This document shows, in pieces, positions 1 to 42,632 of a DNA stretch of 42,632 nucleotides; positions within the stretch are counted from its first letter, which is position 1; each line of letters starts with the position of its first letter. The stretch is from a virus. The stretch covers positions 1 to 42,632 of the IMG/VR virus record IMGVR_UViG_3300047388_000050, one strand, 5' to 3'. Below the pieces are notes generated by a model. It worked only from the letters and a program-made list of their open reading frames with translations, was not told the DNA's origin and did not search any database. Position numbers and translations under genes: made by a program.

Positions 1-104
1 GGCCGCTCTTTGGTCGGGAGGGTTCAGAGGGTTTCAAAGTGGCTGGCAGCGCAACGCTGCTGGCCTTTTCTTCGACCCCCGCAATGGGGAGTTTGGAGGC
101 TGTC
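1..104. other. Left terminal non-coding leader
   Basis: These bases precede the likely start of the small terminase gene. The small-terminase frame stays open back to a GTG at 39 but lacks a ribosome site there. I see no repeats or clear promoter. Joined to the last 112 bases of the window, this stretch would make up the HNH-to-terminase junction where cos normally lies in phages with this gene order. That is inference from gene order; the cleavage site cannot be recognised. Confidence 0.4.
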
Positions 105-605
105 ATGGCCCGTGGTGGTGCTAGGGCTAGGTCTGGTCCTGTTGCTGATTTGGACGCGTTTGCGCGTGAGCGCGATGGTGCTGATTGGATTGCGCTCCCG
201 GATTCCTGGCCTCATGATGCCCCGTCTTGGCCGTTGGATAACCCTAACGACACTGAAACTGGGGCTCCGTTGTTTCGGCATGAGCGTGAGTTGGAGTTGT
301 GGGGGCGGTTGTGGGGTCAGGGTCAGGCGCCGGCTTGGATCCTGGATAAGCAGGAGACCGCTGTTGCCCTGTACGTCAGGCTCCTGACAGTGGTTGAGGC
401 GACTATCAGTGTGAAGTCTGCCCCGCTGTTGGCTGAGATGCGGCGTCAGCAGGAGATGCTGGGGCTGTCTACGGATGGTTTGTTGCGGAACAAGTGGCGT
501 TTCAAGGGTCACGAGGGCATGTCTGCCGCGGTTGAGGAAGCTCCTGCTGAGAAGCGGGCGAACGTGACTGACCTGTTTGCAGGGGTGAAGGTTCGTGGAG
601 CATGA
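105..605 (+). CDS. Terminase small subunit
   Basis: A 166-residue protein placed directly before the large terminase, where the DNA-recognition subunit of the packaging motor normally sits. The middle (about residues 55-150) is helical and rich in charged and aromatic residues, consistent with P27-like small terminases. The ATG at 105 is preferred over GTG 39 and ATG 84 because GGAGG lies at 95-99, five bases upstream. It overlaps the next gene by 11 bases, so translation is probably coupled. The role is assigned from position and general character, since no diagnostic motif is visible. Confidence 0.72.
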   Translation: MARGGARARSGPVADLDAFARERDGADWIALPDSWPHDAPSWPLDNPNDTETGAPLFRHERELELWGRLWGQGQAPAWILDKQETAVALYVRLLTVVEATISVKSAPLLAEMRRQQEMLGLSTDGLLRNKWRFKGHEGMSAAVEEAPAEKRANVTDLFAGVKVRGA

Positions 606-2220
606 GGGGACTATCCCGCCGCTTCTGACTCTTGGCCGTTTGGCTGCTTCGTGGATGTTCGCGCATTGTCGTGTGCCTGATGGTGATACGGCGCGTGACC
701 CGTTTCGTCCGACGATGGATCACATTGTCTATCTAGGCAACTATTACGAGATCCGGCCCTCGGCTAAGCGTGGCGAGAAGAACACAGCGTTTGTTTACCG
801 CAACGGGATTTGGATTGCTGCTCAGAAGGTGGGCAAGTCTCCTGGGATTGCGGCACAGGCGTGCTTCGAGTTTGTTGGGCCGGCACTCTTTGACGGGTTC
901 GCTGCGGCTGGCGAGGTTTACCGGTGCAAGGATCATGGGTGCCCGTGCGGCTGGGTGTATGAGTATGCGCTTGGTGAGCCTAAGGGTCGTCCGTGGGCTA
1001 CCCCGCGCATTCAGATCGCGGCTGTGGTTGAGGATCAGGTTGAGAACACGTGGGGCGCTCTTGTCCCGATGATTGATTCTGGCCCGCTCGCCAATTTGTT
1101 GACGACGGGTGAGGCGTTCATCAAGCATCCGAACAAGAATCGTGACTCTCGTATCGAGACGGTGACTTCGAAGGCTGATGGGCGTCTTGGTGCGCGTATT
1201 AGTGCTGGTTTCTGTGATGAAGTCGGTTTGTGGACTGATTCGAACAAGATGAAGAAGTTCTACCGTACTTTGGCCCGTGGCGCCGCTGGTATGGGCGGCA
1301 GGTTGTCGGCTTCGACTAACTGTTATGACCCTTCCGAGAATTCGCAGGCCCAGGATTTGCATGAGTCGCGGCAGAAGGACGTGTATAAGCACTATTTTCC
1401 GCCTGACCCGAAGCTGAACTTCAAGTTGAAGGCTGATCGGAAGAAGATTTTCGCGTTCAATTACCGGCATTCCCCTTGGGTTGATATCCGGTCGATTGAG
1501 GCTGAGGCGGCTTCTGTGATGGAGGCTAACCCGGCTGAGGCTGAGCGGTTCTTCGGTAACCGGATCGTTGCGGGTTCGCGGTCGTGGTTGCAGCCTGGTC
1601 AGTGGGAATCGCGGAAGGCTGTCACGTCCGTGAAGCCGCGGACGAAGGTTTGTGCCGGGTTTGACGGTTCGGAAACGAATGACGTTACCGGTATCCGGTT
1701 GGAGACCCTTGATTTTTACCAGTTCACGCCGCGGTATTTCGGTGGGGAGCGGGAAACGATCTGGGATCCGCGGCAGTGGGAGGGCCGTGTACCGCGCCCG
1801 GAGATTCACCGGGCGTGGGAGGACATCAACAACCAGTTTGAGATTGTCCGCGCTTACTGTGACCCGTTCAAGTTCGAAACCGAGCTGGATGAGTGGAAAG
1901 CGCAGTACGGGGAAAAGGTGTTCTTCGAGTGGCGGACTAACCGTATCTCGCAGATGCACGCCACGTTGGAGCGGATGAAAACGGACATTGTTGAGCCGGA
2001 TTCGAAGTTCTCCCATGACGGGTGCGAGACAACGGGGTTCCATATGCGGAACGCGGTTGAGCGTGCCCGTCAGGGCCAGACCTACATTCTCGGTAAGGCT
2101 TCCGAGTTGCAAAAGATTGACCTTGCCATGTCGTCGGTGCTCGCGCATGAGGCTGCTGCTGATGCGGTGGCTTCGGGCGCGAATAACCCTGACGCAGACC
2201 AGTACGTTTACGTGTTTTAG
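595..2220 (+). CDS. Terminase large subunit
   Basis: ATPase-nuclease of the DNA packaging motor, 541 residues, the usual length. The N-terminal ATPase shows a diverged Walker A (AQKVGKSPG, about 76-84, with K81-S82), a Walker B ending in FCDEVGLW (D208-E209) and a coupling motif SAST-N at 238-242. The C-terminal RNase H-like nuclease shows acidic candidates in VCAGFDGSE (D357), YCDPFKFE (D423) and the helix KIDLAMS (D509). It would act at the portal vertex with the small subunit and the portal encoded on either side. GTG start, preceded by a GGTGAAGG-like ribosome site and overlapping the upstream gene. Confidence 0.93.
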   Translation: MEHEGTIPPLLTLGRLAASWMFAHCRVPDGDTARDPFRPTMDHIVYLGNYYEIRPSAKRGEKNTAFVYRNGIWIAAQKVGKSPGIAAQACFEFVGPALFDGFAAAGEVYRCKDHGCPCGWVYEYALGEPKGRPWATPRIQIAAVVEDQVENTWGALVPMIDSGPLANLLTTGEAFIKHPNKNRDSRIETVTSKADGRLGARISAGFCDEVGLWTDSNKMKKFYRTLARGAAGMGGRLSASTNCYDPSENSQAQDLHESRQKDVYKHYFPPDPKLNFKLKADRKKIFAFNYRHSPWVDIRSIEAEAASVMEANPAEAERFFGNRIVAGSRSWLQPGQWESRKAVTSVKPRTKVCAGFDGSETNDVTGIRLETLDFYQFTPRYFGGERETIWDPRQWEGRVPRPEIHRAWEDINNQFEIVRAYCDPFKFETELDEWKAQYGEKVFFEWRTNRISQMHATLERMKTDIVEPDSKFSHDGCETTGFHMRNAVERARQGQTYILGKASELQKIDLAMSSVLAHEAAADAVASGANNPDADQYVYVF

Positions 2221-2228
2221 GAGCCCGG

Positions 2229-3725
2229 ATGCTGACGAAGCAGGACGCAACGGAACAGGTAAACAAGCTGTACCGGATCCTTCAGTACCGGGGCCAAGAG
2301 GCGACCGAGTTCAAGGAATTCTACGAGGGTAACCAGCCTCTCGCCTTCGCGTCGAAGGAATGGAAGAACTTCAACTCCTCCCGGTATAAGGGCTTCACGG
2401 ACAACTGGTGTGAGGTTGTGGTCAACGCGGCTTCGGAGCGGATCGCCGTCCAGGGGTTCAGCCTTCCCTCTTCCAAGGGTTCGCGGCAGTCTACGCGTGA
2501 GAAGAAACTCTATGACTCTTGGTTGATGAATGAGCAGGACTCGTGGAGTTCTCAAGGGTTTCTGGATGCGATGATCAGCCGGCGTTCGTTCGCGTTGGTG
2601 TGGGGTGACCCTAACGGGGAGCCGATCATCACGTGGCGGGATGCTCGTCAGGCGATTGTCTGGTATGACGCGGAGACGAATCGTCGCCGTAAGTACGGGA
2701 TGGTGATCTGGGATGACTTGGACGCGAATAAGGAGTTCGTCACTCTTTACGATGACGATTTCGTGTACAAGTTTTCACGTGCGCGAGTGTTTGCCGGGTT
2801 CACTGGTCTGGCACTTCCTGAGACTGTGCTTAGTTCGTTGTCGTTTGATGGCGGCTGGGTCATGGACGAAGAGAATTCGGGTGTGAACCATCTGGGGCGT
2901 GTGCCTTTGGTGGAGTTCCCGAACAGGCCGGTGCTCGGTAAGGGGCCGTTGTCTGAGATTCAGGGTGTCATTCCGATGCAGAATGCCATCAACTTGTTGT
3001 GGGCGTATCTGTTCAATGCTGCTGATTATGCGTCGATGCCTGCCCGCGTGATCATGGGTCAGGCGCCCCCGAAGATCCCGATCATTGACAGCAATGGCAA
3101 AAAGATCGGTGAGCGGGACATTGACGAGGAGAAGCTGACTCAGGGCCGCATGTTGTGGCTGACCGGCGAGAATACCAAGATCGGTCAGTTTGATTCCGCG
3201 AAGCTTGACGTGTTCACGGACACGATCGAGAAAGCGGTCCAGCATATCGCCGCGCAGACCCGCACGCCGCCGCAGTACCTGATTACCAGTAATGGCATGT
3301 CGAACATGTCTGCTGAGGCGATCATGGCGGCTGAGGCCGGTCTGGTGCAGAAAGTGACGCAAGCGAAGGAGTTCTTCACGCCACGCGTCAAGGACGTGTT
3401 CGAGCTGATTGCGTTGCAGCTCGGGGATGACAAGATGGCGAAAGAGGCTCGTCTTGGGCGTGTGGATTGGAAGGATTCGAATTCCCGCTCCGAAGCCCAG
3501 AGGGCTGACGCGATGGTGAAGGACATCCAGTCCGGTTACCCGTTCGAGTACCTGTTGGAGAAGTACGGGCATTCGCCTTCGGAGATCTCCCGGATCATGG
3601 ACATGAAGGACGCGGAGACGCAGAGGAACATGGCCGCAGGTATTGGTGACCTATTGAACGCGTCCTCGATCGGCAACAGCGCGACCATTGATAGTGGCGC
3701 GAAGCCTACCGGCGCTGCGGCTTAG
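2229..3725 (+). CDS. Portal protein (SPP1 gp6-like)
   Basis: A 498-residue protein immediately after the large terminase. It has the layout of SPP1 Gp6-type portals: a helical N-terminus, a central clip/wing region, and a long helical stem region containing the PPQYLIT segment and the AEAIMAAEAGLVQK helix typical of this family in actinophages. Portals form the dodecameric ring through which DNA enters and leaves the capsid. The start at 2229 has AGGAG at 2219-2223. It lies nine bases after the terminase stop, in the same transcription unit. Confidence 0.9.
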   Translation: MLTKQDATEQVNKLYRILQYRGQEATEFKEFYEGNQPLAFASKEWKNFNSSRYKGFTDNWCEVVVNAASERIAVQGFSLPSSKGSRQSTREKKLYDSWLMNEQDSWSSQGFLDAMISRRSFALVWGDPNGEPIITWRDARQAIVWYDAETNRRRKYGMVIWDDLDANKEFVTLYDDDFVYKFSRARVFAGFTGLALPETVLSSLSFDGGWVMDEENSGVNHLGRVPLVEFPNRPVLGKGPLSEIQGVIPMQNAINLLWAYLFNAADYASMPARVIMGQAPPKIPIIDSNGKKIGERDIDEEKLTQGRMLWLTGENTKIGQFDSAKLDVFTDTIEKAVQHIAAQTRTPPQYLITSNGMSNMSAEAIMAAEAGLVQKVTQAKEFFTPRVKDVFELIALQLGDDKMAKEARLGRVDWKDSNSRSEAQRADAMVKDIQSGYPFEYLLEKYGHSPSEISRIMDMKDAETQRNMAAGIGDLLNASSIGNSATIDSGAKPTGAAA

Positions 3726-3728
3726 CCC

Positions 3729-4802
3729 GTGGTGGCCGTGGACGCGGCAACGGTCGCTGCTGTGGATGGTGTGGCGTCGGCTTATCAGGCGAAGCAGATT
3801 TCGTTGGCTGGGCGTGCGGCGAATGTGGTTGTGGGTTTGTGGCGTGGGGTGAATCCTGCGTCTATGTCCGCTAGCTGGGGTGGTGTTTCGGTTGCGGCGT
3901 TCACGACGGTGCAGCGTGCACAGTTTGTGATGGCCGCGAACGCTGACCCTTACATTGAGTCGGTCGCTGGTGCTTTCGGTGGCGTGTCTTTGACGGATGC
4001 GCCGTTGTCGCCTGCCGCGTTCGCTGGTGTTGCGTCTGATGGGCGTTCGTTGGCTGGATTGTTGCTGACGGGGCCTGTGACTGCGAAGAGGGCTGTTGCG
4101 GCTGGGTTCTCGCAGGATGATGCGATGGATGCCGGGGCTGCTGCTTTGCGGACTGCGGTTGAGACGCAGATCGCTGAGGCCGGGTCTATGGCGAACATGG
4201 TTTCCATGTTTGTTCGGGACACGGTTCCGCCGTCGTGGGCGAACACGGTCACTGATAACGGGCGTACAGGGATCCGTGGTGATGACGGTTCGGTGAAACC
4301 GTATTTCCGGCCTGCGAAGTATGTTCGCATGTGCCAGGGCGGTGCGTGTTCCCGGTGCGTGGTGTTGGCCGGTTCGGTCTATTACAACGACACTGCTTTT
4401 GCTCGGCATCCGCGCTGTCATTGCGTGAATGTCCCTGTTGACGAGAACGTGGCCGGGTATAAGGCAACGGACCCGAAGGCGTGGTTTGATTCGTTGTCTG
4501 AAGAGGCGCGGGTCAAGACGTTCGGCAGGGCTGGTGCTGATGCTATTTCGGCTGGTGCTGACCTGAATCAGGTGGTCAACGCCCGTCGCGGCATGTATGT
4601 CACTAAGGGTGGTTTGAAGGCCACGACCGAGGGCACAACGAAGCGCGGCCTTTACGGCGTGGCGAATGGTAACCATTCCGCTAGTGCTTTGGCTCGTGGT
4701 GTGACGCGTGCCCGTCTGATGCCTGAAGAGATTTTCCGCCTGTCCAATGGCAACCGTGAAGAGGCCATCCGCCTGTTACGGCAGTATTCCTACATCCGCT
4801 AA
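3729..4802 (+). CDS. MuF-like minor capsid / head maturation protein
   Basis: A 357-residue protein between portal and scaffold, the usual place of MuF-type minor head proteins, which sit inside the head near the portal. Its C-terminal half carries the family signature: a CQGGACSRCVVLAG segment followed by RHPRCHCVNVP, a Cys/His cluster that resembles the MuF C-terminal domain. The N-terminal 150 residues are Ala/Val-rich and helical. Start is GTG 3729; GTG 3732 is an alternative and no strong ribosome site separates them. A protease role has been proposed for some relatives but is not shown here. Confidence 0.82.
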   Translation: MVAVDAATVAAVDGVASAYQAKQISLAGRAANVVVGLWRGVNPASMSASWGGVSVAAFTTVQRAQFVMAANADPYIESVAGAFGGVSLTDAPLSPAAFAGVASDGRSLAGLLLTGPVTAKRAVAAGFSQDDAMDAGAAALRTAVETQIAEAGSMANMVSMFVRDTVPPSWANTVTDNGRTGIRGDDGSVKPYFRPAKYVRMCQGGACSRCVVLAGSVYYNDTAFARHPRCHCVNVPVDENVAGYKATDPKAWFDSLSEEARVKTFGRAGADAISAGADLNQVVNARRGMYVTKGGLKATTEGTTKRGLYGVANGNHSASALARGVTRARLMPEEIFRLSNGNREEAIRLLRQYSYIR

Positions 4803-4820
4803 ACAAACAAAGTCCCACAA

Positions 4821-4850
4821 CCCCTTGCCGCAATGGCAGGGGGTTTTCTT
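4821..4850 (+). terminator. Intrinsic terminator-like hairpin between MuF and scaffold
   Basis: A nine-pair stem (CCCCTTGCC 4821-4829 against GGCAGGGGG 4835-4843, one G-U pair) with loop GCAAT, followed by TTTTCTT. Because scaffold and capsid genes follow without an obvious new promoter, it probably acts as a partial terminator or a processing or stability element that sets capsid expression. Two similar hairpins occur further along the late operon. Confidence 0.7.
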
Positions 4851-4883
4851 ATGCCCCGCAACGGGGAGAAGGAAGCAACTACC

Positions 4884-5555
4884 ATGCCTGAACCCATTAC
4901 ACCCACCGTCCCTGCTGCTGTCGTCCCGGCTGAACCCATTACACCCGCTGAGCCTGTCGTTCCCGCTGTCGAACCTATTGAAGGCGCACCAGCCGAGGGC
5001 GATCTGACGCCGGAAGCCGAAGCCGCCCTCGGTGATCCTGGCAAGCGTGCCATCGATTCGATGAAGGCCAAGCTTGCCGCTGAGAAGGCGGCGAAGAAGG
5101 CTCTCGCGGATGAACTTGCCGCGCTGAAGGCCCCGAAGCCGGGTGACGAGAAGACCGCAGAGGACTGGCAGCGTGAGGCTGATGCCCGCGCCATGTCCAA
5201 AGCAAACGAGCGTGTCCTGAAAGCTGATCTGAAGCTTGCGGCCAAGGACATCCTAGTTGATCCCACGGACGCGCTCCTGAACTTGGACCTGTCCCAGTTC
5301 GAGCCTGATGCTGACGGCGAGTTTGACGCTGATGACATCGCTGAGGCTCTCAAAGATTTGGTGAAGCGTAAGCCTCACCTCGGAAAACTCTCCGCGCAAA
5401 GCGGAGGCCCGCGTGTGCCCAAGGTTCCTGCGGATCCAGCCGGAGTGACGAAAACCCCCCTAACGCTTGACGAGCAAATCGCCCAAGCGAACAAAGCGGG
5501 CGATGTCATGAGGGTCATTTCACTGCAAAACCAGAAACTCGCGAACCGCGAGTAA
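4884..5555 (+). CDS. Capsid scaffolding protein
   Basis: A 223-residue, highly acidic protein directly before the major capsid gene. Residues 1-45 are a Pro/Glu/Val-rich unstructured tail, 50-100 form an Ala/Lys/Glu helical coil (KAKLAAEKAAKKALADELAAL), and the C-terminus is Lys/Arg-rich, as expected of a scaffold whose basic tail binds the capsid shell. Start ATG 4884 is chosen for AAGGAAG eight bases upstream; in-frame ATG 4851 overlaps the terminator region. A 16-base direct repeat at 4889-4904 and 4931-4946 suggests an in-frame duplication of 14 codons in the flexible tail. Confidence 0.85.
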   Translation: MPEPITPTVPAAVVPAEPITPAEPVVPAVEPIEGAPAEGDLTPEAEAALGDPGKRAIDSMKAKLAAEKAAKKALADELAALKAPKPGDEKTAEDWQREADARAMSKANERVLKADLKLAAKDILVDPTDALLNLDLSQFEPDADGEFDADDIAEALKDLVKRKPHLGKLSAQSGGPRVPKVPADPAGVTKTPLTLDEQIAQANKAGDVMRVISLQNQKLANRE

Positions 5556-5580
5556 ACAACAAACCCTTTAGGAGGATTCC

Positions 5581-6759
5581 TTGTCTGGAATCACAGGGTT
5601 GGGCACAACCTATAACCTGCCCAACTACACCGGCGTGCTTCACCAGCTTTCCCCTACTTCCACCCCGTTCTTCTCCACCATTGGTGGCTTGTCGAACGGT
5701 GGCGGTCAGGTTACTTCCACCGAGTTCGAGTGGGAAGCCTATGACCTTCGCTCCCCCGGTCAGAACACTGCGTTGCAGGGTGCTACTGCCCCGACTGCGC
5801 AGAACCGTGTCCGTCAGAACGTGACTAACGTGGTTCAGATCCATCAGGAAAAGGTCTCCGTTTCGTACACCAAGCAGGCCGCTTTCGGCTTGAAGGCTGG
5901 TACGAACAACGATCAGACCAACCCGATCCTGAACGAAGTGGATTGGCAGACCCGTCAGATGCTGACTCAGATGGTGCGTGACGCCAACTGGTCCTTCATC
6001 AACGGCGTCTACCAGAAGCCGACCGACAACACCACGGCTGCTCGCACCCGTGGTCTTCTGCCGGCCATTCAGACGAACCGGTCCGCTCAGTCTGACGCCG
6101 TGTCTTACACGGGTGCCACGTCCGCGACTGACACGATCACTGTCACTCACGCGCTGGCTGTGAATGACAAGATCATCTTCACCGCGAACACTGGCGCTGC
6201 CCTGACTCTTGGCCGCACCTACTACGTGGTTTCGGTCTCGACTACCGTCAGCTTCAAGGTGTCCCTGACCAAGGGCGGCACCCCGATCACTGTCGGTACC
6301 GGTTCGGGCATCAACCTGACCCGCGGTTCCGCTACTGCGGTCACCCGTGATCAGGTCAACGGCCTCGCGCAGCAGGTCTACGACAACGGCGGCATCAACG
6401 ACGAACTGTCTGCGGTGTTCCTCGTGAACTCCACCCAGAAAGTCAACCTGTCCAAGGCGTACACCACGCAGTTCCAGGACGACAACCGCACCATGGGCGG
6501 CGTGAGCATGTCCACGATCATCACGGACTTCGGCACCCTCGGTGTCATGGTTGACCGTGCCGTTCCTCAGGACACCATCGCGCTCGTGTCCCTTGGCGAG
6601 TGCTCCCCGGTTTACCTTGAGGTTCCGGGTAAGGGTCACTTCTTTGCTGAGCCTCTGGCGAAGACCGGCGCGTCTGATGATGTGCAGCTCTACGGCGAGG
6701 TTGGTCTCGCTTACGGTGTCGAGTCTTCTCACGGCATCCTGACTGGCTGCTCCCTCTAA
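5581..6759 (+). CDS. Major capsid protein
   Basis: A 392-residue HK97-fold coat protein, probably of the SU10/DUF5309-like group: the N-terminal segment YTGVLHQLSPTSTPFFSTIGG and the EWEAYDLRSPG motif are characteristic. A Thr/Val/Gly-rich stretch at about 175-255 looks like an inserted beta-rich domain on the outer face. Start is TTG 5581 with GGAGG at 5571-5575, a strong site as expected for the most abundant virion protein. It follows its scaffold by 25 bases. Confidence 0.9.
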   Translation: MSGITGLGTTYNLPNYTGVLHQLSPTSTPFFSTIGGLSNGGGQVTSTEFEWEAYDLRSPGQNTALQGATAPTAQNRVRQNVTNVVQIHQEKVSVSYTKQAAFGLKAGTNNDQTNPILNEVDWQTRQMLTQMVRDANWSFINGVYQKPTDNTTAARTRGLLPAIQTNRSAQSDAVSYTGATSATDTITVTHALAVNDKIIFTANTGAALTLGRTYYVVSVSTTVSFKVSLTKGGTPITVGTGSGINLTRGSATAVTRDQVNGLAQQVYDNGGINDELSAVFLVNSTQKVNLSKAYTTQFQDDNRTMGGVSMSTIITDFGTLGVMVDRAVPQDTIALVSLGECSPVYLEVPGKGHFFAEPLAKTGASDDVQLYGEVGLAYGVESSHGILTGCSL

Positions 6760-6780
6760 CCGGATTGGAGGCCAGTAATT

Positions 6781-7347
6781 ATGGCTCGTTTTGCTGAGGT
6801 TGCTGACCTCCAAGCCCGGACGAAGGTTGTGTATGCCGGGGCGGACATCGCATGGGTTCAAACCTTGCTCGATGACGCTTCGGCGCACCTTCGGGACATT
6901 CTTGGGTGGCAGGTTTTCCCTGCCGCCCAAGTTTCGTACACGACGAAGGTTTGGGCGGGTGTTTTCAACCGTCTCCCTATTCAGCCGGTGATTTCGTTGG
7001 ATTCGGTGTCGATCCCGGACACGTTCATGACGTATGACGTTTATGACGGCGGGTTCGAGACTGACACGAACGGTATCGCCACGATCACGTTCACTGCGGG
7101 TTATTCTTCGGCGCCTCAGTCGTTGCTGTCTTGGTGTTGCGTGTTGGCGGCGCAGGTCATTGATGCTGTGACGAAACTGGGGATGCTGGGCAACGGCGGT
7201 TTGTCGTCTGTGTCGATCGATGACTTCAAGCTGGTGTGGTCACAGAGTGCGGAGAATGGTTTGGGCGGGTACACCCTCCCTGACCGTGTTGTGGCCCAGT
7301 TGCGGGCCGCGTACGGCACCACAGCCTATGTGACGGGTTCCGCATGA
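6781..7347 (+). CDS. Head-tail adaptor
   Basis: A 188-residue protein right after the capsid gene, the standard place for the adaptor ring that binds below the portal. The N-terminus (MARFAEVADLQART) is helical, the middle (VISLDSVSIPDTFMTYDVYDGGFE) is beta-rich, and a long hydrophobic helix lies near 115-140, which fits gp6/gp15-type adaptors. GGAGG lies nine to ten bases before the ATG. It overlaps the next gene by ATGA. Confidence 0.78.
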   Translation: MARFAEVADLQARTKVVYAGADIAWVQTLLDDASAHLRDILGWQVFPAAQVSYTTKVWAGVFNRLPIQPVISLDSVSIPDTFMTYDVYDGGFETDTNGIATITFTAGYSSAPQSLLSWCCVLAAQVIDAVTKLGMLGNGGLSSVSIDDFKLVWSQSAENGLGGYTLPDRVVAQLRAAYGTTAYVTGSA

Positions 7348-7799
7348 GTACCGCCGCGAACCTGACCTTGGCTGGGCGGAAATGGCACGAGTCGATGATG
7401 GATGACACGTGCACGATCACCCGTTCGAGCGCCAACGGGACGCTAACACCGTCCAGCGGCATCCCTCCCGTTGATGGGCTGGAACCGGCGTCCGGTTTGT
7501 TAGATGAGACGACTGGTCTTTATCCGGTGTTCCCGGTGATCATCTACACCGGCCCTTGCCGGGTGGTTGTGCAGCCGCGTCCGCCGAAGGACACGCACAC
7601 GGTGGGTCAGGTTGAGGCTGTGACTAATGCCCGTCTTGATCTTCCGGTGGTGGCGTCTGCCAGTGTGCGTGATGGGGATGTGGTGGTGTTCACCACGTCG
7701 ATTGATCCTGGCCTTGTTGGTGCGAAGTATCGTTTGCGGGGCCTTGCAGGTCAGACGCACGGTACGGCGCGCAGGTTCTTTGTGGAGGCGTACACATGA
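7344..7799 (+). CDS. Head-tail stopper
   Basis: A 151-residue protein of predicted beta structure (GPCRVVVQPRPP, GDVVVFTTSIDP, KYRLRGLAG), second in the connector cluster. In this gene order the product is the stopper that seals the portal channel after packaging. Assignment rests on order, size and the beta pattern. Starts and ends in ATGA overlaps, so the connector genes are translationally coupled. Confidence 0.7.
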   Translation: MSTAANLTLAGRKWHESMMDDTCTITRSSANGTLTPSSGIPPVDGLEPASGLLDETTGLYPVFPVIIYTGPCRVVVQPRPPKDTHTVGQVEAVTNARLDLPVVASASVRDGDVVVFTTSIDPGLVGAKYRLRGLAGQTHGTARRFFVEAYT

Positions 7800-8185
7800 G
7801 TTTCACGGTGGAAGTCAACGGCATTGAACGTGTCATTGAGGGTTTCCGGTTGGCCGACAGGGTTTCTGCGGTCAACATCCGCAAGGCTGTTGAGGTCACT
7901 TCCCGACACGTGAAGGACGACGCGAAGAAGAATTCAAAGGAACTCTTCGGCGCGTCTTCAGAGGTCAGGCACCAACCGTCAACCTACCAGTACGAAATGA
8001 AGTTCCCGTCTAAGGGTGTGGTTGAGGGCTGGATTGGTCCGGTGAAGGGCTGGAAGCAGGCTGCTATTCCCTTGGAGTACGGCACCCCGCACACGGCCCC
8101 GAAACCTGCCCTTGAGCCCGCCCTTGCGGCGAACCTGGATGACCTGATCAAGGGCGTCAGTATCGCTGTTGGTGAGGCGCTGTGA
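7796..8185 (+). CDS. HK97 gp10-like tail/neck protein
   Basis: A 129-residue protein with the HK97-gp10 pattern: an N-terminal beta-alpha segment, a helix of alternating charge (TSRHVKDDAKKNSKELFG), and the C-terminal WIGPVKGWKQAAIPLEYGTPHTAPKPAL stretch, where LEYGT and a following Pro-rich turn are typical of the family. It works at the neck during tail joining. Overlaps both neighbours by four bases (ATGA and GTGA). Confidence 0.8.
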   Translation: MSFTVEVNGIERVIEGFRLADRVSAVNIRKAVEVTSRHVKDDAKKNSKELFGASSEVRHQPSTYQYEMKFPSKGVVEGWIGPVKGWKQAAIPLEYGTPHTAPKPALEPALAANLDDLIKGVSIAVGEAL

Positions 8186-8595
8186 TCCGCGAACACAAGA
8201 ACGCGCTCCTGGCACGACTCAGGGCGGACACCCCCATGGCGAACATCGTCATTGACGGGATCGTTGACCCTAACGCCGCGCCAGTCCTACCCCCGTATAT
8301 TTCCGTTTCTACTGCTACCAACAGGTTTAGCACGGAGCGTGAGTCTTCCGAGACGCCGACTGTGCTTGAGTTCCGGATCACGGTCCACAGTGTGGGCGTG
8401 GATTCGGAGCAGGCGGGGTATTTCTCTGACCGCGTGTTTACGCAGTTCGCTGGTTGGCGTCCTGTCGTGACCGGGTGGGCTCCGCAGGCGGTTCAGCATT
8501 ATCGTTCCATGCCGGTCATGCCTGACGCGACCGTGAACCCTGCTACCCAGTACATCACGGACGTTTTCACGCTCACGTCCCGACGAGCTAGCTGA
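8182..8595 (+). CDS. Tail terminator protein
   Basis: A 137-residue protein in the last connector slot before the tail tube. The layout is an N-terminal helix (REHKNALLARLRADT), then PYISVSTATNRF, then EFRITVHSVGVDSEQAGYFSDRVF and a terminal beta strand, similar to lambda gpU-type tail terminators that cap the tail tube. GTG start inside the GTGA overlap with the preceding gene. Function inferred from order and secondary-structure pattern. Confidence 0.72.
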   Translation: MIREHKNALLARLRADTPMANIVIDGIVDPNAAPVLPPYISVSTATNRFSTERESSETPTVLEFRITVHSVGVDSEQAGYFSDRVFTQFAGWRPVVTGWAPQAVQHYRSMPVMPDATVNPATQYITDVFTLTSRRAS

Positions 8596-8612
8596 CCCTT
8601 CCCACTTTCCTT

Positions 8613-8640
8613 AGCGCCTCCATTCAGGGCGCTCATTTTG
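8613..8640 (+). terminator. Hairpin with T-run before the tail-tube genes
   Basis: AGCGCC at 8613-8618 pairs with GGCGCT at 8628-8633 across a nine-base loop and is followed by CATTTTG. It lies in the only sizeable gap between the tail terminator and the small acidic gene at 8663. A partial terminator or RNA-stability element that adjusts tail-tube expression is likely. It is weaker than the hairpin at 4821. Confidence 0.5.
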
Positions 8641-8662
8641 CATGCCCTTTTGGAGGCACCAC

Positions 8663-8860
8663 ATGGCACTGATCCGAGTGATCAATAACCACACGGGCGA
8701 CGAAGGCGAGGTTGACGAGGCCTGGCTTGAGCGTTGGCCCGAAGACTTCAACCCCCTTGATGGTGACGGCAACGCCGTCCCTCCCGTAGAAGACCCCGCG
8801 CCGGAACCTCCGGCGCTGGAAGAACCGCCGTCTGACGGCACCACGAAGGAGATCAACTAA
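8663..8860 (+). CDS. Small acidic protein, unknown function
   Basis: A 65-residue, very acidic protein. Residues 1-25 (MALIRVINNHTGDEGEVDEAW) look folded and the rest is Pro/Glu-rich and disordered. The start at 8663 is chosen for GGAGG about six bases upstream, over the in-frame ATG at 8642. It shares TAATG with the tail-tube gene. Similar short acidic proteins precede the tail-tube gene in other actinophages, but I know no proven function. Confidence 0.7.
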   Translation: MALIRVINNHTGDEGEVDEAWLERWPEDFNPLDGDGNAVPPVEDPAPEPPALEEPPSDGTTKEIN

Positions 8861-9351
8861 TGGCTCTCGAAGCTACCCCGCTCTCCGTAGCGTCTGACGG
8901 CAACCTTCTTGTTGCCTTCGTCCCTACGGGCAACCCGCTTTCCGTGGCGAACCTGACCGCGGGCACCACGAAGGCAATCACCTATTCGCTGACCCCGTCT
9001 GGTTTCAACCGGGCCACGTCACAGGAAATGGTGCAGGATGACCGGCTCACACTGGTCCAGTACTTGCAGAACCTTGGCCGCGTCAAGGAAACCCTCGACG
9101 TGACGTACATCTTCGGTGACGCCGGCGATGTTGCTTCTGCTGCGATGACTCAGGGCACATCGGGTTGGATCGTTGTCCGGTACGCGGTCCCCAACAGCAC
9201 TGCGTGGACTGTCGGTCAGAAGGTTGACGCGATCCCGGTCAAGTGTGGCATCCAGGAGAAGTCCGCGCCGACCGCGAACGGCGTGTTCACGAAGAAGCAG
9301 ATGCTCGCGATTACTGGTGCTGTGACTACTGACGGCATCCTCGTCGCCTGA
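8860..9351 (+). CDS. Major tail (tube) protein
   Basis: A 163-residue, Thr/Val/Ala-rich beta protein located after the tail terminator and upstream of the chaperone pair, where the tail tube protein is expected. Segments such as KAITYSLTPSGFNRATSQ, LDVTYIFGDAGDVASA and GWIVVRYAVPNSTAWTVG alternate as expected for a tube beta sandwich. TAATG overlap with the upstream gene and a hairpin immediately after the stop suggest separate tuning of its expression. Confidence 0.72.
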   Translation: MALEATPLSVASDGNLLVAFVPTGNPLSVANLTAGTTKAITYSLTPSGFNRATSQEMVQDDRLTLVQYLQNLGRVKETLDVTYIFGDAGDVASAAMTQGTSGWIVVRYAVPNSTAWTVGQKVDAIPVKCGIQEKSAPTANGVFTKKQMLAITGAVTTDGILVA

Positions 9352-9359
9352 TAAAGCCC

Positions 9360-9405
9360 CTGCCGCCCGTGCGTTGTGGGACCGCGGGCGGCAGGCTCCC
9401 CTTTG
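9360..9405 (+). terminator. Strong hairpin after the tail-tube gene
   Basis: A perfect ten-pair stem, CTGCCGCCCG (9360-9369) with CGGGCGGCAG (9385-9394), and a 15-base loop, followed only by CTCCCCTTT. It starts a few bases after the tail-tube stop. With such a weak T-tract it is better read as a partial terminator or 3'-end protecting structure than as a full stop. Confidence 0.55.
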
Positions 9406-9436
9406 TCCCACTCAGAACCTTTGAGAGGCATCACTT

Positions 9437-9757
9437 ATGCAGGCCACTTCTGTTCCTACTCTGGCTGGCACGGCCCCAACCTATGCCACCCCAACTACTT
9501 CGGACACTGCCCCGGTTGGCACTGTCCTGATTGTGAAGAACGGTTCCGGTTCCCCGATCACGGTCACTCTTGCGTCTCCGAAGACGTTGGAAACCGGTGA
9601 CGCGTACCCGTCGAAGGTCATCACGGTTGCTGCTGGTGGTGAGGCGTGGATCCCGGTTTTGAAGGTTTACGCATCCTCTTCTACCGGCCTCGCCACGATC
9701 ACTTACTCAAGCGTCACTACGGTGACTGCCGCCGTGATCATGTACACCCCCGTCTAA
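9437..9757 (+). CDS. Small Thr/Val-rich structural protein
   Basis: A 106-residue protein of predicted all-beta structure (GTVLIVKNGSGSPITVTLASP, GGEAWIPVLKVYASSSTG, TAAVIMYTPV). GAGAGG precedes the ATG by seven bases. It lies between the tail-tube gene and the tail assembly chaperones. The composition and position suggest a virion surface or tail decoration protein, but no family is recognised. Confidence 0.7.
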   Translation: MQATSVPTLAGTAPTYATPTTSDTAPVGTVLIVKNGSGSPITVTLASPKTLETGDAYPSKVITVAAGGEAWIPVLKVYASSSTGLATITYSSVTTVTAAVIMYTPV

Positions 9758-9799
9758 AAGTCTTACCTAGTCCCACTACCCAAAGCTTAGGAGTCCCAC

Positions 9800-10381
9800 A
9801 TGTCGAAGTTGCGCAAGAGCCTGGACAAGGCAAGTTTCCGGTATGAAGACGTTGACGTTTGCCTCGATGGTGAGTTGAGCGTTCAGCGTGACCAGTTGTA
9901 CAAGGATTTGGCGGCTGCTGCTGACGCTCCCCGCGTGACGCTGGGCGCACCACCCGCTATGGCTGCGGTGCAGGAGCAGATTGACAAGCTGGAAGCTGAG
10001 ATGCGCGATGACATTGTCACGCTGCGTTTCCGGGCACTGTCCTTCGACCGGTGGAATGGCATCATCGCGTTGGAGCCCCCGCGTGAGGGCGTGACCCTTG
10101 ACGCCCGTAAGGGTTACAACATTGTGAATGCCACGAAGCGGGGCGCGGAAGCGTCGGGCTGGGTTTACGACAGTGCCACTGACGCTGTTGAGAGTATCGC
10201 CCTTGATGAGTGGAAAGACCTGTGGGAGAAGCTCTCTGGTGGCGACTTTGACCGGATCTGGGGTGCTGTTACGCGCCTGAATGAGACTGATGGTTGGGCT
10301 GGTGTTGGTTTCCTAAAAAAAGACTCCACGAAGACGCCCGACTCTACCGGGATGTCAGACTTGCCCGCGACCTCGGAATAG
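9800..10381 (+). CDS. Tail assembly chaperone (upstream frame)
   Basis: A 193-residue product that ends normally at 10379-10381. It is the G-type chaperone that coats the tape measure during tail assembly and is not in the virion. Helical and charged in the middle (QEQIDKLEAEMRDDIVTLRF), with a GDFDRIWGAVTRLNETDGW segment near the end that precedes the slippery site. AGGAG (9789-9793) lies six bases before the ATG. Placed directly upstream of the frameshift partner and one short gene before the tape measure, the classical arrangement. Confidence 0.85.
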   Translation: MSKLRKSLDKASFRYEDVDVCLDGELSVQRDQLYKDLAAAADAPRVTLGAPPAMAAVQEQIDKLEAEMRDDIVTLRFRALSFDRWNGIIALEPPREGVTLDARKGYNIVNATKRGAEASGWVYDSATDAVESIALDEWKDLWEKLSGGDFDRIWGAVTRLNETDGWAGVGFLKKDSTKTPDSTGMSDLPATSE

Positions 10382-10752
10382 CCCCGAAACGTCTATGGGG
10401 GTGGGAACCAACCACGTCATACGAGTATGACGCTGAGGGTTTATTGGTGGCGTCCACGCCCGAGGCCGAGTTCGACTCGTCCCAGTACGAGCTACTCGCG
10501 GCGCTCATGGATTACGAGGCTGACATTGGCCCTCACGGGCAACTCCTAAGCGAGTCCCTGTCGCCTGATGCCGACCCCGGCAACGCGAAGCGTAAATACA
10601 AGTTCATTGCCGGGATAAAGGGCGCACCGGGGTTGCCGCTGATCGACTACGCGGCACAGGCCCGTGACCAAGCCTCAGAAGCATATTACAAGCAGTATCC
10701 GGACGCTGACCGGGCAGGGCATATCTGGGTGGTCAGGAAAGTCGCTAGCTAG
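9800..10752 (+). CDS. Tail assembly chaperone GT fusion by -1 frameshift
   Basis: Ribosomes slipping back one base on A AAA AAA (10315-10321) leave the frame after two Lys codons and continue as RLHEDARLYRDVRLARD, giving 174 plus 143 residues, 317 in total. The downstream reading frame stays open to the TAG at 10750-10752, and its only upstream start candidate lacks a ribosome site, so expression as a fusion is expected. The downstream half resembles gpT-type chaperone domains: helical, ending QYPDADRAGHIWVVRKVAS. The fusion is made in minor amounts and bridges tape measure and tail-tube subunits. Confidence 0.85.
10315..10321 (+). promoter_or_regulatory. Programmed -1 ribosomal frameshift slippery site
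   Basis: Heptamer A AAA AAA in the phase X XXY YYZ of the upstream chaperone frame (CTA AAA AAA), followed by G. After a -1 slip both tRNA-Lys can re-pair perfectly. It lies 60 bases before the zero-frame stop. A stimulatory downstream structure is not obvious by eye. Confidence 0.88.
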
Positions 10753-10933
10753 TCCGTTCGCGTTTCTGTGCGATCCCGACGATAAGCAGTACGAGCCCGA
10801 CAACGCCGAGGAATGACGCTCCGGATCCGGTGATCAGGCCCCAAAGGGCTAGGACCATAAGCAGCACCCCGAAGAACACGAACGTCGTGCCCTTCCCGTA
10901 TTTGTGCGCCGGCTTCGGCTGCGTCTGAGTCAT
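10745..10933 (-). CDS. Small two-helix membrane protein (minus strand)
   Basis: A 62-residue protein on the strand opposite the late operon. It has a polar, basic N-terminus (residues 1-15), two hydrophobic helices at about 17-35 (FVFFGVLLMVLALWGLI) and 40-55 (FLGVVGLVLLIVGI), and a basic tail KRERTS, an inside-inside hairpin topology. It fills the only gap between chaperones and tape measure and overlaps the chaperone end by eight bases. A TACAAT -10 box ends seven bases before the ATG, so the mRNA would be leaderless. Independent expression from a prophage fits a moron, for instance a superinfection-exclusion protein; that role is inference only. Confidence 0.68.
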   Translation of the reverse strand: MTQTQPKPAHKYGKGTTFVFFGVLLMVLALWGLITGSGASFLGVVGLVLLIVGIAQKRERTS

Positions 10934-10940
10934 AACGCCG

Positions 10941-10946
10941 ATTGTA
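10941..10946 (-). promoter_or_regulatory. -10 box of the minus-strand membrane gene (leaderless)
   Basis: On the minus strand this reads TACAAT, followed by seven bases and the ATG at 10933-10931. No Shine-Dalgarno sequence is present. I do not see a good -35 hexamer at 16-18 bases, so the call rests on the -10 box, its spacing to the ATG and a similar arrangement at two other places in the window. Confidence 0.5.
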
Positions 10947-10978
10947 CGGCATCACCCCAAATTTCATAGGAGTCCGCC

Positions 10979-13954
10979 TTGGCTAATGACCATGTGATTG
11001 ATGTCAAGGTCCGGGCGGACTCCACCGGCCTGACTAAGGGTCTTTCCGAGGCTGAGCAGGGTTTGCAGAAGGCGGGGGCTGGGTTCTCGAAGTACGGGAC
11101 CGAGGCTGAGAAGGCTTCGACGCAGGCCCAGGGTTTCACTGCTCAAACTAAGAAGGGCATGGAGGATGTCGGCAAGTCCGCCATGATCATGGGCGGTGTG
11201 CTCCTTGCTGGCGTCGGTTTGGCTATCAAGGCCTATGCGGACTTCGCCGGTCGCATGGCTCAGGTGCAGTCCCTTTCGCACGCGTCTGCCAGTGACATGG
11301 ACATTCTTACGAAGTCAGCTCTCACGATGGGCAGCGCGTTTGGCATGTCCGCGAATGATGTTGCTGACGCTGAGATTGAGATGGTCAAGGCCGGTATCTC
11401 GGTGAAGGACATGATCAGCGGCGGTCTTGCTGGTGCGTTGACTCTTGCTGCGGCTGGTCAGATTGATGTGGGTAAAGCGACTGAGATCGCGACTATCGCG
11501 ATGACGCAGTTTGGTTTGCAGGGTAAGGATATCCCGCACGTTGCTGACCTTCTGGCGGCTGGTGCTGACAAGGCGCTTGGTGGTGTTGGTGACCTTGGCG
11601 AGGCGCTAAAGTCTGGCGGTCTGGTGGCTCACCAGTTCGGTGTTTCCTTGGATGAGACCGTGGGTGTGCTGTCGCTGTTCGCGAACAACGGCTTGCTGGG
11701 TGAAGCGGCTGGCACCGACTTGCGGCAGATGCTTCTGAAGCTCGCGGCACCGTCGAAGCAGGCATCCAAAGACATGGAGACGCTTGGCCTGTCGATCTAT
11801 GACACCCAAGGCCACTTCGTTGGCATGACTTCCCTCGCGGGTCAGTTGCACGACAAGATGCAGTCACTTTCTGAGGCTGAGCGCAACGCGATGCTCGCGC
11901 ACATCTTCGGTGCCCGTTCCATTGTTGGCGCGAACATCCTTTACCAGGCTGGCGCGCAGGGCGTCACGGACTGGACGAAGGCTGTCAATGACAGCGGGTT
12001 CGCTGCTAAGCAGGCTGCGGGCAAGATGGATTCCCTTCAGGGTGACTTCAAGAAGTTGCAGGGCGCCTTTGAGACCGGCCTGATTGAGATGGGCTCCACG
12101 GCTAATGGGTTCCTTCGCCCGGTTGTTCAGGGTGTCACGGATGCTATCAAGGCGTTCAATGATCTGCCTGAGTCTGCAAAGGGTACGGCGATGGGTATCG
12201 CTGGTGTTTCCGGTGCTGGCCTGTTGCTGCTCGGGACGGTCATCACTGTCATTCCGAAGATCCATGACACTATCCAGGCTTTCCATGATCTGGAGACGGG
12301 TTCACCCCGGCTTGCTGAGGGTATCAAGGGTGTTGGTAAGGCTGCTCTGGTTGCTGCTGGGCTTCTCGCGGCTTTGAAGATCGCTCAGACGATCGGTGAA
12401 AGCTTTGAGACTGCCACGAAATCCACTGACCAGTGGTCGCAGGCAATTATTGGGCTTCAGTCGAATTCTGCTAAGACGACTGACATCCTCGGGAAAGACA
12501 TGTTTGCTTCCTCGAATGGGCGTCAGTTTGTTAGTGACGTGAAGGACGTTGGGGAGGCGATCAAGCAGGTCACTGCCCCGGATGTGATTGACAACATCAA
12601 CGACTTTGGTAATTCGGTTTTGGGTGCGTTGTCCTTCGGGCAGTTGCACAAGGATACCCAGTTGGACAAGACACGCGAGTCTGTCAAGGGTCTTGATGCG
12701 GCGTTGACGAACTTCTCCAATTCGGGGAGTTCCGCGGTTGCTGCGGAGAGTTTCCACAAGATTGCTGTTGCTGCGGATAAGCAGGGCGTGTCGTTGGAGC
12801 AGACTTCCAAGGCGTTCCCGCAGTACATGGATTCGTTGCGGAAGCTGGCAACGGAGATGAAGGTATCGCTGACGCCGGCTGAGCTTCTGGATCTTGCTGT
12901 GGGTCGTATCCCGCAGAAGATGAAGGACGCGGCGGCTTCCACGGACGGTCAGGCTAAGGCTGCTGAGTTGGCTGCTCAGGCTACGAAGGAGCAGGAAAAG
13001 GCTCTATCTGATCTTGGTCTGGCGACTGACGGAACTGTGGAGGATCTGGACAAGCTGGTTACGGCGATGGCAAATGCCGGTCTGATCCAGATATCCGCCG
13101 ATGATGCGTTGCGGAACTATTACGCCTCGCTCGATGCCGTGGACGCGGAGATCAAGAAGAACGGCAAGTCCCTCGATATCCACACGGAGAAGGGCCGCGC
13201 TAACCAGAAGGCTTTGGATGATGTAGCGGGCTCAACGCTGGCTTTGGTGAAGGCGAACGCGAAGAACGGCGACTCCCAGGAGCAACTGAGTAAGACGCTC
13301 CACACCGGTTATGACGATCTGATGGCTAACTATGCGGCCTTCGGTATCACCGGTGACGCAGCGGACACCATGGCCCGAAAGGCCTTGGGTATCCCCAAGA
13401 ACGTCAACATTGACACGGCGATCCAGAATTACGCGGATTCCATGGCGAAGCTGAACGGGGTCAAGCAGGCCGTGGACGGGATCACGAATTACAAGGAAGT
13501 CGCAATCAACGTGAAGTACACGGAGTCGGGTACGGCGGTCCGTGACCGGGCTTCGGATGCCGGCTGGGCTGGTACCTCGGTGCAGGCTCAGGCAACTGGC
13601 GGTGCTGTTACTGGTCCTGGCGCGAAGGGTGTTGACTCTGAGCGGCGCCTGCTGGCTCCTGGTGAGCACGTCCTGACTGATTCGGACGTGGATGCTATGG
13701 GCGGTCAGTCTGCGGTGTATGCGTTCCGGCAGCAGCTCCACAGCGGCGGCGGTGTGCGGCCTACCTATGCGGCGGCTGCACCCCCAGCGCCTGTCATGAC
13801 GCAACTGTCCAACGGCGGTGACATGCAAATGACCGGAACCCTTGTGCTGGATTCGGGTGAGGTCATGGGCACGTTCCGGGGTATCGCCCGTCAGGCTGCT
13901 GCAGGTGCGGTGAACGCCGCTAATCAGGACGCGGCTCGTCGCCCGTCACGCTAA
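10979..13954 (+). CDS. Tape measure protein
   Basis: The longest gene, 991 residues. Tape measures set tail length at roughly 0.15 nm per residue, which predicts a tail of about 150 nm. Residues 1-60 are a helical, Ala/Gly/Lys-rich start. About 70-330 resembles the TP901-type core, with repeated small-residue helices. Hydrophobic segments lie near 70-90 and 402-427 (GAGLLLLGTVITVI), as is usual for proteins that enter the host membrane. The C-terminus has the GGAVTGPG and LLAPGEHVLTDSDVDAMGG motifs common at tape-measure ends. TTG start with TAGGAG (10967-10972) upstream. Confidence 0.93.
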   Translation: MANDHVIDVKVRADSTGLTKGLSEAEQGLQKAGAGFSKYGTEAEKASTQAQGFTAQTKKGMEDVGKSAMIMGGVLLAGVGLAIKAYADFAGRMAQVQSLSHASASDMDILTKSALTMGSAFGMSANDVADAEIEMVKAGISVKDMISGGLAGALTLAAAGQIDVGKATEIATIAMTQFGLQGKDIPHVADLLAAGADKALGGVGDLGEALKSGGLVAHQFGVSLDETVGVLSLFANNGLLGEAAGTDLRQMLLKLAAPSKQASKDMETLGLSIYDTQGHFVGMTSLAGQLHDKMQSLSEAERNAMLAHIFGARSIVGANILYQAGAQGVTDWTKAVNDSGFAAKQAAGKMDSLQGDFKKLQGAFETGLIEMGSTANGFLRPVVQGVTDAIKAFNDLPESAKGTAMGIAGVSGAGLLLLGTVITVIPKIHDTIQAFHDLETGSPRLAEGIKGVGKAALVAAGLLAALKIAQTIGESFETATKSTDQWSQAIIGLQSNSAKTTDILGKDMFASSNGRQFVSDVKDVGEAIKQVTAPDVIDNINDFGNSVLGALSFGQLHKDTQLDKTRESVKGLDAALTNFSNSGSSAVAAESFHKIAVAADKQGVSLEQTSKAFPQYMDSLRKLATEMKVSLTPAELLDLAVGRIPQKMKDAAASTDGQAKAAELAAQATKEQEKALSDLGLATDGTVEDLDKLVTAMANAGLIQISADDALRNYYASLDAVDAEIKKNGKSLDIHTEKGRANQKALDDVAGSTLALVKANAKNGDSQEQLSKTLHTGYDDLMANYAAFGITGDAADTMARKALGIPKNVNIDTAIQNYADSMAKLNGVKQAVDGITNYKEVAINVKYTESGTAVRDRASDAGWAGTSVQAQATGGAVTGPGAKGVDSERRLLAPGEHVLTDSDVDAMGGQSAVYAFRQQLHSGGGVRPTYAAAAPPAPVMTQLSNGGDMQMTGTLVLDSGEVMGTFRGIARQAAAGAVNAANQDAARRPSR

Positions 13955-13971
13955 CCAAGTAGGAGGCCCGT

Positions 13972-14814
13972 GTGGCACCGTCTATAGCTCTTGTGGGTAA
14001 GGCAACGTTTGATCCTTGTCCTCGGGTTGAGGTTACGATCGCTGGTTTGTCTGCTGGTGCGTCTGTGGTGAATGTGTGGCGTACTGCGGATGGTAAGCGG
14101 CAGGCGGTTCGTGGTGCGCGTAAGCGTTCGCTGAATGGTTCTGATTTTCTGGTTGATTACGAGGCGCCGTTTTTGCGGGTTGTTTCGTATGACTTGGAGA
14201 TCCTTTCCGGCCCGGACGCGGGGACTAGCACACCAACACAAACAGTGGTGCTTAGCCCCGCGTCTGGGTGTATCCAGGATCCGCTGACACCGGGCACGGC
14301 GATCCCTTTGTATGGGGATGTCGGGCCTAATGGTGAGCCGGCGTTGAAGGGTCAGGCGTTGCAGTCGTTTGAGTATGCGGCGGATATGACGTTGTTGAGT
14401 GTGTTGGGTTCGCCGGATCCGGTGGCGTTGATTGGGCAGCGGTTGTCTGCTCAGAACGTGTCGATGGATTTGGTGACTGCGGCGGCTCAGCAGACGACGT
14501 TGCTGCGGAACCTGATCATGCAGGCCGGTGTTTTGTTGGTGCGTCCGTTGAAGTCGTGGGGCGGTCAACTACCCGGCTGCTGCTATGTGGGTGCGAAGAC
14601 GGTCACTGAGTTGCCCGTCGATGTGTCATGGGGCGGTTCGGTAACGAACTGGGCTCTGAACACGACCCTGATCGCCGCCCCAACGATGAACGTTCTTGTG
14701 CCGATCTGGACGTACGGGGCGGTGCAAGCCTTGTTCACAACGTATGACCAGAATCTGACCGCGCTTGCTGGCAAAACTTATTTGGATGTTTTGAAATCGC
14801 CCTCTGGGGTGTAG
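13972..14814 (+). CDS. Minor tail protein, probable distal tail protein
   Basis: A 280-residue protein directly after the tape measure, where the distal tail (Dit-like) ring protein is encoded. The N-terminal 100 residues form an immunoglobulin-like beta pattern (RVEVTIAGLSAGASVVNVWRT) and the C-terminal part is beta with a short helical linker. GTG start with AGGAGG at 13961-13966, five bases upstream. Assignment by position and fold pattern. Confidence 0.78.
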   Translation: MAPSIALVGKATFDPCPRVEVTIAGLSAGASVVNVWRTADGKRQAVRGARKRSLNGSDFLVDYEAPFLRVVSYDLEILSGPDAGTSTPTQTVVLSPASGCIQDPLTPGTAIPLYGDVGPNGEPALKGQALQSFEYAADMTLLSVLGSPDPVALIGQRLSAQNVSMDLVTAAAQQTTLLRNLIMQAGVLLVRPLKSWGGQLPGCCYVGAKTVTELPVDVSWGGSVTNWALNTTLIAAPTMNVLVPIWTYGAVQALFTTYDQNLTALAGKTYLDVLKSPSGV

Positions 14815-14822
14815 GGGGAATT

Positions 14823-15161
14823 TTGGCTTCGACGGTTGGTATTTTCGCGGGGACTGTTTTTTCGTCTACTGCTCAGACGGTTTCGCAGGCTGTGAATAGC
14901 ACGTTGACTCCGGATTGGGTTGGTGTGGTGTTGTCGGTGTCTGCGGTTTCTGGTTCGAACCCGAGTGTGGTGTTTCGGTTGCAGTGGTCGATGGATGGTG
15001 CGACGTGGGCTGATGCGGATCCTGGGGATTCGTTTACGCCGATTGTTGCGCCGACGAATGTTGCTAAGCGGTTCACTGTGAAGGCTCCTTATTGGCGGGC
15101 TGTGGTGGATGTGTCTGGTTCTGGTGCGACGTTTACGGGTACTGCTAACGCTTATATCTAG
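14823..15161 (+). CDS. Small minor tail protein
   Basis: A 112-residue, Ser/Thr/Val-rich beta protein (VGVVLSVSAVSGSNPSVVF, RLQWSMDGATWADADPGDSF, PYWRAVVDVSG) that resembles single beta-sandwich domains used as tail-tip or decoration modules. TTG start with a GGGGG run six bases upstream. It lies between the distal-tail-like gene and the split hub gene, so it probably belongs to the tail tip. Confidence 0.7.
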   Translation: MASTVGIFAGTVFSSTAQTVSQAVNSTLTPDWVGVVLSVSAVSGSNPSVVFRLQWSMDGATWADADPGDSFTPIVAPTNVAKRFTVKAPYWRAVVDVSGSGATFTGTANAYI

Positions 15162-15172
15162 GGGGTTCCACC

Positions 15173-15613
15173 ATGCGTCAGATGGATGCGAACACTCTGA
15201 ATGCTTTGACCGGTAGCCGTGCCGGTGATGGGGTAACAGCCTGGGTTTGGTATGACGGCAGGCTTGCTTTGCCTGACCCGTTGCCGATCGATTCGTGGTC
15301 CGCGGATTGGGACACGACACGGCAAGTCCAGCAACTGAATCTGTCCGTCAGTGACACGGACGGAAAGCTCGCCCCCTGGCTACTCGAAGACCCTTTGGGC
15401 GTTGGCGGCGCGCTCTTGCAGGTCACGTACCAAGTCGGTGGCGCCGGCACCGTGAACCTCGGCTGGTACAGGATCGCCCAATCCCAACCAGTCGAACACT
15501 GGCACTCATACACGATTGACGACACCGGCCATGTGCACCCCACGTTGAGCGAGTCATTCGGGCATGTCTACCCCGGCGATGACACTATCCCCGGCCCCAT
15601 CTACCCGCTCTAG
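15173..15613 (+). CDS. Tail-hub/minor tail protein, N-terminal part (split gene)
   Basis: A 146-residue protein corresponding to the N-terminal third of a conserved actinophage minor tail protein (DUF5047-like). The motifs TTRQVQQLNLSVSDTDGKLAPW, EDPLGVGG and NLGWYRIAQSQP are the start of that family, which normally continues in one frame to what is encoded here 2.35 kb downstream at 17965-18813. The last 30 residues (TLSESFGHVYPGDDTIPGPIYPL) replace that continuation. ATG at 15173 with GGGGGTTCC upstream. Family identity is recalled, not searched; the split itself is visible in the frames. Confidence 0.75.
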   Translation: MRQMDANTLNALTGSRAGDGVTAWVWYDGRLALPDPLPIDSWSADWDTTRQVQQLNLSVSDTDGKLAPWLLEDPLGVGGALLQVTYQVGGAGTVNLGWYRIAQSQPVEHWHSYTIDDTGHVHPTLSESFGHVYPGDDTIPGPIYPL

Positions 15614-15622
15614 GAGCACCCT

Positions 15623-15943
15623 TTGACTAATTATGTTGACGGCCCCGCGGGTGGCACACCCCTGAATGCGGCCAACCTGAATCGTGACTTCAACTCGCGG
15701 CCTGCTAAATGGGCGGCAGGTACACCGTATGTGGGCGGCACTGACATCTGCGTGAACCCGTCCGGCGATCTTGTTTCGTGCACGGTTTCCCACACCTCGG
15801 GCGGGTCCTACGACGCCACGAAATGGGCACTTTCTGCCACTTATGCCCTTGTCACTTCTGTGGCACCAACCACCCTTGACGGCGGCAATGCGACCTCCGT
15901 TTACACCGGAACATTCAACTTCGACGGCGGGAGCGCTACGTAA
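15623..15943 (+). CDS. Tail fibre-associated small protein
   Basis: A 106-residue protein. Its N-terminus (NYVDGPAGGTPLNAANLNRDF) is the short segment often found at the start of phage tail fibres, where the GGTPLNAANLN motif recurs. The middle (CTVSHTSGGSYDATKWALS) resembles fibre repeat material, and the end repeats Gly/Ser/Thr. TTG start with AGGAG about seven bases upstream. TAATG overlap with the SGNH fibre gene suggests that the two products work together, perhaps as adaptor and fibre. Confidence 0.72.
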   Translation: MTNYVDGPAGGTPLNAANLNRDFNSRPAKWAAGTPYVGGTDICVNPSGDLVSCTVSHTSGGSYDATKWALSATYALVTSVAPTTLDGGNATSVYTGTFNFDGGSAT

Positions 15944-17712
15944 TGGCAAACAGGATTCAGCACCGCAGAGACACCGCCGCCAACTGGGCCGCAGCGAACC
16001 CTGTCCTCGCCGCAGGTGAGATCGGCTATGAGACGGGCACCATGCAGGCCAAGACCGGTGACGGGTCCACGGCCTGGATGTCACTCCCTTATCGGGCCGT
16101 AGGAAACCCTGACGATGTTGGCTATGACGTGATATTGCTCGCTGGCCAGTCAAACATGGTCGGCCAGAATTCCGGGTATGACACGAGCAGGCTGGATTTC
16201 TCCGACCCGAATATCAGTGTCTATTCCGGGTCTGGCAGTTATGCCAACATCATCAGTCTTGCAGCGGAACCTCTAGCCCATCAGGACACCGCATCCGGTA
16301 TTGGACCAGGGCTGCCCTTCGCTCGGCTATACGCTGGACGACTTCCACGCAATAGGCGCGTCCTTCTCGTCGCTGCCGGCTGGAAGGGGACGCCTTTCGA
16401 GGGGTTGGATAGCGCGGGAGGGAATCACGTCTGGAAAACCACGTCTACGGACAACGGGAACAACCTGTATCTCAACGCTATCCGTCAGGTGCAAAGCGCC
16501 CTCGCCGCGGGTGGGCCGAATAGCAGGCTGGCCGCTATTCTTTGGTTGCAGGGTGAGAGTGACGCCATCAACGGCACAAGCGCATCCACCTATCAGGCTG
16601 ACCTTGATGCGCTGATTGATGGATTCCGTACGCAGTTCTCCAACGCGACGATCCCGTTTGTCATTGCTCAGATGCTGCCCGAAAAGATCGACGCCACAGC
16701 TGCCTTCGCCGCGATCCACGCAGTGCACGCAGCGACGCCCACGCGCAAAGCATATACAGCCTTCGCCTACGGCCCCTATGGGCTCAATAACGGAGATCTC
16801 CTGCACTACAACGCCCCCGGACAGAGGGTGAACGGGCGCAACATGTTCGAAGCCCTCAAGTACGCCCTCTTGAATACTTCCGCAGCCGGGGCAACCATCC
16901 CTGTGCCCTCAACCGTAACCGGGCTGGTTGTGACCGCGCCGGATTATCAGAGCATAAAGGCGTCTTGGACGTTAGTCCCCTCTGCCACGTCCTACCATGT
17001 CCAATACAAGGCCACTTCATCAGGCACATGGCTGGATACGACGGGCACGGCATACGACGGCAACACCATGACGATCACGGGGCTGTCTGGGAGCACCTCC
17101 TACGATGTGCGCATCAAAGCGCGGAACGCTGGTGGGGATGCGGCTGCTTCCACAACGGTGAGCGCCACAACTGCCGCCGCACCTGTGACATACGCAGCAG
17201 ACACATTCAATAGGGCTGACAGTAGCTCCACTCTTGGGTCCACGACAACAGGATCCTACGCGTGGTCAGCGGTCGTTGGAACGTGGGGCATTTCGAGCAA
17301 CGCCGCATACGATGTGACCGCAACAAGCGCCAACCACATCGCAACAATAGATGACACGCACGCAAACGGAACTGTCGCCGCCCAGCTATTCGGATCATCG
17401 CCAGTAAACTCTGGAATCCTTTTCCGCCTTACAGACGCAAGCAACTTCTGGGTTTGGTTGGCAAACGGAACGCTCTACAAGTGCGTCGCAGGATCATTTA
17501 CGAGCGTCGGGAGCCTCCCGCTGCGCACCCCAGCGTCAGGAGACACCTATTCGGCAATCCTCAACGGCAGTTCGATCACATTGAAGGTCAACGGCGCAGT
17601 TTACGGAAGCGCAACGGATTCATTCAACCAGAGCGCCACGCAACACGGTCTCCTAAACAAGGGCACCGGGAACACGTTCGACAACTTCAGCCACACAGAC
17701 GCCACCTCCTAG
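15943..17712 (+). CDS. Tail fibre with SGNH/sialate-O-acetylesterase-type domain
   Basis: A 589-residue multidomain protein. Residues 1-50 (RIQHRRDTAANWAAANPVLAAG) form the short virion-attachment domain common in fibres. Residues 62-310 are an SGNH hydrolase of the SASA type: LLAGQSNMVGQ with nucleophile S70, WLQGESDA with E205, and DLLHYNAPGQ with D285 and H288. Residues 322-410 are a fibronectin type III domain. Residues 416-586 look like a concanavalin/LamG-like carbohydrate-binding sandwich. It probably binds and de-O-acetylates a host surface glycan. The codon choice uses more A/T-ending codons in the last third than its neighbours do. Confidence 0.85.
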   Translation: MANRIQHRRDTAANWAAANPVLAAGEIGYETGTMQAKTGDGSTAWMSLPYRAVGNPDDVGYDVILLAGQSNMVGQNSGYDTSRLDFSDPNISVYSGSGSYANIISLAAEPLAHQDTASGIGPGLPFARLYAGRLPRNRRVLLVAAGWKGTPFEGLDSAGGNHVWKTTSTDNGNNLYLNAIRQVQSALAAGGPNSRLAAILWLQGESDAINGTSASTYQADLDALIDGFRTQFSNATIPFVIAQMLPEKIDATAAFAAIHAVHAATPTRKAYTAFAYGPYGLNNGDLLHYNAPGQRVNGRNMFEALKYALLNTSAAGATIPVPSTVTGLVVTAPDYQSIKASWTLVPSATSYHVQYKATSSGTWLDTTGTAYDGNTMTITGLSGSTSYDVRIKARNAGGDAAASTTVSATTAAAPVTYAADTFNRADSSSTLGSTTTGSYAWSAVVGTWGISSNAAYDVTATSANHIATIDDTHANGTVAAQLFGSSPVNSGILFRLTDASNFWVWLANGTLYKCVAGSFTSVGSLPLRTPASGDTYSAILNGSSITLKVNGAVYGSATDSFNQSATQHGLLNKGTGNTFDNFSHTDATS

Positions 17713-17871
17713 TTACCACGTCTGGTTGAAAGCATCTGCCTCGTCCCGGCATTGCGCCGAGCAGTACCGGGACGAGGCGTCATCTCGAAGGATGCAGCCA
17801 CAGGAGCCGCATTGCCCACTGCTCAGCTTGTAGAAACTGCGCATCCTACGAATGATCGTCCCAATAGTCAT
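17713..17871 (-). CDS. Small zinc-finger-like protein (minus strand)
   Basis: A 52-residue protein opposite to the late operon, immediately beyond the fibre stop. A basic N-terminal helix (TIGTIIRRMRSFYKL) is followed by CGSCGCILRDDASSRYCSAQC, a CxxC...CxxxC treble-clef-like zinc site. ATG 17871 is chosen because TATACT (17883-17878 on the minus strand) ends six bases before it, giving a leaderless transcript; the frame stays open to a possible start at 17922. A 12-base inverted repeat lies in its coding sequence. Function unknown; a moron is likely. Confidence 0.62.
   Translation of the reverse strand: MTIGTIIRRMRSFYKLSSGQCGSCGCILRDDASSRYCSAQCRDEADAFNQTW
17738..17778. repeat. Perfect 12-bp inverted repeat inside the minus-strand gene
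   Basis: GCCTCGTCCCGG at 17738-17749 and CCGGGACGAGGC at 17767-17778, with a 17-base loop. It begins 26 bases beyond the stop of the fibre gene and lies within the zinc-finger gene on the other strand. It could protect the 3' end of the fibre mRNA, act as a factorless terminator, or be a protein-binding site. Confidence 0.65.
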
Positions 17872-17877
17872 GCGTCG

Positions 17878-17883
17878 AGTATA
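17878..17883 (-). promoter_or_regulatory. -10 box of the minus-strand zinc-finger gene (leaderless)
   Basis: Minus strand reads TATACT, then six bases, then the ATG at 17871-17869. A weak -35 candidate, TAGTCC, lies 17 bases further upstream. No Shine-Dalgarno sequence is visible before the ATG. Confidence 0.5.
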
Positions 17884-17920
17884 AGGGGCTACATAAGACC
17901 GGACTAGCGCCCCACCCTTC

Positions 17921-17944
17921 AAGCCCCGTAACAGGGGCTTTTTT
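17921..17944 (+). terminator. Intrinsic terminator before the hub C-terminal part
   Basis: AAGCCCC (17921-17927) pairs with GGGGCTT (17934-17940) around GTAACA and is followed by a further TTTT: a classical rho-independent terminator in plus orientation. It marks the right border of the inserted fibre module. The following gene has its own strong ribosome site but no visible promoter, so read-through must occur. Confidence 0.78.
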
Positions 17945-17964
17945 CATGCCCTTAGGAGGCCGTT

Positions 17965-18813
17965 TTGCAGGCTGGTTTTTTGGGTACGAATGTGCTCGTT
18001 AGTGGTGGGGCTCAGGTTCAGTTGACGGCGTATGACGTTGGCGTGTTGGCGGCGAACTCTAAGTTGTTGGCGCCTGAGTCTCCGCAGGGTGGGTCACCGA
18101 CGATCGTTTCGGAGATTACAAGGTTGATGGATGGTATCGCCCCGGTGGTGGTGCTCGCTGGTGTGATTGACCGGCCAGTGAACACGAGCCTTGTTTACCA
18201 GCAGGACCGGTTGAACGCTGTCCAAGACCTGTGTAAGCGCATCAACGCGGACTACAGGTTCAACGGGAACAAGCAGTTAGAGATCTACCCGCTGACCCCT
18301 CAAACCCCTGTGTGGACGATCCAGGGCGGACCTGAAGGCGTCCTCGTCAGTGTTGACAGGTCGATGGATTTGAACGGGCTCTACAACCAGTTCATCGCGG
18401 ACGGCACCGCAACCGTGAACGGGCAACAAGTACCGATCCGTGGTGTCGCTCAGATCAGTGCAGGGCCGTTGCGTTGGGGTGGGCCGCACGGGAAATACCC
18501 AGAGTTCTACCAATCCAACCTGCTCACCACACAGGCGGATTGTGATGCGTACGCGCAGACCATGATGAACACCCAGCTCGCCGGGTTGTCCGTGGACTTG
18601 AAGATCACGTGCCTGCCACACCCCGGCCTGCAACAAGGCGACTGGGTAACAGTGATCGCACCCACCGTGAACAACAACCACGTCAGCCTCATTGGCCGTG
18701 TGAAGCAGATGGGTTTGAAGTCCAACGGAACCGCTGTGGACCGCATGACACTCACCGTCGAATGCACCTACGCCGACGTGCAAACAGCCATAGGAGGCGT
18801 GGATCGTGGCTAA
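17965..18813 (+). CDS. Tail-hub/minor tail protein, C-terminal part (split gene)
   Basis: A 282-residue protein that begins in mid-family: VSGGAQVQLTAYDVGVLAANSKLLAPESPQ, SEITRLMDG, NTSLVYQQDRLNAVQDLCKRIN and ADYRFNGNKQLEI correspond to the body of the DUF5047-like minor tail protein whose N-terminus is at 15173-15613. The C-terminal half (ISAGPLRWGGPHGKYPEFYQS, MNTQLAGLSVDLKITCLPHPG) is the conserved hub-like region. TTG start with AGGAGG at 17954-17959 five bases upstream, so it is now translated independently. The two parts may assemble as one domain. Confidence 0.78.
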   Translation: MQAGFLGTNVLVSGGAQVQLTAYDVGVLAANSKLLAPESPQGGSPTIVSEITRLMDGIAPVVVLAGVIDRPVNTSLVYQQDRLNAVQDLCKRINADYRFNGNKQLEIYPLTPQTPVWTIQGGPEGVLVSVDRSMDLNGLYNQFIADGTATVNGQQVPIRGVAQISAGPLRWGGPHGKYPEFYQSNLLTTQADCDAYAQTMMNTQLAGLSVDLKITCLPHPGLQQGDWVTVIAPTVNNNHVSLIGRVKQMGLKSNGTAVDRMTLTVECTYADVQTAIGGVDRG

Positions 18814-19759
18814 CCTCCGCAACCTTGAAACCCCGCCGAACAACATCCGCACCTTTCAGGGAACGATCGTCCAGTCAGCACCGGGCGCAACAACGTTGGC
18901 TGTGAATGTGTTGGGGAATGTGTTGCCGGCGCGTTGGGCGGATCCGCTCGTGGTCGCTGTCGGTGACACGGTTCTTGTTGAGGTTAGCGGTGACAGGCAG
19001 GGTGAGGCGTTCGTCAAGTCCCGCCTCACCAACGGACCACGCCCCTCACAAGGCACCGTCACGACCGTCCCGCCAAGCTCCCCCACGATCACGGTAACCG
19101 GTACTGACGGTATCGCATACACCGCAACGTTCGCCTACGCGAGTCCCGCCGTGAACGATGTCGTGATCCTCTCATGGAACGCCGCGATACCCACCGCGTT
19201 GGCGATAGTCACGACCACGACACCACTACCGGGCACAGCACCCCCACCTATCGCCGCCCCGCCCGGACAAAACCAGACCGACACCAGCGCCTACCAAGCC
19301 ACGGACAGTGACACCTACTGGCCCGCAGGCGGCTGGGGATCATGGGCCGGTGGAGGCGGAAACGTCTACCAAGGCGGCGCATCCTACGGCGGACCCGTGT
19401 ACGGGGCATGGTTCTACTCCGGATCACCCACGGAACTCGCAGGCCGCACCATCGCCGGCCTACGCCTCCGGATCGGCTCACGACGGCCAGTGGGCGCGAA
19501 CAACTCCCCAGTCACCCTCCACGTCTACACGCACACGTCACCGAACAAACCGGGCGGCAACGTCTCGCTCGTGGACGGCCCGTTCGACTTTGTGATCCAA
19601 CCCGGCGCGGGACCGCAAACCCTGGCTCTCCCCACCGGCTGCGCACCAACCCTGCTCGGCGGGGGCGGCATCGCGATTGTGGGCGAGAACTACGCCGGGG
19701 TCAACGGACGCCTCATACAGCCCGACTCGGGCACCCTCTACTTCGACTGGCAAAGATAG
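18806..19759 (+). CDS. Minor tail protein with C-terminal beta domain
   Basis: A 317-residue protein. Residues 1-125 resemble a small OB-like domain (TFQGTIVQSAPGATTLAVNV, GDTVLVEVSGDRQGEAFVKSR) often found after the hub gene in actinophages. A Pro/Thr-rich linker follows (about 130-160), then a Gly/Tyr-rich beta domain, 165-317 (GLRLRIGSRRPVG, SPVTLHVYTHTSPNKPGG). GTG start in an eight-base overlap, with AGGAGG at 18792-18797. Confidence 0.78.
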   Translation: MANLRNLETPPNNIRTFQGTIVQSAPGATTLAVNVLGNVLPARWADPLVVAVGDTVLVEVSGDRQGEAFVKSRLTNGPRPSQGTVTTVPPSSPTITVTGTDGIAYTATFAYASPAVNDVVILSWNAAIPTALAIVTTTTPLPGTAPPPIAAPPGQNQTDTSAYQATDSDTYWPAGGWGSWAGGGGNVYQGGASYGGPVYGAWFYSGSPTELAGRTIAGLRLRIGSRRPVGANNSPVTLHVYTHTSPNKPGGNVSLVDGPFDFVIQPGAGPQTLALPTGCAPTLLGGGGIAIVGENYAGVNGRLIQPDSGTLYFDWQR

Positions 19760-19767
19760 GACCGCCC

Positions 19768-20397
19768 ATGTCAACCACTCTCGATAACGGGACCGTTGTT
19801 CCGGTCAACTCCGACGCGTACGCGCCGACAGCGGACATGGCGACCATGGGCAACAGCCTTGGGGTGATCACGAACGCGGCCAACGCGACGGCCATGAACG
19901 CGCTCGCCACGTTCACGGGCCGCACCGTCCGCCGCCTTGACCTGAACGGTGAACTGTACTGGTACAACGGCAGTGCGTGGCAGCCGCAGAACCCGCATAG
20001 TGAGTGGACGTTCAGCAACTCGGGCATCCCCTCGGTCACCACGTGGGGTTGTGGGACGCTCACCAACGACGCAACCCCCACAACGGACACCGGGTTCGTT
20101 ACGACCCCCAGCGCGGACCACCTGACACTCAGGGACGCAGGCACCTACAGCATTGACGTATCCGGCAGTTTCGGAGTGGCGACCACGGGTAGGGCGTTCT
20201 ATCAGATCGCTTTCACCAACGGCGGATCACCCACCTCGAAGCGCTCGTCCGTGTCCACGGGCGAAGACGGCGGATCCATCTGCATCCCCAACCTCAAAGT
20301 CACAGCCGGGGCCGTCCTCACACTCTCCTGCTTCCTGACGCTCGCCTCCGGAACCACAACCTGGACAGGCCGCGTACGCGTCCGGAAAGTGGGCTAA
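19768..20397 (+). CDS. Minor tail protein, possible receptor-binding tip
   Basis: A 209-residue protein. The N-terminal 80 residues (VPVNSDAYAPTADMATMGNSLG, ATFTGRTVRRLDLNGELYWYNGSAW) are an attachment segment with a short beta motif common in phage tail tips. The C-terminal part (TLRDAGTYSIDVSGSFGVATTG, RAFYQIAFTNGG, GTTTWTGRVRVRKVG) has the pattern of a C1q/TNF-like jelly-roll trimer tip. It is the last structural gene before lysis. ATG 19768 has only a weak AGGA nine bases upstream. Confidence 0.72.
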   Translation: MSTTLDNGTVVPVNSDAYAPTADMATMGNSLGVITNAANATAMNALATFTGRTVRRLDLNGELYWYNGSAWQPQNPHSEWTFSNSGIPSVTTWGCGTLTNDATPTTDTGFVTTPSADHLTLRDAGTYSIDVSGSFGVATTGRAFYQIAFTNGGSPTSKRSSVSTGEDGGSICIPNLKVTAGAVLTLSCFLTLASGTTTWTGRVRVRKVG

Positions 20398-20399
20398 TC

Positions 20400-20627
20400 G
20401 TGGAAGATCAAGTACCAGCCCTCTCCGACCGTGAACTCTTAGTCCGCATCGACACGAAGCTTGACGGCGTGATCGAGGACAAGAAAGACCACGAAGCACG
20501 CATCCGATCCCTCGAGGACCGGGCAGCACATTTCGTAACCGGCAAACAACTGTGGATCGGCTTCACCAGCGCAGTCGCCGTGGCAAGCGTGGCATTCCCT
20601 GCTATTCAGTGGGTCATCAACAAGTGA
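20400..20627 (+). CDS. XhlA-like membrane protein (lysis)
   Basis: A 75-residue protein: an N-terminal charged coiled coil (about 8-45, ELLVRIDTKLDGVIEDKKDHEARIR with heptad spacing), then one hydrophobic helix at about 50-72 (LWIGFTSAVAVASVAFPAI). This layout matches haemolysin XhlA-type proteins that accompany holins. It overlaps the endolysin gene by GTGA and opens the lysis cassette. GTG start. Confidence 0.75.
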   Translation: MEDQVPALSDRELLVRIDTKLDGVIEDKKDHEARIRSLEDRAAHFVTGKQLWIGFTSAVAVASVAFPAIQWVINK

Positions 20628-21403
20628 CCACGCAGCTCATCACCCCGAACCCGGATATCCCAGCCGAAGAGGGAATGTGCCTCCAGTACGTGCGTCAAGC
20701 CTTCGGACTGCCCATGCGGTACGGCAGTGCTACCGAGGCGTGGAACAACTCCCCATCACAGCACCCTGACCGGAACTACCCGCAAGGTGTCTGGTTCCCT
20801 GTCTGGTGGGCGCTGGACAAGAACGTCAACGGACACGTGGCACTCGTTGCCCCGGACGGCTCGGTCTACTCCACCAGCAACCTCGCACCAAACCCCGTGA
20901 AGCATCACCCGTCAATTGCCGACGTGGAAGCCTACTACGCCTACTACGGCATGACGCTGACCTACCGAGGCTGGACCGAGGACGTAGCCGGATACCCGGT
21001 GATCAGCCTCGACACGGGATCAATCGGCTTCGACAGCATCACCACCACACCAGTCCAGGAGGACACTGTGACACCGGAACAAATGGACGAACTGAAGAAG
21101 TTCACACAGGCCTGCGTGAACGACTCCATCAACAAGATGTGGGAAACCGAGGGTGTCACCCAGACCCTTGTTCAGCAGGTAGCGGCCCGCCTTGACCGTG
21201 GCATCCAGATCAGCCGCAACCAAGCTGAGGACATTGTTGCTTCGACCACGGCACGGGTCAACGACTTCACCGGCAAGCAGACCGCAGCACCCGCACCCGC
21301 CGTCGTGGACGTAGCGACTCTCGCTGCGCAGCTCGCACCGCTACTCAACGCCTCGCAGGCCGATGCTTTCATGGCCGCGTTCAAAGCCCAGATCAACAAG
21401 TAA
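20624..21403 (+). CDS. Endolysin, CHAP/amidase-like cysteine hydrolase
   Basis: A 259-residue enzyme predicted to cut host peptidoglycan. Residues 10-130 form the catalytic domain: EEGMCLQYVRQAFG with candidate nucleophile C19 at a helix start, NGHVALV with H71, and PDGSVYS providing D78, the Cys-His-Asp layout of CHAP/NlpC-type amidases. Residues 150-210 are a helical linker (TPEQMDELKKFTQACV) and 225-259 an Ala-rich helix. The GTG start in a GTGA overlap couples it to the membrane protein upstream, and a holin-like gene follows. Confidence 0.82.
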   Translation: MTTQLITPNPDIPAEEGMCLQYVRQAFGLPMRYGSATEAWNNSPSQHPDRNYPQGVWFPVWWALDKNVNGHVALVAPDGSVYSTSNLAPNPVKHHPSIADVEAYYAYYGMTLTYRGWTEDVAGYPVISLDTGSIGFDSITTTPVQEDTVTPEQMDELKKFTQACVNDSINKMWETEGVTQTLVQQVAARLDRGIQISRNQAEDIVASTTARVNDFTGKQTAAPAPAVVDVATLAAQLAPLLNASQADAFMAAFKAQINK

Positions 21404-21411
21404 GGACCACC

Positions 21412-21771
21412 ATGACAAGCCCCGCATTCTGGAAAGCCGCTGGCGAACGAGCCGTCAAGACCTTCGCCCAAGCCGTCCTCGCCCTACTCGGCACCGGCTC
21501 CGTAGGCATCACGTCACTTGACTGGCGAATGATCCTGTCCGTCGCAGCAACCGCAGCCCTCGCGTCCGTACTGACCTCCCTCGCGTCCCTGTCCACCGTG
21601 ACAGAACCAAAGCCCGCGGAAGTGACCACGGACGGCGCGCACGTCATCACCAGCCTGCCCGACACTGCCCCCGCGAGCCTGTTCCCGAAAGCCGCAGTAG
21701 ACGCCGCAATCGCAGCACTCCCCGAACAAGAGTACGTACCACTCGACAAACCAGCAGACCCCACAGCCTGA
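21412..21771 (+). CDS. Holin-like protein
   Basis: A 119-residue protein with hydrophobic segments at about 18-36 (FAQAVLALLGTGSVGITSL) and 40-60 (MILSVAATAALASVLTSLAS), then a long soluble acidic tail ending in PLDKPADP. Resembles r1t-type holins of actinophages, where FWKAAGERAVKTFAQA at the N-terminus is common. It follows the endolysin by eight bases and ends just before a strong terminator, so it closes the late operon. Confidence 0.82.
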   Translation: MTSPAFWKAAGERAVKTFAQAVLALLGTGSVGITSLDWRMILSVAATAALASVLTSLASLSTVTEPKPAEVTTDGAHVITSLPDTAPASLFPKAAVDAAIAALPEQEYVPLDKPADPTA

Positions 21772-21776
21772 CACTC

Positions 21777-21815
21777 GCCGCCCACCCCTCACCGGGTGGG
21801 CGGCATTCGTCATTT
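21777..21815 (+). terminator. Terminator closing the late operon
   Basis: A perfect 11-pair stem, GCCGCCCACCC (21777-21787) with GGGTGGGCGGC (21794-21804), loop CTCACC, followed by ATTCGTCATTT. It starts six bases after the holin stop and marks the end of the structural and lysis genes. The tail is only moderately T-rich. Confidence 0.78.
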
Positions 21816-21858
21816 AATGCCTACTCGAAACTACCGATGATTACAGAGCAAAACAGAG

Positions 21859-21864
21859 TAGAAT
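21859..21864 (+). promoter_or_regulatory. Probable promoter of the HNH gene (-10 box)
   Basis: TAGAAT in an AT-rich stretch (21816-21880) that differs from its surroundings. No convincing -35 hexamer is seen at 16-18 bases. Transcription would start around 21871 and include the hairpin at 21880-21906. Confidence 0.4.
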
Positions 21865-21879
21865 GGTAGTACATAAAAA

Positions 21880-21906
21880 CCCCGCGACGGGTGCAACCGT
21901 CCGGGG
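21880..21906 (+). promoter_or_regulatory. Leader hairpin upstream of the HNH gene
   Basis: CCCCG (21880-21884), a bulged C and GACGG (21886-21890) pair with CCGTC (21897-21901) and CGGGG (21902-21906) around the loop GTGCAA. It stands 30 bases before the HNH start, with the ribosome site AGGAG (21925-21929) outside the stem. No T-run follows. I recall similar hairpins before stand-alone phage HNH genes; that is memory, not a search. Confidence 0.6.
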
Positions 21907-21936
21907 ATATGGCAACCACTTATCAGGAGTGATCAC

Positions 21937-22353
21937 ATGGCCTATGCTACACCAGCAGCCCGACGCGAGTACCAGCGCCTATGGTGCGCGAAGAACCGGG
22001 CCGACTACATGACGGGCAAGTCCTGCGCTGTCTGCGGATCCACAAGCAGCCTGGAAGTCGATCACATCGACCCGGAGCAAAAGGTATCTCACCGCATCTG
22101 GTCATGGTCCGCCGAGCGCAGGGCCTCCGAACTGGCGAAATGCCAGATCCTATGCGCTGACCACCACAAGGAAAAGACCCGTGAACAGCGACCGCTCCCC
22201 GAGCATGGCACGATCTCCCGCTACGGCAGCATCCACAAGTGCCGGTGCGAGCTATGCCGCACGGCAAACGCCGAACGATCGGCACTCAATAAGGCTAAGA
22301 AGATTGAACGCGAGCTTACCGAGTTCCGCACAAACTACAAGCGGGCCGCTTAG
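21937..22353 (+). CDS. HNH endonuclease (free-standing)
   Basis: A 138-residue HNH nuclease. CAVCGSTSSLEVDHIDPEQK gives the first CxxC and the DH pair, and ILCADHHKEKT closes the fold; a second CRCELC cluster lies near residue 105. The basic helix YQRLWCAKNRADY at the N-terminus would bind DNA. It has its own promoter and leader and lies between the lysis terminator and integrase, as homing-type HNH genes often do. It converges with integrase, overlapping it by four bases. Confidence 0.88.
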   Translation: MAYATPAARREYQRLWCAKNRADYMTGKSCAVCGSTSSLEVDHIDPEQKVSHRIWSWSAERRASELAKCQILCADHHKEKTREQRPLPEHGTISRYGSIHKCRCELCRTANAERSALNKAKKIERELTEFRTNYKRAA

Positions 22354-23471
22354 CCTTCGAGCATTTTCCCCATGATGTCAGCGCCGCGGGCCATGCCTTC
22401 GTGCATCAGGTGAGCGTATACGCGCTCCGTGGTGGCAGTGGAGGCGTGGCCTAGGCGTCGGGCCACCTCATACAAGGTCAGCCCTCCTTGAAGGCCCCAC
22501 GATGCGCTGGTGTGCCGCAGATCGTGGATGCGTGGCGTCTTGGAGAACATTGGATCCTCAACACGTGCCGCGGCAACAGCGGATGTCCAGGCATCCCAGA
22601 AATACTTCTGCGCGACCCTGCCACCCGTGGACGTGCGGAACAGCAGGGTATCCCCCGTCACGCCCTGCATGGCCGGTTTTAGTGCCTCAATCACCACGGG
22701 CGGGAGTGACACTGTCCGCTTGGATGATTGGGTCTTAGGCGCCCCCACATAGTAGGCGTTCAGCCCGTCGCGCTTCCATGACTTGGAGATCCGGACGGTC
22801 GCCGGCACGTTCCGCCAATTCACGTCCGCGACCGTGACTGCGGTCGCTTCCCCGAACCTCGCCCCGGACATGACAAGGAACAGGCCGAGCGGCTGATACA
22901 GCGGGTTCAAGTGGCGGTAGATGAGTTGCCATTCATCCCATGTGAGGAACTGCTCTTTGTCCTCGGCATGTTCCGTGGTGGGCAACGTGACACCCCGGCA
23001 AGGATTATCAGGACGGTAACCCAACCTCATCGCGGTTTCCATGCTCGCACTGATCAGGCCGTGAACGTTGCGGATCGTCTTGGGCGACAAGCCTTTGTCC
23101 TGCATGGAGCGCACCCAGCTTGTCAGGTGCCTCAACCCGAGGTCACGGACGGAAACCCCGCCGATGTAGGGGCCGATGTGGTCCGTCAGCATGTGCCGGT
23201 AGTTCCGAATTGTCTGGCTTGTGGGCTTCACGAGCAGGTCAACGTGTTCGAAGACGACCTGCTCCACCGTGCGCGCGCCTTGCAGATGGGCGTACACCAC
23301 GGCCTCAGCTATCTCGGCGTTGTGGTCATTGACTTCCAGGCTGCGCCGGTACAGTTCCGCTTCGGCCATCGTGTCAAAGGAGATGCCACGCTGCGTCCCA
23401 TCCGGGTCGCGCCAGTTCACCGTGTGGTATTCGGAGCCATTCGCTCTCTTGCGGGTTCGGATGAATGCCAT
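22350..23471 (-). CDS. int: Tyrosine integrase
   Basis: A 373-residue recombinase. An N-terminal AP2-like arm-binding domain (1-60, with VNWRDPDGTQRGISF) is followed by a SAM-like core-binding domain (65-160) and the catalytic domain. Catalytic residues are visible: R205 in SGARFGEA, Lys in the hairpin PKTQSSKRTV (K246 or K251), H316 and R319 in HDLRHT, H342 in RRLGHAS, and nucleophile Y352 in ERVYAHL. All are intact, so the phage should be able to integrate. The attP site lies about 100 bases upstream of its start. Confidence 0.96.
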   Translation of the reverse strand: MAFIRTRKRANGSEYHTVNWRDPDGTQRGISFDTMAEAELYRRSLEVNDHNAEIAEAVVYAHLQGARTVEQVVFEHVDLLVKPTSQTIRNYRHMLTDHIGPYIGGVSVRDLGLRHLTSWVRSMQDKGLSPKTIRNVHGLISASMETAMRLGYRPDNPCRGVTLPTTEHAEDKEQFLTWDEWQLIYRHLNPLYQPLGLFLVMSGARFGEATAVTVADVNWRNVPATVRISKSWKRDGLNAYYVGAPKTQSSKRTVSLPPVVIEALKPAMQGVTGDTLLFRTSTGGRVAQKYFWDAWTSAVAAARVEDPMFSKTPRIHDLRHTSASWGLQGGLTLYEVARRLGHASTATTERVYAHLMHEGMARGADIMGKMLEG

Positions 23472-23519
23472 GCCCGTCCTTCCCGGAAGTGCGTGTCATT
23501 CCAAAGCTTACGGTACTCT

Positions 23520-23549
23520 CGTCAGCAAATCCATAATCACGTCAGCAAA
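23520..23549. repeat. Direct repeats CGTCAGCAAA (arm-type integrase sites)
   Basis: CGTCAGCAAA occurs at 23520-23529 and again at 23540-23549, exactly 20 bases apart, between the integrase start and the attP core. Further copies of the core CGTCAGC lie on the other side at 23692-23708. This arrangement around an att core is what arm-type integrase binding sites look like. The 20-base spacing puts the two copies on the same DNA face. Confidence 0.7.
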
Positions 23550-23575
23550 CAGGGTCAAAAACCCCTATAAATCAG

Positions 23576-23612
23576 TGCCCGAGGTGGGACTCGAACCCAC
23601 CACCACTACCCT
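23576..23612. other. attP core: 3' end of a tRNA gene
   Basis: On the minus strand this reads as a tRNA 3' end: T-stem GTGGG, loop TTCGAGT, CCCAC, then acceptor strand CTCGGGC and discriminator A (T-arm at 23600-23584). The matching 5' acceptor strand is absent, so it is not a full tRNA. Phages that integrate in tRNA genes carry such a copy to restore the target. A CTCGGGC acceptor with A would suit a leucine tRNA; this is tentative. The true core may extend toward 23640. Confidence 0.78.
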
Positions 23613-23691
23613 AGATTTAGCGGTTCTCCCTTAGAACACTTGTGCTCTTTTCGACTACACTCCACAAGATTAGACAGCGACACACGTTTTC

Positions 23692-23708
23692 CGCTGACGC
23701 CGTCAGCA
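23692..23708. repeat. Inverted GCTGACG/CGTCAGC pair (arm-type sites)
   Basis: GCTGACG (23692-23698) and CGTCAGCA (23701-23708) face each other across two bases. Both match the CGTCAGC motif of the direct repeats on the other side of the attP core, giving four copies in about 190 bases. Confidence 0.62.
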
Positions 23709-23714
23709 CACAAA

Positions 23715-23748
23715 AAAGCGCCCCAGCCATGTTCGGCTGGGGCGCTTT
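23715..23748. terminator. Bidirectional terminator downstream of the ImmA-like gene
   Basis: A perfect 14-pair stem, AAAGCGCCCCAGCC (23715-23728) with GGCTGGGGCGCTTT (23735-23748), loop ATGTTC. On the minus strand it ends in six T, a strong terminator two bases after the stop of the ImmA-like gene, which would separate the repressor operon from attP and integrase. Confidence 0.88.
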
Positions 23749-23750
23749 CG

Positions 23751-24185
23751 TCACGCGCAAATAGCCAAAGCATAGGAGCCGCCAAGGACCGGCTGCGGCG
23801 CGTACCTCGCAGCCACCGAAGGACACTTCAGACACGACAAACACCCCGCAGTCAACGCCTGGTTATCAGTCAACGTCACCGCACGATCCATCAAAACCTG
23901 CCGGGTCACACCCAGCTCCGCGGCGATCGACTTCAAATCCTTCCCGTCCTTGCAGATCCCGGCAATCACATCCAGGGGCAGGAGCCGCCTGGCTGTCTCG
24001 TAGCGGACCTGCATTTCCACATCCTCGCGTTGAAGCGTTGAATGCCCCCACTCGATGTGTACCTTCGCGTGGGCGATCGCGCACCTTTCCTGAACGGCGT
24101 TGAGCCGGTCATCGATCCAGATATTCACGCCATCCGTGCGTTCCGCAACACCATCAGGCATCCGAACCCTATAAACAAACGCCAT
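23751..24185 (-). CDS. ImmA/IrrE-like protein with altered HExxH
   Basis: A 144-residue protein in the operon with the repressor. IWIDDRLNAVQERCAIAHAKVHIEWGH and QVRYETARRLLPL match the ImmA-type metallopeptidase domain that sits beside phage repressors, but HExxH reads H39-A-K-V-H43, so the catalytic Glu is missing while both His and the downstream E63 remain. Residues 72-100 form a helical segment and CLSCLKC at 113-119 adds three Cys. Start ATG 24185 has AGGGGGC upstream. Family recognised from memory. It may bind rather than cleave its partner. Confidence 0.75.
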   Translation of the reverse strand: MAFVYRVRMPDGVAERTDGVNIWIDDRLNAVQERCAIAHAKVHIEWGHSTLQREDVEMQVRYETARRLLPLDVIAGICKDGKDLKSIAAELGVTRQVLMDRAVTLTDNQALTAGCLSCLKCPSVAARYAPQPVLGGSYALAICA

Positions 24186-24295
24186 TCAGAAAGCCCCCTA
24201 AATCCCCCATGACCGGTGCCGACCCCAGCCGACGCTTTCTAGGGTAAGGGGGTGGTAGGACATCCCGAGATACCCACGTCAATACTTGGGTAATC
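24186..24295 (-). other. Gap between ImmA-like and repressor genes
   Basis: 110 bases without a gene. It contains CCTAGG and two related TAGGGTAAG/TTGGGTAAT stretches, and on the minus strand a TTGACG hexamer at 24282-24277 without a convincing -10 box. The ImmA-like gene's ribosome site (AGGGGGC) lies at its left end. A weak internal promoter is possible. Confidence 0.35.
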
Positions 24296-24811
24296 CTAGG
24301 GTGATACTGGGCCTTCGTCCTCTTCCTCTTCCAGGTGTTCTGGTATATGTCCCATCGCTGCCAAACCGTACAGGTCGGTGTACGCGGACGTGGCGCCCAA
24401 CCCGGCCTGTAGTTGGGTGAGTCTGACGATGACCTCGGCCAGGAGGTCTTGGGTGGGCACAGTCGAGAGTGGCCGGCCCAATGCGGTGTCGGCTGGCTCA
24501 ATGTCCAGGTCATCCATGGTGACGGTTGAGGCGCGCAGGTTCGGCTGCTCCATGATCTCGTCAATGGAACCTATCCGCCAACCCAACGCCCGCTCAAGCT
24601 TCCGCAACGTCGTGCCCGTGGGCAGGTGCCTGCCGAACTCGAAGTCTCTGATTGTGGCATCGGACCCGATTTCTGCTGCTGCTGCGAACGGTACCCGGCC
24701 CATGCCTTTTTCCTCGCGGCGTTGCTTCGCCAACGCCCCGAGACGCCGGATGAGGGCCTCGCGGCCCCACCCCGGCCCGCTATCTACTGTGTCCTGCTCT
24801 TGGTTGCTCAT
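24296..24811 (-). CDS. Immunity repressor (HTH, XRE-like)
   Basis: A 171-residue DNA-binding protein. Residues 20-85 form an XRE-type helix-turn-helix (ALIRRLGALAKQRREEKG, VPFAAAAEIGSDATIRDFE, TLRKLERALGW), and the C-terminal part is acidic and probably multimerises, ending LEEEEDEGPVSP. Start ATG 24811 is chosen for GGGAGGAA upstream; the frame is open to 24847. Transcribed away from the Cro-like gene across a region with spaced AGTACT sites, the usual immunity layout. Confidence 0.83.
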   Translation of the reverse strand: MSNQEQDTVDSGPGWGREALIRRLGALAKQRREEKGMGRVPFAAAAEIGSDATIRDFEFGRHLPTGTTLRKLERALGWRIGSIDEIMEQPNLRASTVTMDDLDIEPADTALGRPLSTVPTQDLLAEVIVRLTQLQAGLGATSAYTDLYGLAAMGHIPEHLEEEEDEGPVSP

Positions 24812-24849
24812 GTCGTTAGATTCCTCCCTGTGTGCGGTTCTCTGCAATA

Positions 24850-24926
24850 AGTACTTTTCGGTGGACGAATACCTGAGTACTACTTGGAACCACCCTTTCG
24901 AGTACTCGGAATGGCTTGGTTGTACT
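24850..24926. promoter_or_regulatory. Operator array: spaced AGTACT palindromes
   Basis: AGTACT cores lie at 24850-24855 (in AAGTACTT), 24876-24881 (GAGTACTA) and 24901-24906 (CGAGTACTCG), 26 and 25 bases apart; TGTACT at 24921-24926 may be a fourth. TACTTGGAAC and TACTTGGTTC also repeat at 24881 and 24923. They lie 40-115 bases upstream of the repressor start, so they probably bind the repressor and regulate its own promoter. Confidence 0.7.
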
Positions 24927-25045
24927 TGGTTCGTCGTGGTGCCCAGAGTGCCAAAGATTTCTAAGTAACCGCAAAGTAGTGCATCCAGTAACCTACCGCC
25001 TCCTGTCCTGACCTGCGGAAATACCCTATTCCACTGTTTGTTACT

Positions 25046-25062
25046 GCGTCATGGGTTGACGC
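25046..25062. promoter_or_regulatory. Inverted repeat overlapping the early promoter
   Basis: GCGTCA (25046-25051) and TGACGC (25057-25062) around TGGGT. The right arm contains the -35 hexamer TTGACG, so a bound protein would block the promoter. TTACTG copies follow at 25041, 25078 and 25084, with an inverted CAGTAA at 24986. Confidence 0.65.
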
Positions 25063-25084
25063 GTTACTTTCTACCACTTACTGT
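25056..25084 (+). promoter_or_regulatory. Early promoter of the Cro-like gene (leaderless)
   Basis: TTGACG (25056-25061), 17 bases, TACTGT (25079-25084), then six bases to the ATG at 25091. There is no Shine-Dalgarno before the ATG, so the transcript probably starts at or next to the start codon. This is the best promoter match in the window. Confidence 0.75.
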
Positions 25085-25090
25085 TACTGC

Positions 25091-25426
25091 ATGAGCACAG
25101 CAACAATGGGTAGCCGGGTAACCCACCCCCAGTACGACCCGGAAGACATCCGAGTAGGCGAAACCCTCCAAGCCCTCATGTACCGCAATGAGGAAACCCC
25201 TGAAGGTTTCATTATCCGGCGGCGCATCAAGCATGACGAGCTTGCGCAGGCCATCCGCCTCCCTGGCAAGCCGAACGGTGTCCACCGCTCCTACGTATCC
25301 CAGATCTGCACCGGAGCGAAGCACCTCAACAACGACCTGCTGTACGCAATCGCCCGGTACCTGGGAGTCAACCCGGTAGCGATCAAACGCCCGGACCCTG
25401 AGCACAGCGAGAGTAACGCGGCGTGA
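25091..25426 (+). CDS. Cro-like HTH DNA-binding protein
   Basis: A 111-residue protein, first gene of the rightward early operon. The helix-turn-helix lies at about 45-100: RRIKHDELAQAIRL, then HRSYVSQICTGAKHLNNDLL with the recognition helix, then YAIARYLGVNPVAIKR. It faces the repressor across the control region and would act as the antirepressor/Cro partner. The leaderless start follows its promoter by six bases. GTGA overlap with the next gene. Confidence 0.8.
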   Translation: MSTATMGSRVTHPQYDPEDIRVGETLQALMYRNEETPEGFIIRRRIKHDELAQAIRLPGKPNGVHRSYVSQICTGAKHLNNDLLYAIARYLGVNPVAIKRPDPEHSESNAA

Positions 25427-25647
25427 CGGTCGTGCTAACCGTCCCAGAACTCGCCGGCTTACTCAGGGTGAGCACGGCAACGGTGTATCGGAACCTCCCG
25501 AAGTGGCCGCATATGCGTATCGGCACGGAGATCCGTTTCACCCCTGAGCACGTCGAGCAACTCTTCGCATTACTCACCAAAACCCCCACCCCCGAAACAA
25601 AGCGCCGCCCGAACATCGGCACCCGCGCCAAAAGGAGCAACCCATGA
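25423..25647 (+). CDS. Excisionase-like HTH protein
   Basis: A 74-residue protein with a MerR/excisionase-type winged helix: LTVPELAGLLRVSTATVYRNL as helix-turn-helix, then IGTEIRFTPEHVEQLFALL as wing and helix, and a basic tail (KRRPNIGTRAKR). This is the common form of the small DNA-bending Xis proteins and of related early regulators. Excisionase is the most likely role given the complete integrase, but a regulator is possible. Confidence 0.75.
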   Translation: MTVVLTVPELAGLLRVSTATVYRNLPKWPHMRIGTEIRFTPEHVEQLFALLTKTPTPETKRRPNIGTRAKRSNP

Positions 25648-25904
25648 GCACCCAAATCATTTACAAGGACGCTGTTGTGTCTGAGGACGAGTTGGCGAAC
25701 GCGTACTGCCGGCTTGAGTACAACACCAGGAACAAGCACGCCATGGGCTGGACGCCTTCCCGTTTCGACGCGGAGTACATCGCTTATGTGCAGCGTGGCC
25801 GGATGATCCCGGATGGCGTGGGTGCCCACCGTGCCGAGGGTAACCACCGCAACGGGAAGTACGCGCACTTCTCTTACGGCGTCGTGGAAATGGGCTGGGT
25901 CTGA
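25644..25904 (+). CDS. Hypothetical early protein
   Basis: An 86-residue protein with many aromatic residues (AYCRLEYNTRNKHAMGW, SRFDAEYIAYVQRGR, YAHFSYGVVEMGW). Starts in an ATGA overlap with the excisionase-like gene, with AAGGAG nine bases upstream, and shares TGATG with the next gene. No family recognised. Confidence 0.72.
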   Translation: MSTQIIYKDAVVSEDELANAYCRLEYNTRNKHAMGWTPSRFDAEYIAYVQRGRMIPDGVGAHRAEGNHRNGKYAHFSYGVVEMGWV

Positions 25905-26188
25905 TGACCACGGCCACCGAAACCAGCCTTGAACTACTCATCGGGGAAATGCCCGCGATCCCATGCGAAGGCGAGCTGCATGGAGTTGAAACGGATGTCC
26001 ACGATGGCCCAGCGGTCAGCTACACACGCCTCAACTGCCCGTCCTGTGGACTGCGGCCTATCAAGGCGCATTGTGCCCTGTTTATCGCATGGACCCGCGT
26101 TGACGGTAACGGCGTGGTTTGCCCGGACTGCTGGAACGTTTCCCACGCTCCAGAGACCGTCCAAATCCTTGGGCCGGTGCGGTCGTGA
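25904..26188 (+). CDS. Zinc-ribbon-like hypothetical protein
   Basis: A 94-residue protein with two paired Cys motifs: LNCPSCGLRPIKAHC at about 44-58 and VVCPDCWNVSH at about 72-82, which together would hold one zinc ion. N-terminal residues 1-30 are acidic. Part of the tightly overlapping early operon. Function unknown; nucleic-acid or protein binding is typical for such ribbons. Confidence 0.72.
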   Translation: MTTATETSLELLIGEMPAIPCEGELHGVETDVHDGPAVSYTRLNCPSCGLRPIKAHCALFIAWTRVDGNGVVCPDCWNVSHAPETVQILGPVRS

Positions 26189-26313
26189 GCGCTTGGGACA
26201 GGTACGTCGAGACAGGCACGGACGGGCTGACCTTCGAAGAACTCGAAGCCCTCCAAGACGCATTCCAAACCGCCGTTGAGCACGCGGCCCACCAATACAA
26301 GAAAGGCGAATGA
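26185..26313 (+). CDS. Hypothetical 42-residue protein
   Basis: A short acidic protein: SAWDRYVETGTDGLTFEELE then QDAFQTAVEHAAHQY, predicted as two helices. GTG start in a GTGA overlap with the gene before it and an ATGA overlap after it. Reality is supported by this coupling and by the open frame; function unknown. Confidence 0.6.
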   Translation: MSAWDRYVETGTDGLTFEELEALQDAFQTAVEHAAHQYKKGE

Positions 26314-26627
26314 CCATGAGCAAGCACGAATGTACCTGCCACCTAGTCGATGAGAAGTACTGGACCACGCATTACGGCGCAGTCGAGCCGGGTTCCATGT
26401 GGGAGCCAAATCCTGACTGCCGCGTTCACTTCCCGGAGCGGCTTCGGGACCGGCCCGCGACACTGCGGCCCCGCGTCGTTATCCGTGGCGGGAAGTTCTG
26501 GACGGAGTACTTCGGTCCGCACGTCCAAGATGAATGCGGCCAGGGCTTCCCAACGCTTGAGGGTGCCATCAAGTACGCGAACCAGAAGGCCAAGGACCAC
26601 GAGCGCTGGATGAAGAGGGCAGCGTGA
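26310..26627 (+). CDS. Hypothetical protein with N-terminal Cys/His
   Basis: A 105-residue protein. The start (MTMSKHECTCHLVDEKYW) has a CxCH motif, the middle is basic (RDRPATLRPRVVIRGGKFW), and the end is helical (LEGAIKYANQKAKDHERWMKR). The second ATG at 26316 is an equally possible start. ATGA and GTGA overlaps on both sides. Confidence 0.7.
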   Translation: MTMSKHECTCHLVDEKYWTTHYGAVEPGSMWEPNPDCRVHFPERLRDRPATLRPRVVIRGGKFWTEYFGPHVQDECGQGFPTLEGAIKYANQKAKDHERWMKRAA

Positions 26628-26761
26628 TCGCCCTTGTCCTGGCCCTCGCCGTCATCAGCGGGTGCCTTATTCCGTGGGCCATAGAAGCGGATGGGGACGA
26701 CTACCACCTGACACACCTGACCGACTGCCCCGAATGCAACCACGAAATGAGCCACCAATGA
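26624..26761 (+). CDS. Micro-lipoprotein or membrane peptide, 45 residues
   Basis: A 45-residue reading frame: a hydrophobic start (IALVLALAVISGC) with a lipobox-like ISGC, then an acidic part (EADGDDYHLTHLTD) and CPECNHEMSH, a possible half zinc site. GTG start in GTGA overlap, and its stop overlaps the next ATG, so it fits the operon exactly. The N-terminus lacks the positive charges of a usual signal peptide. Function unknown. Confidence 0.55.
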   Translation: MIALVLALAVISGCLIPWAIEADGDDYHLTHLTDCPECNHEMSHQ

Positions 26762-26934
26762 GCACCGAACTTATTCCTTCGAATGACTTGTTTTCGCCGG
26801 CCCCCGTGTTTGACCGGAACGTGACCCTGTTGGACCACGTGACCGTTCCCTGCACGGACAGGGCCGCAGCTACCCGCTACCTCGCTAAGAACGCCCCGGA
26901 CTTGATGGGCATGATCCTGGGCGTTGCGGCATGA
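26758..26934 (+). CDS. Hypothetical 58-residue protein
   Basis: Short protein with a beta-like first half (PVFDRNVTLLDHVTVPC) and a helical end (AATRYLAKNAPDLMGMIL). ATGA overlaps with the preceding micro-gene and with the following gene. No family recognised. Confidence 0.62.
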   Translation: MSTELIPSNDLFSPAPVFDRNVTLLDHVTVPCTDRAAATRYLAKNAPDLMGMILGVAA

Positions 26935-27248
26935 ACGCCCGCGACGAGCTTTTCGGTCTTTGGCTGAAGCATGGCGTGACATACGAGTCTGACAGCTCCG
27001 AGGGTAGAGAACTCGTAGAGGCAATCCTCGCCGCTGGCTACGTCAAGCACCGAACGATTACCACCATCGAGGAACTCGACGCACTGGCTGTCGGCTCGAT
27101 GATCCTAGACAGCGACCCTGACGCCTCCCGGAAGCGCTATGACGGCCTTTGGGTATGCCTCAGCGATCCCGAATGGGGCCATGAGTCGAAGATCATTTCC
27201 GGCTCACTGCCGGCCGTAGTCCTGTACGAACCGGGGGCCCAGCCGTGA
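26931..27248 (+). CDS. Hypothetical early protein
   Basis: A 105-residue protein. N-terminal helices (DELFGLWLKHGV, GRELVEAILAAGYVKHR) are followed by a beta-rich part: TIEELDALAVGSMILDSDPD, YDGLWVCLSD, PAVVLYEPG. The pattern of an acidic loop followed by DGLWVCL and a terminal VVLYEPG strand recurs in small actinophage proteins of unknown role. Overlaps both neighbours. Confidence 0.7.
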   Translation: MNARDELFGLWLKHGVTYESDSSEGRELVEAILAAGYVKHRTITTIEELDALAVGSMILDSDPDASRKRYDGLWVCLSDPEWGHESKIISGSLPAVVLYEPGAQP

Positions 27249-27385
27249 ACGATCACGATGCGATGACCGCCATCAACAAGGTACTGGACGAGGTGTTCGC
27301 CGCGACCATCAGCAATTACGACGCGCTCCGTCAGATCGCCCAAATCAGCGGTGAGAACGCCATCGACCACGAGGCCGCGAAGTGA
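27245..27385 (+). CDS. Hypothetical 46-residue protein
   Basis: Short helical protein (AINKVLDEVFAATISNYDAL, RQIAQISGENAIDHEA). GTG start in GTGA overlap and again a GTGA overlap to the next gene. The coupling on both sides is the main support. Confidence 0.58.
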   Translation: MNDHDAMTAINKVLDEVFAATISNYDALRQIAQISGENAIDHEAAK

Positions 27386-27528
27386 CCGGCGATGAGTGGG
27401 CTGCTGGCGAGTACCGGGAAATGCTCGGGGCCAGCATCCAACGAGTCCGCCAAGAACACGACCCGCAGTGTCCATGCGGCAGGGACGAAGCACTCACCGA
27501 ACCCATCAACCAAGGAGAAATGGAATGA
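27382..27528 (+). CDS. Hypothetical 48-residue protein
   Basis: Short charged protein (EYREMLGASIQRVRQEHD) with a CPCG motif at about 33-36. Its C-terminal codons contain the AAGGAG ribosome site for the exonuclease gene. GTG start in GTGA overlap; the stop lies in the ATGA of the next gene. Confidence 0.58.
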   Translation: MTGDEWAAGEYREMLGASIQRVRQEHDPQCPCGRDEALTEPINQGEME

Positions 27529-28211
27529 GCACCATTAGCCTGCAAGTCTTCCCTGACCTCGAACAGGGTACCGACGAATGGTTGGCCGCGCGTTGCGGGA
27601 TCGTCACAGCATCAGTCGTCGGGCAACTCATCACAGCCAAGACCCTCAAGCCCGCGGCGAATGACACTAGCCGCGGACTAATCGCAACCCTCGCCGCCGA
27701 ACGCATCACAGGCCACGTCGAACCCATGCAAGTCTCGCGGGACATGGAACGCGGCACCCTGGACGAACCCTACGCCCGGGAAATCTACGCCGAACACTAT
27801 TCTCCTGTCACCGAGATCGGGTTCATGGTCCGTGACGACTGGGGCTTCAAGATCGGCTACTCGCCAGACGGCTTGGTAGGCGACCATGGGCTGATTGAGA
27901 TCAAGTCCCGGAAGCAGAAGATCCAACTCAACACGATCCTGGCCGATGAAGTGCCGCTAGAGAACATGGCGCAGATCCAGTGCGGCCTGCTCGTCTCCGG
28001 GCGTGAATGGCTGGATTACGTGTCCTATTGCGGTGGGATGCCGCTCTACACGAAACGCGTCCTACCTGACGTGCGCTGGCACGAAGCCATCATCGAATCC
28101 GTTACCGCCGCTGAGGCCGCCGCAGCATTCCAGATCGGGGCCTACCTTCACGCAGCATCCGGCCTACCCGCAACCATCCGCATCGACCACTACGCAGATA
28201 TCGAGTTCTGA
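27525..28211 (+). CDS. YqaJ-like exonuclease
   Basis: A 228-residue nuclease of the lambda-exonuclease/YqaJ class, which degrades one strand of duplex ends to prepare recombination. Seen: DEWLAARCGIVTAS near the N-terminus, RGTLDEPYAR (E81), GYSPDGLVGD (D115) and LIEIKSRK (E125, K127), the D...ExK metal site of PD-(D/E)XK nucleases; the Gln-containing helix MAQIQCGLLVSG follows as in YqaJ. AAGGAG eight bases upstream. Acts with the next genes and the SSB. Confidence 0.9.
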   Translation: MSTISLQVFPDLEQGTDEWLAARCGIVTASVVGQLITAKTLKPAANDTSRGLIATLAAERITGHVEPMQVSRDMERGTLDEPYAREIYAEHYSPVTEIGFMVRDDWGFKIGYSPDGLVGDHGLIEIKSRKQKIQLNTILADEVPLENMAQIQCGLLVSGREWLDYVSYCGGMPLYTKRVLPDVRWHEAIIESVTAAEAAAAFQIGAYLHAASGLPATIRIDHYADIEF

Positions 28212-28212
28212 C

Positions 28213-28764
28213 ATGGACATGACCGACAGCATCGCCCCCAAGAGTGACCAGCTTGACGCTGTTGACCTCCTGTCCGGGCCGCGCACCTTCACTATCGAAC
28301 GGGTCAGCAAGAACAACGCCGAGCAGCCGTTCAACTTCCACCTAGCCGAGTTCCCCCGCGTATGGCGACCGGGGAAGTCCATGCGACGGGTCATCGTCGC
28401 CGCATGGGGTCCGGACGCTGACAAGTACGCCGGCCACCGCGTGACCCTGTTCTGCGACCCGTCAGTGCAGTTCGGCGGCGAAATGGTGGGCGGCACAAGG
28501 ATCAGCCACATGACCGGGATCGACAAGCCCCTCAAAGTGCCGCTGCTCATCAAGCGTGGCAAGTCCGCCATGTTCATCGTGCAACCCCTGCCCAATGCTG
28601 CACCGGTCCCGAAGCGTGACTTCATGCTTGAGGCCGAACAAGCAAACGGCGACGTGGACCTGTTACGCGCCTTGTGGAAAGCAGCATCAGCCGCGAAGGA
28701 ACCCCAAGAACACCTGGACACCATCGCCGCCATGGCCATGCCCCATGAGCCCGCAGTCTCGTAG
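28213..28764 (+). CDS. Conserved recombination-module protein, possible annealing/ssDNA-binding partner
   Basis: A 183-residue protein between the exonuclease and SSB. The body (GPRTFTIERVSKNN, WRPGKSMRRVIVAAWG, YAGHRVTLFCDPSVQFGGEMVGG, RISHMTGIDKPLKVPLL) is a conserved actinophage domain of mostly beta structure, perhaps OB-like. The end (DVDLLRALWKAASAAKEPQEH) is helical. No single-strand annealing protein is otherwise visible in this module, so an annealing or loading role is plausible but unproven. ATG 28213; the ribosome site is weak. Confidence 0.72.
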   Translation: MDMTDSIAPKSDQLDAVDLLSGPRTFTIERVSKNNAEQPFNFHLAEFPRVWRPGKSMRRVIVAAWGPDADKYAGHRVTLFCDPSVQFGGEMVGGTRISHMTGIDKPLKVPLLIKRGKSAMFIVQPLPNAAPVPKRDFMLEAEQANGDVDLLRALWKAASAAKEPQEHLDTIAAMAMPHEPAVS

Positions 28765-28945
28765 CTGCCACAAGGAAGCGTTCGATACGTGGTCCGCCGC
28801 TCTCCGGGTGGTCAAGCGTATGCAGCGTGTCGAACGCATCCAAGGCCGCACCATCCACAACCAAGAACCCTACAAATGCCCGGAATGCAACGGGATCCAT
28901 TTGACCTCACACAGCTACAACATCAAAAAGAAACGAGCAGCATAA
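28745..28945 (+). CDS. Small zinc-ribbon-like basic protein
   Basis: A 66-residue basic protein. A helical N-terminus (HKEAFDTWSAALRVVKRMQR) is followed by YKCPECNGIHLTSHS, a CxxC...H...H zinc-site pattern, and a KKKR end. It overlaps the upstream gene by 20 bases and ends just before the SSB. Likely nucleic-acid binding. Confidence 0.7.
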   Translation: MSPQSRSCHKEAFDTWSAALRVVKRMQRVERIQGRTIHNQEPYKCPECNGIHLTSHSYNIKKKRAA

Positions 28946-28947
28946 CC

Positions 28948-29436
28948 ATGGCTATCCCCACCATCTCCGATATCGCGGGAATCACTGCACCGCCAGAACT
29001 TAGATTCACTCCGGGCGGAAAGGCTGTCCTGTCCATCCGGCTCGCGTTCAACGACTCCAAGTACGACGAGCAGCAGTCAAAGTGGGTGACCACGAAGACG
29101 TTCTATATTGACGCCCAAGCGTGGGAGCAGACCGCCGAGCGCCTCGCAGAACAGTTGAGCCAGGGCGATCAGGTTTACGTCACCGGAAGGATCGAAACGC
29201 AGTCATGGGAGGACAAAGGCGGCGGCAAACGCTCCAAGCCGCTCCTGAACGTCCAATCCGTGCGGAAACTCGCCAAATCAGAACCGGCAGCATCCAGCCG
29301 AAACACCCCGGATCAGGGGTTTGGGGGCGGCGGGAACGCGGTATCCGGCAATAACGTGCCGGAAGACCCGTGGGCCACCCAGCCAGCCAACGCGGGCGGA
29401 TGGGACAATGCAGCCGACTCCGAACCGCCGTTCTGA
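28948..29436 (+). CDS. ssb: Single-stranded DNA-binding protein
   Basis: A 162-residue SSB with the OB-fold core at 1-110: GGKAVLSIRLAFNDS, KWVTTKTFYIDAQAWEQTAE, GDQVYVTGRIETQSWEDKGG. A Gly/Asn/Pro-rich linker follows (115-150) and the tail is acidic, ending in DSEPPF, close to the canonical DDDIPF-type tip that recruits partners. Start ATG 28948. Works with the exonuclease and replication genes nearby. Confidence 0.92.
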   Translation: MAIPTISDIAGITAPPELRFTPGGKAVLSIRLAFNDSKYDEQQSKWVTTKTFYIDAQAWEQTAERLAEQLSQGDQVYVTGRIETQSWEDKGGGKRSKPLLNVQSVRKLAKSEPAASSRNTPDQGFGGGGNAVSGNNVPEDPWATQPANAGGWDNAADSEPPF

Positions 29437-29762
29437 TGGGCGACTTGAACGAAGAGTTCACCGCGATCATCGTCAACGATGGCGGTACGCGACCCGTAAT
29501 GGCCAAGCCTAAGCCGTTCACGGCGACTAACAAATTCATTCGACACGTCCAAGACAACCTCGGCATCCCGGAAATCAACGCTGTAGAAGCCGCCGACTGG
29601 GTGCTCAACCTCATGGAACGCTATGGCGCGAACACCGCTCAGCCCATCTTTGACATGGACGGCAACGGCCCCCGCTGCTCCTGGTGTTTCATGATCTGGC
29701 CACTCTGCGGACACCACCACATGAGCAGCAGCCTCGGTGATTACGAGGACGAAACAGAATAA
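29436..29762 (+). CDS. Hypothetical protein with Cys/His cluster
   Basis: A 108-residue acidic protein. The C-terminal third has CSWCFMIWPLCGHHH, a dense Cys/His group that could hold zinc; the middle is helical (FIRHVQDNLGIPEINAVEAAD). TGATG overlap with the SSB gene. No family recognised. Confidence 0.68.
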   Translation: MGDLNEEFTAIIVNDGGTRPVMAKPKPFTATNKFIRHVQDNLGIPEINAVEAADWVLNLMERYGANTAQPIFDMDGNGPRCSWCFMIWPLCGHHHMSSSLGDYEDETE

Positions 29763-29818
29763 CCGCCCCGGTGCGCCCTGCCCACGACGGTGGGGCGCAC
29801 CCCAACCCCAAGGACGCC
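29763..29818 (+). other. Short gap with a GC-rich hairpin
   Basis: GGTGCGCCC (29770-29778) pairs with GGGCGCACC (29793-29801), loop 14 bases, no T-run. It lies between two early genes and could be a processing or stability element. The ribosome site for the next gene (AAGGA) follows. Confidence 0.45.
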
Positions 29819-29992
29819 ATGAGCATCAACGCGCCAATCACCGGCACCCGCATCCGCCCACCACGCACCCAAGGCGGCTACCGCACCTGCCACCGTTGCG
29901 GCATCGACTTCCCCCTCAACTCCCGCTCAGTCTGGACCCGCCAAACCCACTGCAAAGACTGCCGCCACTACCAACGACAAGGCGAATCATGA
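29819..29992 (+). CDS. Small zinc-finger protein
   Basis: A 57-residue basic protein: YRTCHRCGIDFPLNS and THCKDCRHYQRQ give CxxC...CxxC, a zinc-ribbon or zinc-finger. It resembles small DNA-binding proteins found before methyltransferase or replication genes in actinophages. ATGA overlap with the next gene; AAGGA eight bases before the ATG. Confidence 0.72.
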   Translation: MSINAPITGTRIRPPRTQGGYRTCHRCGIDFPLNSRSVWTRQTHCKDCRHYQRQGES

Positions 29993-30279
29993 CCTACCAG
30001 CGCAACCCACTCGCCGGCCAACTACTCAAAGCACACCAAAACAACGCCCAACTACTCGAAGCCAACCAGCACCTCCAAGAACTCCTAGCCGACGCACGCC
30101 ACACCATCCGCCAACTCCGGGCAGACAAAACACGCCTCCAAGCCCGCAACGCCGACCTCAAACGGTACCGGCCACACGCACCACACGAACTCGCGGAACC
30201 CCTAGACGAAGCCGAAGCCCGGTTACGAGCCGCCGCCAACGAAGTCGCCCAATGGCACCGCCAACGGAGAGCCGCATGA
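29989..30279 (+). CDS. Coiled-coil hypothetical protein
   Basis: A 96-residue protein that is almost entirely helical, with heptad-like Leu/Ala spacing (LLKAHQNNAQLLEANQHLQELL, RQLRADKTRLQARNADL) and an Arg-rich end. Probably forms a homodimeric coiled coil. Its coding sequence has a strong AC-rich bias on the plus strand, like the gene before it. Function unknown. Confidence 0.7.
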   Translation: MTYQRNPLAGQLLKAHQNNAQLLEANQHLQELLADARHTIRQLRADKTRLQARNADLKRYRPHAPHELAEPLDEAEARLRAAANEVAQWHRQRRAA

Positions 30280-30926
30280 AAACAATCATCAGCCTCTGCG
30301 ACCTCACCGGCAACATGGTCCAGCCCTGGGTAGAAGCCGGTTACAACGCCCTGCTCGTGGATCCCCAGCACGGAACAACACGCATCGAGGGACCGGTAAC
30401 CAAGTACGCCGGCACGGTTGAGGACGTAATGGACTACGCCGGCCACCTGATCCGCTGTGGGGACGTGGCTGGGGTCTTCGGCTTCCCACCCTGCACAGAC
30501 ATGGCAGTCAGCGGCGCTCGCTGGTTCCGCGCCAAGTACGAGGCGGACAAGCTGTTCCAAGCCAAGGCGGTCATGGTAGCCGAGCAGTGCCGCACTATCG
30601 GCAGGCTTAGTGGCGCGCCCTACATGGTGGAGAACCCTGTCTCAGTCCTCGCCTCAGCCTTCGGGAAACCGAACCACACATTCCACCCCGCCGACTACAC
30701 CGCATACGAGCCCGCGGACAATTACACCAAGAAGACATGCCTCTGGACCGGGGGGGGCTTCATCATGCCGCAGCAATCTAAAGACGGATCACTCGGAGCC
30801 CCAGACAACCGGATCCACTTCGCAAGCCCCGGCCCGGAACGAGCCAACTTTCGCAGTGCCACACCCATGGGGTTCGCCCGCGCCGTATTCGAAGCCAACC
30901 ACCACGCACTCAGGGCCGCGGCGTGA
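30276..30926 (+). CDS. Short C5-cytosine methyltransferase-like protein
   Basis: A 216-residue protein with a reduced C5-methyltransferase pattern: SLCDLTGNMVQPWVEAGY as the SAM-binding motif I, GFPPCTDMAVSGARWF as motif IV with catalytic Cys in PPC, PYMVENPVSVL as the ENV-type motif VI (ENP here), and a C-terminal SATPMGFARAVFEAN segment. The target-recognition domain is very short (about 20-50 residues), so specificity may be low or another partner may supply it. Could modify phage DNA to evade restriction. ATGA overlap with the coiled-coil gene. Confidence 0.75.
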   Translation: MKTIISLCDLTGNMVQPWVEAGYNALLVDPQHGTTRIEGPVTKYAGTVEDVMDYAGHLIRCGDVAGVFGFPPCTDMAVSGARWFRAKYEADKLFQAKAVMVAEQCRTIGRLSGAPYMVENPVSVLASAFGKPNHTFHPADYTAYEPADNYTKKTCLWTGGGFIMPQQSKDGSLGAPDNRIHFASPGPERANFRSATPMGFARAVFEANHHALRAAA

Positions 30927-30955
30927 CCACCCAACACCACAAGGAGAACTAGACC

Positions 30956-31738
30956 GTGCCTTGGTTCAAAATCGATGACGGATTCACAAACTCGAAGCCA
31001 GTTCTCCAACTCCAAAGGCGTGTGAGAACTTCCGCGATCGGTTTGTGGACATTGGCCGGCGCATGGTCCGCAAAGGAACTGACTGACGGTTTCGTCCCCG
31101 AGTACGTCATCGAAGAGCTCGCTTCCACCCCCGCGATAGCCGGTCATCTGGTGAAGTGCGGGCTGTGGGAAACAGCCCCGGATGGTTGGAAATTCAAGGG
31201 TTGGGAGAAGTATCAGCCCACCCGTGAGCAGATCATGGAGGCCCGCGACAGGGAGGCCGAGCGGAAACGAAAGTACAGGGAGTCCCAGCGGCGTCCCAGT
31301 GGGACAACCCCGGGACGGACGGAGGGACACCAGGAGGAGTCCGGACACCCCGACCCGACCCGACCCGACCCGACCCGACCCGACCCGACCCGACCCGTAG
31401 TTAAAGAAGAAGCTAACGCTTCTTCCTCCGCCGCTAAGCGCGGCTCACGAATCCCGGAAAACTTCGAAGTCACTCAATCCATGAAGGCGTGGGCCGTGAC
31501 GAAGGCCCCGTACGCCGACCTTGCTACGGAGACTGAGAAGTTCATCAACTACTGGACCGCCCGGAGCGGAAAGGACGCCACGAAACTCGACTGGGCTGCG
31601 ACGTGGCGCAACTGGATCCTCAACGCTAAGAGCTCACAACCCGCACGCATGGACCACAGCGCCCGCGGACTAGCCAAGGGCATGGCAATGCTCGCCGCGT
31701 ACGACGAACAACAAACACACCTCGAACTGGAAGACTAA
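30956..31738 (+). CDS. Replication-initiator-like HTH protein with CGACC repeat
   Basis: A 260-residue protein. Residues 1-85 (PWFKIDDGFTNSKPVLQLQ, AIGLWTLAGAWSAKEL, FVPEYVIEELAS) resemble the winged-helix N-terminus of phage replisome organisers. Residues 90-110 are a basic helix. About 130-147 is a DPTRP repeat encoded by (CGACC)9, and 165-260 (SMKAWAVTKAPYADLATETEKF) is a helical domain with a WRNWILNAK motif as in DnaD-like tails. It precedes a loader-like gene. GTG start with AAGGAG nine bases upstream. Confidence 0.75.
   Translation: MPWFKIDDGFTNSKPVLQLQRRVRTSAIGLWTLAGAWSAKELTDGFVPEYVIEELASTPAIAGHLVKCGLWETAPDGWKFKGWEKYQPTREQIMEARDREAERKRKYRESQRRPSGTTPGRTEGHQEESGHPDPTRPDPTRPDPTRPVVKEEANASSSAAKRGSRIPENFEVTQSMKAWAVTKAPYADLATETEKFINYWTARSGKDATKLDWAATWRNWILNAKSSQPARMDHSARGLAKGMAMLAAYDEQQTHLELED
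31351..31397 (+). repeat. (CGACC)9 pentanucleotide tract in coding sequence
   Basis: Nine perfect tandem CGACC units (31351-31395) plus CG. In frame they encode Asp-Pro-Thr-Arg-Pro repeats. Because five is not divisible by three, gain or loss of one or two units shifts the frame; both other frames stop at once (TAG 31398-31400, TAA 31402-31404). Confidence 0.9.
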
Positions 31739-31740
31739 CC

Positions 31741-32124
31741 GTGGACCACAAGCAAACGATCGCCATGCTCACCTGGATCAACCAGGTAGACCCACGCGTG
31801 ATGCTCAACGAAGCCAACGCCGAAACATGGGCATACGCCATGGCACCCGTCGAACAGCACGAAGCCAAGCAAGCGGTCCTTGAGCACTACAAAGCCAACG
31901 AGAACATCGCGGCATCACCGGCTGCGATCCGCAAACGGGCACTCAACATCCGGTCGTCAAGGGCTGCTGGTCAGTCCGCGATCGCCGCGAAACCTTCCGC
32001 GCCGAAGCATCCGATGTCGTGGCGCGCCCGGAACCCTGAAGAGTGGGATCTGCTTTTCGAGCAGGGGCGGGCTGAGGGCAATGCGGCTAGGCGGGCTGTC
32101 ACGGACTATAGGAGCGCCGCGTGA
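31741..32124 (+). CDS. Possible helicase-loader-like replication protein
   Basis: A 127-residue helical protein (KQTIAMLTWINQVDPRVML, ETWAYAMAPVEQHEAKQAVLEHY, SPAAIRKRALN, WRARNPEEWDLLFEQGR) with the size and pattern of small proteins located between initiator and resolvase in actinophages. Loader or accessory replication function is inferred from place only. GTG start; ends in GTGA overlap with RusA. Confidence 0.65.
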   Translation: MDHKQTIAMLTWINQVDPRVMLNEANAETWAYAMAPVEQHEAKQAVLEHYKANENIAASPAAIRKRALNIRSSRAAGQSAIAAKPSAPKHPMSWRARNPEEWDLLFEQGRAEGNAARRAVTDYRSAA

Positions 32125-32573
32125 CAGCCGAACAGGTACTCAATGGCACTGGGAGCCACGCGGTACTTTTGGGTGGCGCAGAAGGGCGCACAGGCGCTGG
32201 GGCGTCCTCGGAACATCACGCGCATGTGTTGGTTGTGTGGGTTGAGGCTCCGTGTGCGTGGATCAACGCGAATCACCGGTTGCACAGGATGGCGTCCGCG
32301 AAGCTCACCAAGGCGTGGCGGTTGGCTGCTGCTGAGGCTGTCCCTGCTGGTATCGCCCGGTTCGACACGCCGGTCAGGATCGTGGCGCACATTTGGAAAC
32401 CAAGGCGCGGCAGGTTCGACCCGAACAACCTGAACCCCACAACGAAAGCGTGCACCGATGGGTTCGTGGACGCGGGAGTGCTCGTGGACGACTCCTGGGA
32501 CTGGGTTGAAGGCCCGGACCACCGTTACGGGGGCAAGGGGCCGGCTGGTGTGGTGTTCAAGTTCTACCCCTAA
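32121..32573 (+). CDS. RusA-like Holliday junction resolvase
   Basis: A 150-residue endonuclease that resolves recombination and replication junctions. The family core is clear from residue 38: VVWVEAPCAWINANHRLHRM, RIVAHIWKPRRGRFDPNNLNP, CTDGFVDAGVLVDDSWDWV, in which the acidic residues of DPNN, TDG and DD form the metal site. About 35 extra residues precede the usual start; a later GTG at 32226 would give the normal length but leave a 100-base gap. GTG 32121 in a GTGA overlap is kept. Confidence 0.85.
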   Translation: MTAEQVLNGTGSHAVLLGGAEGRTGAGASSEHHAHVLVVWVEAPCAWINANHRLHRMASAKLTKAWRLAAAEAVPAGIARFDTPVRIVAHIWKPRRGRFDPNNLNPTTKACTDGFVDAGVLVDDSWDWVEGPDHRYGGKGPAGVVFKFYP

Positions 32574-32687
32574 AAATTTTGCCCACCAATCTACTTGTTT
32601 CTACTGCGTTCTACTCAATAACGCGGTAGACTAGACCGTATCGGCCCGTTCATGAGCAGACGGACCCGAAACCGAAAGAAGCCGGCA
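32574..32687 (+). promoter_or_regulatory. AT-rich probable promoter region after RusA
   Basis: An AT-rich stretch unlike its surroundings. TTCTACT occurs twice (from 32598 and 32609), TACTGCGT at 32602-32609 matches the octamer beside the early promoter at 25042, and TAGACT (32627-32632) is a candidate -10 box. CGGTAGACTAGACCG is a near palindrome around that box. A second early promoter under the same control is likely. Confidence 0.5.
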
Positions 32688-32837
32688 ATGCGAAAGCACC
32701 AGACCCCGCTACAAAACCTCCTCAACGCTATCCGCCTCGCTGAAGGCATCCCGCGGGACCAGTACAACTACCTGGGCCTTGACGAAATGCTCGTCAACCT
32801 CCGTAGCGCTGCCAAAGACCTTGAAGGTGCGGCATGA
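32688..32837 (+). CDS. Hypothetical 49-residue protein
   Basis: A small helical protein: LQNLLNAIRLAEGIPRDQYN and LGLDEMLVNLRSAAKDL. ATG 32688 with GAAAGAAG upstream is preferred; the frame also has ATG 32652 with a very basic extension (SRRTRNRKKP) but no ribosome site. ATGA overlap with the next gene. Confidence 0.62.
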   Translation: MRKHQTPLQNLLNAIRLAEGIPRDQYNYLGLDEMLVNLRSAAKDLEGAA

Positions 32838-32995
32838 TCCGCGTCGGTGATGTTGTCCGCGCTGATGGCCGGACGGGGACGGTCACGTACATCCATCACG
32901 CCATCGGTGACGTCCCGTTTGCTGTGACGGTGTGTGTCGGGCCTAGCGCGTTCGACCTGATCCACCCCAAGCCTGAAAGCGTGGTGGCGGCGTGA
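32834..32995 (+). CDS. Small beta protein, 53 residues
   Basis: Short protein: RVGDVVRADGRTGTVTYIHH, PFAVTVCVGPSAFDL, the pattern of a small KOW/SH3-like barrel. ATGA overlap with the previous gene, GTGA overlap with the next. Function unknown. Confidence 0.65.
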   Translation: MIRVGDVVRADGRTGTVTYIHHAIGDVPFAVTVCVGPSAFDLIHPKPESVVAA

Positions 32996-33318
32996 TCGTC
33001 CAGCAAATGTTCCCGCCAAGTGGCCTCGACCCGGACGATGACTTCTACGGCGATGCGCGGCTGTTCTCCATCTGGGTTGTCTGGAAAGGCGCGGGACGGT
33101 ACGCCGTGCAGAAGTTCGTTGGCGGCAATGGTCCGCAACTTTCCCGTGCGGGCAACTGGTCCGATTGGGATCCTGAGCCGTTCCGTCGCCACCAGTACCG
33201 GTTCACCTACGACGAAGCCTGCGAGTGGGCCGAGAAGCTACGCAACACAGCCGTGATCAACGGCAGGACCTACGAACAGGTGAAGCAATGGCGAGAAGCG
33301 AAGGAGCCCACCCCATGA
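32992..33318 (+). CDS. Hypothetical protein
   Basis: A 108-residue Trp/Tyr-rich protein: DPDDDFYGDARLFSIWVVWKG, RYAVQKFVGGNGPQ, YRFTYDEACEWAEKL. Alternates strands and a C-terminal helix. GTG start in GTGA overlap, ATGA overlap after it. No family recognised. Confidence 0.7.
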   Translation: MIVQQMFPPSGLDPDDDFYGDARLFSIWVVWKGAGRYAVQKFVGGNGPQLSRAGNWSDWDPEPFRRHQYRFTYDEACEWAEKLRNTAVINGRTYEQVKQWREAKEPTP

Positions 33319-33443
33319 CCGCCCCCACCTCCCCTCGCCCCATGGATCCGCGCCTACTCGACCTCCCACCCGGCACGGCCCGGAAACTCAACCAACTCCC
33401 CACCACCTGGCTCGACCAACTACTCACCAAGGACGCGAAATGA
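33315..33443 (+). CDS. Hypothetical 42-residue protein
   Basis: Pro-rich N-terminus (APTSPRPMDPRLLDLPPG) followed by a short helix (KLNQLPTTWLDQLLTKDA). ATGA overlaps at both ends support it as part of the operon. Confidence 0.58.
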   Translation: MTAPTSPRPMDPRLLDLPPGTARKLNQLPTTWLDQLLTKDAK

Positions 33444-33745
33444 GCGCCTCGCAAGGAAACCCGCACATGAGCAAGGCAAGCGCCGCCACGGTGCAGCTCG
33501 TCAATAGCGAAATCGCCCACGAGAGCTACCTCTCGGAAGAGGGTGTGACGGATGGAACCATGCAGTTCAGTGCGCTCAATCGGATTGCCGAGGCCACGCT
33601 GGCTCTCGCGTTCGAGCAGCGCACCGCCAACCTGATCGCCGCGTTTGGGCAGTTGAACTACGACAGCGAAGAAGAGTCGTTCCTTGGTGAGCGCCTTGAC
33701 GGGTACGAAATCGCCAAGCAGATTCAGGAAAGGCTGGGACTATGA
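33440..33745 (+). CDS. Hypothetical helical protein
   Basis: A 101-residue protein, mostly helical (AATVQLVNSEIAHESYLSE, QFSALNRIAEATLALAFEQR, GYEIAKQIQERLGL). ATG 33440 (ATGA overlap) or the second ATG at 33467 may be used. No family recognised. Confidence 0.68.
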   Translation: MSASQGNPHMSKASAATVQLVNSEIAHESYLSEEGVTDGTMQFSALNRIAEATLALAFEQRTANLIAAFGQLNYDSEEESFLGERLDGYEIAKQIQERLGL

Positions 33746-34107
33746 GCGATCTGTCTTCCCTCCTGGCACCAATCCGCGAACGGGAGACTGCGGCGGCGAC
33801 AAAGCAGGTAAGCGAAGCCGCATTTGGCGATGTACTGCGCATTATCTGGACCACGTACTACTTCGGGGCCGACTTGAAGTGGCACAACGCCCGCACCGGA
33901 CACATGGAAGATGCCGAAACCTTGATGCAGGAAATCGAAGCATCCAGCGGCGATTGGGCATGGTTGGAATCGAGCAATGACCGAACCCGCCTGCTGAGCG
34001 CGCTCGACGCTGTGGACAAGCTGGCGGAGCAGTGGCAGGAGAACTTTCCATACAAGGCCGAAACAATCCGTGCCGCCGTGACCGCTGCACTCGGGGAACA
34101 AGCATGA
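33742..34107 (+). CDS. Hypothetical helical protein
   Basis: A 121-residue protein: LLAPIRERETAAATKQVSEA, ETLMQEIEASSGDWAWLES, LLSALDAVDKLAEQWQEN. Ends in IRAAVTAALGEQA, a sort of tail seen in several neighbouring genes (AAVKEEQA at 34573), which hints at a duplicated or shared C-terminal helix. Overlaps both neighbours by four bases. Confidence 0.68.
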   Translation: MSDLSSLLAPIRERETAAATKQVSEAAFGDVLRIIWTTYYFGADLKWHNARTGHMEDAETLMQEIEASSGDWAWLESSNDRTRLLSALDAVDKLAEQWQENFPYKAETIRAAVTAALGEQA

Positions 34108-34283
34108 GCCACCCAGCGTGCCAGTCCGAAGAGGGGCACATCTGCCGTAAGCCATCCGGGCGGCTTTGTATCGAGAAGGGATGTCCGGACGACGCAGGAA
34201 CGTTCTGGGGGCCGTACTGGTGCCCGAAGCACGATCAAGAACGCCTAGACCGGGTAACGCAACAGATGGAGGAATTACTGTGA
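34104..34283 (+). CDS. Cys-rich hypothetical protein
   Basis: A 59-residue protein with Cys at HPACQSEEGHICR, RLCIEKGCPDD and YWCPKH, five Cys plus His, suited to a small zinc knuckle. ATGA overlap before, GTGA overlap after. Function unknown. Confidence 0.65.
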   Translation: MSHPACQSEEGHICRKPSGRLCIEKGCPDDAGTFWGPYWCPKHDQERLDRVTQQMEELL

Positions 34284-34573
34284 GCCGTTTGGAAGCAGCC
34301 GTGAAGGCGTGGGATCACTTCTGGGGCGACCGCTACGGCGACGAAGCGTTGGAAGAAATGGGCGATGAAGTCAAGGTAGCCCTCACCGCTGCTGATGCTC
34401 ATGACCGGGCGAACGGAATCCACCGGATCGCGATTGACGACGCCACCGTGGAACGAGCAGCACGGGCGCTGCTCGCGGAGATGTACGAAGACCCGACGCT
34501 AAAAGTTGACGACGAAGATCGCGGGATCATCCGCTCCGTCCTCGCTGCGGCAGTGAAGGAAGAACAAGCATGA
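34280..34573 (+). CDS. Hypothetical helical protein
   Basis: A 97-residue acidic helical protein: RLEAAVKAWDHFWGDRYGDE, VKVALTAADAHDR, TVERAARALLAEMYEDP. GTG start in the overlap. The ALLAEMY and RSVLAAAVKEEQA helices resemble the ends of neighbouring small proteins. No known family. Confidence 0.67.
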   Translation: MSRLEAAVKAWDHFWGDRYGDEALEEMGDEVKVALTAADAHDRANGIHRIAIDDATVERAARALLAEMYEDPTLKVDDEDRGIIRSVLAAAVKEEQA

Positions 34574-34806
34574 GTGACCGCATGACAGACATCGCCCCTC
34601 GTATCAGAGTCCCCGAATTCCAAGGAGTTGGCTTCCAACGTCACGGTCGCAGGACGCGGGCCGAGATGCTCGCCGCTTTCCGCAGGCACCATGAACGGCA
34701 GATCGAAATAGCGAACTACGCACTATCCCTGACTGACGCCGAACTGATCGTGGAGACGTTCACTGGAACGTGGGCGCGGAACAACCCAAAGGAAGTGACT
34801 GAGTGA
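34570..34806 (+). CDS. Hypothetical protein
   Basis: A 78-residue protein with a basic middle (QRHGRRTRAEMLAAFRRHHER) and a helical acidic end (LSLTDAELIVETFTGTWARN). The basic helix could bind nucleic acid. ATGA and GTGA overlaps. Confidence 0.65.
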   Translation: MSDRMTDIAPRIRVPEFQGVGFQRHGRRTRAEMLAAFRRHHERQIEIANYALSLTDAELIVETFTGTWARNNPKEVTE

Positions 34807-35075
34807 GCGCGTCAATGGCCGAGGTGCTGGCAGAGCACATGCCCACAACATCGTCTATGTCCTCAAACCGAGGCGAAGGCGGTGGATCGCACGGACGCTC
34901 TTGCTCATGTGGCGTGACCGTGACTGTCGAGTATGCCGAGCTTGGGGATGCAACAAGCACGGAGCCGTTCCTGAATGCCAAGCTCGCCGCCCATCAGGCC
35001 GAGGTGCTCGCCGCAAACGGGTACGGGAAACTCGAAGACGCGGAAAGCTGCTGCTGCGGGACGTGCGGACTATGA
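34803..35075 (+). CDS. Cys-rich hypothetical protein
   Basis: A 90-residue protein with SCSCG near residue 35 and ESCCCGTCGL at the very end, seven Cys in all. In between, VTVTVEYAELGDATS and NAKLAAHQAEVLAANGY give a strand and a helix. The C-terminal CCCxxC tail is unusual. GTG start in a GTGA overlap. Confidence 0.66.
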   Translation: MSASMAEVLAEHMPTTSSMSSNRGEGGGSHGRSCSCGVTVTVEYAELGDATSTEPFLNAKLAAHQAEVLAANGYGKLEDAESCCCGTCGL

Positions 35076-35086
35076 AGGAGGCCAGA

Positions 35087-35329
35087 ATGACCAGATCAGC
35101 AGTAATCCTGTTCGTAGAGTCCGAATCAGGTGGGGACGAAGTTGACCTCGCCTACCTCGTGAACCTCGCCCTACAAGACGCCCGACGCAACGGGCTGAAA
35201 CTCAAGCTCAAAGACGGCGAACACACCATCAAGATCATCGACGTCATGGAGGCGGGCATGGCGATGGGCAACCGGTACCTGTACGCCAGCGTGACTAACA
35301 AGGCGTGGCGGGAAAGGGGGCTGGAATGA
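35087..35329 (+). CDS. Hypothetical protein
   Basis: An 80-residue protein: SAVILFVESESGGDEVDLAYL, ALQDARRNGLKLKLKDGEHTI, RYLYASVTNKAW, an alpha/beta pattern. ATG 35087 is chosen because AAGGAGG lies six bases upstream; ATG 35072 in the overlap is in frame. Function unknown. Confidence 0.68.
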   Translation: MTRSAVILFVESESGGDEVDLAYLVNLALQDARRNGLKLKLKDGEHTIKIIDVMEAGMAMGNRYLYASVTNKAWRERGLE

Positions 35330-35655
35330 TCCCGGACGAAGCGGTAGAAGCGGCGGCGAACGCGATCAGCGAGTCAAGCGGAATGCGCTTTGACGGCTTC
35401 TGGTCCCGCATTGAAGACCTCGAACCCGAAGACCGCGAATACGCACTAGCCGAAGCACGAGCCGCCCTTGAAGCCGCAGCCCCGCACATCCGGGCGCAAG
35501 CGTTGGAGTATGCGGCAGAGGCCATCGATTGGATACGGCCGGAGATGGGACCGGGAATCAACATCACACCATACCGTGAAGGCCGCAACGATGCCCTTAC
35601 CTCGGCGGCAACCTGGCTCCGGGCTCGTGCGGTGACGGAAAGAGGCGGGGAATGA
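35326..35655 (+). CDS. Hypothetical helical protein
   Basis: A 109-residue protein: DEAVEAAANAISESSGMRFDG, YALAEARAALEAAAPHIR, ALEYAAEAIDWIRPEM and DALTSAATWLRARAVTE. The AARAALEAAAPHIRAQALEEAA-like pattern is very common in small actinophage proteins, but no function has been attached to it. ATGA overlaps on both sides. Confidence 0.72.
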   Translation: MIPDEAVEAAANAISESSGMRFDGFWSRIEDLEPEDREYALAEARAALEAAAPHIRAQALEYAAEAIDWIRPEMGPGINITPYREGRNDALTSAATWLRARAVTERGGE

Positions 35656-35816
35656 GCGGCTGCAAACACTGCGGTAAACCACTCGTCTTCGCCCGTTCCG
35701 CCGGTGGCGCTGCACTTCCAATGCATGAACCACCCAAAGGCCGGGCGGTTGGAAGCGTCTACTGCAACGAGCGCACCGCCAGAGGGACCAAAGCCGAGGA
35801 AAGAGGCGGGGAATGA
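35652..35816 (+). CDS. Zinc-ribbon-like micro-protein
   Basis: 54 residues: SGCKHCGKPLVFARS with CxxC, then GSVYCNERTARGT with a single Cys, and a His in MHEPPKG. Starts in ATGA overlap. Its last nine residues, AEERGGE, copy the end of the gene before it (TERGGE) because both 3' ends share a repeated AGAGGCGGGGAATGA stretch at 35641-35655 and 35802-35816. Confidence 0.64.
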   Translation: MSGCKHCGKPLVFARSAGGAALPMHEPPKGRAVGSVYCNERTARGTKAEERGGE

Positions 35817-35941
35817 TGACCGACGCTGAACGGCGTATCGCACAGGCCATCCACGCCATGCACCTCGACCAAGGAGCAGGCATCACCAACCTACCCAAAT
35901 ACATTCGCATCCTCACCGAAAACCCGAACAAGGAGAACTAG
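35813..35941 (+). CDS. Hypothetical 42-residue protein
   Basis: Short helical protein: TDAERRIAQAIHAMHLDQGAG then NLPKYIRILTENPNKEN. Two ATG codons in tandem (35813 and 35816). Its end carries AAGGAG for the next gene. Confidence 0.6.
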   Translation: MMTDAERRIAQAIHAMHLDQGAGITNLPKYIRILTENPNKEN

Positions 35942-35943
35942 CG

Positions 35944-36102
35944 GTGGACGAGCTGACTACTTATGACCATATCCAGAACATGCTCATGGAGTGGCAGTTC
36001 GAGGACCGCTCAAAGTTCAACACTGGAGAGATCATCCACGAAGGCAAGATATACCCGTCCATCAATGCTGTGTATGACGAGATGAAGAGGCGGGCAGCCT
36101 AG
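35944..36102 (+). CDS. Hypothetical 52-residue protein
   Basis: Short protein: TTYDHIQNMLMEWQFEDRSKF, then TGEIIHEGKIYPSINAVYDEM, KRRAA. GTG start with AAGGAG about nine bases upstream. The TAG stop overlaps the GTG of the next gene (TAGTG). No family recognised. Confidence 0.6.
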   Translation: MDELTTYDHIQNMLMEWQFEDRSKFNTGEIIHEGKIYPSINAVYDEMKRRAA

Positions 36103-36905
36103 TGAATTGCCGATGTGGTGCCCCAACAGCGGACGGTATCTGGCTTTGCGTGTCGTGTGCGGAACGGTTTGAGTACCGGTTGGCTGAGGTCGATAGTGTG
36201 CTTACCGAGCTAGCCCATGCTGTGCCGCGCCTGACACTCACCGCGACGTATGGTGACCGTACCCCAGGAACCCGCGCTCAGCACGCACCAGCACCCGTGA
36301 ACGTGGATGCCGTGTCCGCGATGGACGCGCTACACAGGTGGCTCATGGGGACAGCGCTGCGGTTGGCTGAGGTGACCGGGAACAGGCTCACAGGGCGCAC
36401 ACCCGACACCCTCGCCTCCTACCTGATCAGCGGACTCCCACGCCTACGCTCACTCTCATGGGCACCCGACCTACACCCCGCCCTCGACACCCTGCTCAAG
36501 GACTGCGAACGCGTCACCCACGAAGCCGCACCACGAGTGTTCGCCGGCACCTGCGCCGAATGCGAAACAGACCTATACGCCCGCAAAGGCGACCACGAAG
36601 CCCGCTGCAAAACCTGCGGCGCCACATACGAAGTACTCAAATGGCGGGCACACGCTCAAACCGCGAAAGACTACTACATCGGCTCACCCGCAGACCTATC
36701 ACGCAAACTATCCGCACCCGAATACGGGATCACAGTCACCGCCGACCAAATCCGCAAATGGGGATTACGCGGCAAACTCCAACGCACCAACCCAGAGACT
36801 AACGACAACGGGCTGTATTTGCCACCCGCATACCGGCTCGGAGACGTTCTAGATTTGGTACAAGCCCGCCACAACAAAACACCACTCGAAGGCAGAACAG
36901 CATGA
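36102..36905 (+). CDS. Zinc-ribbon and HTH protein
   Basis: A 267-residue protein. Residues 3-20 (CRCGAPTADGIWLCVSCAERF) form a zinc ribbon. A helical middle (30-140) follows. Residues 150-175 (CAECETDLYARKGDHEARCKTC) form a second zinc ribbon. Residues 190-255 (SPADLSRKLSAPEYGITVTADQIRKWG, LRGKL) are a MerR/helix-turn-helix-like domain. This is a common actinophage early DNA-binding protein of unproven role, perhaps transcriptional. GTG start; ATGA overlap to the next gene. Confidence 0.75.
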   Translation: MNCRCGAPTADGIWLCVSCAERFEYRLAEVDSVLTELAHAVPRLTLTATYGDRTPGTRAQHAPAPVNVDAVSAMDALHRWLMGTALRLAEVTGNRLTGRTPDTLASYLISGLPRLRSLSWAPDLHPALDTLLKDCERVTHEAAPRVFAGTCAECETDLYARKGDHEARCKTCGATYEVLKWRAHAQTAKDYYIGSPADLSRKLSAPEYGITVTADQIRKWGLRGKLQRTNPETNDNGLYLPPAYRLGDVLDLVQARHNKTPLEGRTA

Positions 36906-37189
36906 CAAGCCCCACTAAGTACCGCAAGAAACCAGTAGTCATCGAAGCCATGTACAACGATGGAGAAATCGAAACCATATCCGCGATCCTCGACTGGATC
37001 AACGGTGGCAACGGAGCGACAGGGCCAGCAACCTATGACCTGATAGGTAAGGCGAGCATGTCAATTCACATTGAAACCCTCGAAGGCGTCATGAGAGCCG
37101 ATGTTGGGGACTTCATCATCAAGGGCGTGAACGGCGAGTTCTACCCCTGCAAGCCTGACATCTTCGCCAAAACCTACGAGGCAACATGA
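36902..37189 (+). CDS. Conserved phage protein of unknown function
   Basis: A 95-residue protein with the signature YRKKPVVIEAMYND at the start and GDFIIKGVNGEFYPCKPDIFAKTYE at the end, found in many unrelated tailed phages. The fold is probably a small beta barrel. Role unknown. Overlaps both neighbours by ATGA. Confidence 0.8.
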   Translation: MTSPTKYRKKPVVIEAMYNDGEIETISAILDWINGGNGATGPATYDLIGKASMSIHIETLEGVMRADVGDFIIKGVNGEFYPCKPDIFAKTYEAT

Positions 37190-37566
37190 AAATCACCGAG
37201 CTCCTGCTAGCCAGGATCGAAGAGGACGAAGCGGCATCTCAGCAGCCGCGTGGGCGACACTGGACCACTAATTCGTGCTACGAGATCGAAGACGAGAACG
37301 GCAAGTGTGTTCTGGAAGTCGGCTTTGAGGGCGGCTACGACTTCGAGGGGAATGTCATCGAACACTTTGCCCGTCATGATCCATCCCGCGTCCTTGCCGA
37401 GTGCGCCGCGAAACGAGCGATCCTAGCTGGCCGGAAACGCAGCGACAGCAGCATGGCTGACGACGAATGGTCAATGGGCTGGTCTGACGCAAACTACGAC
37501 GCTCTCCACGCCCTCGCCGCCGTATACAAGGACCACCCGGACTGGCGTCCGGAATGGGCGCTGTAA
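37186..37566 (+). CDS. DUF6221-like protein
   Basis: A 126-residue protein: ITELLLARIEEDEAASQQ, RHWTTNSCYEIEDENGK, EHFARHDPSRVLAECAAKRAIL and the late HALAAVYKDHPDWRPEW, the pattern of the DUF6221 family that is widespread in actinobacterial phages. Function unknown. TAATG overlap with the next gene. Confidence 0.8.
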   Translation: MKITELLLARIEEDEAASQQPRGRHWTTNSCYEIEDENGKCVLEVGFEGGYDFEGNVIEHFARHDPSRVLAECAAKRAILAGRKRSDSSMADDEWSMGWSDANYDALHALAAVYKDHPDWRPEWAL

Positions 37567-37868
37567 TGGACGAACTGGGATCCCTGAGGCAGCAGGCAGC
37601 CGCACTGCGGGCCAAGTATGAGCGTGTGGGCAGGCCGCTTATGAAGCAGATCATCGACGCCGAGAGGCGGATCACGGACATCAAGCGTGAACGCGGGGAA
37701 CTGTTCTACGTGGACTACATGCGGTACCAAAGCAAGTGCGTGGAGGAATGCGAAGACCTCGATGATGCAAAGTCTTACGCGCGGGCACTCGAAGACATGG
37801 GCAACGGGTATGTGACCGGTATCCGCGGCCCCGGAGTTTGCCTTGAGGACCGTGAGTGGGATGAATAG
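37566..37868 (+). CDS. Coiled-coil hypothetical protein
   Basis: A 100-residue protein. Residues 1-65 form a charged coiled coil (LGSLRQQAAALRAKYERVGR, IIDAERRITDIKRERGELFY), then a helical tail (EDLDDAKSYARALEDMGNGY). Last gene before an intergenic promoter region. No family recognised. Confidence 0.67.
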   Translation: MDELGSLRQQAAALRAKYERVGRPLMKQIIDAERRITDIKRERGELFYVDYMRYQSKCVEECEDLDDAKSYARALEDMGNGYVTGIRGPGVCLEDREWDE

Positions 37869-37974
37869 TTAACCAGCCTCTTGCATAAAAAAATCTTGTC
37901 CTGTATCGTTTTGATTATTGAGTAGTGGCTTCCGGTGACGGGGGCCATTTTCTTTTGCCCGGAAGGCGGTCATC
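37869..37974 (+). promoter_or_regulatory. Promoter and SD-sequestering hairpin before 37975
   Basis: TTGCAT (37881-37886), 17 bases, TATCGT (37904-37909) form a candidate promoter in an AT-rich stretch. In the leader, CTTCCGG (37929-37935) pairs with CCGGAAG (37959-37965), and GGAAGG in the right arm is the ribosome site of the gene at 37975. In this fold the site is hidden, so translation may need the hairpin to open. Confidence 0.6.
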
Positions 37975-38253
37975 ATGACGGTCCAGGTTGCTGAAGCACC
38001 CGTTGATGACACTGCCCCGGTGTTGAACCATTCCACCCGCTGTGACCGTTGCGGCGCGAGAGCCTACGTCGTGGTCATACTTCGGCGCTCCCACCGGCTA
38101 CCTAGGGGCGGGGAACTACTCGCCTGCGCACACCACTGGCGCGAATGGGCGAAACACATCAAACCCGCCGCGCTCATAGACGAAACCGCGTCCCTCCAAG
38201 AACACATCAAAGACGACCACTGGGTTGAAGGAATGAGGGTAGGCCAAAAATGA
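37975..38253 (+). CDS. DUF7455-like protein
   Basis: A 92-residue protein: HSTRCDRCGARAYVVVIL, LACAHHWREWAKHI and the tail ASLQEHIKDDHW. This CDRCGARAYV plus CAHH pattern is typical of a family found in many actinobacteria and their phages; the CxxC and CxHH group probably binds zinc. Expressed from its own promoter behind a leader hairpin. ATGA overlap with the next gene. Confidence 0.78.
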   Translation: MTVQVAEAPVDDTAPVLNHSTRCDRCGARAYVVVILRRSHRLPRGGELLACAHHWREWAKHIKPAALIDETASLQEHIKDDHWVEGMRVGQK

Positions 38254-38423
38254 CACGCACATGCCCCGCCTGCGCCCGACCCGCCGGCGCCCTCTCAGCC
38301 AACCCGCACTGCACCTCGCCAACGTGCCGGTGGAACAAATGCTTCTGCGGCGCCACGTACGACCGGAACAACGGGCGCGGGTTCACGGAGCGACCCCCGA
38401 AGCATTACCCGATCCCGGCATGA
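38250..38423 (+). CDS. Cys-rich zinc-ribbon protein
   Basis: A 57-residue protein with six Cys: RTCPACARPAG, NPHCTSPTCRWNKCFCGATY. Two overlapping ribbons are possible. Coupled by ATGA on both sides. Function unknown. Confidence 0.68.
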   Translation: MTRTCPACARPAGALSANPHCTSPTCRWNKCFCGATYDRNNGRGFTERPPKHYPIPA

Positions 38424-38563
38424 GCGAGCAGTGGAACATCGTTGACACGGATACGAGCCGCATCATTGAAATCTGCTACTCGGCACGCAAGGCCCAAAAA
38501 GCCCAGCAGCAGTGGTGGTCGCTGTACTGCCACAATGGCGGGCCGCGCACAACGATCCGCTGA
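38420..38563 (+). CDS. Hypothetical 47-residue protein
   Basis: Short protein: EQWNIVDTDTSRIIEICYSARK and AQKAQQQWWSLYCHNGG. ATGA overlap upstream supports it. No family recognised. Confidence 0.6.
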   Translation: MSEQWNIVDTDTSRIIEICYSARKAQKAQQQWWSLYCHNGGPRTTIR

Positions 38564-38580
38564 CTGGTGGTGAGTGAGCG

Positions 38581-38763
38581 ATGAAATACCGTCACACGCC
38601 TAGTCCGCGTCAAGTGGCCGAGACTCACGATGCCGCCACGCTCGTGCTGCTAGCCGAGACGCTGGACCAGTCACTAGACAGCCTCCAACACGCAGAAGCC
38701 CGCCGCGCAGTCATGCGAGCCAGGGCACTACTACTCCACACCGTAGGCGAACTAAACCCATAA
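38581..38763 (+). CDS. Hypothetical helical protein
   Basis: A 60-residue protein, all helical (TLVLLAETLDQSLDSLQHAEA, RRAVMRARALLLHTVGELN). Starts 18 bases after the previous stop with GGTGGTGAGTGAG upstream. No family recognised. Confidence 0.62.
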   Translation: MKYRHTPSPRQVAETHDAATLVLLAETLDQSLDSLQHAEARRAVMRARALLLHTVGELNP

Positions 38764-38776
38764 GCAAGGACAATCC

Positions 38777-39007
38777 ATGAGCATCCAGCAAGTCGAGATC
38801 GTCAAACCAGATCTGACCACATCCGAAGCAATCTCTGAACTCATCGGCTCGCTGGCAGGCCTCGGACTCCGCATCTTCTTCATCTGGCTAGCGGTATCCG
38901 AATGGTTCCCGCAGCTCGGCCTAACGTACTGGCAGCTTGTTCTGCCGGTCTACGCGGTACGCATGCTGATCCTCCCCGAGCCGCACTTCAAGCGCCTCCG
39001 CAAATAG
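38777..39007 (+). CDS. Small membrane protein
   Basis: A 76-residue protein with an N-terminal soluble segment (1-22) and two hydrophobic helices at about 24-44 (GSLAGLGLRIFFIWLAVSEWF) and 48-66 (LTYWQLVLPVYAVRMLIL), then a basic end (HFKRLRK). AAGGA lies eight bases upstream. Could be an early membrane protein acting in exclusion or host takeover; no family known. Confidence 0.7.
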   Translation: MSIQQVEIVKPDLTTSEAISELIGSLAGLGLRIFFIWLAVSEWFPQLGLTYWQLVLPVYAVRMLILPEPHFKRLRK

Positions 39008-39429
39008 CCCTAACAAACTTGTCCTCGCTGGTGAAGCGTGGTGACGTACCCCATAGGGTTTCCACCAACGTCAAGCCCGTTAGCTGCTCATCTGATGGGC
39101 TGCCAGCGAGGGCAATCCTTACCCCAGTCACTTAGGTGGCTGGCCGCAGTGCTCCCCGTATGCCTCTGACATTGGGCGTTCCTCGGGGAGTGCTTGCACG
39201 GGTCCGTAACTGATGAGCGGACCCAACATCCGCCCTCCCCGCGCTTATCTAATACGATCGCGGGGCTCGGGCAGGGCTGAGAAAGTTTCACATCCACGGG
39301 ATGTGACCGGGGGCAGTACCCGGCAGCCCACTGACGGTGACAGCCCCCGAAGACAACGCGCCCTGAGCGCCCACAGCGGGCAGAGCCAGTAACCGTCCAA
39401 AACCAAACCCACTGAGCAAGGGGAAGAGC
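39008..39429 (+). other. Structured non-coding region of 422 bases
   Basis: No convincing gene on either strand. It holds a series of stems: CCTCGCTGG/CCAGCGAGG (39023-39031 with 39103-39111), CTCCCCG/CGGGGAG (39152-39158 with 39184-39190), GGGTCCG/CGGACCC (39200-39206 with 39218-39224), CCCCGCG/CGCGGGG (39237-39243 with 39259-39265), TCACATCC/GGATGTGA (39288-39295 with 39299-39306) and CGGGGGC/GCCCCCG (39308-39314 with 39343-39349). It may be one or more small RNAs, a long regulated leader, or an origin. Confidence 0.55.
39023..39111 (+). ncRNA. Candidate three-way-junction RNA
   Basis: A nine-pair closing stem, CCTCGCTGG with CCAGCGAGG, encloses two smaller hairpins: TGACGT (39042-39047) with ACGTCA (39068-39073), itself holding ACCC/GGGT, and AGCCC (39074-39078) with GGGCT (39097-39101). 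No known RNA family recognised and no T-run follows. Confidence 0.4.
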
Positions 39430-39663
39430 ATGAACCGTCGAGAGTACGACACCAGGGGCTGCGCGTTCACACGCATAGCCACCGACCCGGCATTGGACGC
39501 TGACGACCATCACGCCATCGACAAGCTGCTCAGCTCGGCACAAGGCCACCACGCCATCGCCATAGCCTTGCAGGATGCTGGCGTGAACGTGTCCACGAAG
39601 ACTGTTGAGCGTCACCGCCGCAACATCTGCACCTGCGAAAAGAGCCCCGCATGGGTGCTATAG
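39430..39663 (+). CDS. Small HTH-like protein
   Basis: A 77-residue protein: ATDPALDADDHHAIDKLLSSAQGHHAIA, IALQDAGVNVSTKTVERHRRNIC. The helix pair around HHAIAIALQDAGVNVSTKTVERH is a resolvase-type helix-turn-helix typical of small actinophage regulators, and it ends in CTC. It follows the structured region and overlaps the exonuclease gene by 13 bases. AAGGGGAAG lies shortly before the ATG. Confidence 0.7.
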   Translation: MNRREYDTRGCAFTRIATDPALDADDHHAIDKLLSSAQGHHAIAIALQDAGVNVSTKTVERHRRNICTCEKSPAWVL

Positions 39664-40451
39664 CGAAGAAGCTTTCACCGAGGATCGCCCCGAAGGCGCG
39701 TGAGTCGGTTCGTATCCTGACATTGGATATTGAGAACGCCCCGAACCTCGCGCACGTCTGGTCGTTGTTCAACCAGAACGTGTCCCTCGCGCAGTTGCAG
39801 GAAACCGCGACAGTCATCAGCGTGGCCGCGAAATGGTACGGCGACAAGGATGTCCTGTTCTACAGCGACCATCACGACGGCCACGCAGCCATGATCACCG
39901 CGATCCACGCGCTCGTCTCAGAGGCCGATCTCATCGTGGGTTACAACTCCGCTGGTTTCGACATGAAGCACCTCAACCGTGAATTCATCCTCGCTGGCCT
40001 CAACCCACCAGCACCGTACAAGAACGTTGACCTGCTCCTGACTGTCCGGAAACAGTTCAAGTTCGCGTCAGGCAAGCTCGACCATGTTACTCAGCAACTC
40101 GGGCTAGGCAAAAAGGCGAGCCATGAGGGTCACGAACTGTGGGTCAAATGCATGGCCGGTGACAACGCTGCGTGGGACCGGATGCGCAAATACAACATCC
40201 AAGACGTAGTACTCACCGAAAAACTCTACGACCGGTTGCGTGCCTGGATCCCGAACCACCCGCACCTATCCATGTTCACCGGCAACGAATGGGGTTGCCC
40301 CGTCTGCGGCAACTCCGACCTATCCAAATACCGGGCTGGCACATCACGCGCCAACGTCCAGCAATACCGCATGTACCAATGCCCATGCGGCCACTGGGTA
40401 CGCGGCACCAAGAAACTCCAAGACGCCACACAAACCAGATCAGCCCGCTAA
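39651..40451 (+). CDS. DnaQ-like 3'-5' exonuclease (DEDD) with zinc ribbon
   Basis: A 266-residue protein of the RNase H-like exonuclease superfamily. Motif I is ILTLDIENAP (D26, E28), motif II is LIVGYNSAGFDMKHLNREF, and motif III is YNIQDVVLTEKLYDRL (Tyr and Asp). This is the PolB-type proofreading domain in stand-alone form. The C-terminal 50 residues (WGCPVCGNSDLSKYR, YQCPCGHWVR) form a zinc ribbon. It could process DNA ends, edit replication errors, or degrade host DNA. ATG 39651. Confidence 0.85.
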   Translation: MGAIAKKLSPRIAPKARESVRILTLDIENAPNLAHVWSLFNQNVSLAQLQETATVISVAAKWYGDKDVLFYSDHHDGHAAMITAIHALVSEADLIVGYNSAGFDMKHLNREFILAGLNPPAPYKNVDLLLTVRKQFKFASGKLDHVTQQLGLGKKASHEGHELWVKCMAGDNAAWDRMRKYNIQDVVLTEKLYDRLRAWIPNHPHLSMFTGNEWGCPVCGNSDLSKYRAGTSRANVQQYRMYQCPCGHWVRGTKKLQDATQTRSAR

Positions 40452-40469
40452 CAAGGAATTGAGCAGACC

Positions 40470-40835
40470 TTGAGAATTTACATCGCTGGACCCATGACGG
40501 GCCTACCTGAGTACAACTTCCCGGCGTTCGACAAGGCCGCGGAGATCCTGACCAGTCACGGGCATGTGGTATTCAACCCTGCCGCGAATGACCGTGACAA
40601 CGGGTTCGACGCAACAGGCTTGGCTGGGCATGAGGCCGAACGGCTGGGATTCAGCCTCCGTCGTGCGCTCAAGCAGGACTTGTCCTGGATCTGCGACCAC
40701 GCCGAAGCGCTCGTGCTGCTCGAAGGCTGGGAGCGGTCCAAGGGTGTCCGGGCCGAGATGGCGTTGGCTGAGGCGCTTGGAATACCAAAGTACGAACTGG
40801 AACGCCTCCCGACTGACGTGCTGGTGACAGCATGA
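40470..40835 (+). CDS. DUF4406 / nucleoside deoxyribosyltransferase-like protein
   Basis: A 121-residue protein. RIYIAGPMTGLPEYNFPAFD at the start is the glycine-proline-methionine loop of the DUF4406/2-deoxyribosyltransferase fold; DLSWICDHAEALVLLEGWERSKGVRAEM gives the second conserved stretch, with E and S/R residues at the base-binding site. Could salvage or modify nucleotides for phage DNA. TTG start with AAGGAATTGAG upstream. ATGA overlap with the next gene. Confidence 0.82.
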   Translation: MRIYIAGPMTGLPEYNFPAFDKAAEILTSHGHVVFNPAANDRDNGFDATGLAGHEAERLGFSLRRALKQDLSWICDHAEALVLLEGWERSKGVRAEMALAEALGIPKYELERLPTDVLVTA

Positions 40836-41161
40836 CCGAGGTTCGCTCCGTCAGCAGCACCGGGGCCGAGAAAGGCACGAAGCCCGAACGGTTCGACCTT
40901 CTCCCACAGGAAGCCCTAGCCGCTGTTGCACGCCACTACGGTGCTGGTGCGCTCAAGTACTCTGCCCACAACTGGCGCAAAGGGTACGAGTGGTCAAAGT
41001 CGTTTGCAGCCCTTCAACGCCACGCCAACGCCTTCTGGTCAGGTGAGGACATTGACGAAGAGACCGGCTCGCCACACATGGCAGCAGTCGCCTTCCACGC
41101 CCTCGCGCTACTCACGTTCATGGACGAACAACCATCGTTCGATGACCGCTACAAGGCGTAG
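40832..41161 (+). CDS. dATP/dGTP diphosphohydrolase-like protein (DUF5664-like)
   Basis: A 109-residue protein: GTKPERFDLLPQEALAAVARHY, GALKYSAHNWRKGYEWSKSFAALQRHANAFW, GEDIDEETGSPHMAAVAFHALALL. Conserved His, Asp and Glu helices resemble the all-alpha NTP pyrophosphohydrolase (MazG/dUTPase-2-like) group called dATP/dGTP diphosphohydrolase N-terminal. Probably shapes the dNTP pool together with the gene before it. Substrate is unproven. Confidence 0.75.
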   Translation: MTEVRSVSSTGAEKGTKPERFDLLPQEALAAVARHYGAGALKYSAHNWRKGYEWSKSFAALQRHANAFWSGEDIDEETGSPHMAAVAFHALALLTFMDEQPSFDDRYKA

Positions 41162-41343
41162 ATTCACGCTGCTCTACCACCGCCCAAGACGCTGGATCCG
41201 CACATGGGGTTATAACCTTCGCCGGTCCTGAACAGTATTGGTTATTTGACAAACGCGCCTGGTCACGGAGGCGCAACAAGTATCCGGAGCAGAGCGGCGC
41301 ACGCGTGTTCGCCGGACAACCGATCTGACGTGGGAGGCTGACC
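41162..41343 (+). promoter_or_regulatory. Intergenic control region before 41344
   Basis: 181 bases without a gene. Seen: the perfect palindrome GGTTATAACC (41208-41217) with -10-like TATAAC inside, a -35-like TTGACA (41246-41251) without a matching -10 box, and TCCGG/CCGGA arms at about 41283-41324 enclosing CGGCG/CGCCG. A promoter with a structured leader is likely, but the start cannot be fixed. Confidence 0.45.
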
Positions 41344-41574
41344 ATGACCGCAATGTATGGATCTCCCCGCCTCACTAGCGGATCAAGCGGAGCCTGCGGG
41401 TGTTGTGGTGCGTGGCGTGGCAAGGAACAGATCAAGCGCCGCGAAGAACGCCAATGGCTCAATGACTGGGCCGACGAACTTGCTGGCTGCATCTGCATGC
41501 AGGCTTGGTCTAGCGTCACTGGCCGCACATGCCCTGTCCATGGCTACAGCGCACCAATGGCAGTCACGTGTTAG
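41344..41574 (+). CDS. Cys-rich hypothetical protein
   Basis: A 76-residue protein with Cys pairs: GACGCCGAWRG, LAGCICMQAW, GRTCPVHGYS. The spacing CGCC...CIC...CPVH suggests a zinc-binding fold. A helix (EQIKRREERQWLNDWADEL) lies in between. GGGAGG lies nine bases before the ATG. Function unknown. Confidence 0.7.
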   Translation: MTAMYGSPRLTSGSSGACGCCGAWRGKEQIKRREERQWLNDWADELAGCICMQAWSSVTGRTCPVHGYSAPMAVTC

Positions 41575-42026
41575 CCGGTCAGGTTGGCCTCAGGCAGCAC
41601 GCGACGGATTGGATCGGTGAAGGCATCGAGTGGGCGACTGACAGTGTCACTCACCATGTGGTCATCCACCTCGGCTACGGGTACTGCGTCAGTGCCGAAC
41701 GCCCACGAGTACGGCTAAGGAAGATCACCGACTACCCCAACCTCGTTAACTCCGACTTCACCCTCACCGACGAGCAACGCCAATACATCGTCACCGCAGC
41801 ATTAGCGCTCATCGGCAGGCCCTACAACACCGCCGTACTCATCATCCTCGGCCTACACAAGGTCACAGGCTGGCTCAACCGACGCCCCAACGTCGACTGC
41901 TCAGACCTATGCAACCGGGCACTCAACGCAGGCGGCATCCACCTCTTCACCCAAGACACCACACTCGTCACACCCGCAGACTTCCAACGAGCGTTAGAAC
42001 AGCAAGAACAGGTGAGCCATGCGTGA
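41568..42026 (+). CDS. Permuted NlpC/P60-like (papain-like) hydrolase
   Basis: A 152-residue protein with a circularly permuted papain-like pattern: the His comes first in THHVVIHLGYGYCVSAE, and the candidate Cys late in RRPNVDCSDLCNRALNAGG. This order is that of YiiX/LRAT-like permuted NlpC/P60 enzymes, which act on peptides, amides or lipids. A hydrophobic helix lies at about 90-105 (AALALIGRPYNTAVLIILGL). GTG 41568 is chosen because an upstream ATG at 41529 would overlap the previous gene strongly. Early position argues against a role in virion release. Confidence 0.72.
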   Translation: MLAGQVGLRQHATDWIGEGIEWATDSVTHHVVIHLGYGYCVSAERPRVRLRKITDYPNLVNSDFTLTDEQRQYIVTAALALIGRPYNTAVLIILGLHKVTGWLNRRPNVDCSDLCNRALNAGGIHLFTQDTTLVTPADFQRALEQQEQVSHA

Positions 42027-42171
42027 CATGCAGGACGCAATTAACGCACTCCTGATCAAGTGCGATGCCCTAGAGCGCGGCTTCATCTACGGGGAATATC
42101 TAGACTCCATAGCCAAGGACATGGCACGCGCTACGCCATCCACTCGCGAGTTCAAGTGGGCTTGTGCCTAG
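42019..42171 (+). CDS. Hypothetical 50-residue protein
   Basis: Short helical protein: RDMQDAINALLIKCDALERG, YGEYLDSIAKDMARATPST. It starts eight bases before the end of the hydrolase gene, with GGTGAG upstream, and overlaps the HNH gene by eight bases. Function unknown. Confidence 0.6.
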   Translation: MRDMQDAINALLIKCDALERGFIYGEYLDSIAKDMARATPSTREFKWACA

Positions 42172-42520
42172 CCGTATCTGCTCTGTTGCTGGTTGTCCCA
42201 CCATCCACGACGGGCCAGGGTCACGCTGCCCCACCCACGCCAAGACAGCACGCCAAGACCACTGGGCAAACACAAGAGCATACAACACCAAAGACCACCG
42301 CATCAGGTTCAGGCTAGGCGTACTAGACCGTGACCCCATCTGCGTACTATGCCACCTCAAGCCCAGTGTGGTAGCCGACCACTACCCACACTCAAGGCAA
42401 GACCTCATCGCACTCAACATGGACCCCAACAACCCACAGTATGGCCGTGGCCTATGCACACAGTGCGACAAGACACAGACAGCACAGAGGCAAGCAGGCG
42501 GCTGGAACCAACGCGACTAA
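42164..42520 (+). CDS. HNH endonuclease (terminase-associated)
   Basis: A 118-residue HNH nuclease. N-terminal Cys/His (RICSVAGCPTIHDGPGSRCPTH) forms a zinc knuckle; DPICVLCHLKPSVVADHYPHS gives CxxC and the DH pair; GRGLCTQCDKTQTA closes the fold. On the circular map it lies just before the small terminase; HNH proteins in this place are needed with the terminase for cos cleavage in HK97-type phages. GTG start. Confidence 0.88.
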   Translation: MPSRICSVAGCPTIHDGPGSRCPTHAKTARQDHWANTRAYNTKDHRIRFRLGVLDRDPICVLCHLKPSVVADHYPHSRQDLIALNMDPNNPQYGRGLCTQCDKTQTAQRQAGGWNQRD

Positions 42521-42632
42521 CACACACTCACCTGTGGATAACCTGTGGATAACTCAGGATACGAAATCTCTTATTTCCAGACCCCATGTTGGGACAGGGG
42601 GGAGGCCCCCTCAACACCCACCCAACGGGACG
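42521..42632. other. Right terminal region, probable cos-proximal sequence
   Basis: 112 non-coding bases. They contain the tandem DnaA-box-like repeat at 42533-42552, an AT-rich stretch (42560-42580) and AGGGGG/CCCCCT arms at 42596-42601 and 42606-42611. The window ends CCCACCCAACGGGACG. Position between HNH and terminase suggests the cos region, but the cut and overhang are unknown. Confidence 0.45.
42533..42552 (-). repeat. Two tandem perfect DnaA boxes (TTATCCACA)
   Basis: TGTGGATAA occurs at 42533-42541 and 42544-42552, 11 bases apart; the complement of each is the DnaA-box consensus TTATCCACA. They sit in a repeat of CCTGTGGATAA just before the AT-rich right end. Binding of host DnaA is expected from sequence, but its role here is not known. 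Confidence 0.75.

Follow-up and report, generated by a model that had tools for sequence, protein, structure and literature searches.

Does a conserved tail gene of this phage lie in two pieces around a fibre module and, if so, can the pieces still work together? The question is raised by positions 15173–18813 of a 42,632-nt viral record (IMG/VR IMGVR_UViG_3300047388_000050; this whole stretch of DNA is called the window), where a first-pass annotation had read two separated frames as the halves of one minor tail protein. We find that in this soil actinobacterial phage a tail-hub gene, which is normally single, is split by an inserted fibre module.

Layout and break point of the hub gene

The first part (N part, 146 aa, ATG start) lies on the plus strand at 15173–15613, following the tape measure gene (10979–13954) and a minor tail gene (13972–14814). 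Its residues 1–131 are homologous to the unsplit hub, and residues 132–146 (VYPGDDTIPGPIYPL) are new in comparison. The second part (C part, 282 aa) lies at 17965–18813 on the same strand, starts with TTG and is homologous to the unsplit hub over residues 10–282. The strong ribosome-binding site ascribed to it before is indeed present, as TTAGGAGG stands directly 5′ of the TTG (17952–17967, plus strand). All five open reading frames were recovered where they had been placed, with a fibre adaptor, a fibre, a minus-strand zinc-finger ORF and a terminator in the gap. Regarding composition, a small tail gene at 14823–15161 has no A at third codon positions and a strong G/T bias, and codon usage shifts abruptly inside the N part near 15320.

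When aligned end to end with actinophage tail proteins, both parts matched one and the same annotated gene, the “minor tail protein” gene gp18 of LittleTokyo. Residues 4–131 of the N part correspond to 13354–13749 and residues 10–273 of the C part to 13756–14556; the two stretches are adjacent and do not overlap, with a gap of two residues between them. The break is therefore located between N-part codon 131 (15565) and C-part codon 10 (17992), which delimit an inserted block of 2,426 bp (15566–17991). A hub protein of about 410 aa from Arthrobacter phages and soil viral contigs also spans both parts from end to end, with about two residues unaccounted for. Since unsplit homologues extend from end to end across both parts, the proposal of one normally single gene in two parts is borne out.

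No direct repeats of at least 7 bp were found at the insert edges, which share a single 7-bp inverted match, and a site-specific or transposon-like insertion was rejected on these grounds. A search for site duplications within the region gave just short, chance-like repeat pairs.

Protein family and predicted fold

The family label given initially, DUF5047, was not confirmed: its Pfam model gave no match at E ≤ 0.1 among 25 family members, nor to either part at E ≤ 1, and no other Pfam or NCBIfam family matched the hub protein. Instead, the PHROG 1887 profile (“tail protein”) matches 23 of the 25 members, and the window's C part with an E-value of 7e-29. A sequence search of PDB with the hub profile returned no relative, and the hub was identified by fold comparison alone. 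An AlphaFold2 model of an unsplit relative (L006; pLDDT 84) matched the MuSo2 hub 3cdd (Z 21.8, rmsd 4.0 over 301 residues), Mu gp44 (1wru, Z 21.3) and T4 gp27 (1k28, Z 19.6), as well as the tail-tip hubs of Douge and Bxb1. As modelled, the unsplit relative adopts a baseplate-hub fold of the gp27/Mu gp44/VgrG type, with Z-scores of about 21.

In this model, the cut site corresponds to residues 113–134, the worst-scored loop (pLDDT 50–60), between strands 92–112 and 135–148. By analogy with the known hubs, strand 135–148 would be the last strand of hub domain I, and the cut would hence fall inside this domain. On this domain reading the N part would represent most of domain I, and the C part presumably supplies its last strand together with the remaining hub. 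The tail of the N part (residues 126–146) is predicted to be disordered (pLDDT < 50). Modelled alone, the N part reached a pLDDT of 69 and gave weak barrel matches to Hcp, the Bxb1 hub and VgrG (Z about 4).

The inserted cassette

The first gene of the insert is the fibre adaptor (106 aa, 15623–15943, plus strand, TTG start), which contains a TPLNAANLN motif and whose last 36 residues recur directly 5′ of Mtd_N fibres in Persistence, Nandita and contig L022. The fibre (589 aa, 15943–17712, plus strand, ATG start) had been described as SGNH-type. It is a fibre, and its precise identity is Mtd_N (residues 5–43) followed by a SASA (sialate-type acetylesterase) domain (62–304) with GQSNM, QGES and LLHY motifs and by fn3 (324–407); its C-terminal domain is shared with Persistence gp31. 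Direct relatives of the fibre were not confirmed in IMG/VR. None of the 11 records with unsplit relatives has an Mtd_N fibre, and the only other record with one, that of L022, is without a hub match. Scans of the insert ORFs with Pfam, PHROGs and NCBIfam recognized the fibre, the adaptor and the zinc-finger ORF only and no homing endonuclease.

Comparable cassettes exist in Persistence (gp30–gp32) and Eileen (gp28–gp30), where, as in the window, a minus-strand zinc-finger ORF, preceded by the same element, comes after a hydrolase fibre; the Persistence cassette also has the short adaptor and Mtd_N. However, in both phages the hub is intact and the cassette closes the structural operon, whereas in the window it is located inside the hub gene. 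In L022, a similar adaptor–fibre pair follows the tape measure and precedes the next tail gene, so that such cassettes occupy several places. Related fibres or adaptor–fibre pairs (L025 5627–7656, L022 6497–8725, L023 7788–9859, L024 9557–12211) were seen in at least three other genome positions, i.e., ahead of the tape measure, between it and the next tail gene, and at the structural operon end.

The minus-strand ORF with a CxxC..CxxxC zinc finger (17713–17922; start likely ATG at about 17869) agrees in position and strand with Persistence gp32 and an unannotated frame of Eileen. Its matches to phages are weak only (E 0.07–0.3), but those in Eileen and Persistence lie at the corresponding place. 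Directly 5′ of the ORF, a conserved CCGGTCTTAT-N-CCCC-TATACT element (17878–17902, minus strand) is a candidate promoter/operator, and since CCGGTCTTAT is common to the window, Persistence and Eileen at this site, it supports the ORF being a gene. On the minus strand, CCGGTCTTAT is located at about 9866–9890 in L023 and at about 12387 in L024; L022 carries it as GGTCTTAT at about 9580, there 5′ of an SGNH gene on the minus strand. A −10-like TATACT or TACAAT follows the element, which directly precedes the minus-strand gene after the fibre in three phages whose proteins are unlike. Judged by its conservation, the CCGGTCTTAT/GGTCTTAT element may be a promoter or operator of a moron-like gene. 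One pattern-scan match of the element in IMG/VR (L085) is inside a coding frame and was taken as chance.

Between the fibre and the hub C part, the plus strand carries an intrinsic terminator-like hairpin (AAGCCCC-GTAACA-GGGGCTT-TTTT; 17921–17944; −13.3 kcal/mol, z −3.2). As the hairpin is directly 5′ of the C part and no promoter was found between the two, the C part may be poorly transcribed. No terminator was detected after Persistence gp32 (L023 9500–10700); thus, the window's terminator need not have come with the cassette.

Unsplit relatives and a second split contig

Neither were the two frames assigned to unrelated families nor do relatives always have two genes: in 73 of 78 loci or records with any match, some of the 73 being overlapping fetches of one contig, the N- and C-part profiles are found in one ORF. 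Of the remaining five, two are the window and its sub-locus as fetched a second time (L001), one is contig L020, which is split and where the contig ends, and two are edge-cut contigs (L005, L080), the former with the linker read through at its edge. Among 395 genomes around an Arthrobacter genome, a scan found four matches, all unsplit with open frames of 407–433 aa; one of these was already among the fetched loci, which leaves three further cellular, prophage-bearing genomes. In sum, 73 unsplit loci and three further genomes stand against two split cases, and a full-length gene of this size class is also present in the more distant Wheelbite, Wollypog, Kharcho and Brevibacterium AGM1. Based on these loci, the genome scan and the distant relatives, we conclude that the gene is unsplit as a rule, the split form being derived. 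Close unsplit relatives have 60–72% aa identity. The homologous hubs of the Arthrobacter phages (LittleTokyo gp18, Persistence gp20, Eileen gp20; PHROG 1887) show the same order after the tape measure, but there the gene is uninterrupted and the fibres are located elsewhere, whereas the window has its fibre inside the hub gene.

The second split case, L020 (IMG/VR 3300012381_000142, 2,263 bp), has 72% DNA identity to window positions 13951–15847. It shows the same N part with a stop at the matching place and the same adaptor start, until the adaptor departs from that of the window after residue 75 and leads into a different, longer fibre-like frame. Consequently, the N-side junction is seen twice and the C-side junction in the window only. 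The N-part stop (TAG) and the adaptor are in-frame and 9 nt apart in both contigs (15611–15631; L020 1818–1832); read-through of this stop would yield a fusion of hub domain I with the fibre adaptor. The N part and adaptor start (window 15173–15847, L020 1377–2051) are 80–82% identical at the nucleotide level and the upstream flanking genes 61–68%. Because the block is closer than its flanks, this suggests that it may be recombining between lineages.

Selection and competing explanations

Over residues 1–123, the N parts of the window and L020 share 94% of their amino acids (dN 0.069, dS 1.05, dN/dS about 0.07). As judged from these substitution rates, strong purifying selection on the N part is shown, and it would have acted after the split provided that both phages inherited the split from one ancestor. 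Given that selection still acts strongly on at least this first half, two separate proteins probably make up the hub. The trees of the N and C parts, both poorly resolved at this depth, do not conflict strongly.

We consider it likely that a cassette was inserted in a loop of a single-chain hub, that both cistrons are translated and that a trimeric hub assembles from the two chains. The cassette (adaptor, esterase fibre, minus-strand zinc-finger gene and terminator) would have entered the loop before the last strand of domain I and turned one hub gene into two cistrons. The N cistron would then have acquired a stop and a short disordered tail, and the C cistron its own ribosome-binding site and TTG start. 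With both chains made, the first strand of the C part would complete the N-part barrel, and either transcription would continue past the terminator-like hairpin or the C part would be produced in smaller amounts. We infer translation of both parts, their assembly in trans and the completion of domain I by the C part's first strand, and likewise the order of events, i.e., an intact hub first and the insertion second. This hairpin, directly 5′ of the C part, is the main difficulty for the two-chain reading. No more than three hub copies are needed per virion. T4 mobE, between nrdA and nrdB, has a terminator of a comparable kind that is partly active (PMC2988022).

According to a second explanation, the C part by itself serves as the hub, and the N part has been repurposed as an anchor of the fibre cassette that moves with the adaptor as a unit. 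The N part and the adaptor (87% aa identity between the window and L020) are co-conserved well above the flanking genes (68% and 52%) and may thus move together, and the in-frame, 9-nt spacing of stop and adaptor fits this as well. However, 31 of the 32 positions that unsplit hubs conserve are kept in the N part, which would be expected of a protein whose partners are unchanged. Moreover, a lone C part would be without the greater part of domain I, a domain that is present in other hubs and in some of them placed on a second chain (PMC10721106). We regard this explanation as unlikely.

Less probable again is decay of the C part to a remnant, or an origin of the record from a defective prophage or relic, for which the terminator before the C part and a C-side junction known from one contig only could be cited. 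Nevertheless, the 282-codon frame is intact, without stop or frameshift, has a strong ribosome site and retains 36 of 37 conserved positions, similar to unsplit members. In a neutral simulation at 0.2–0.5 substitutions per site, which presumes a split as old as the divergence of the window and L020, the C part remained stop-free in 1.2% to <0.05% of the runs. In addition, the terminase, portal, capsid, major tail and tape measure genes of the record have good family matches, which argues against a relic.

A misassembly joining two phages might be suspected in a metagenomic or viral record with composition shifts near the junctions. However, the N-side junction is reproduced independently by L020, and it would be very improbable for two breaks to coincide with the matching ends of a single linker. 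Since L020 is an independent contig with the same split, stop and adaptor and an unlike fibre, misassembly is very unlikely and the split appears to be inherited. Finally, the clean break, with so few residues missing, could suit a rejoining of the pieces by intron or intein splicing or by precise excision of the insert, but this is hardly credible, as the insert carries whole genes on both strands, its edges lack direct repeats, no Rfam match was obtained, nothing intein-like is present in the frames and no recombinase was recognized.

Comparison with known systems

A hub gene that is split and has close unsplit relatives may bear on how two-chain hubs arise. To our knowledge, the transition from a one-chain to a two-chain hub has not been caught in the act. 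With intact and split forms and the inserted cassette at hand at 60–72% identity, the step is directly testable. The locus would also provide a baseplate hub with a split site that is natural and has been tested by selection, and it places receptor-binding genes in a new position. As the N part and the first 75 adaptor residues are conserved in both split phages and the sequence after them differs, the split hub loop could possibly serve as a docking site for exchangeable receptor-binding cassettes, host-range cargo being swapped inside a two-piece hub gene; we put this forward tentatively. If true, cassette swapping would repeat in recent time the kind of step behind the L-K-I-J arrangement of lambda.

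Hubs of one chain are known from T4, T5 and 80-alpha and hubs of two chains from lambda and RcGTA, where gpL and gp13 carry HDI, gpJ and gp15 carry the other domains (HDII–IV), and further genes separate the two cistrons (PMC10721106). As would apply to the window, the hub is distributed over two polypeptides, domain I comes first and tail genes lie between the cistrons. However, the break in lambda is old and lies between HDI and HDII (within the HDII-insertion region), whereas the break in the window would fall inside HDI as read from the model; the window's hub, unlike that of lambda, has close unsplit relatives and a fibre cassette as cargo. Furthermore, lambda gpL has a C-terminal iron-sulfur domain, whereas the N part of the window contains no cysteine and, therefore, none for a domain of this type.

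Coding regions split by an insertion into two cistrons are also represented by nrdA of Aeromonas phage Aeh1, gene 43A/43B and T4 gene 60, whose products reassemble (PMC2988022), as we suppose for the window; the split nrdA of Aeh1 is fully functional (PMC2988022). In these genes-in-pieces a homing endonuclease or an untranslated spacer interrupts a gene for an enzyme, whereas in the window a multi-gene receptor-binding module interrupts a structural tail gene. An earlier report of such a hub split was not found in open-licence full texts. What is new is a recent hub split with close unsplit relatives, with a break that, as read from the model, would lie inside domain I, and with a receptor-binding cassette as the insert.

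Follow-up and report, generated by a model that had tools for sequence, protein, structure and literature searches.

Why should a phage keep 422 bases of densely folded sequence in front of two early genes? In the virus contig that we analysed (the window, 42,632 bases), this stretch occupies positions 39008-39429 and is bounded exactly by the stop codon of the ORF at 38777-39007 and the ATG of the ORF at 39430-39663. The original prediction offered three readings, namely a new phage small RNA cluster, a riboswitch-like leader of the HTH/exonuclease genes, or a replication origin. The two genes that follow are:

39430-39663, plus strand: small gene directly behind the leader, 77 aa, with a weak HTH/GerE-like match below the Pfam cut-off
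39651-40451, plus strand: DnaQ-like / RNase H-fold 3'-5' exonuclease, 266 aa

Because the best named-phage matches of the DnaQ-like gene are to Arthrobacter phages (54-57% identity), the host is likely to be Arthrobacter-type. The gap had also been described as unusually long. In a rough check, the longest plus-strand stretch outside all plus-strand ORFs of 50 codons or more was 165 nt, but the region itself was absent from the computed gap list because mechanical ORFs, such as that at 38902-39135, overlap it.

The plus strand of the region folded at -196.9 kcal/mol, compared to a mean of -160.2 kcal/mol for 100 shuffled sequences, none of which was as good (z = -6.28); the minus strand gave a z-score of -1.60, with 3/100 shuffles as good. 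Single modules, which were picked after the fold had been seen, gave z-scores of -5.90 (39019-39115), -4.90 (39274-39331), -4.40 (39199-39224), -4.14 (39144-39198), -3.22 (39230-39272), -3.10 (39122-39143) and -2.06 (39332-39398), and the last hairpin, which carries the SD (39405-39429), was weak alone (z = -1.07). With the conserved pairing in relatives described below, these values bear out the predicted dense structure; unconserved pairing and shuffle-like energy, which had been named as grounds for rejecting it, were both looked for, and the observation withstood these checks. Rfam 15 gave no family at the gathering cut-off over the window, where the original prediction had recognised none either, and the four matches to 38950-39480 were at chance level (E 0.62-5.7; best 17.1 bits against a cut-off of 44.2 bits). 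No promoter was seen when the region was inspected for one. The cumulative GC skew peaks near 16 kb, is near zero at about 32-38 kb and then falls gently; a replication origin is unsupported, since the skew does not turn at 39 kb and what is conserved is RNA base pairing on one strand. The folded RNA elements in this gap form a real and conserved string before two early phage genes.

The first of these elements, module A, has the following parts:

39019-39115, plus strand: module A, three-way-junction RNA of about 97 nt, supported by covariation in 16 homologues; model R1 scores 92.6 bits in the window
39019-39031 with 39103-39115, plus strand: P1
39036-39071, plus strand: P2, with internal loop ACGU/UUC
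39074-39101, plus strand: P3
39084-39091, plus strand: P3 apical loop CUGCUCAU, the proposed kissing loop, which reads CUGCUCA(U), CCGCUCAU or CUGCUU across 25/25 loci

A three-way junction had been predicted at 39023-39111; it is real, and its closing stem reaches out to 39019-39115. Relatives of the locus were gathered through relatives of the DnaQ-like protein and later of an Mre11-like nuclease. Sixteen distinct module A sequences were aligned from sequence alone, and the structure of the window was then counted on the alignment. Paired cells made up 80.3%, compared to 67.2% after shuffling, and changes on both sides of a pair were found in 80 cells (35.4 shuffled) and 23 pairs (16.2 shuffled). 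The covariation score was 0.373, compared to 0.168 for shuffled alignments and at most 0.164 for structures slid by 1-3 columns, over which the actual structure is favoured because it was taken from the window itself. Both sides changed in 10 of the 11 pairs of the outer closing stem; helix 3 (P2a) aligned badly and was only 46.8% paired. The internal loop (GAYGY/UUCC) and the joining bases are conserved. Searched in 72 sources, R1 gave 21 strong matches (59-94 bits) with 17 distinct sequences, one of which (L247) lay outside the seed. The array begins with module A in 18 loci and with a reduced form, A', in 7 others; A' scores 17-22 bits with R1, and the A' of L002 was missed by the model and read by eye. 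Module A is thus well supported as a new covarying RNA family without an Rfam match.

Other searches gave candidates that were discarded. A strict A pattern found seven loci in genome contigs, none of which reached E 1 with R1. A loose A pattern found 112 stretches in viral contigs, 80 of which were listed; when 81 sources (74 newly listed loci and the 7 genome loci) were checked with R1, the best score was only 17.7 bits, and all were therefore dropped as chance. The A' pattern gave at least 120 stretches, with 80 listed, and over all collected loci it gave 127 matches, among which the long closing stem was present in only 4 distinct and already known ones. When 395 genomes of the family that includes the L213 genome (Tersicoccus) were searched with R1 under strict filters, the single match, in a bacterial genome (L298), was weak (26.6 bits), had many broken pairs and was rejected. 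R1 found nothing in the gaps of the phages Amigo, Footloose, Buldak, REQ2, Kumotta, Trustiboi, Elesar and Acinetobacter NL, and the DnaQ query found no relative in genome contigs. By DNA similarity, neither the window region nor the array of L009 matched a named phage, and the L096 array matched tRNA-Trp genes in two of three records, the third being unannotated.

The P3 apical loop reads CUGCUCA(U), CCGCUCAU or CUGCUU in all 25 loci, and its closing stems differ between loci (loops and stems were read by eye and typed in). At the far end of the region lies its putative partner:

39408-39423, plus strand: SD hairpin CCC-ACUGAGCAA-GGG(G), with loop UGAGCA at 39413-39418 and SD GGGG at 39420-39423

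In the relatives, likewise, the SD of the next gene forms the 3' arm of a small hairpin, with UGAGCA or a variant in its loop. The stems of these hairpins vary on both sides (CCC/GGG, CCGU/ACGG, CCUU/AAGG), and each is weak alone, the best rank against 300 mononucleotide shuffles being 0.067 (L223) and that of the window 0.093. We compared each P3 loop with the 40 bases that precede the start codon of the following gene, counting contiguous Watson-Crick bases and excluding the duplicate contigs L003, L005, L086, L216 and L220 and other repeats of a contig already included. Complementarity reached at least 6 nt in 22/24 loci, or 23/25 including L296; only 5 nt were reached in L238 and L081. The leader of L088 carries UGAGCA, as expected beforehand, and counting it likewise gives 23/25 (18 A, 7 A'). 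Conserved complementary loops, one of which holds or flanks the SD, thus occur in 23/25 loci, which does not equal 23 events since many of the loci are related. In comparison, of 4639 windows of 40 nt taken from these loci, 189 reached at least 6 nt, as did 3 of 134 SD-like leaders of their other ORFs. The loop lies 144-965 nt from the start codon.

In some relatives, the module A loop appears to change together with the loop on the SD side. CUGCUU occurs with the leader AAGCAG in 4/4 loci, all related, and CCGCUCAU goes with the leader UGAGCG in L221 and L096 (CGCUCAU/AUGAGCG, 2 loci). When the loops of all 25 loci were permuted among the leaders, none of 100,000 permutations was as good; on the 11 distinct loop/leader combinations p was 0.011, rising to 0.12 without the CUGCUU class, so that the signal leans on one class, whose four loci may be one event. 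Among 15 loci without module A, tested against all loops, 4 reached at least 6 nt (L013 with 7; L229, L230 and L233 with 6) and 11 did not. L013 carries UGAGCAG, and module A is absent from its 27.8-kb record; its array start adjoins the 3' end of a tRNA (L013:3385-3420) and may be an attachment site.

On these sequence comparisons, loop-loop kissing between module A and the SD hairpin is moderately supported, and the pattern suggests a lock on translation. The P3 loop of module A would kiss the loop of the SD hairpin 144-965 nt downstream and steady that otherwise weak hairpin; the kiss would hide the SD and lower translation of the HTH/exonuclease (or Mre11-like) genes until it is broken. 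We infer this repression, as well as its possible release when RNase P/Z cuts out the tRNAs or tRNA-like elements between the two loops, when hairpin F competes for the module A loop, or when a protein binds module A. That the region is both a structured 5' leader of the HTH/exonuclease genes and an array in which small RNAs and tRNA-like elements serve as cassettes, with the kissing lock as its proposed function, has in our estimate a probability of about 50%.

Between the two ends, the window carries a chain of separate RNA modules, which fits the predicted small RNA cluster:

39124-39143, plus strand: hairpin E, CCAGUCAC-UUAG-GUGGCUGG, from the fold, with a counterpart seen by eye in L092
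39146-39197, plus strand: long hairpin E2, beginning GCAGUGCUCCCCG, from the fold, with a counterpart seen by eye in L092
39200-39224, plus strand: hairpin F, from the fold, with GAUGAGC complementary by eye to GCUCAUC of module A
39232-39272, plus strand: module B, hairpin GCCC-UCCCCGCG...CGCGGGG-GGGC
39274-39330, plus strand: module T, tRNA-like without a D arm, from the fold, not called by ARAGORN or Rfam
39332-39398, plus strand: module I, with closing stem GACGGU/ACCGUC and AGUA ahead of its 3' strand

The complementarity of hairpin F makes it a possible second pairing partner of the module A loop. This hairpin is inverted between close relatives (L096:325-365 and L217:2551-2580), with loop GCUCAUGUUC in one and GAACAUGAGC in the other. 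Module B lies directly 5' of a tRNA-like element in the window, L001, L004 and L296. Module T has an acceptor stem (GGGCUG/CAGCCC), a long middle arm and, adjoining the acceptor stem, a T-like 5-bp arm (CCGGG-7 nt-CCCGG) with the 7-nt loop GGCAGUA. A true tRNA was defined by a cloverleaf with D arm, anticodon arm and a T arm with UUCRANY loop; for module T, ARAGORN called 0 genes, Rfam gave no tRNA match up to E 10, and there is no D arm. Module I recurs behind tRNAs or tRNA-like elements in relatives and in Arthrobacter phage Kumotta.

The gaps of the relatives cannot be aligned over their full length: they are hypervariable chains of modules, containing A or A', hairpins, a likely pseudoknot (module C), tRNAs, tRNA-like elements, module I and the last small hairpin, of which the two ends persist. 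Such persistence of two distant short motifs, while everything between them changes, is what would follow if the ends were tied by kissing loops. The tRNA genes in the arrays are Trp in L004/L005, and Ala with one uncertain tRNA in L006. Over 62 bases, positions 39270-39331 share 98.4% identity with L081, and the match stops where the tRNA-like element does; the L081 array differs around these bases, and the flanks have no match until the gene, making this a direct case of cassette exchange. Where a small ORF intervenes (L001, L095), the SD hairpin travels with the array and not with the nuclease gene.

Several further elements were seen in these gaps. Module C, found at L009:3570-3650 and in L006, L010, L013 and L296, resembles an H-type pseudoknot (GGUGA[GCCAU]CACC, a hairpin around AGACGU, then AA[AUGGC]); L097 and L098, taken up as carriers of the C pattern, looked like chance matches and were dropped. 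At L010:3316-3783 and L081:2106-2570, ORFs that by eye resemble HNH endonucleases separate the array from the gene that follows; that of L010 directly precedes the SD hairpin, which is intact. Module D (L002:3490-3672, with CUAAGAACGAGGCGACGCUACGCGCCUA in its closing stem) is unannotated and probably structured, and is also found in the Arthrobacter phages Trustiboi, DevitoJr, Teacup, Kumotta and Elesar and Rhodococcus phage REQ2, with a shorter 5' part (83.6%) in Acinetobacter phages NL and SR and weaker matches (E 0.2-7) in Serratia, Erwinia and Microbacterium phages; it had no Rfam match up to E 10. Microbacterium phage Footloose (L300:1280-1870) has a gap of about 560 nt with one annotated tRNA-Leu and a similar layout, in which module A was not found. 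The gaps of REQ2 (L302:1700-2430) and Kumotta (L303:17300-17880) hold tRNA-like elements with canonical T arms and acceptor ends and odd bodies, and one of those in REQ2 is called a tRNA by Rfam.

The main rival to the kissing lock is that module A is excised from the array as a free small RNA and that its loop acts in trans, on a protein or on mRNAs of host or phage that begin AUGAGC; its own leader would then be one target among several, or the match to it a side effect. The loops CUGCUCAU and CCGCUCAU are indeed antisense to AUGAGC, with which several genes begin, module A sits among tRNAs that need cutting, and hairpin F gives a further match. The loop also matches the region of its own start codon by 6-8 nt in 9/25 loci, so that the start codon could be the target there; in the other 16, including the window with only 4 nt, there is no such match, whereas the leader match is far commoner (23/25) and the CUGCUU class follows its leader. 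We regard action in trans as possible, though improbable. Alternatively, the array might be an island of tRNAs and stable RNAs for decoding or counter-defence, replacing tRNAs or serving as decoys for nucleases, with its position in a leader incidental. True tRNAs at the same place in L004/L005 and L006, tRNA-like elements in many other loci and the position of the Footloose tRNA-Leu before gene 64 and MRE11 would agree with this. The tRNA-like element of the window, lacking a D arm and not called as a tRNA, fits it poorly, as does the retention of module A in the short arrays of L247 and L218, where little separates it from the gene, and we find an island with no role in the leader doubtful.

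Two further explanations read the conserved motifs without loop pairing, or with a ligand, and both seem very improbable to us. UGAGCA/UAAGCA could be the conserved stop codon of an SD-coupled leader peptide, given that UGA and UAA are both stops and that the CUGCUU class reads UAAGCAG; but the length of the open frame ahead of the stop varies from 2 codons (L010) to 135 (L217), 9 of the 17 motif-bearing leaders that were examined have no start codon in this frame, and the CUGCUU/AAGCAG and CGCUCAU/AUGAGCG matches would be left unexplained. Module A could also be the aptamer of a ligand-binding riboswitch with the SD hairpin as its expression platform, as its three-way junction, its conserved internal loop and joining bases and its position for gene control might indicate. 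We found no Rfam match and no metabolite theme in the downstream genes, which are nucleases, and the conserved apical loop is in keeping with a role in pairing and is better explained by a loop-loop lock. The original prediction is therefore partly supported: the leader of the HTH/exonuclease genes fits, as the first module shows complementarity to the hairpin that holds the ribosome-binding site of the HTH gene, and the riboswitch in the sense of a ligand aptamer found no evidence.

Long-range loop-loop pairing controls expression in plasmid repZ leaders of the ColIb-P9 type. As in repZ, two distant hairpin loops of one mRNA are proposed here to pair and to decide access to the ribosome-binding site, but the RNA is unrelated, has a three-way junction and carries replaceable tRNA/RNA cassettes between the loops. 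The packaging RNA of phi29 is likewise a three-way junction (about 100 nt or more) with loop-loop contacts, in which two mutually complementary loops form a ring; in module A only one loop is conserved and it matches the mRNA leader, whereas the P2 loop is variable and shows no complementarity to that of P3 (alignment A1, by eye). The T4 tRNA cluster holds the small stable RNAs C and D, which have no known function and, while also lying amid phage tRNAs, no known relation in sequence or structure to these modules. The accessible parts of one report describe GOLLD and ROOL as structured phage RNAs, often near tRNA islands and without known function, that form nanocages, many GOLLD exceeding 800 nt (PMC12286853). 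Compared with the very large RNAs outlined there, the modules here are about 100 nt and lack Rfam matches; the GOLLD and ROOL covariance models of Rfam gave no match. In the portions available of another, non-coding RNAs of the mycobacteriophages D29, L5 and StarStuff, without known function, were found by RNA-seq at the right end of the genome and in an intergenic region (PMC5712189). These too are non-coding RNAs of actinobacterial phages, and those portions describe no covariation model or tRNA-like array (PMC5712189). We found no published description of the locus in a search covering largely non-subscription literature.

Module A adds a structured RNA family without an Rfam match to phages that are probably Arthrobacter-type, and unannotated gaps of actinophages hold several further conserved RNA modules. 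The two-loop prediction is precise enough for single and compensatory mutants in a reporter. Host tRNA-processing enzymes might, by excising the cassettes, separate the lock from its target and so time translation of the nuclease genes, leaving phages to swap cassettes freely as long as both ends keep matching; we consider this joint reading rather unlikely. If it were true, it would be a new kind of phage gene control, a kissing lock with RNA cassettes between its partners. If the lock is real, phage tRNA cassettes, whose purpose is debated, would be linked to the timing of a nuclease operon.
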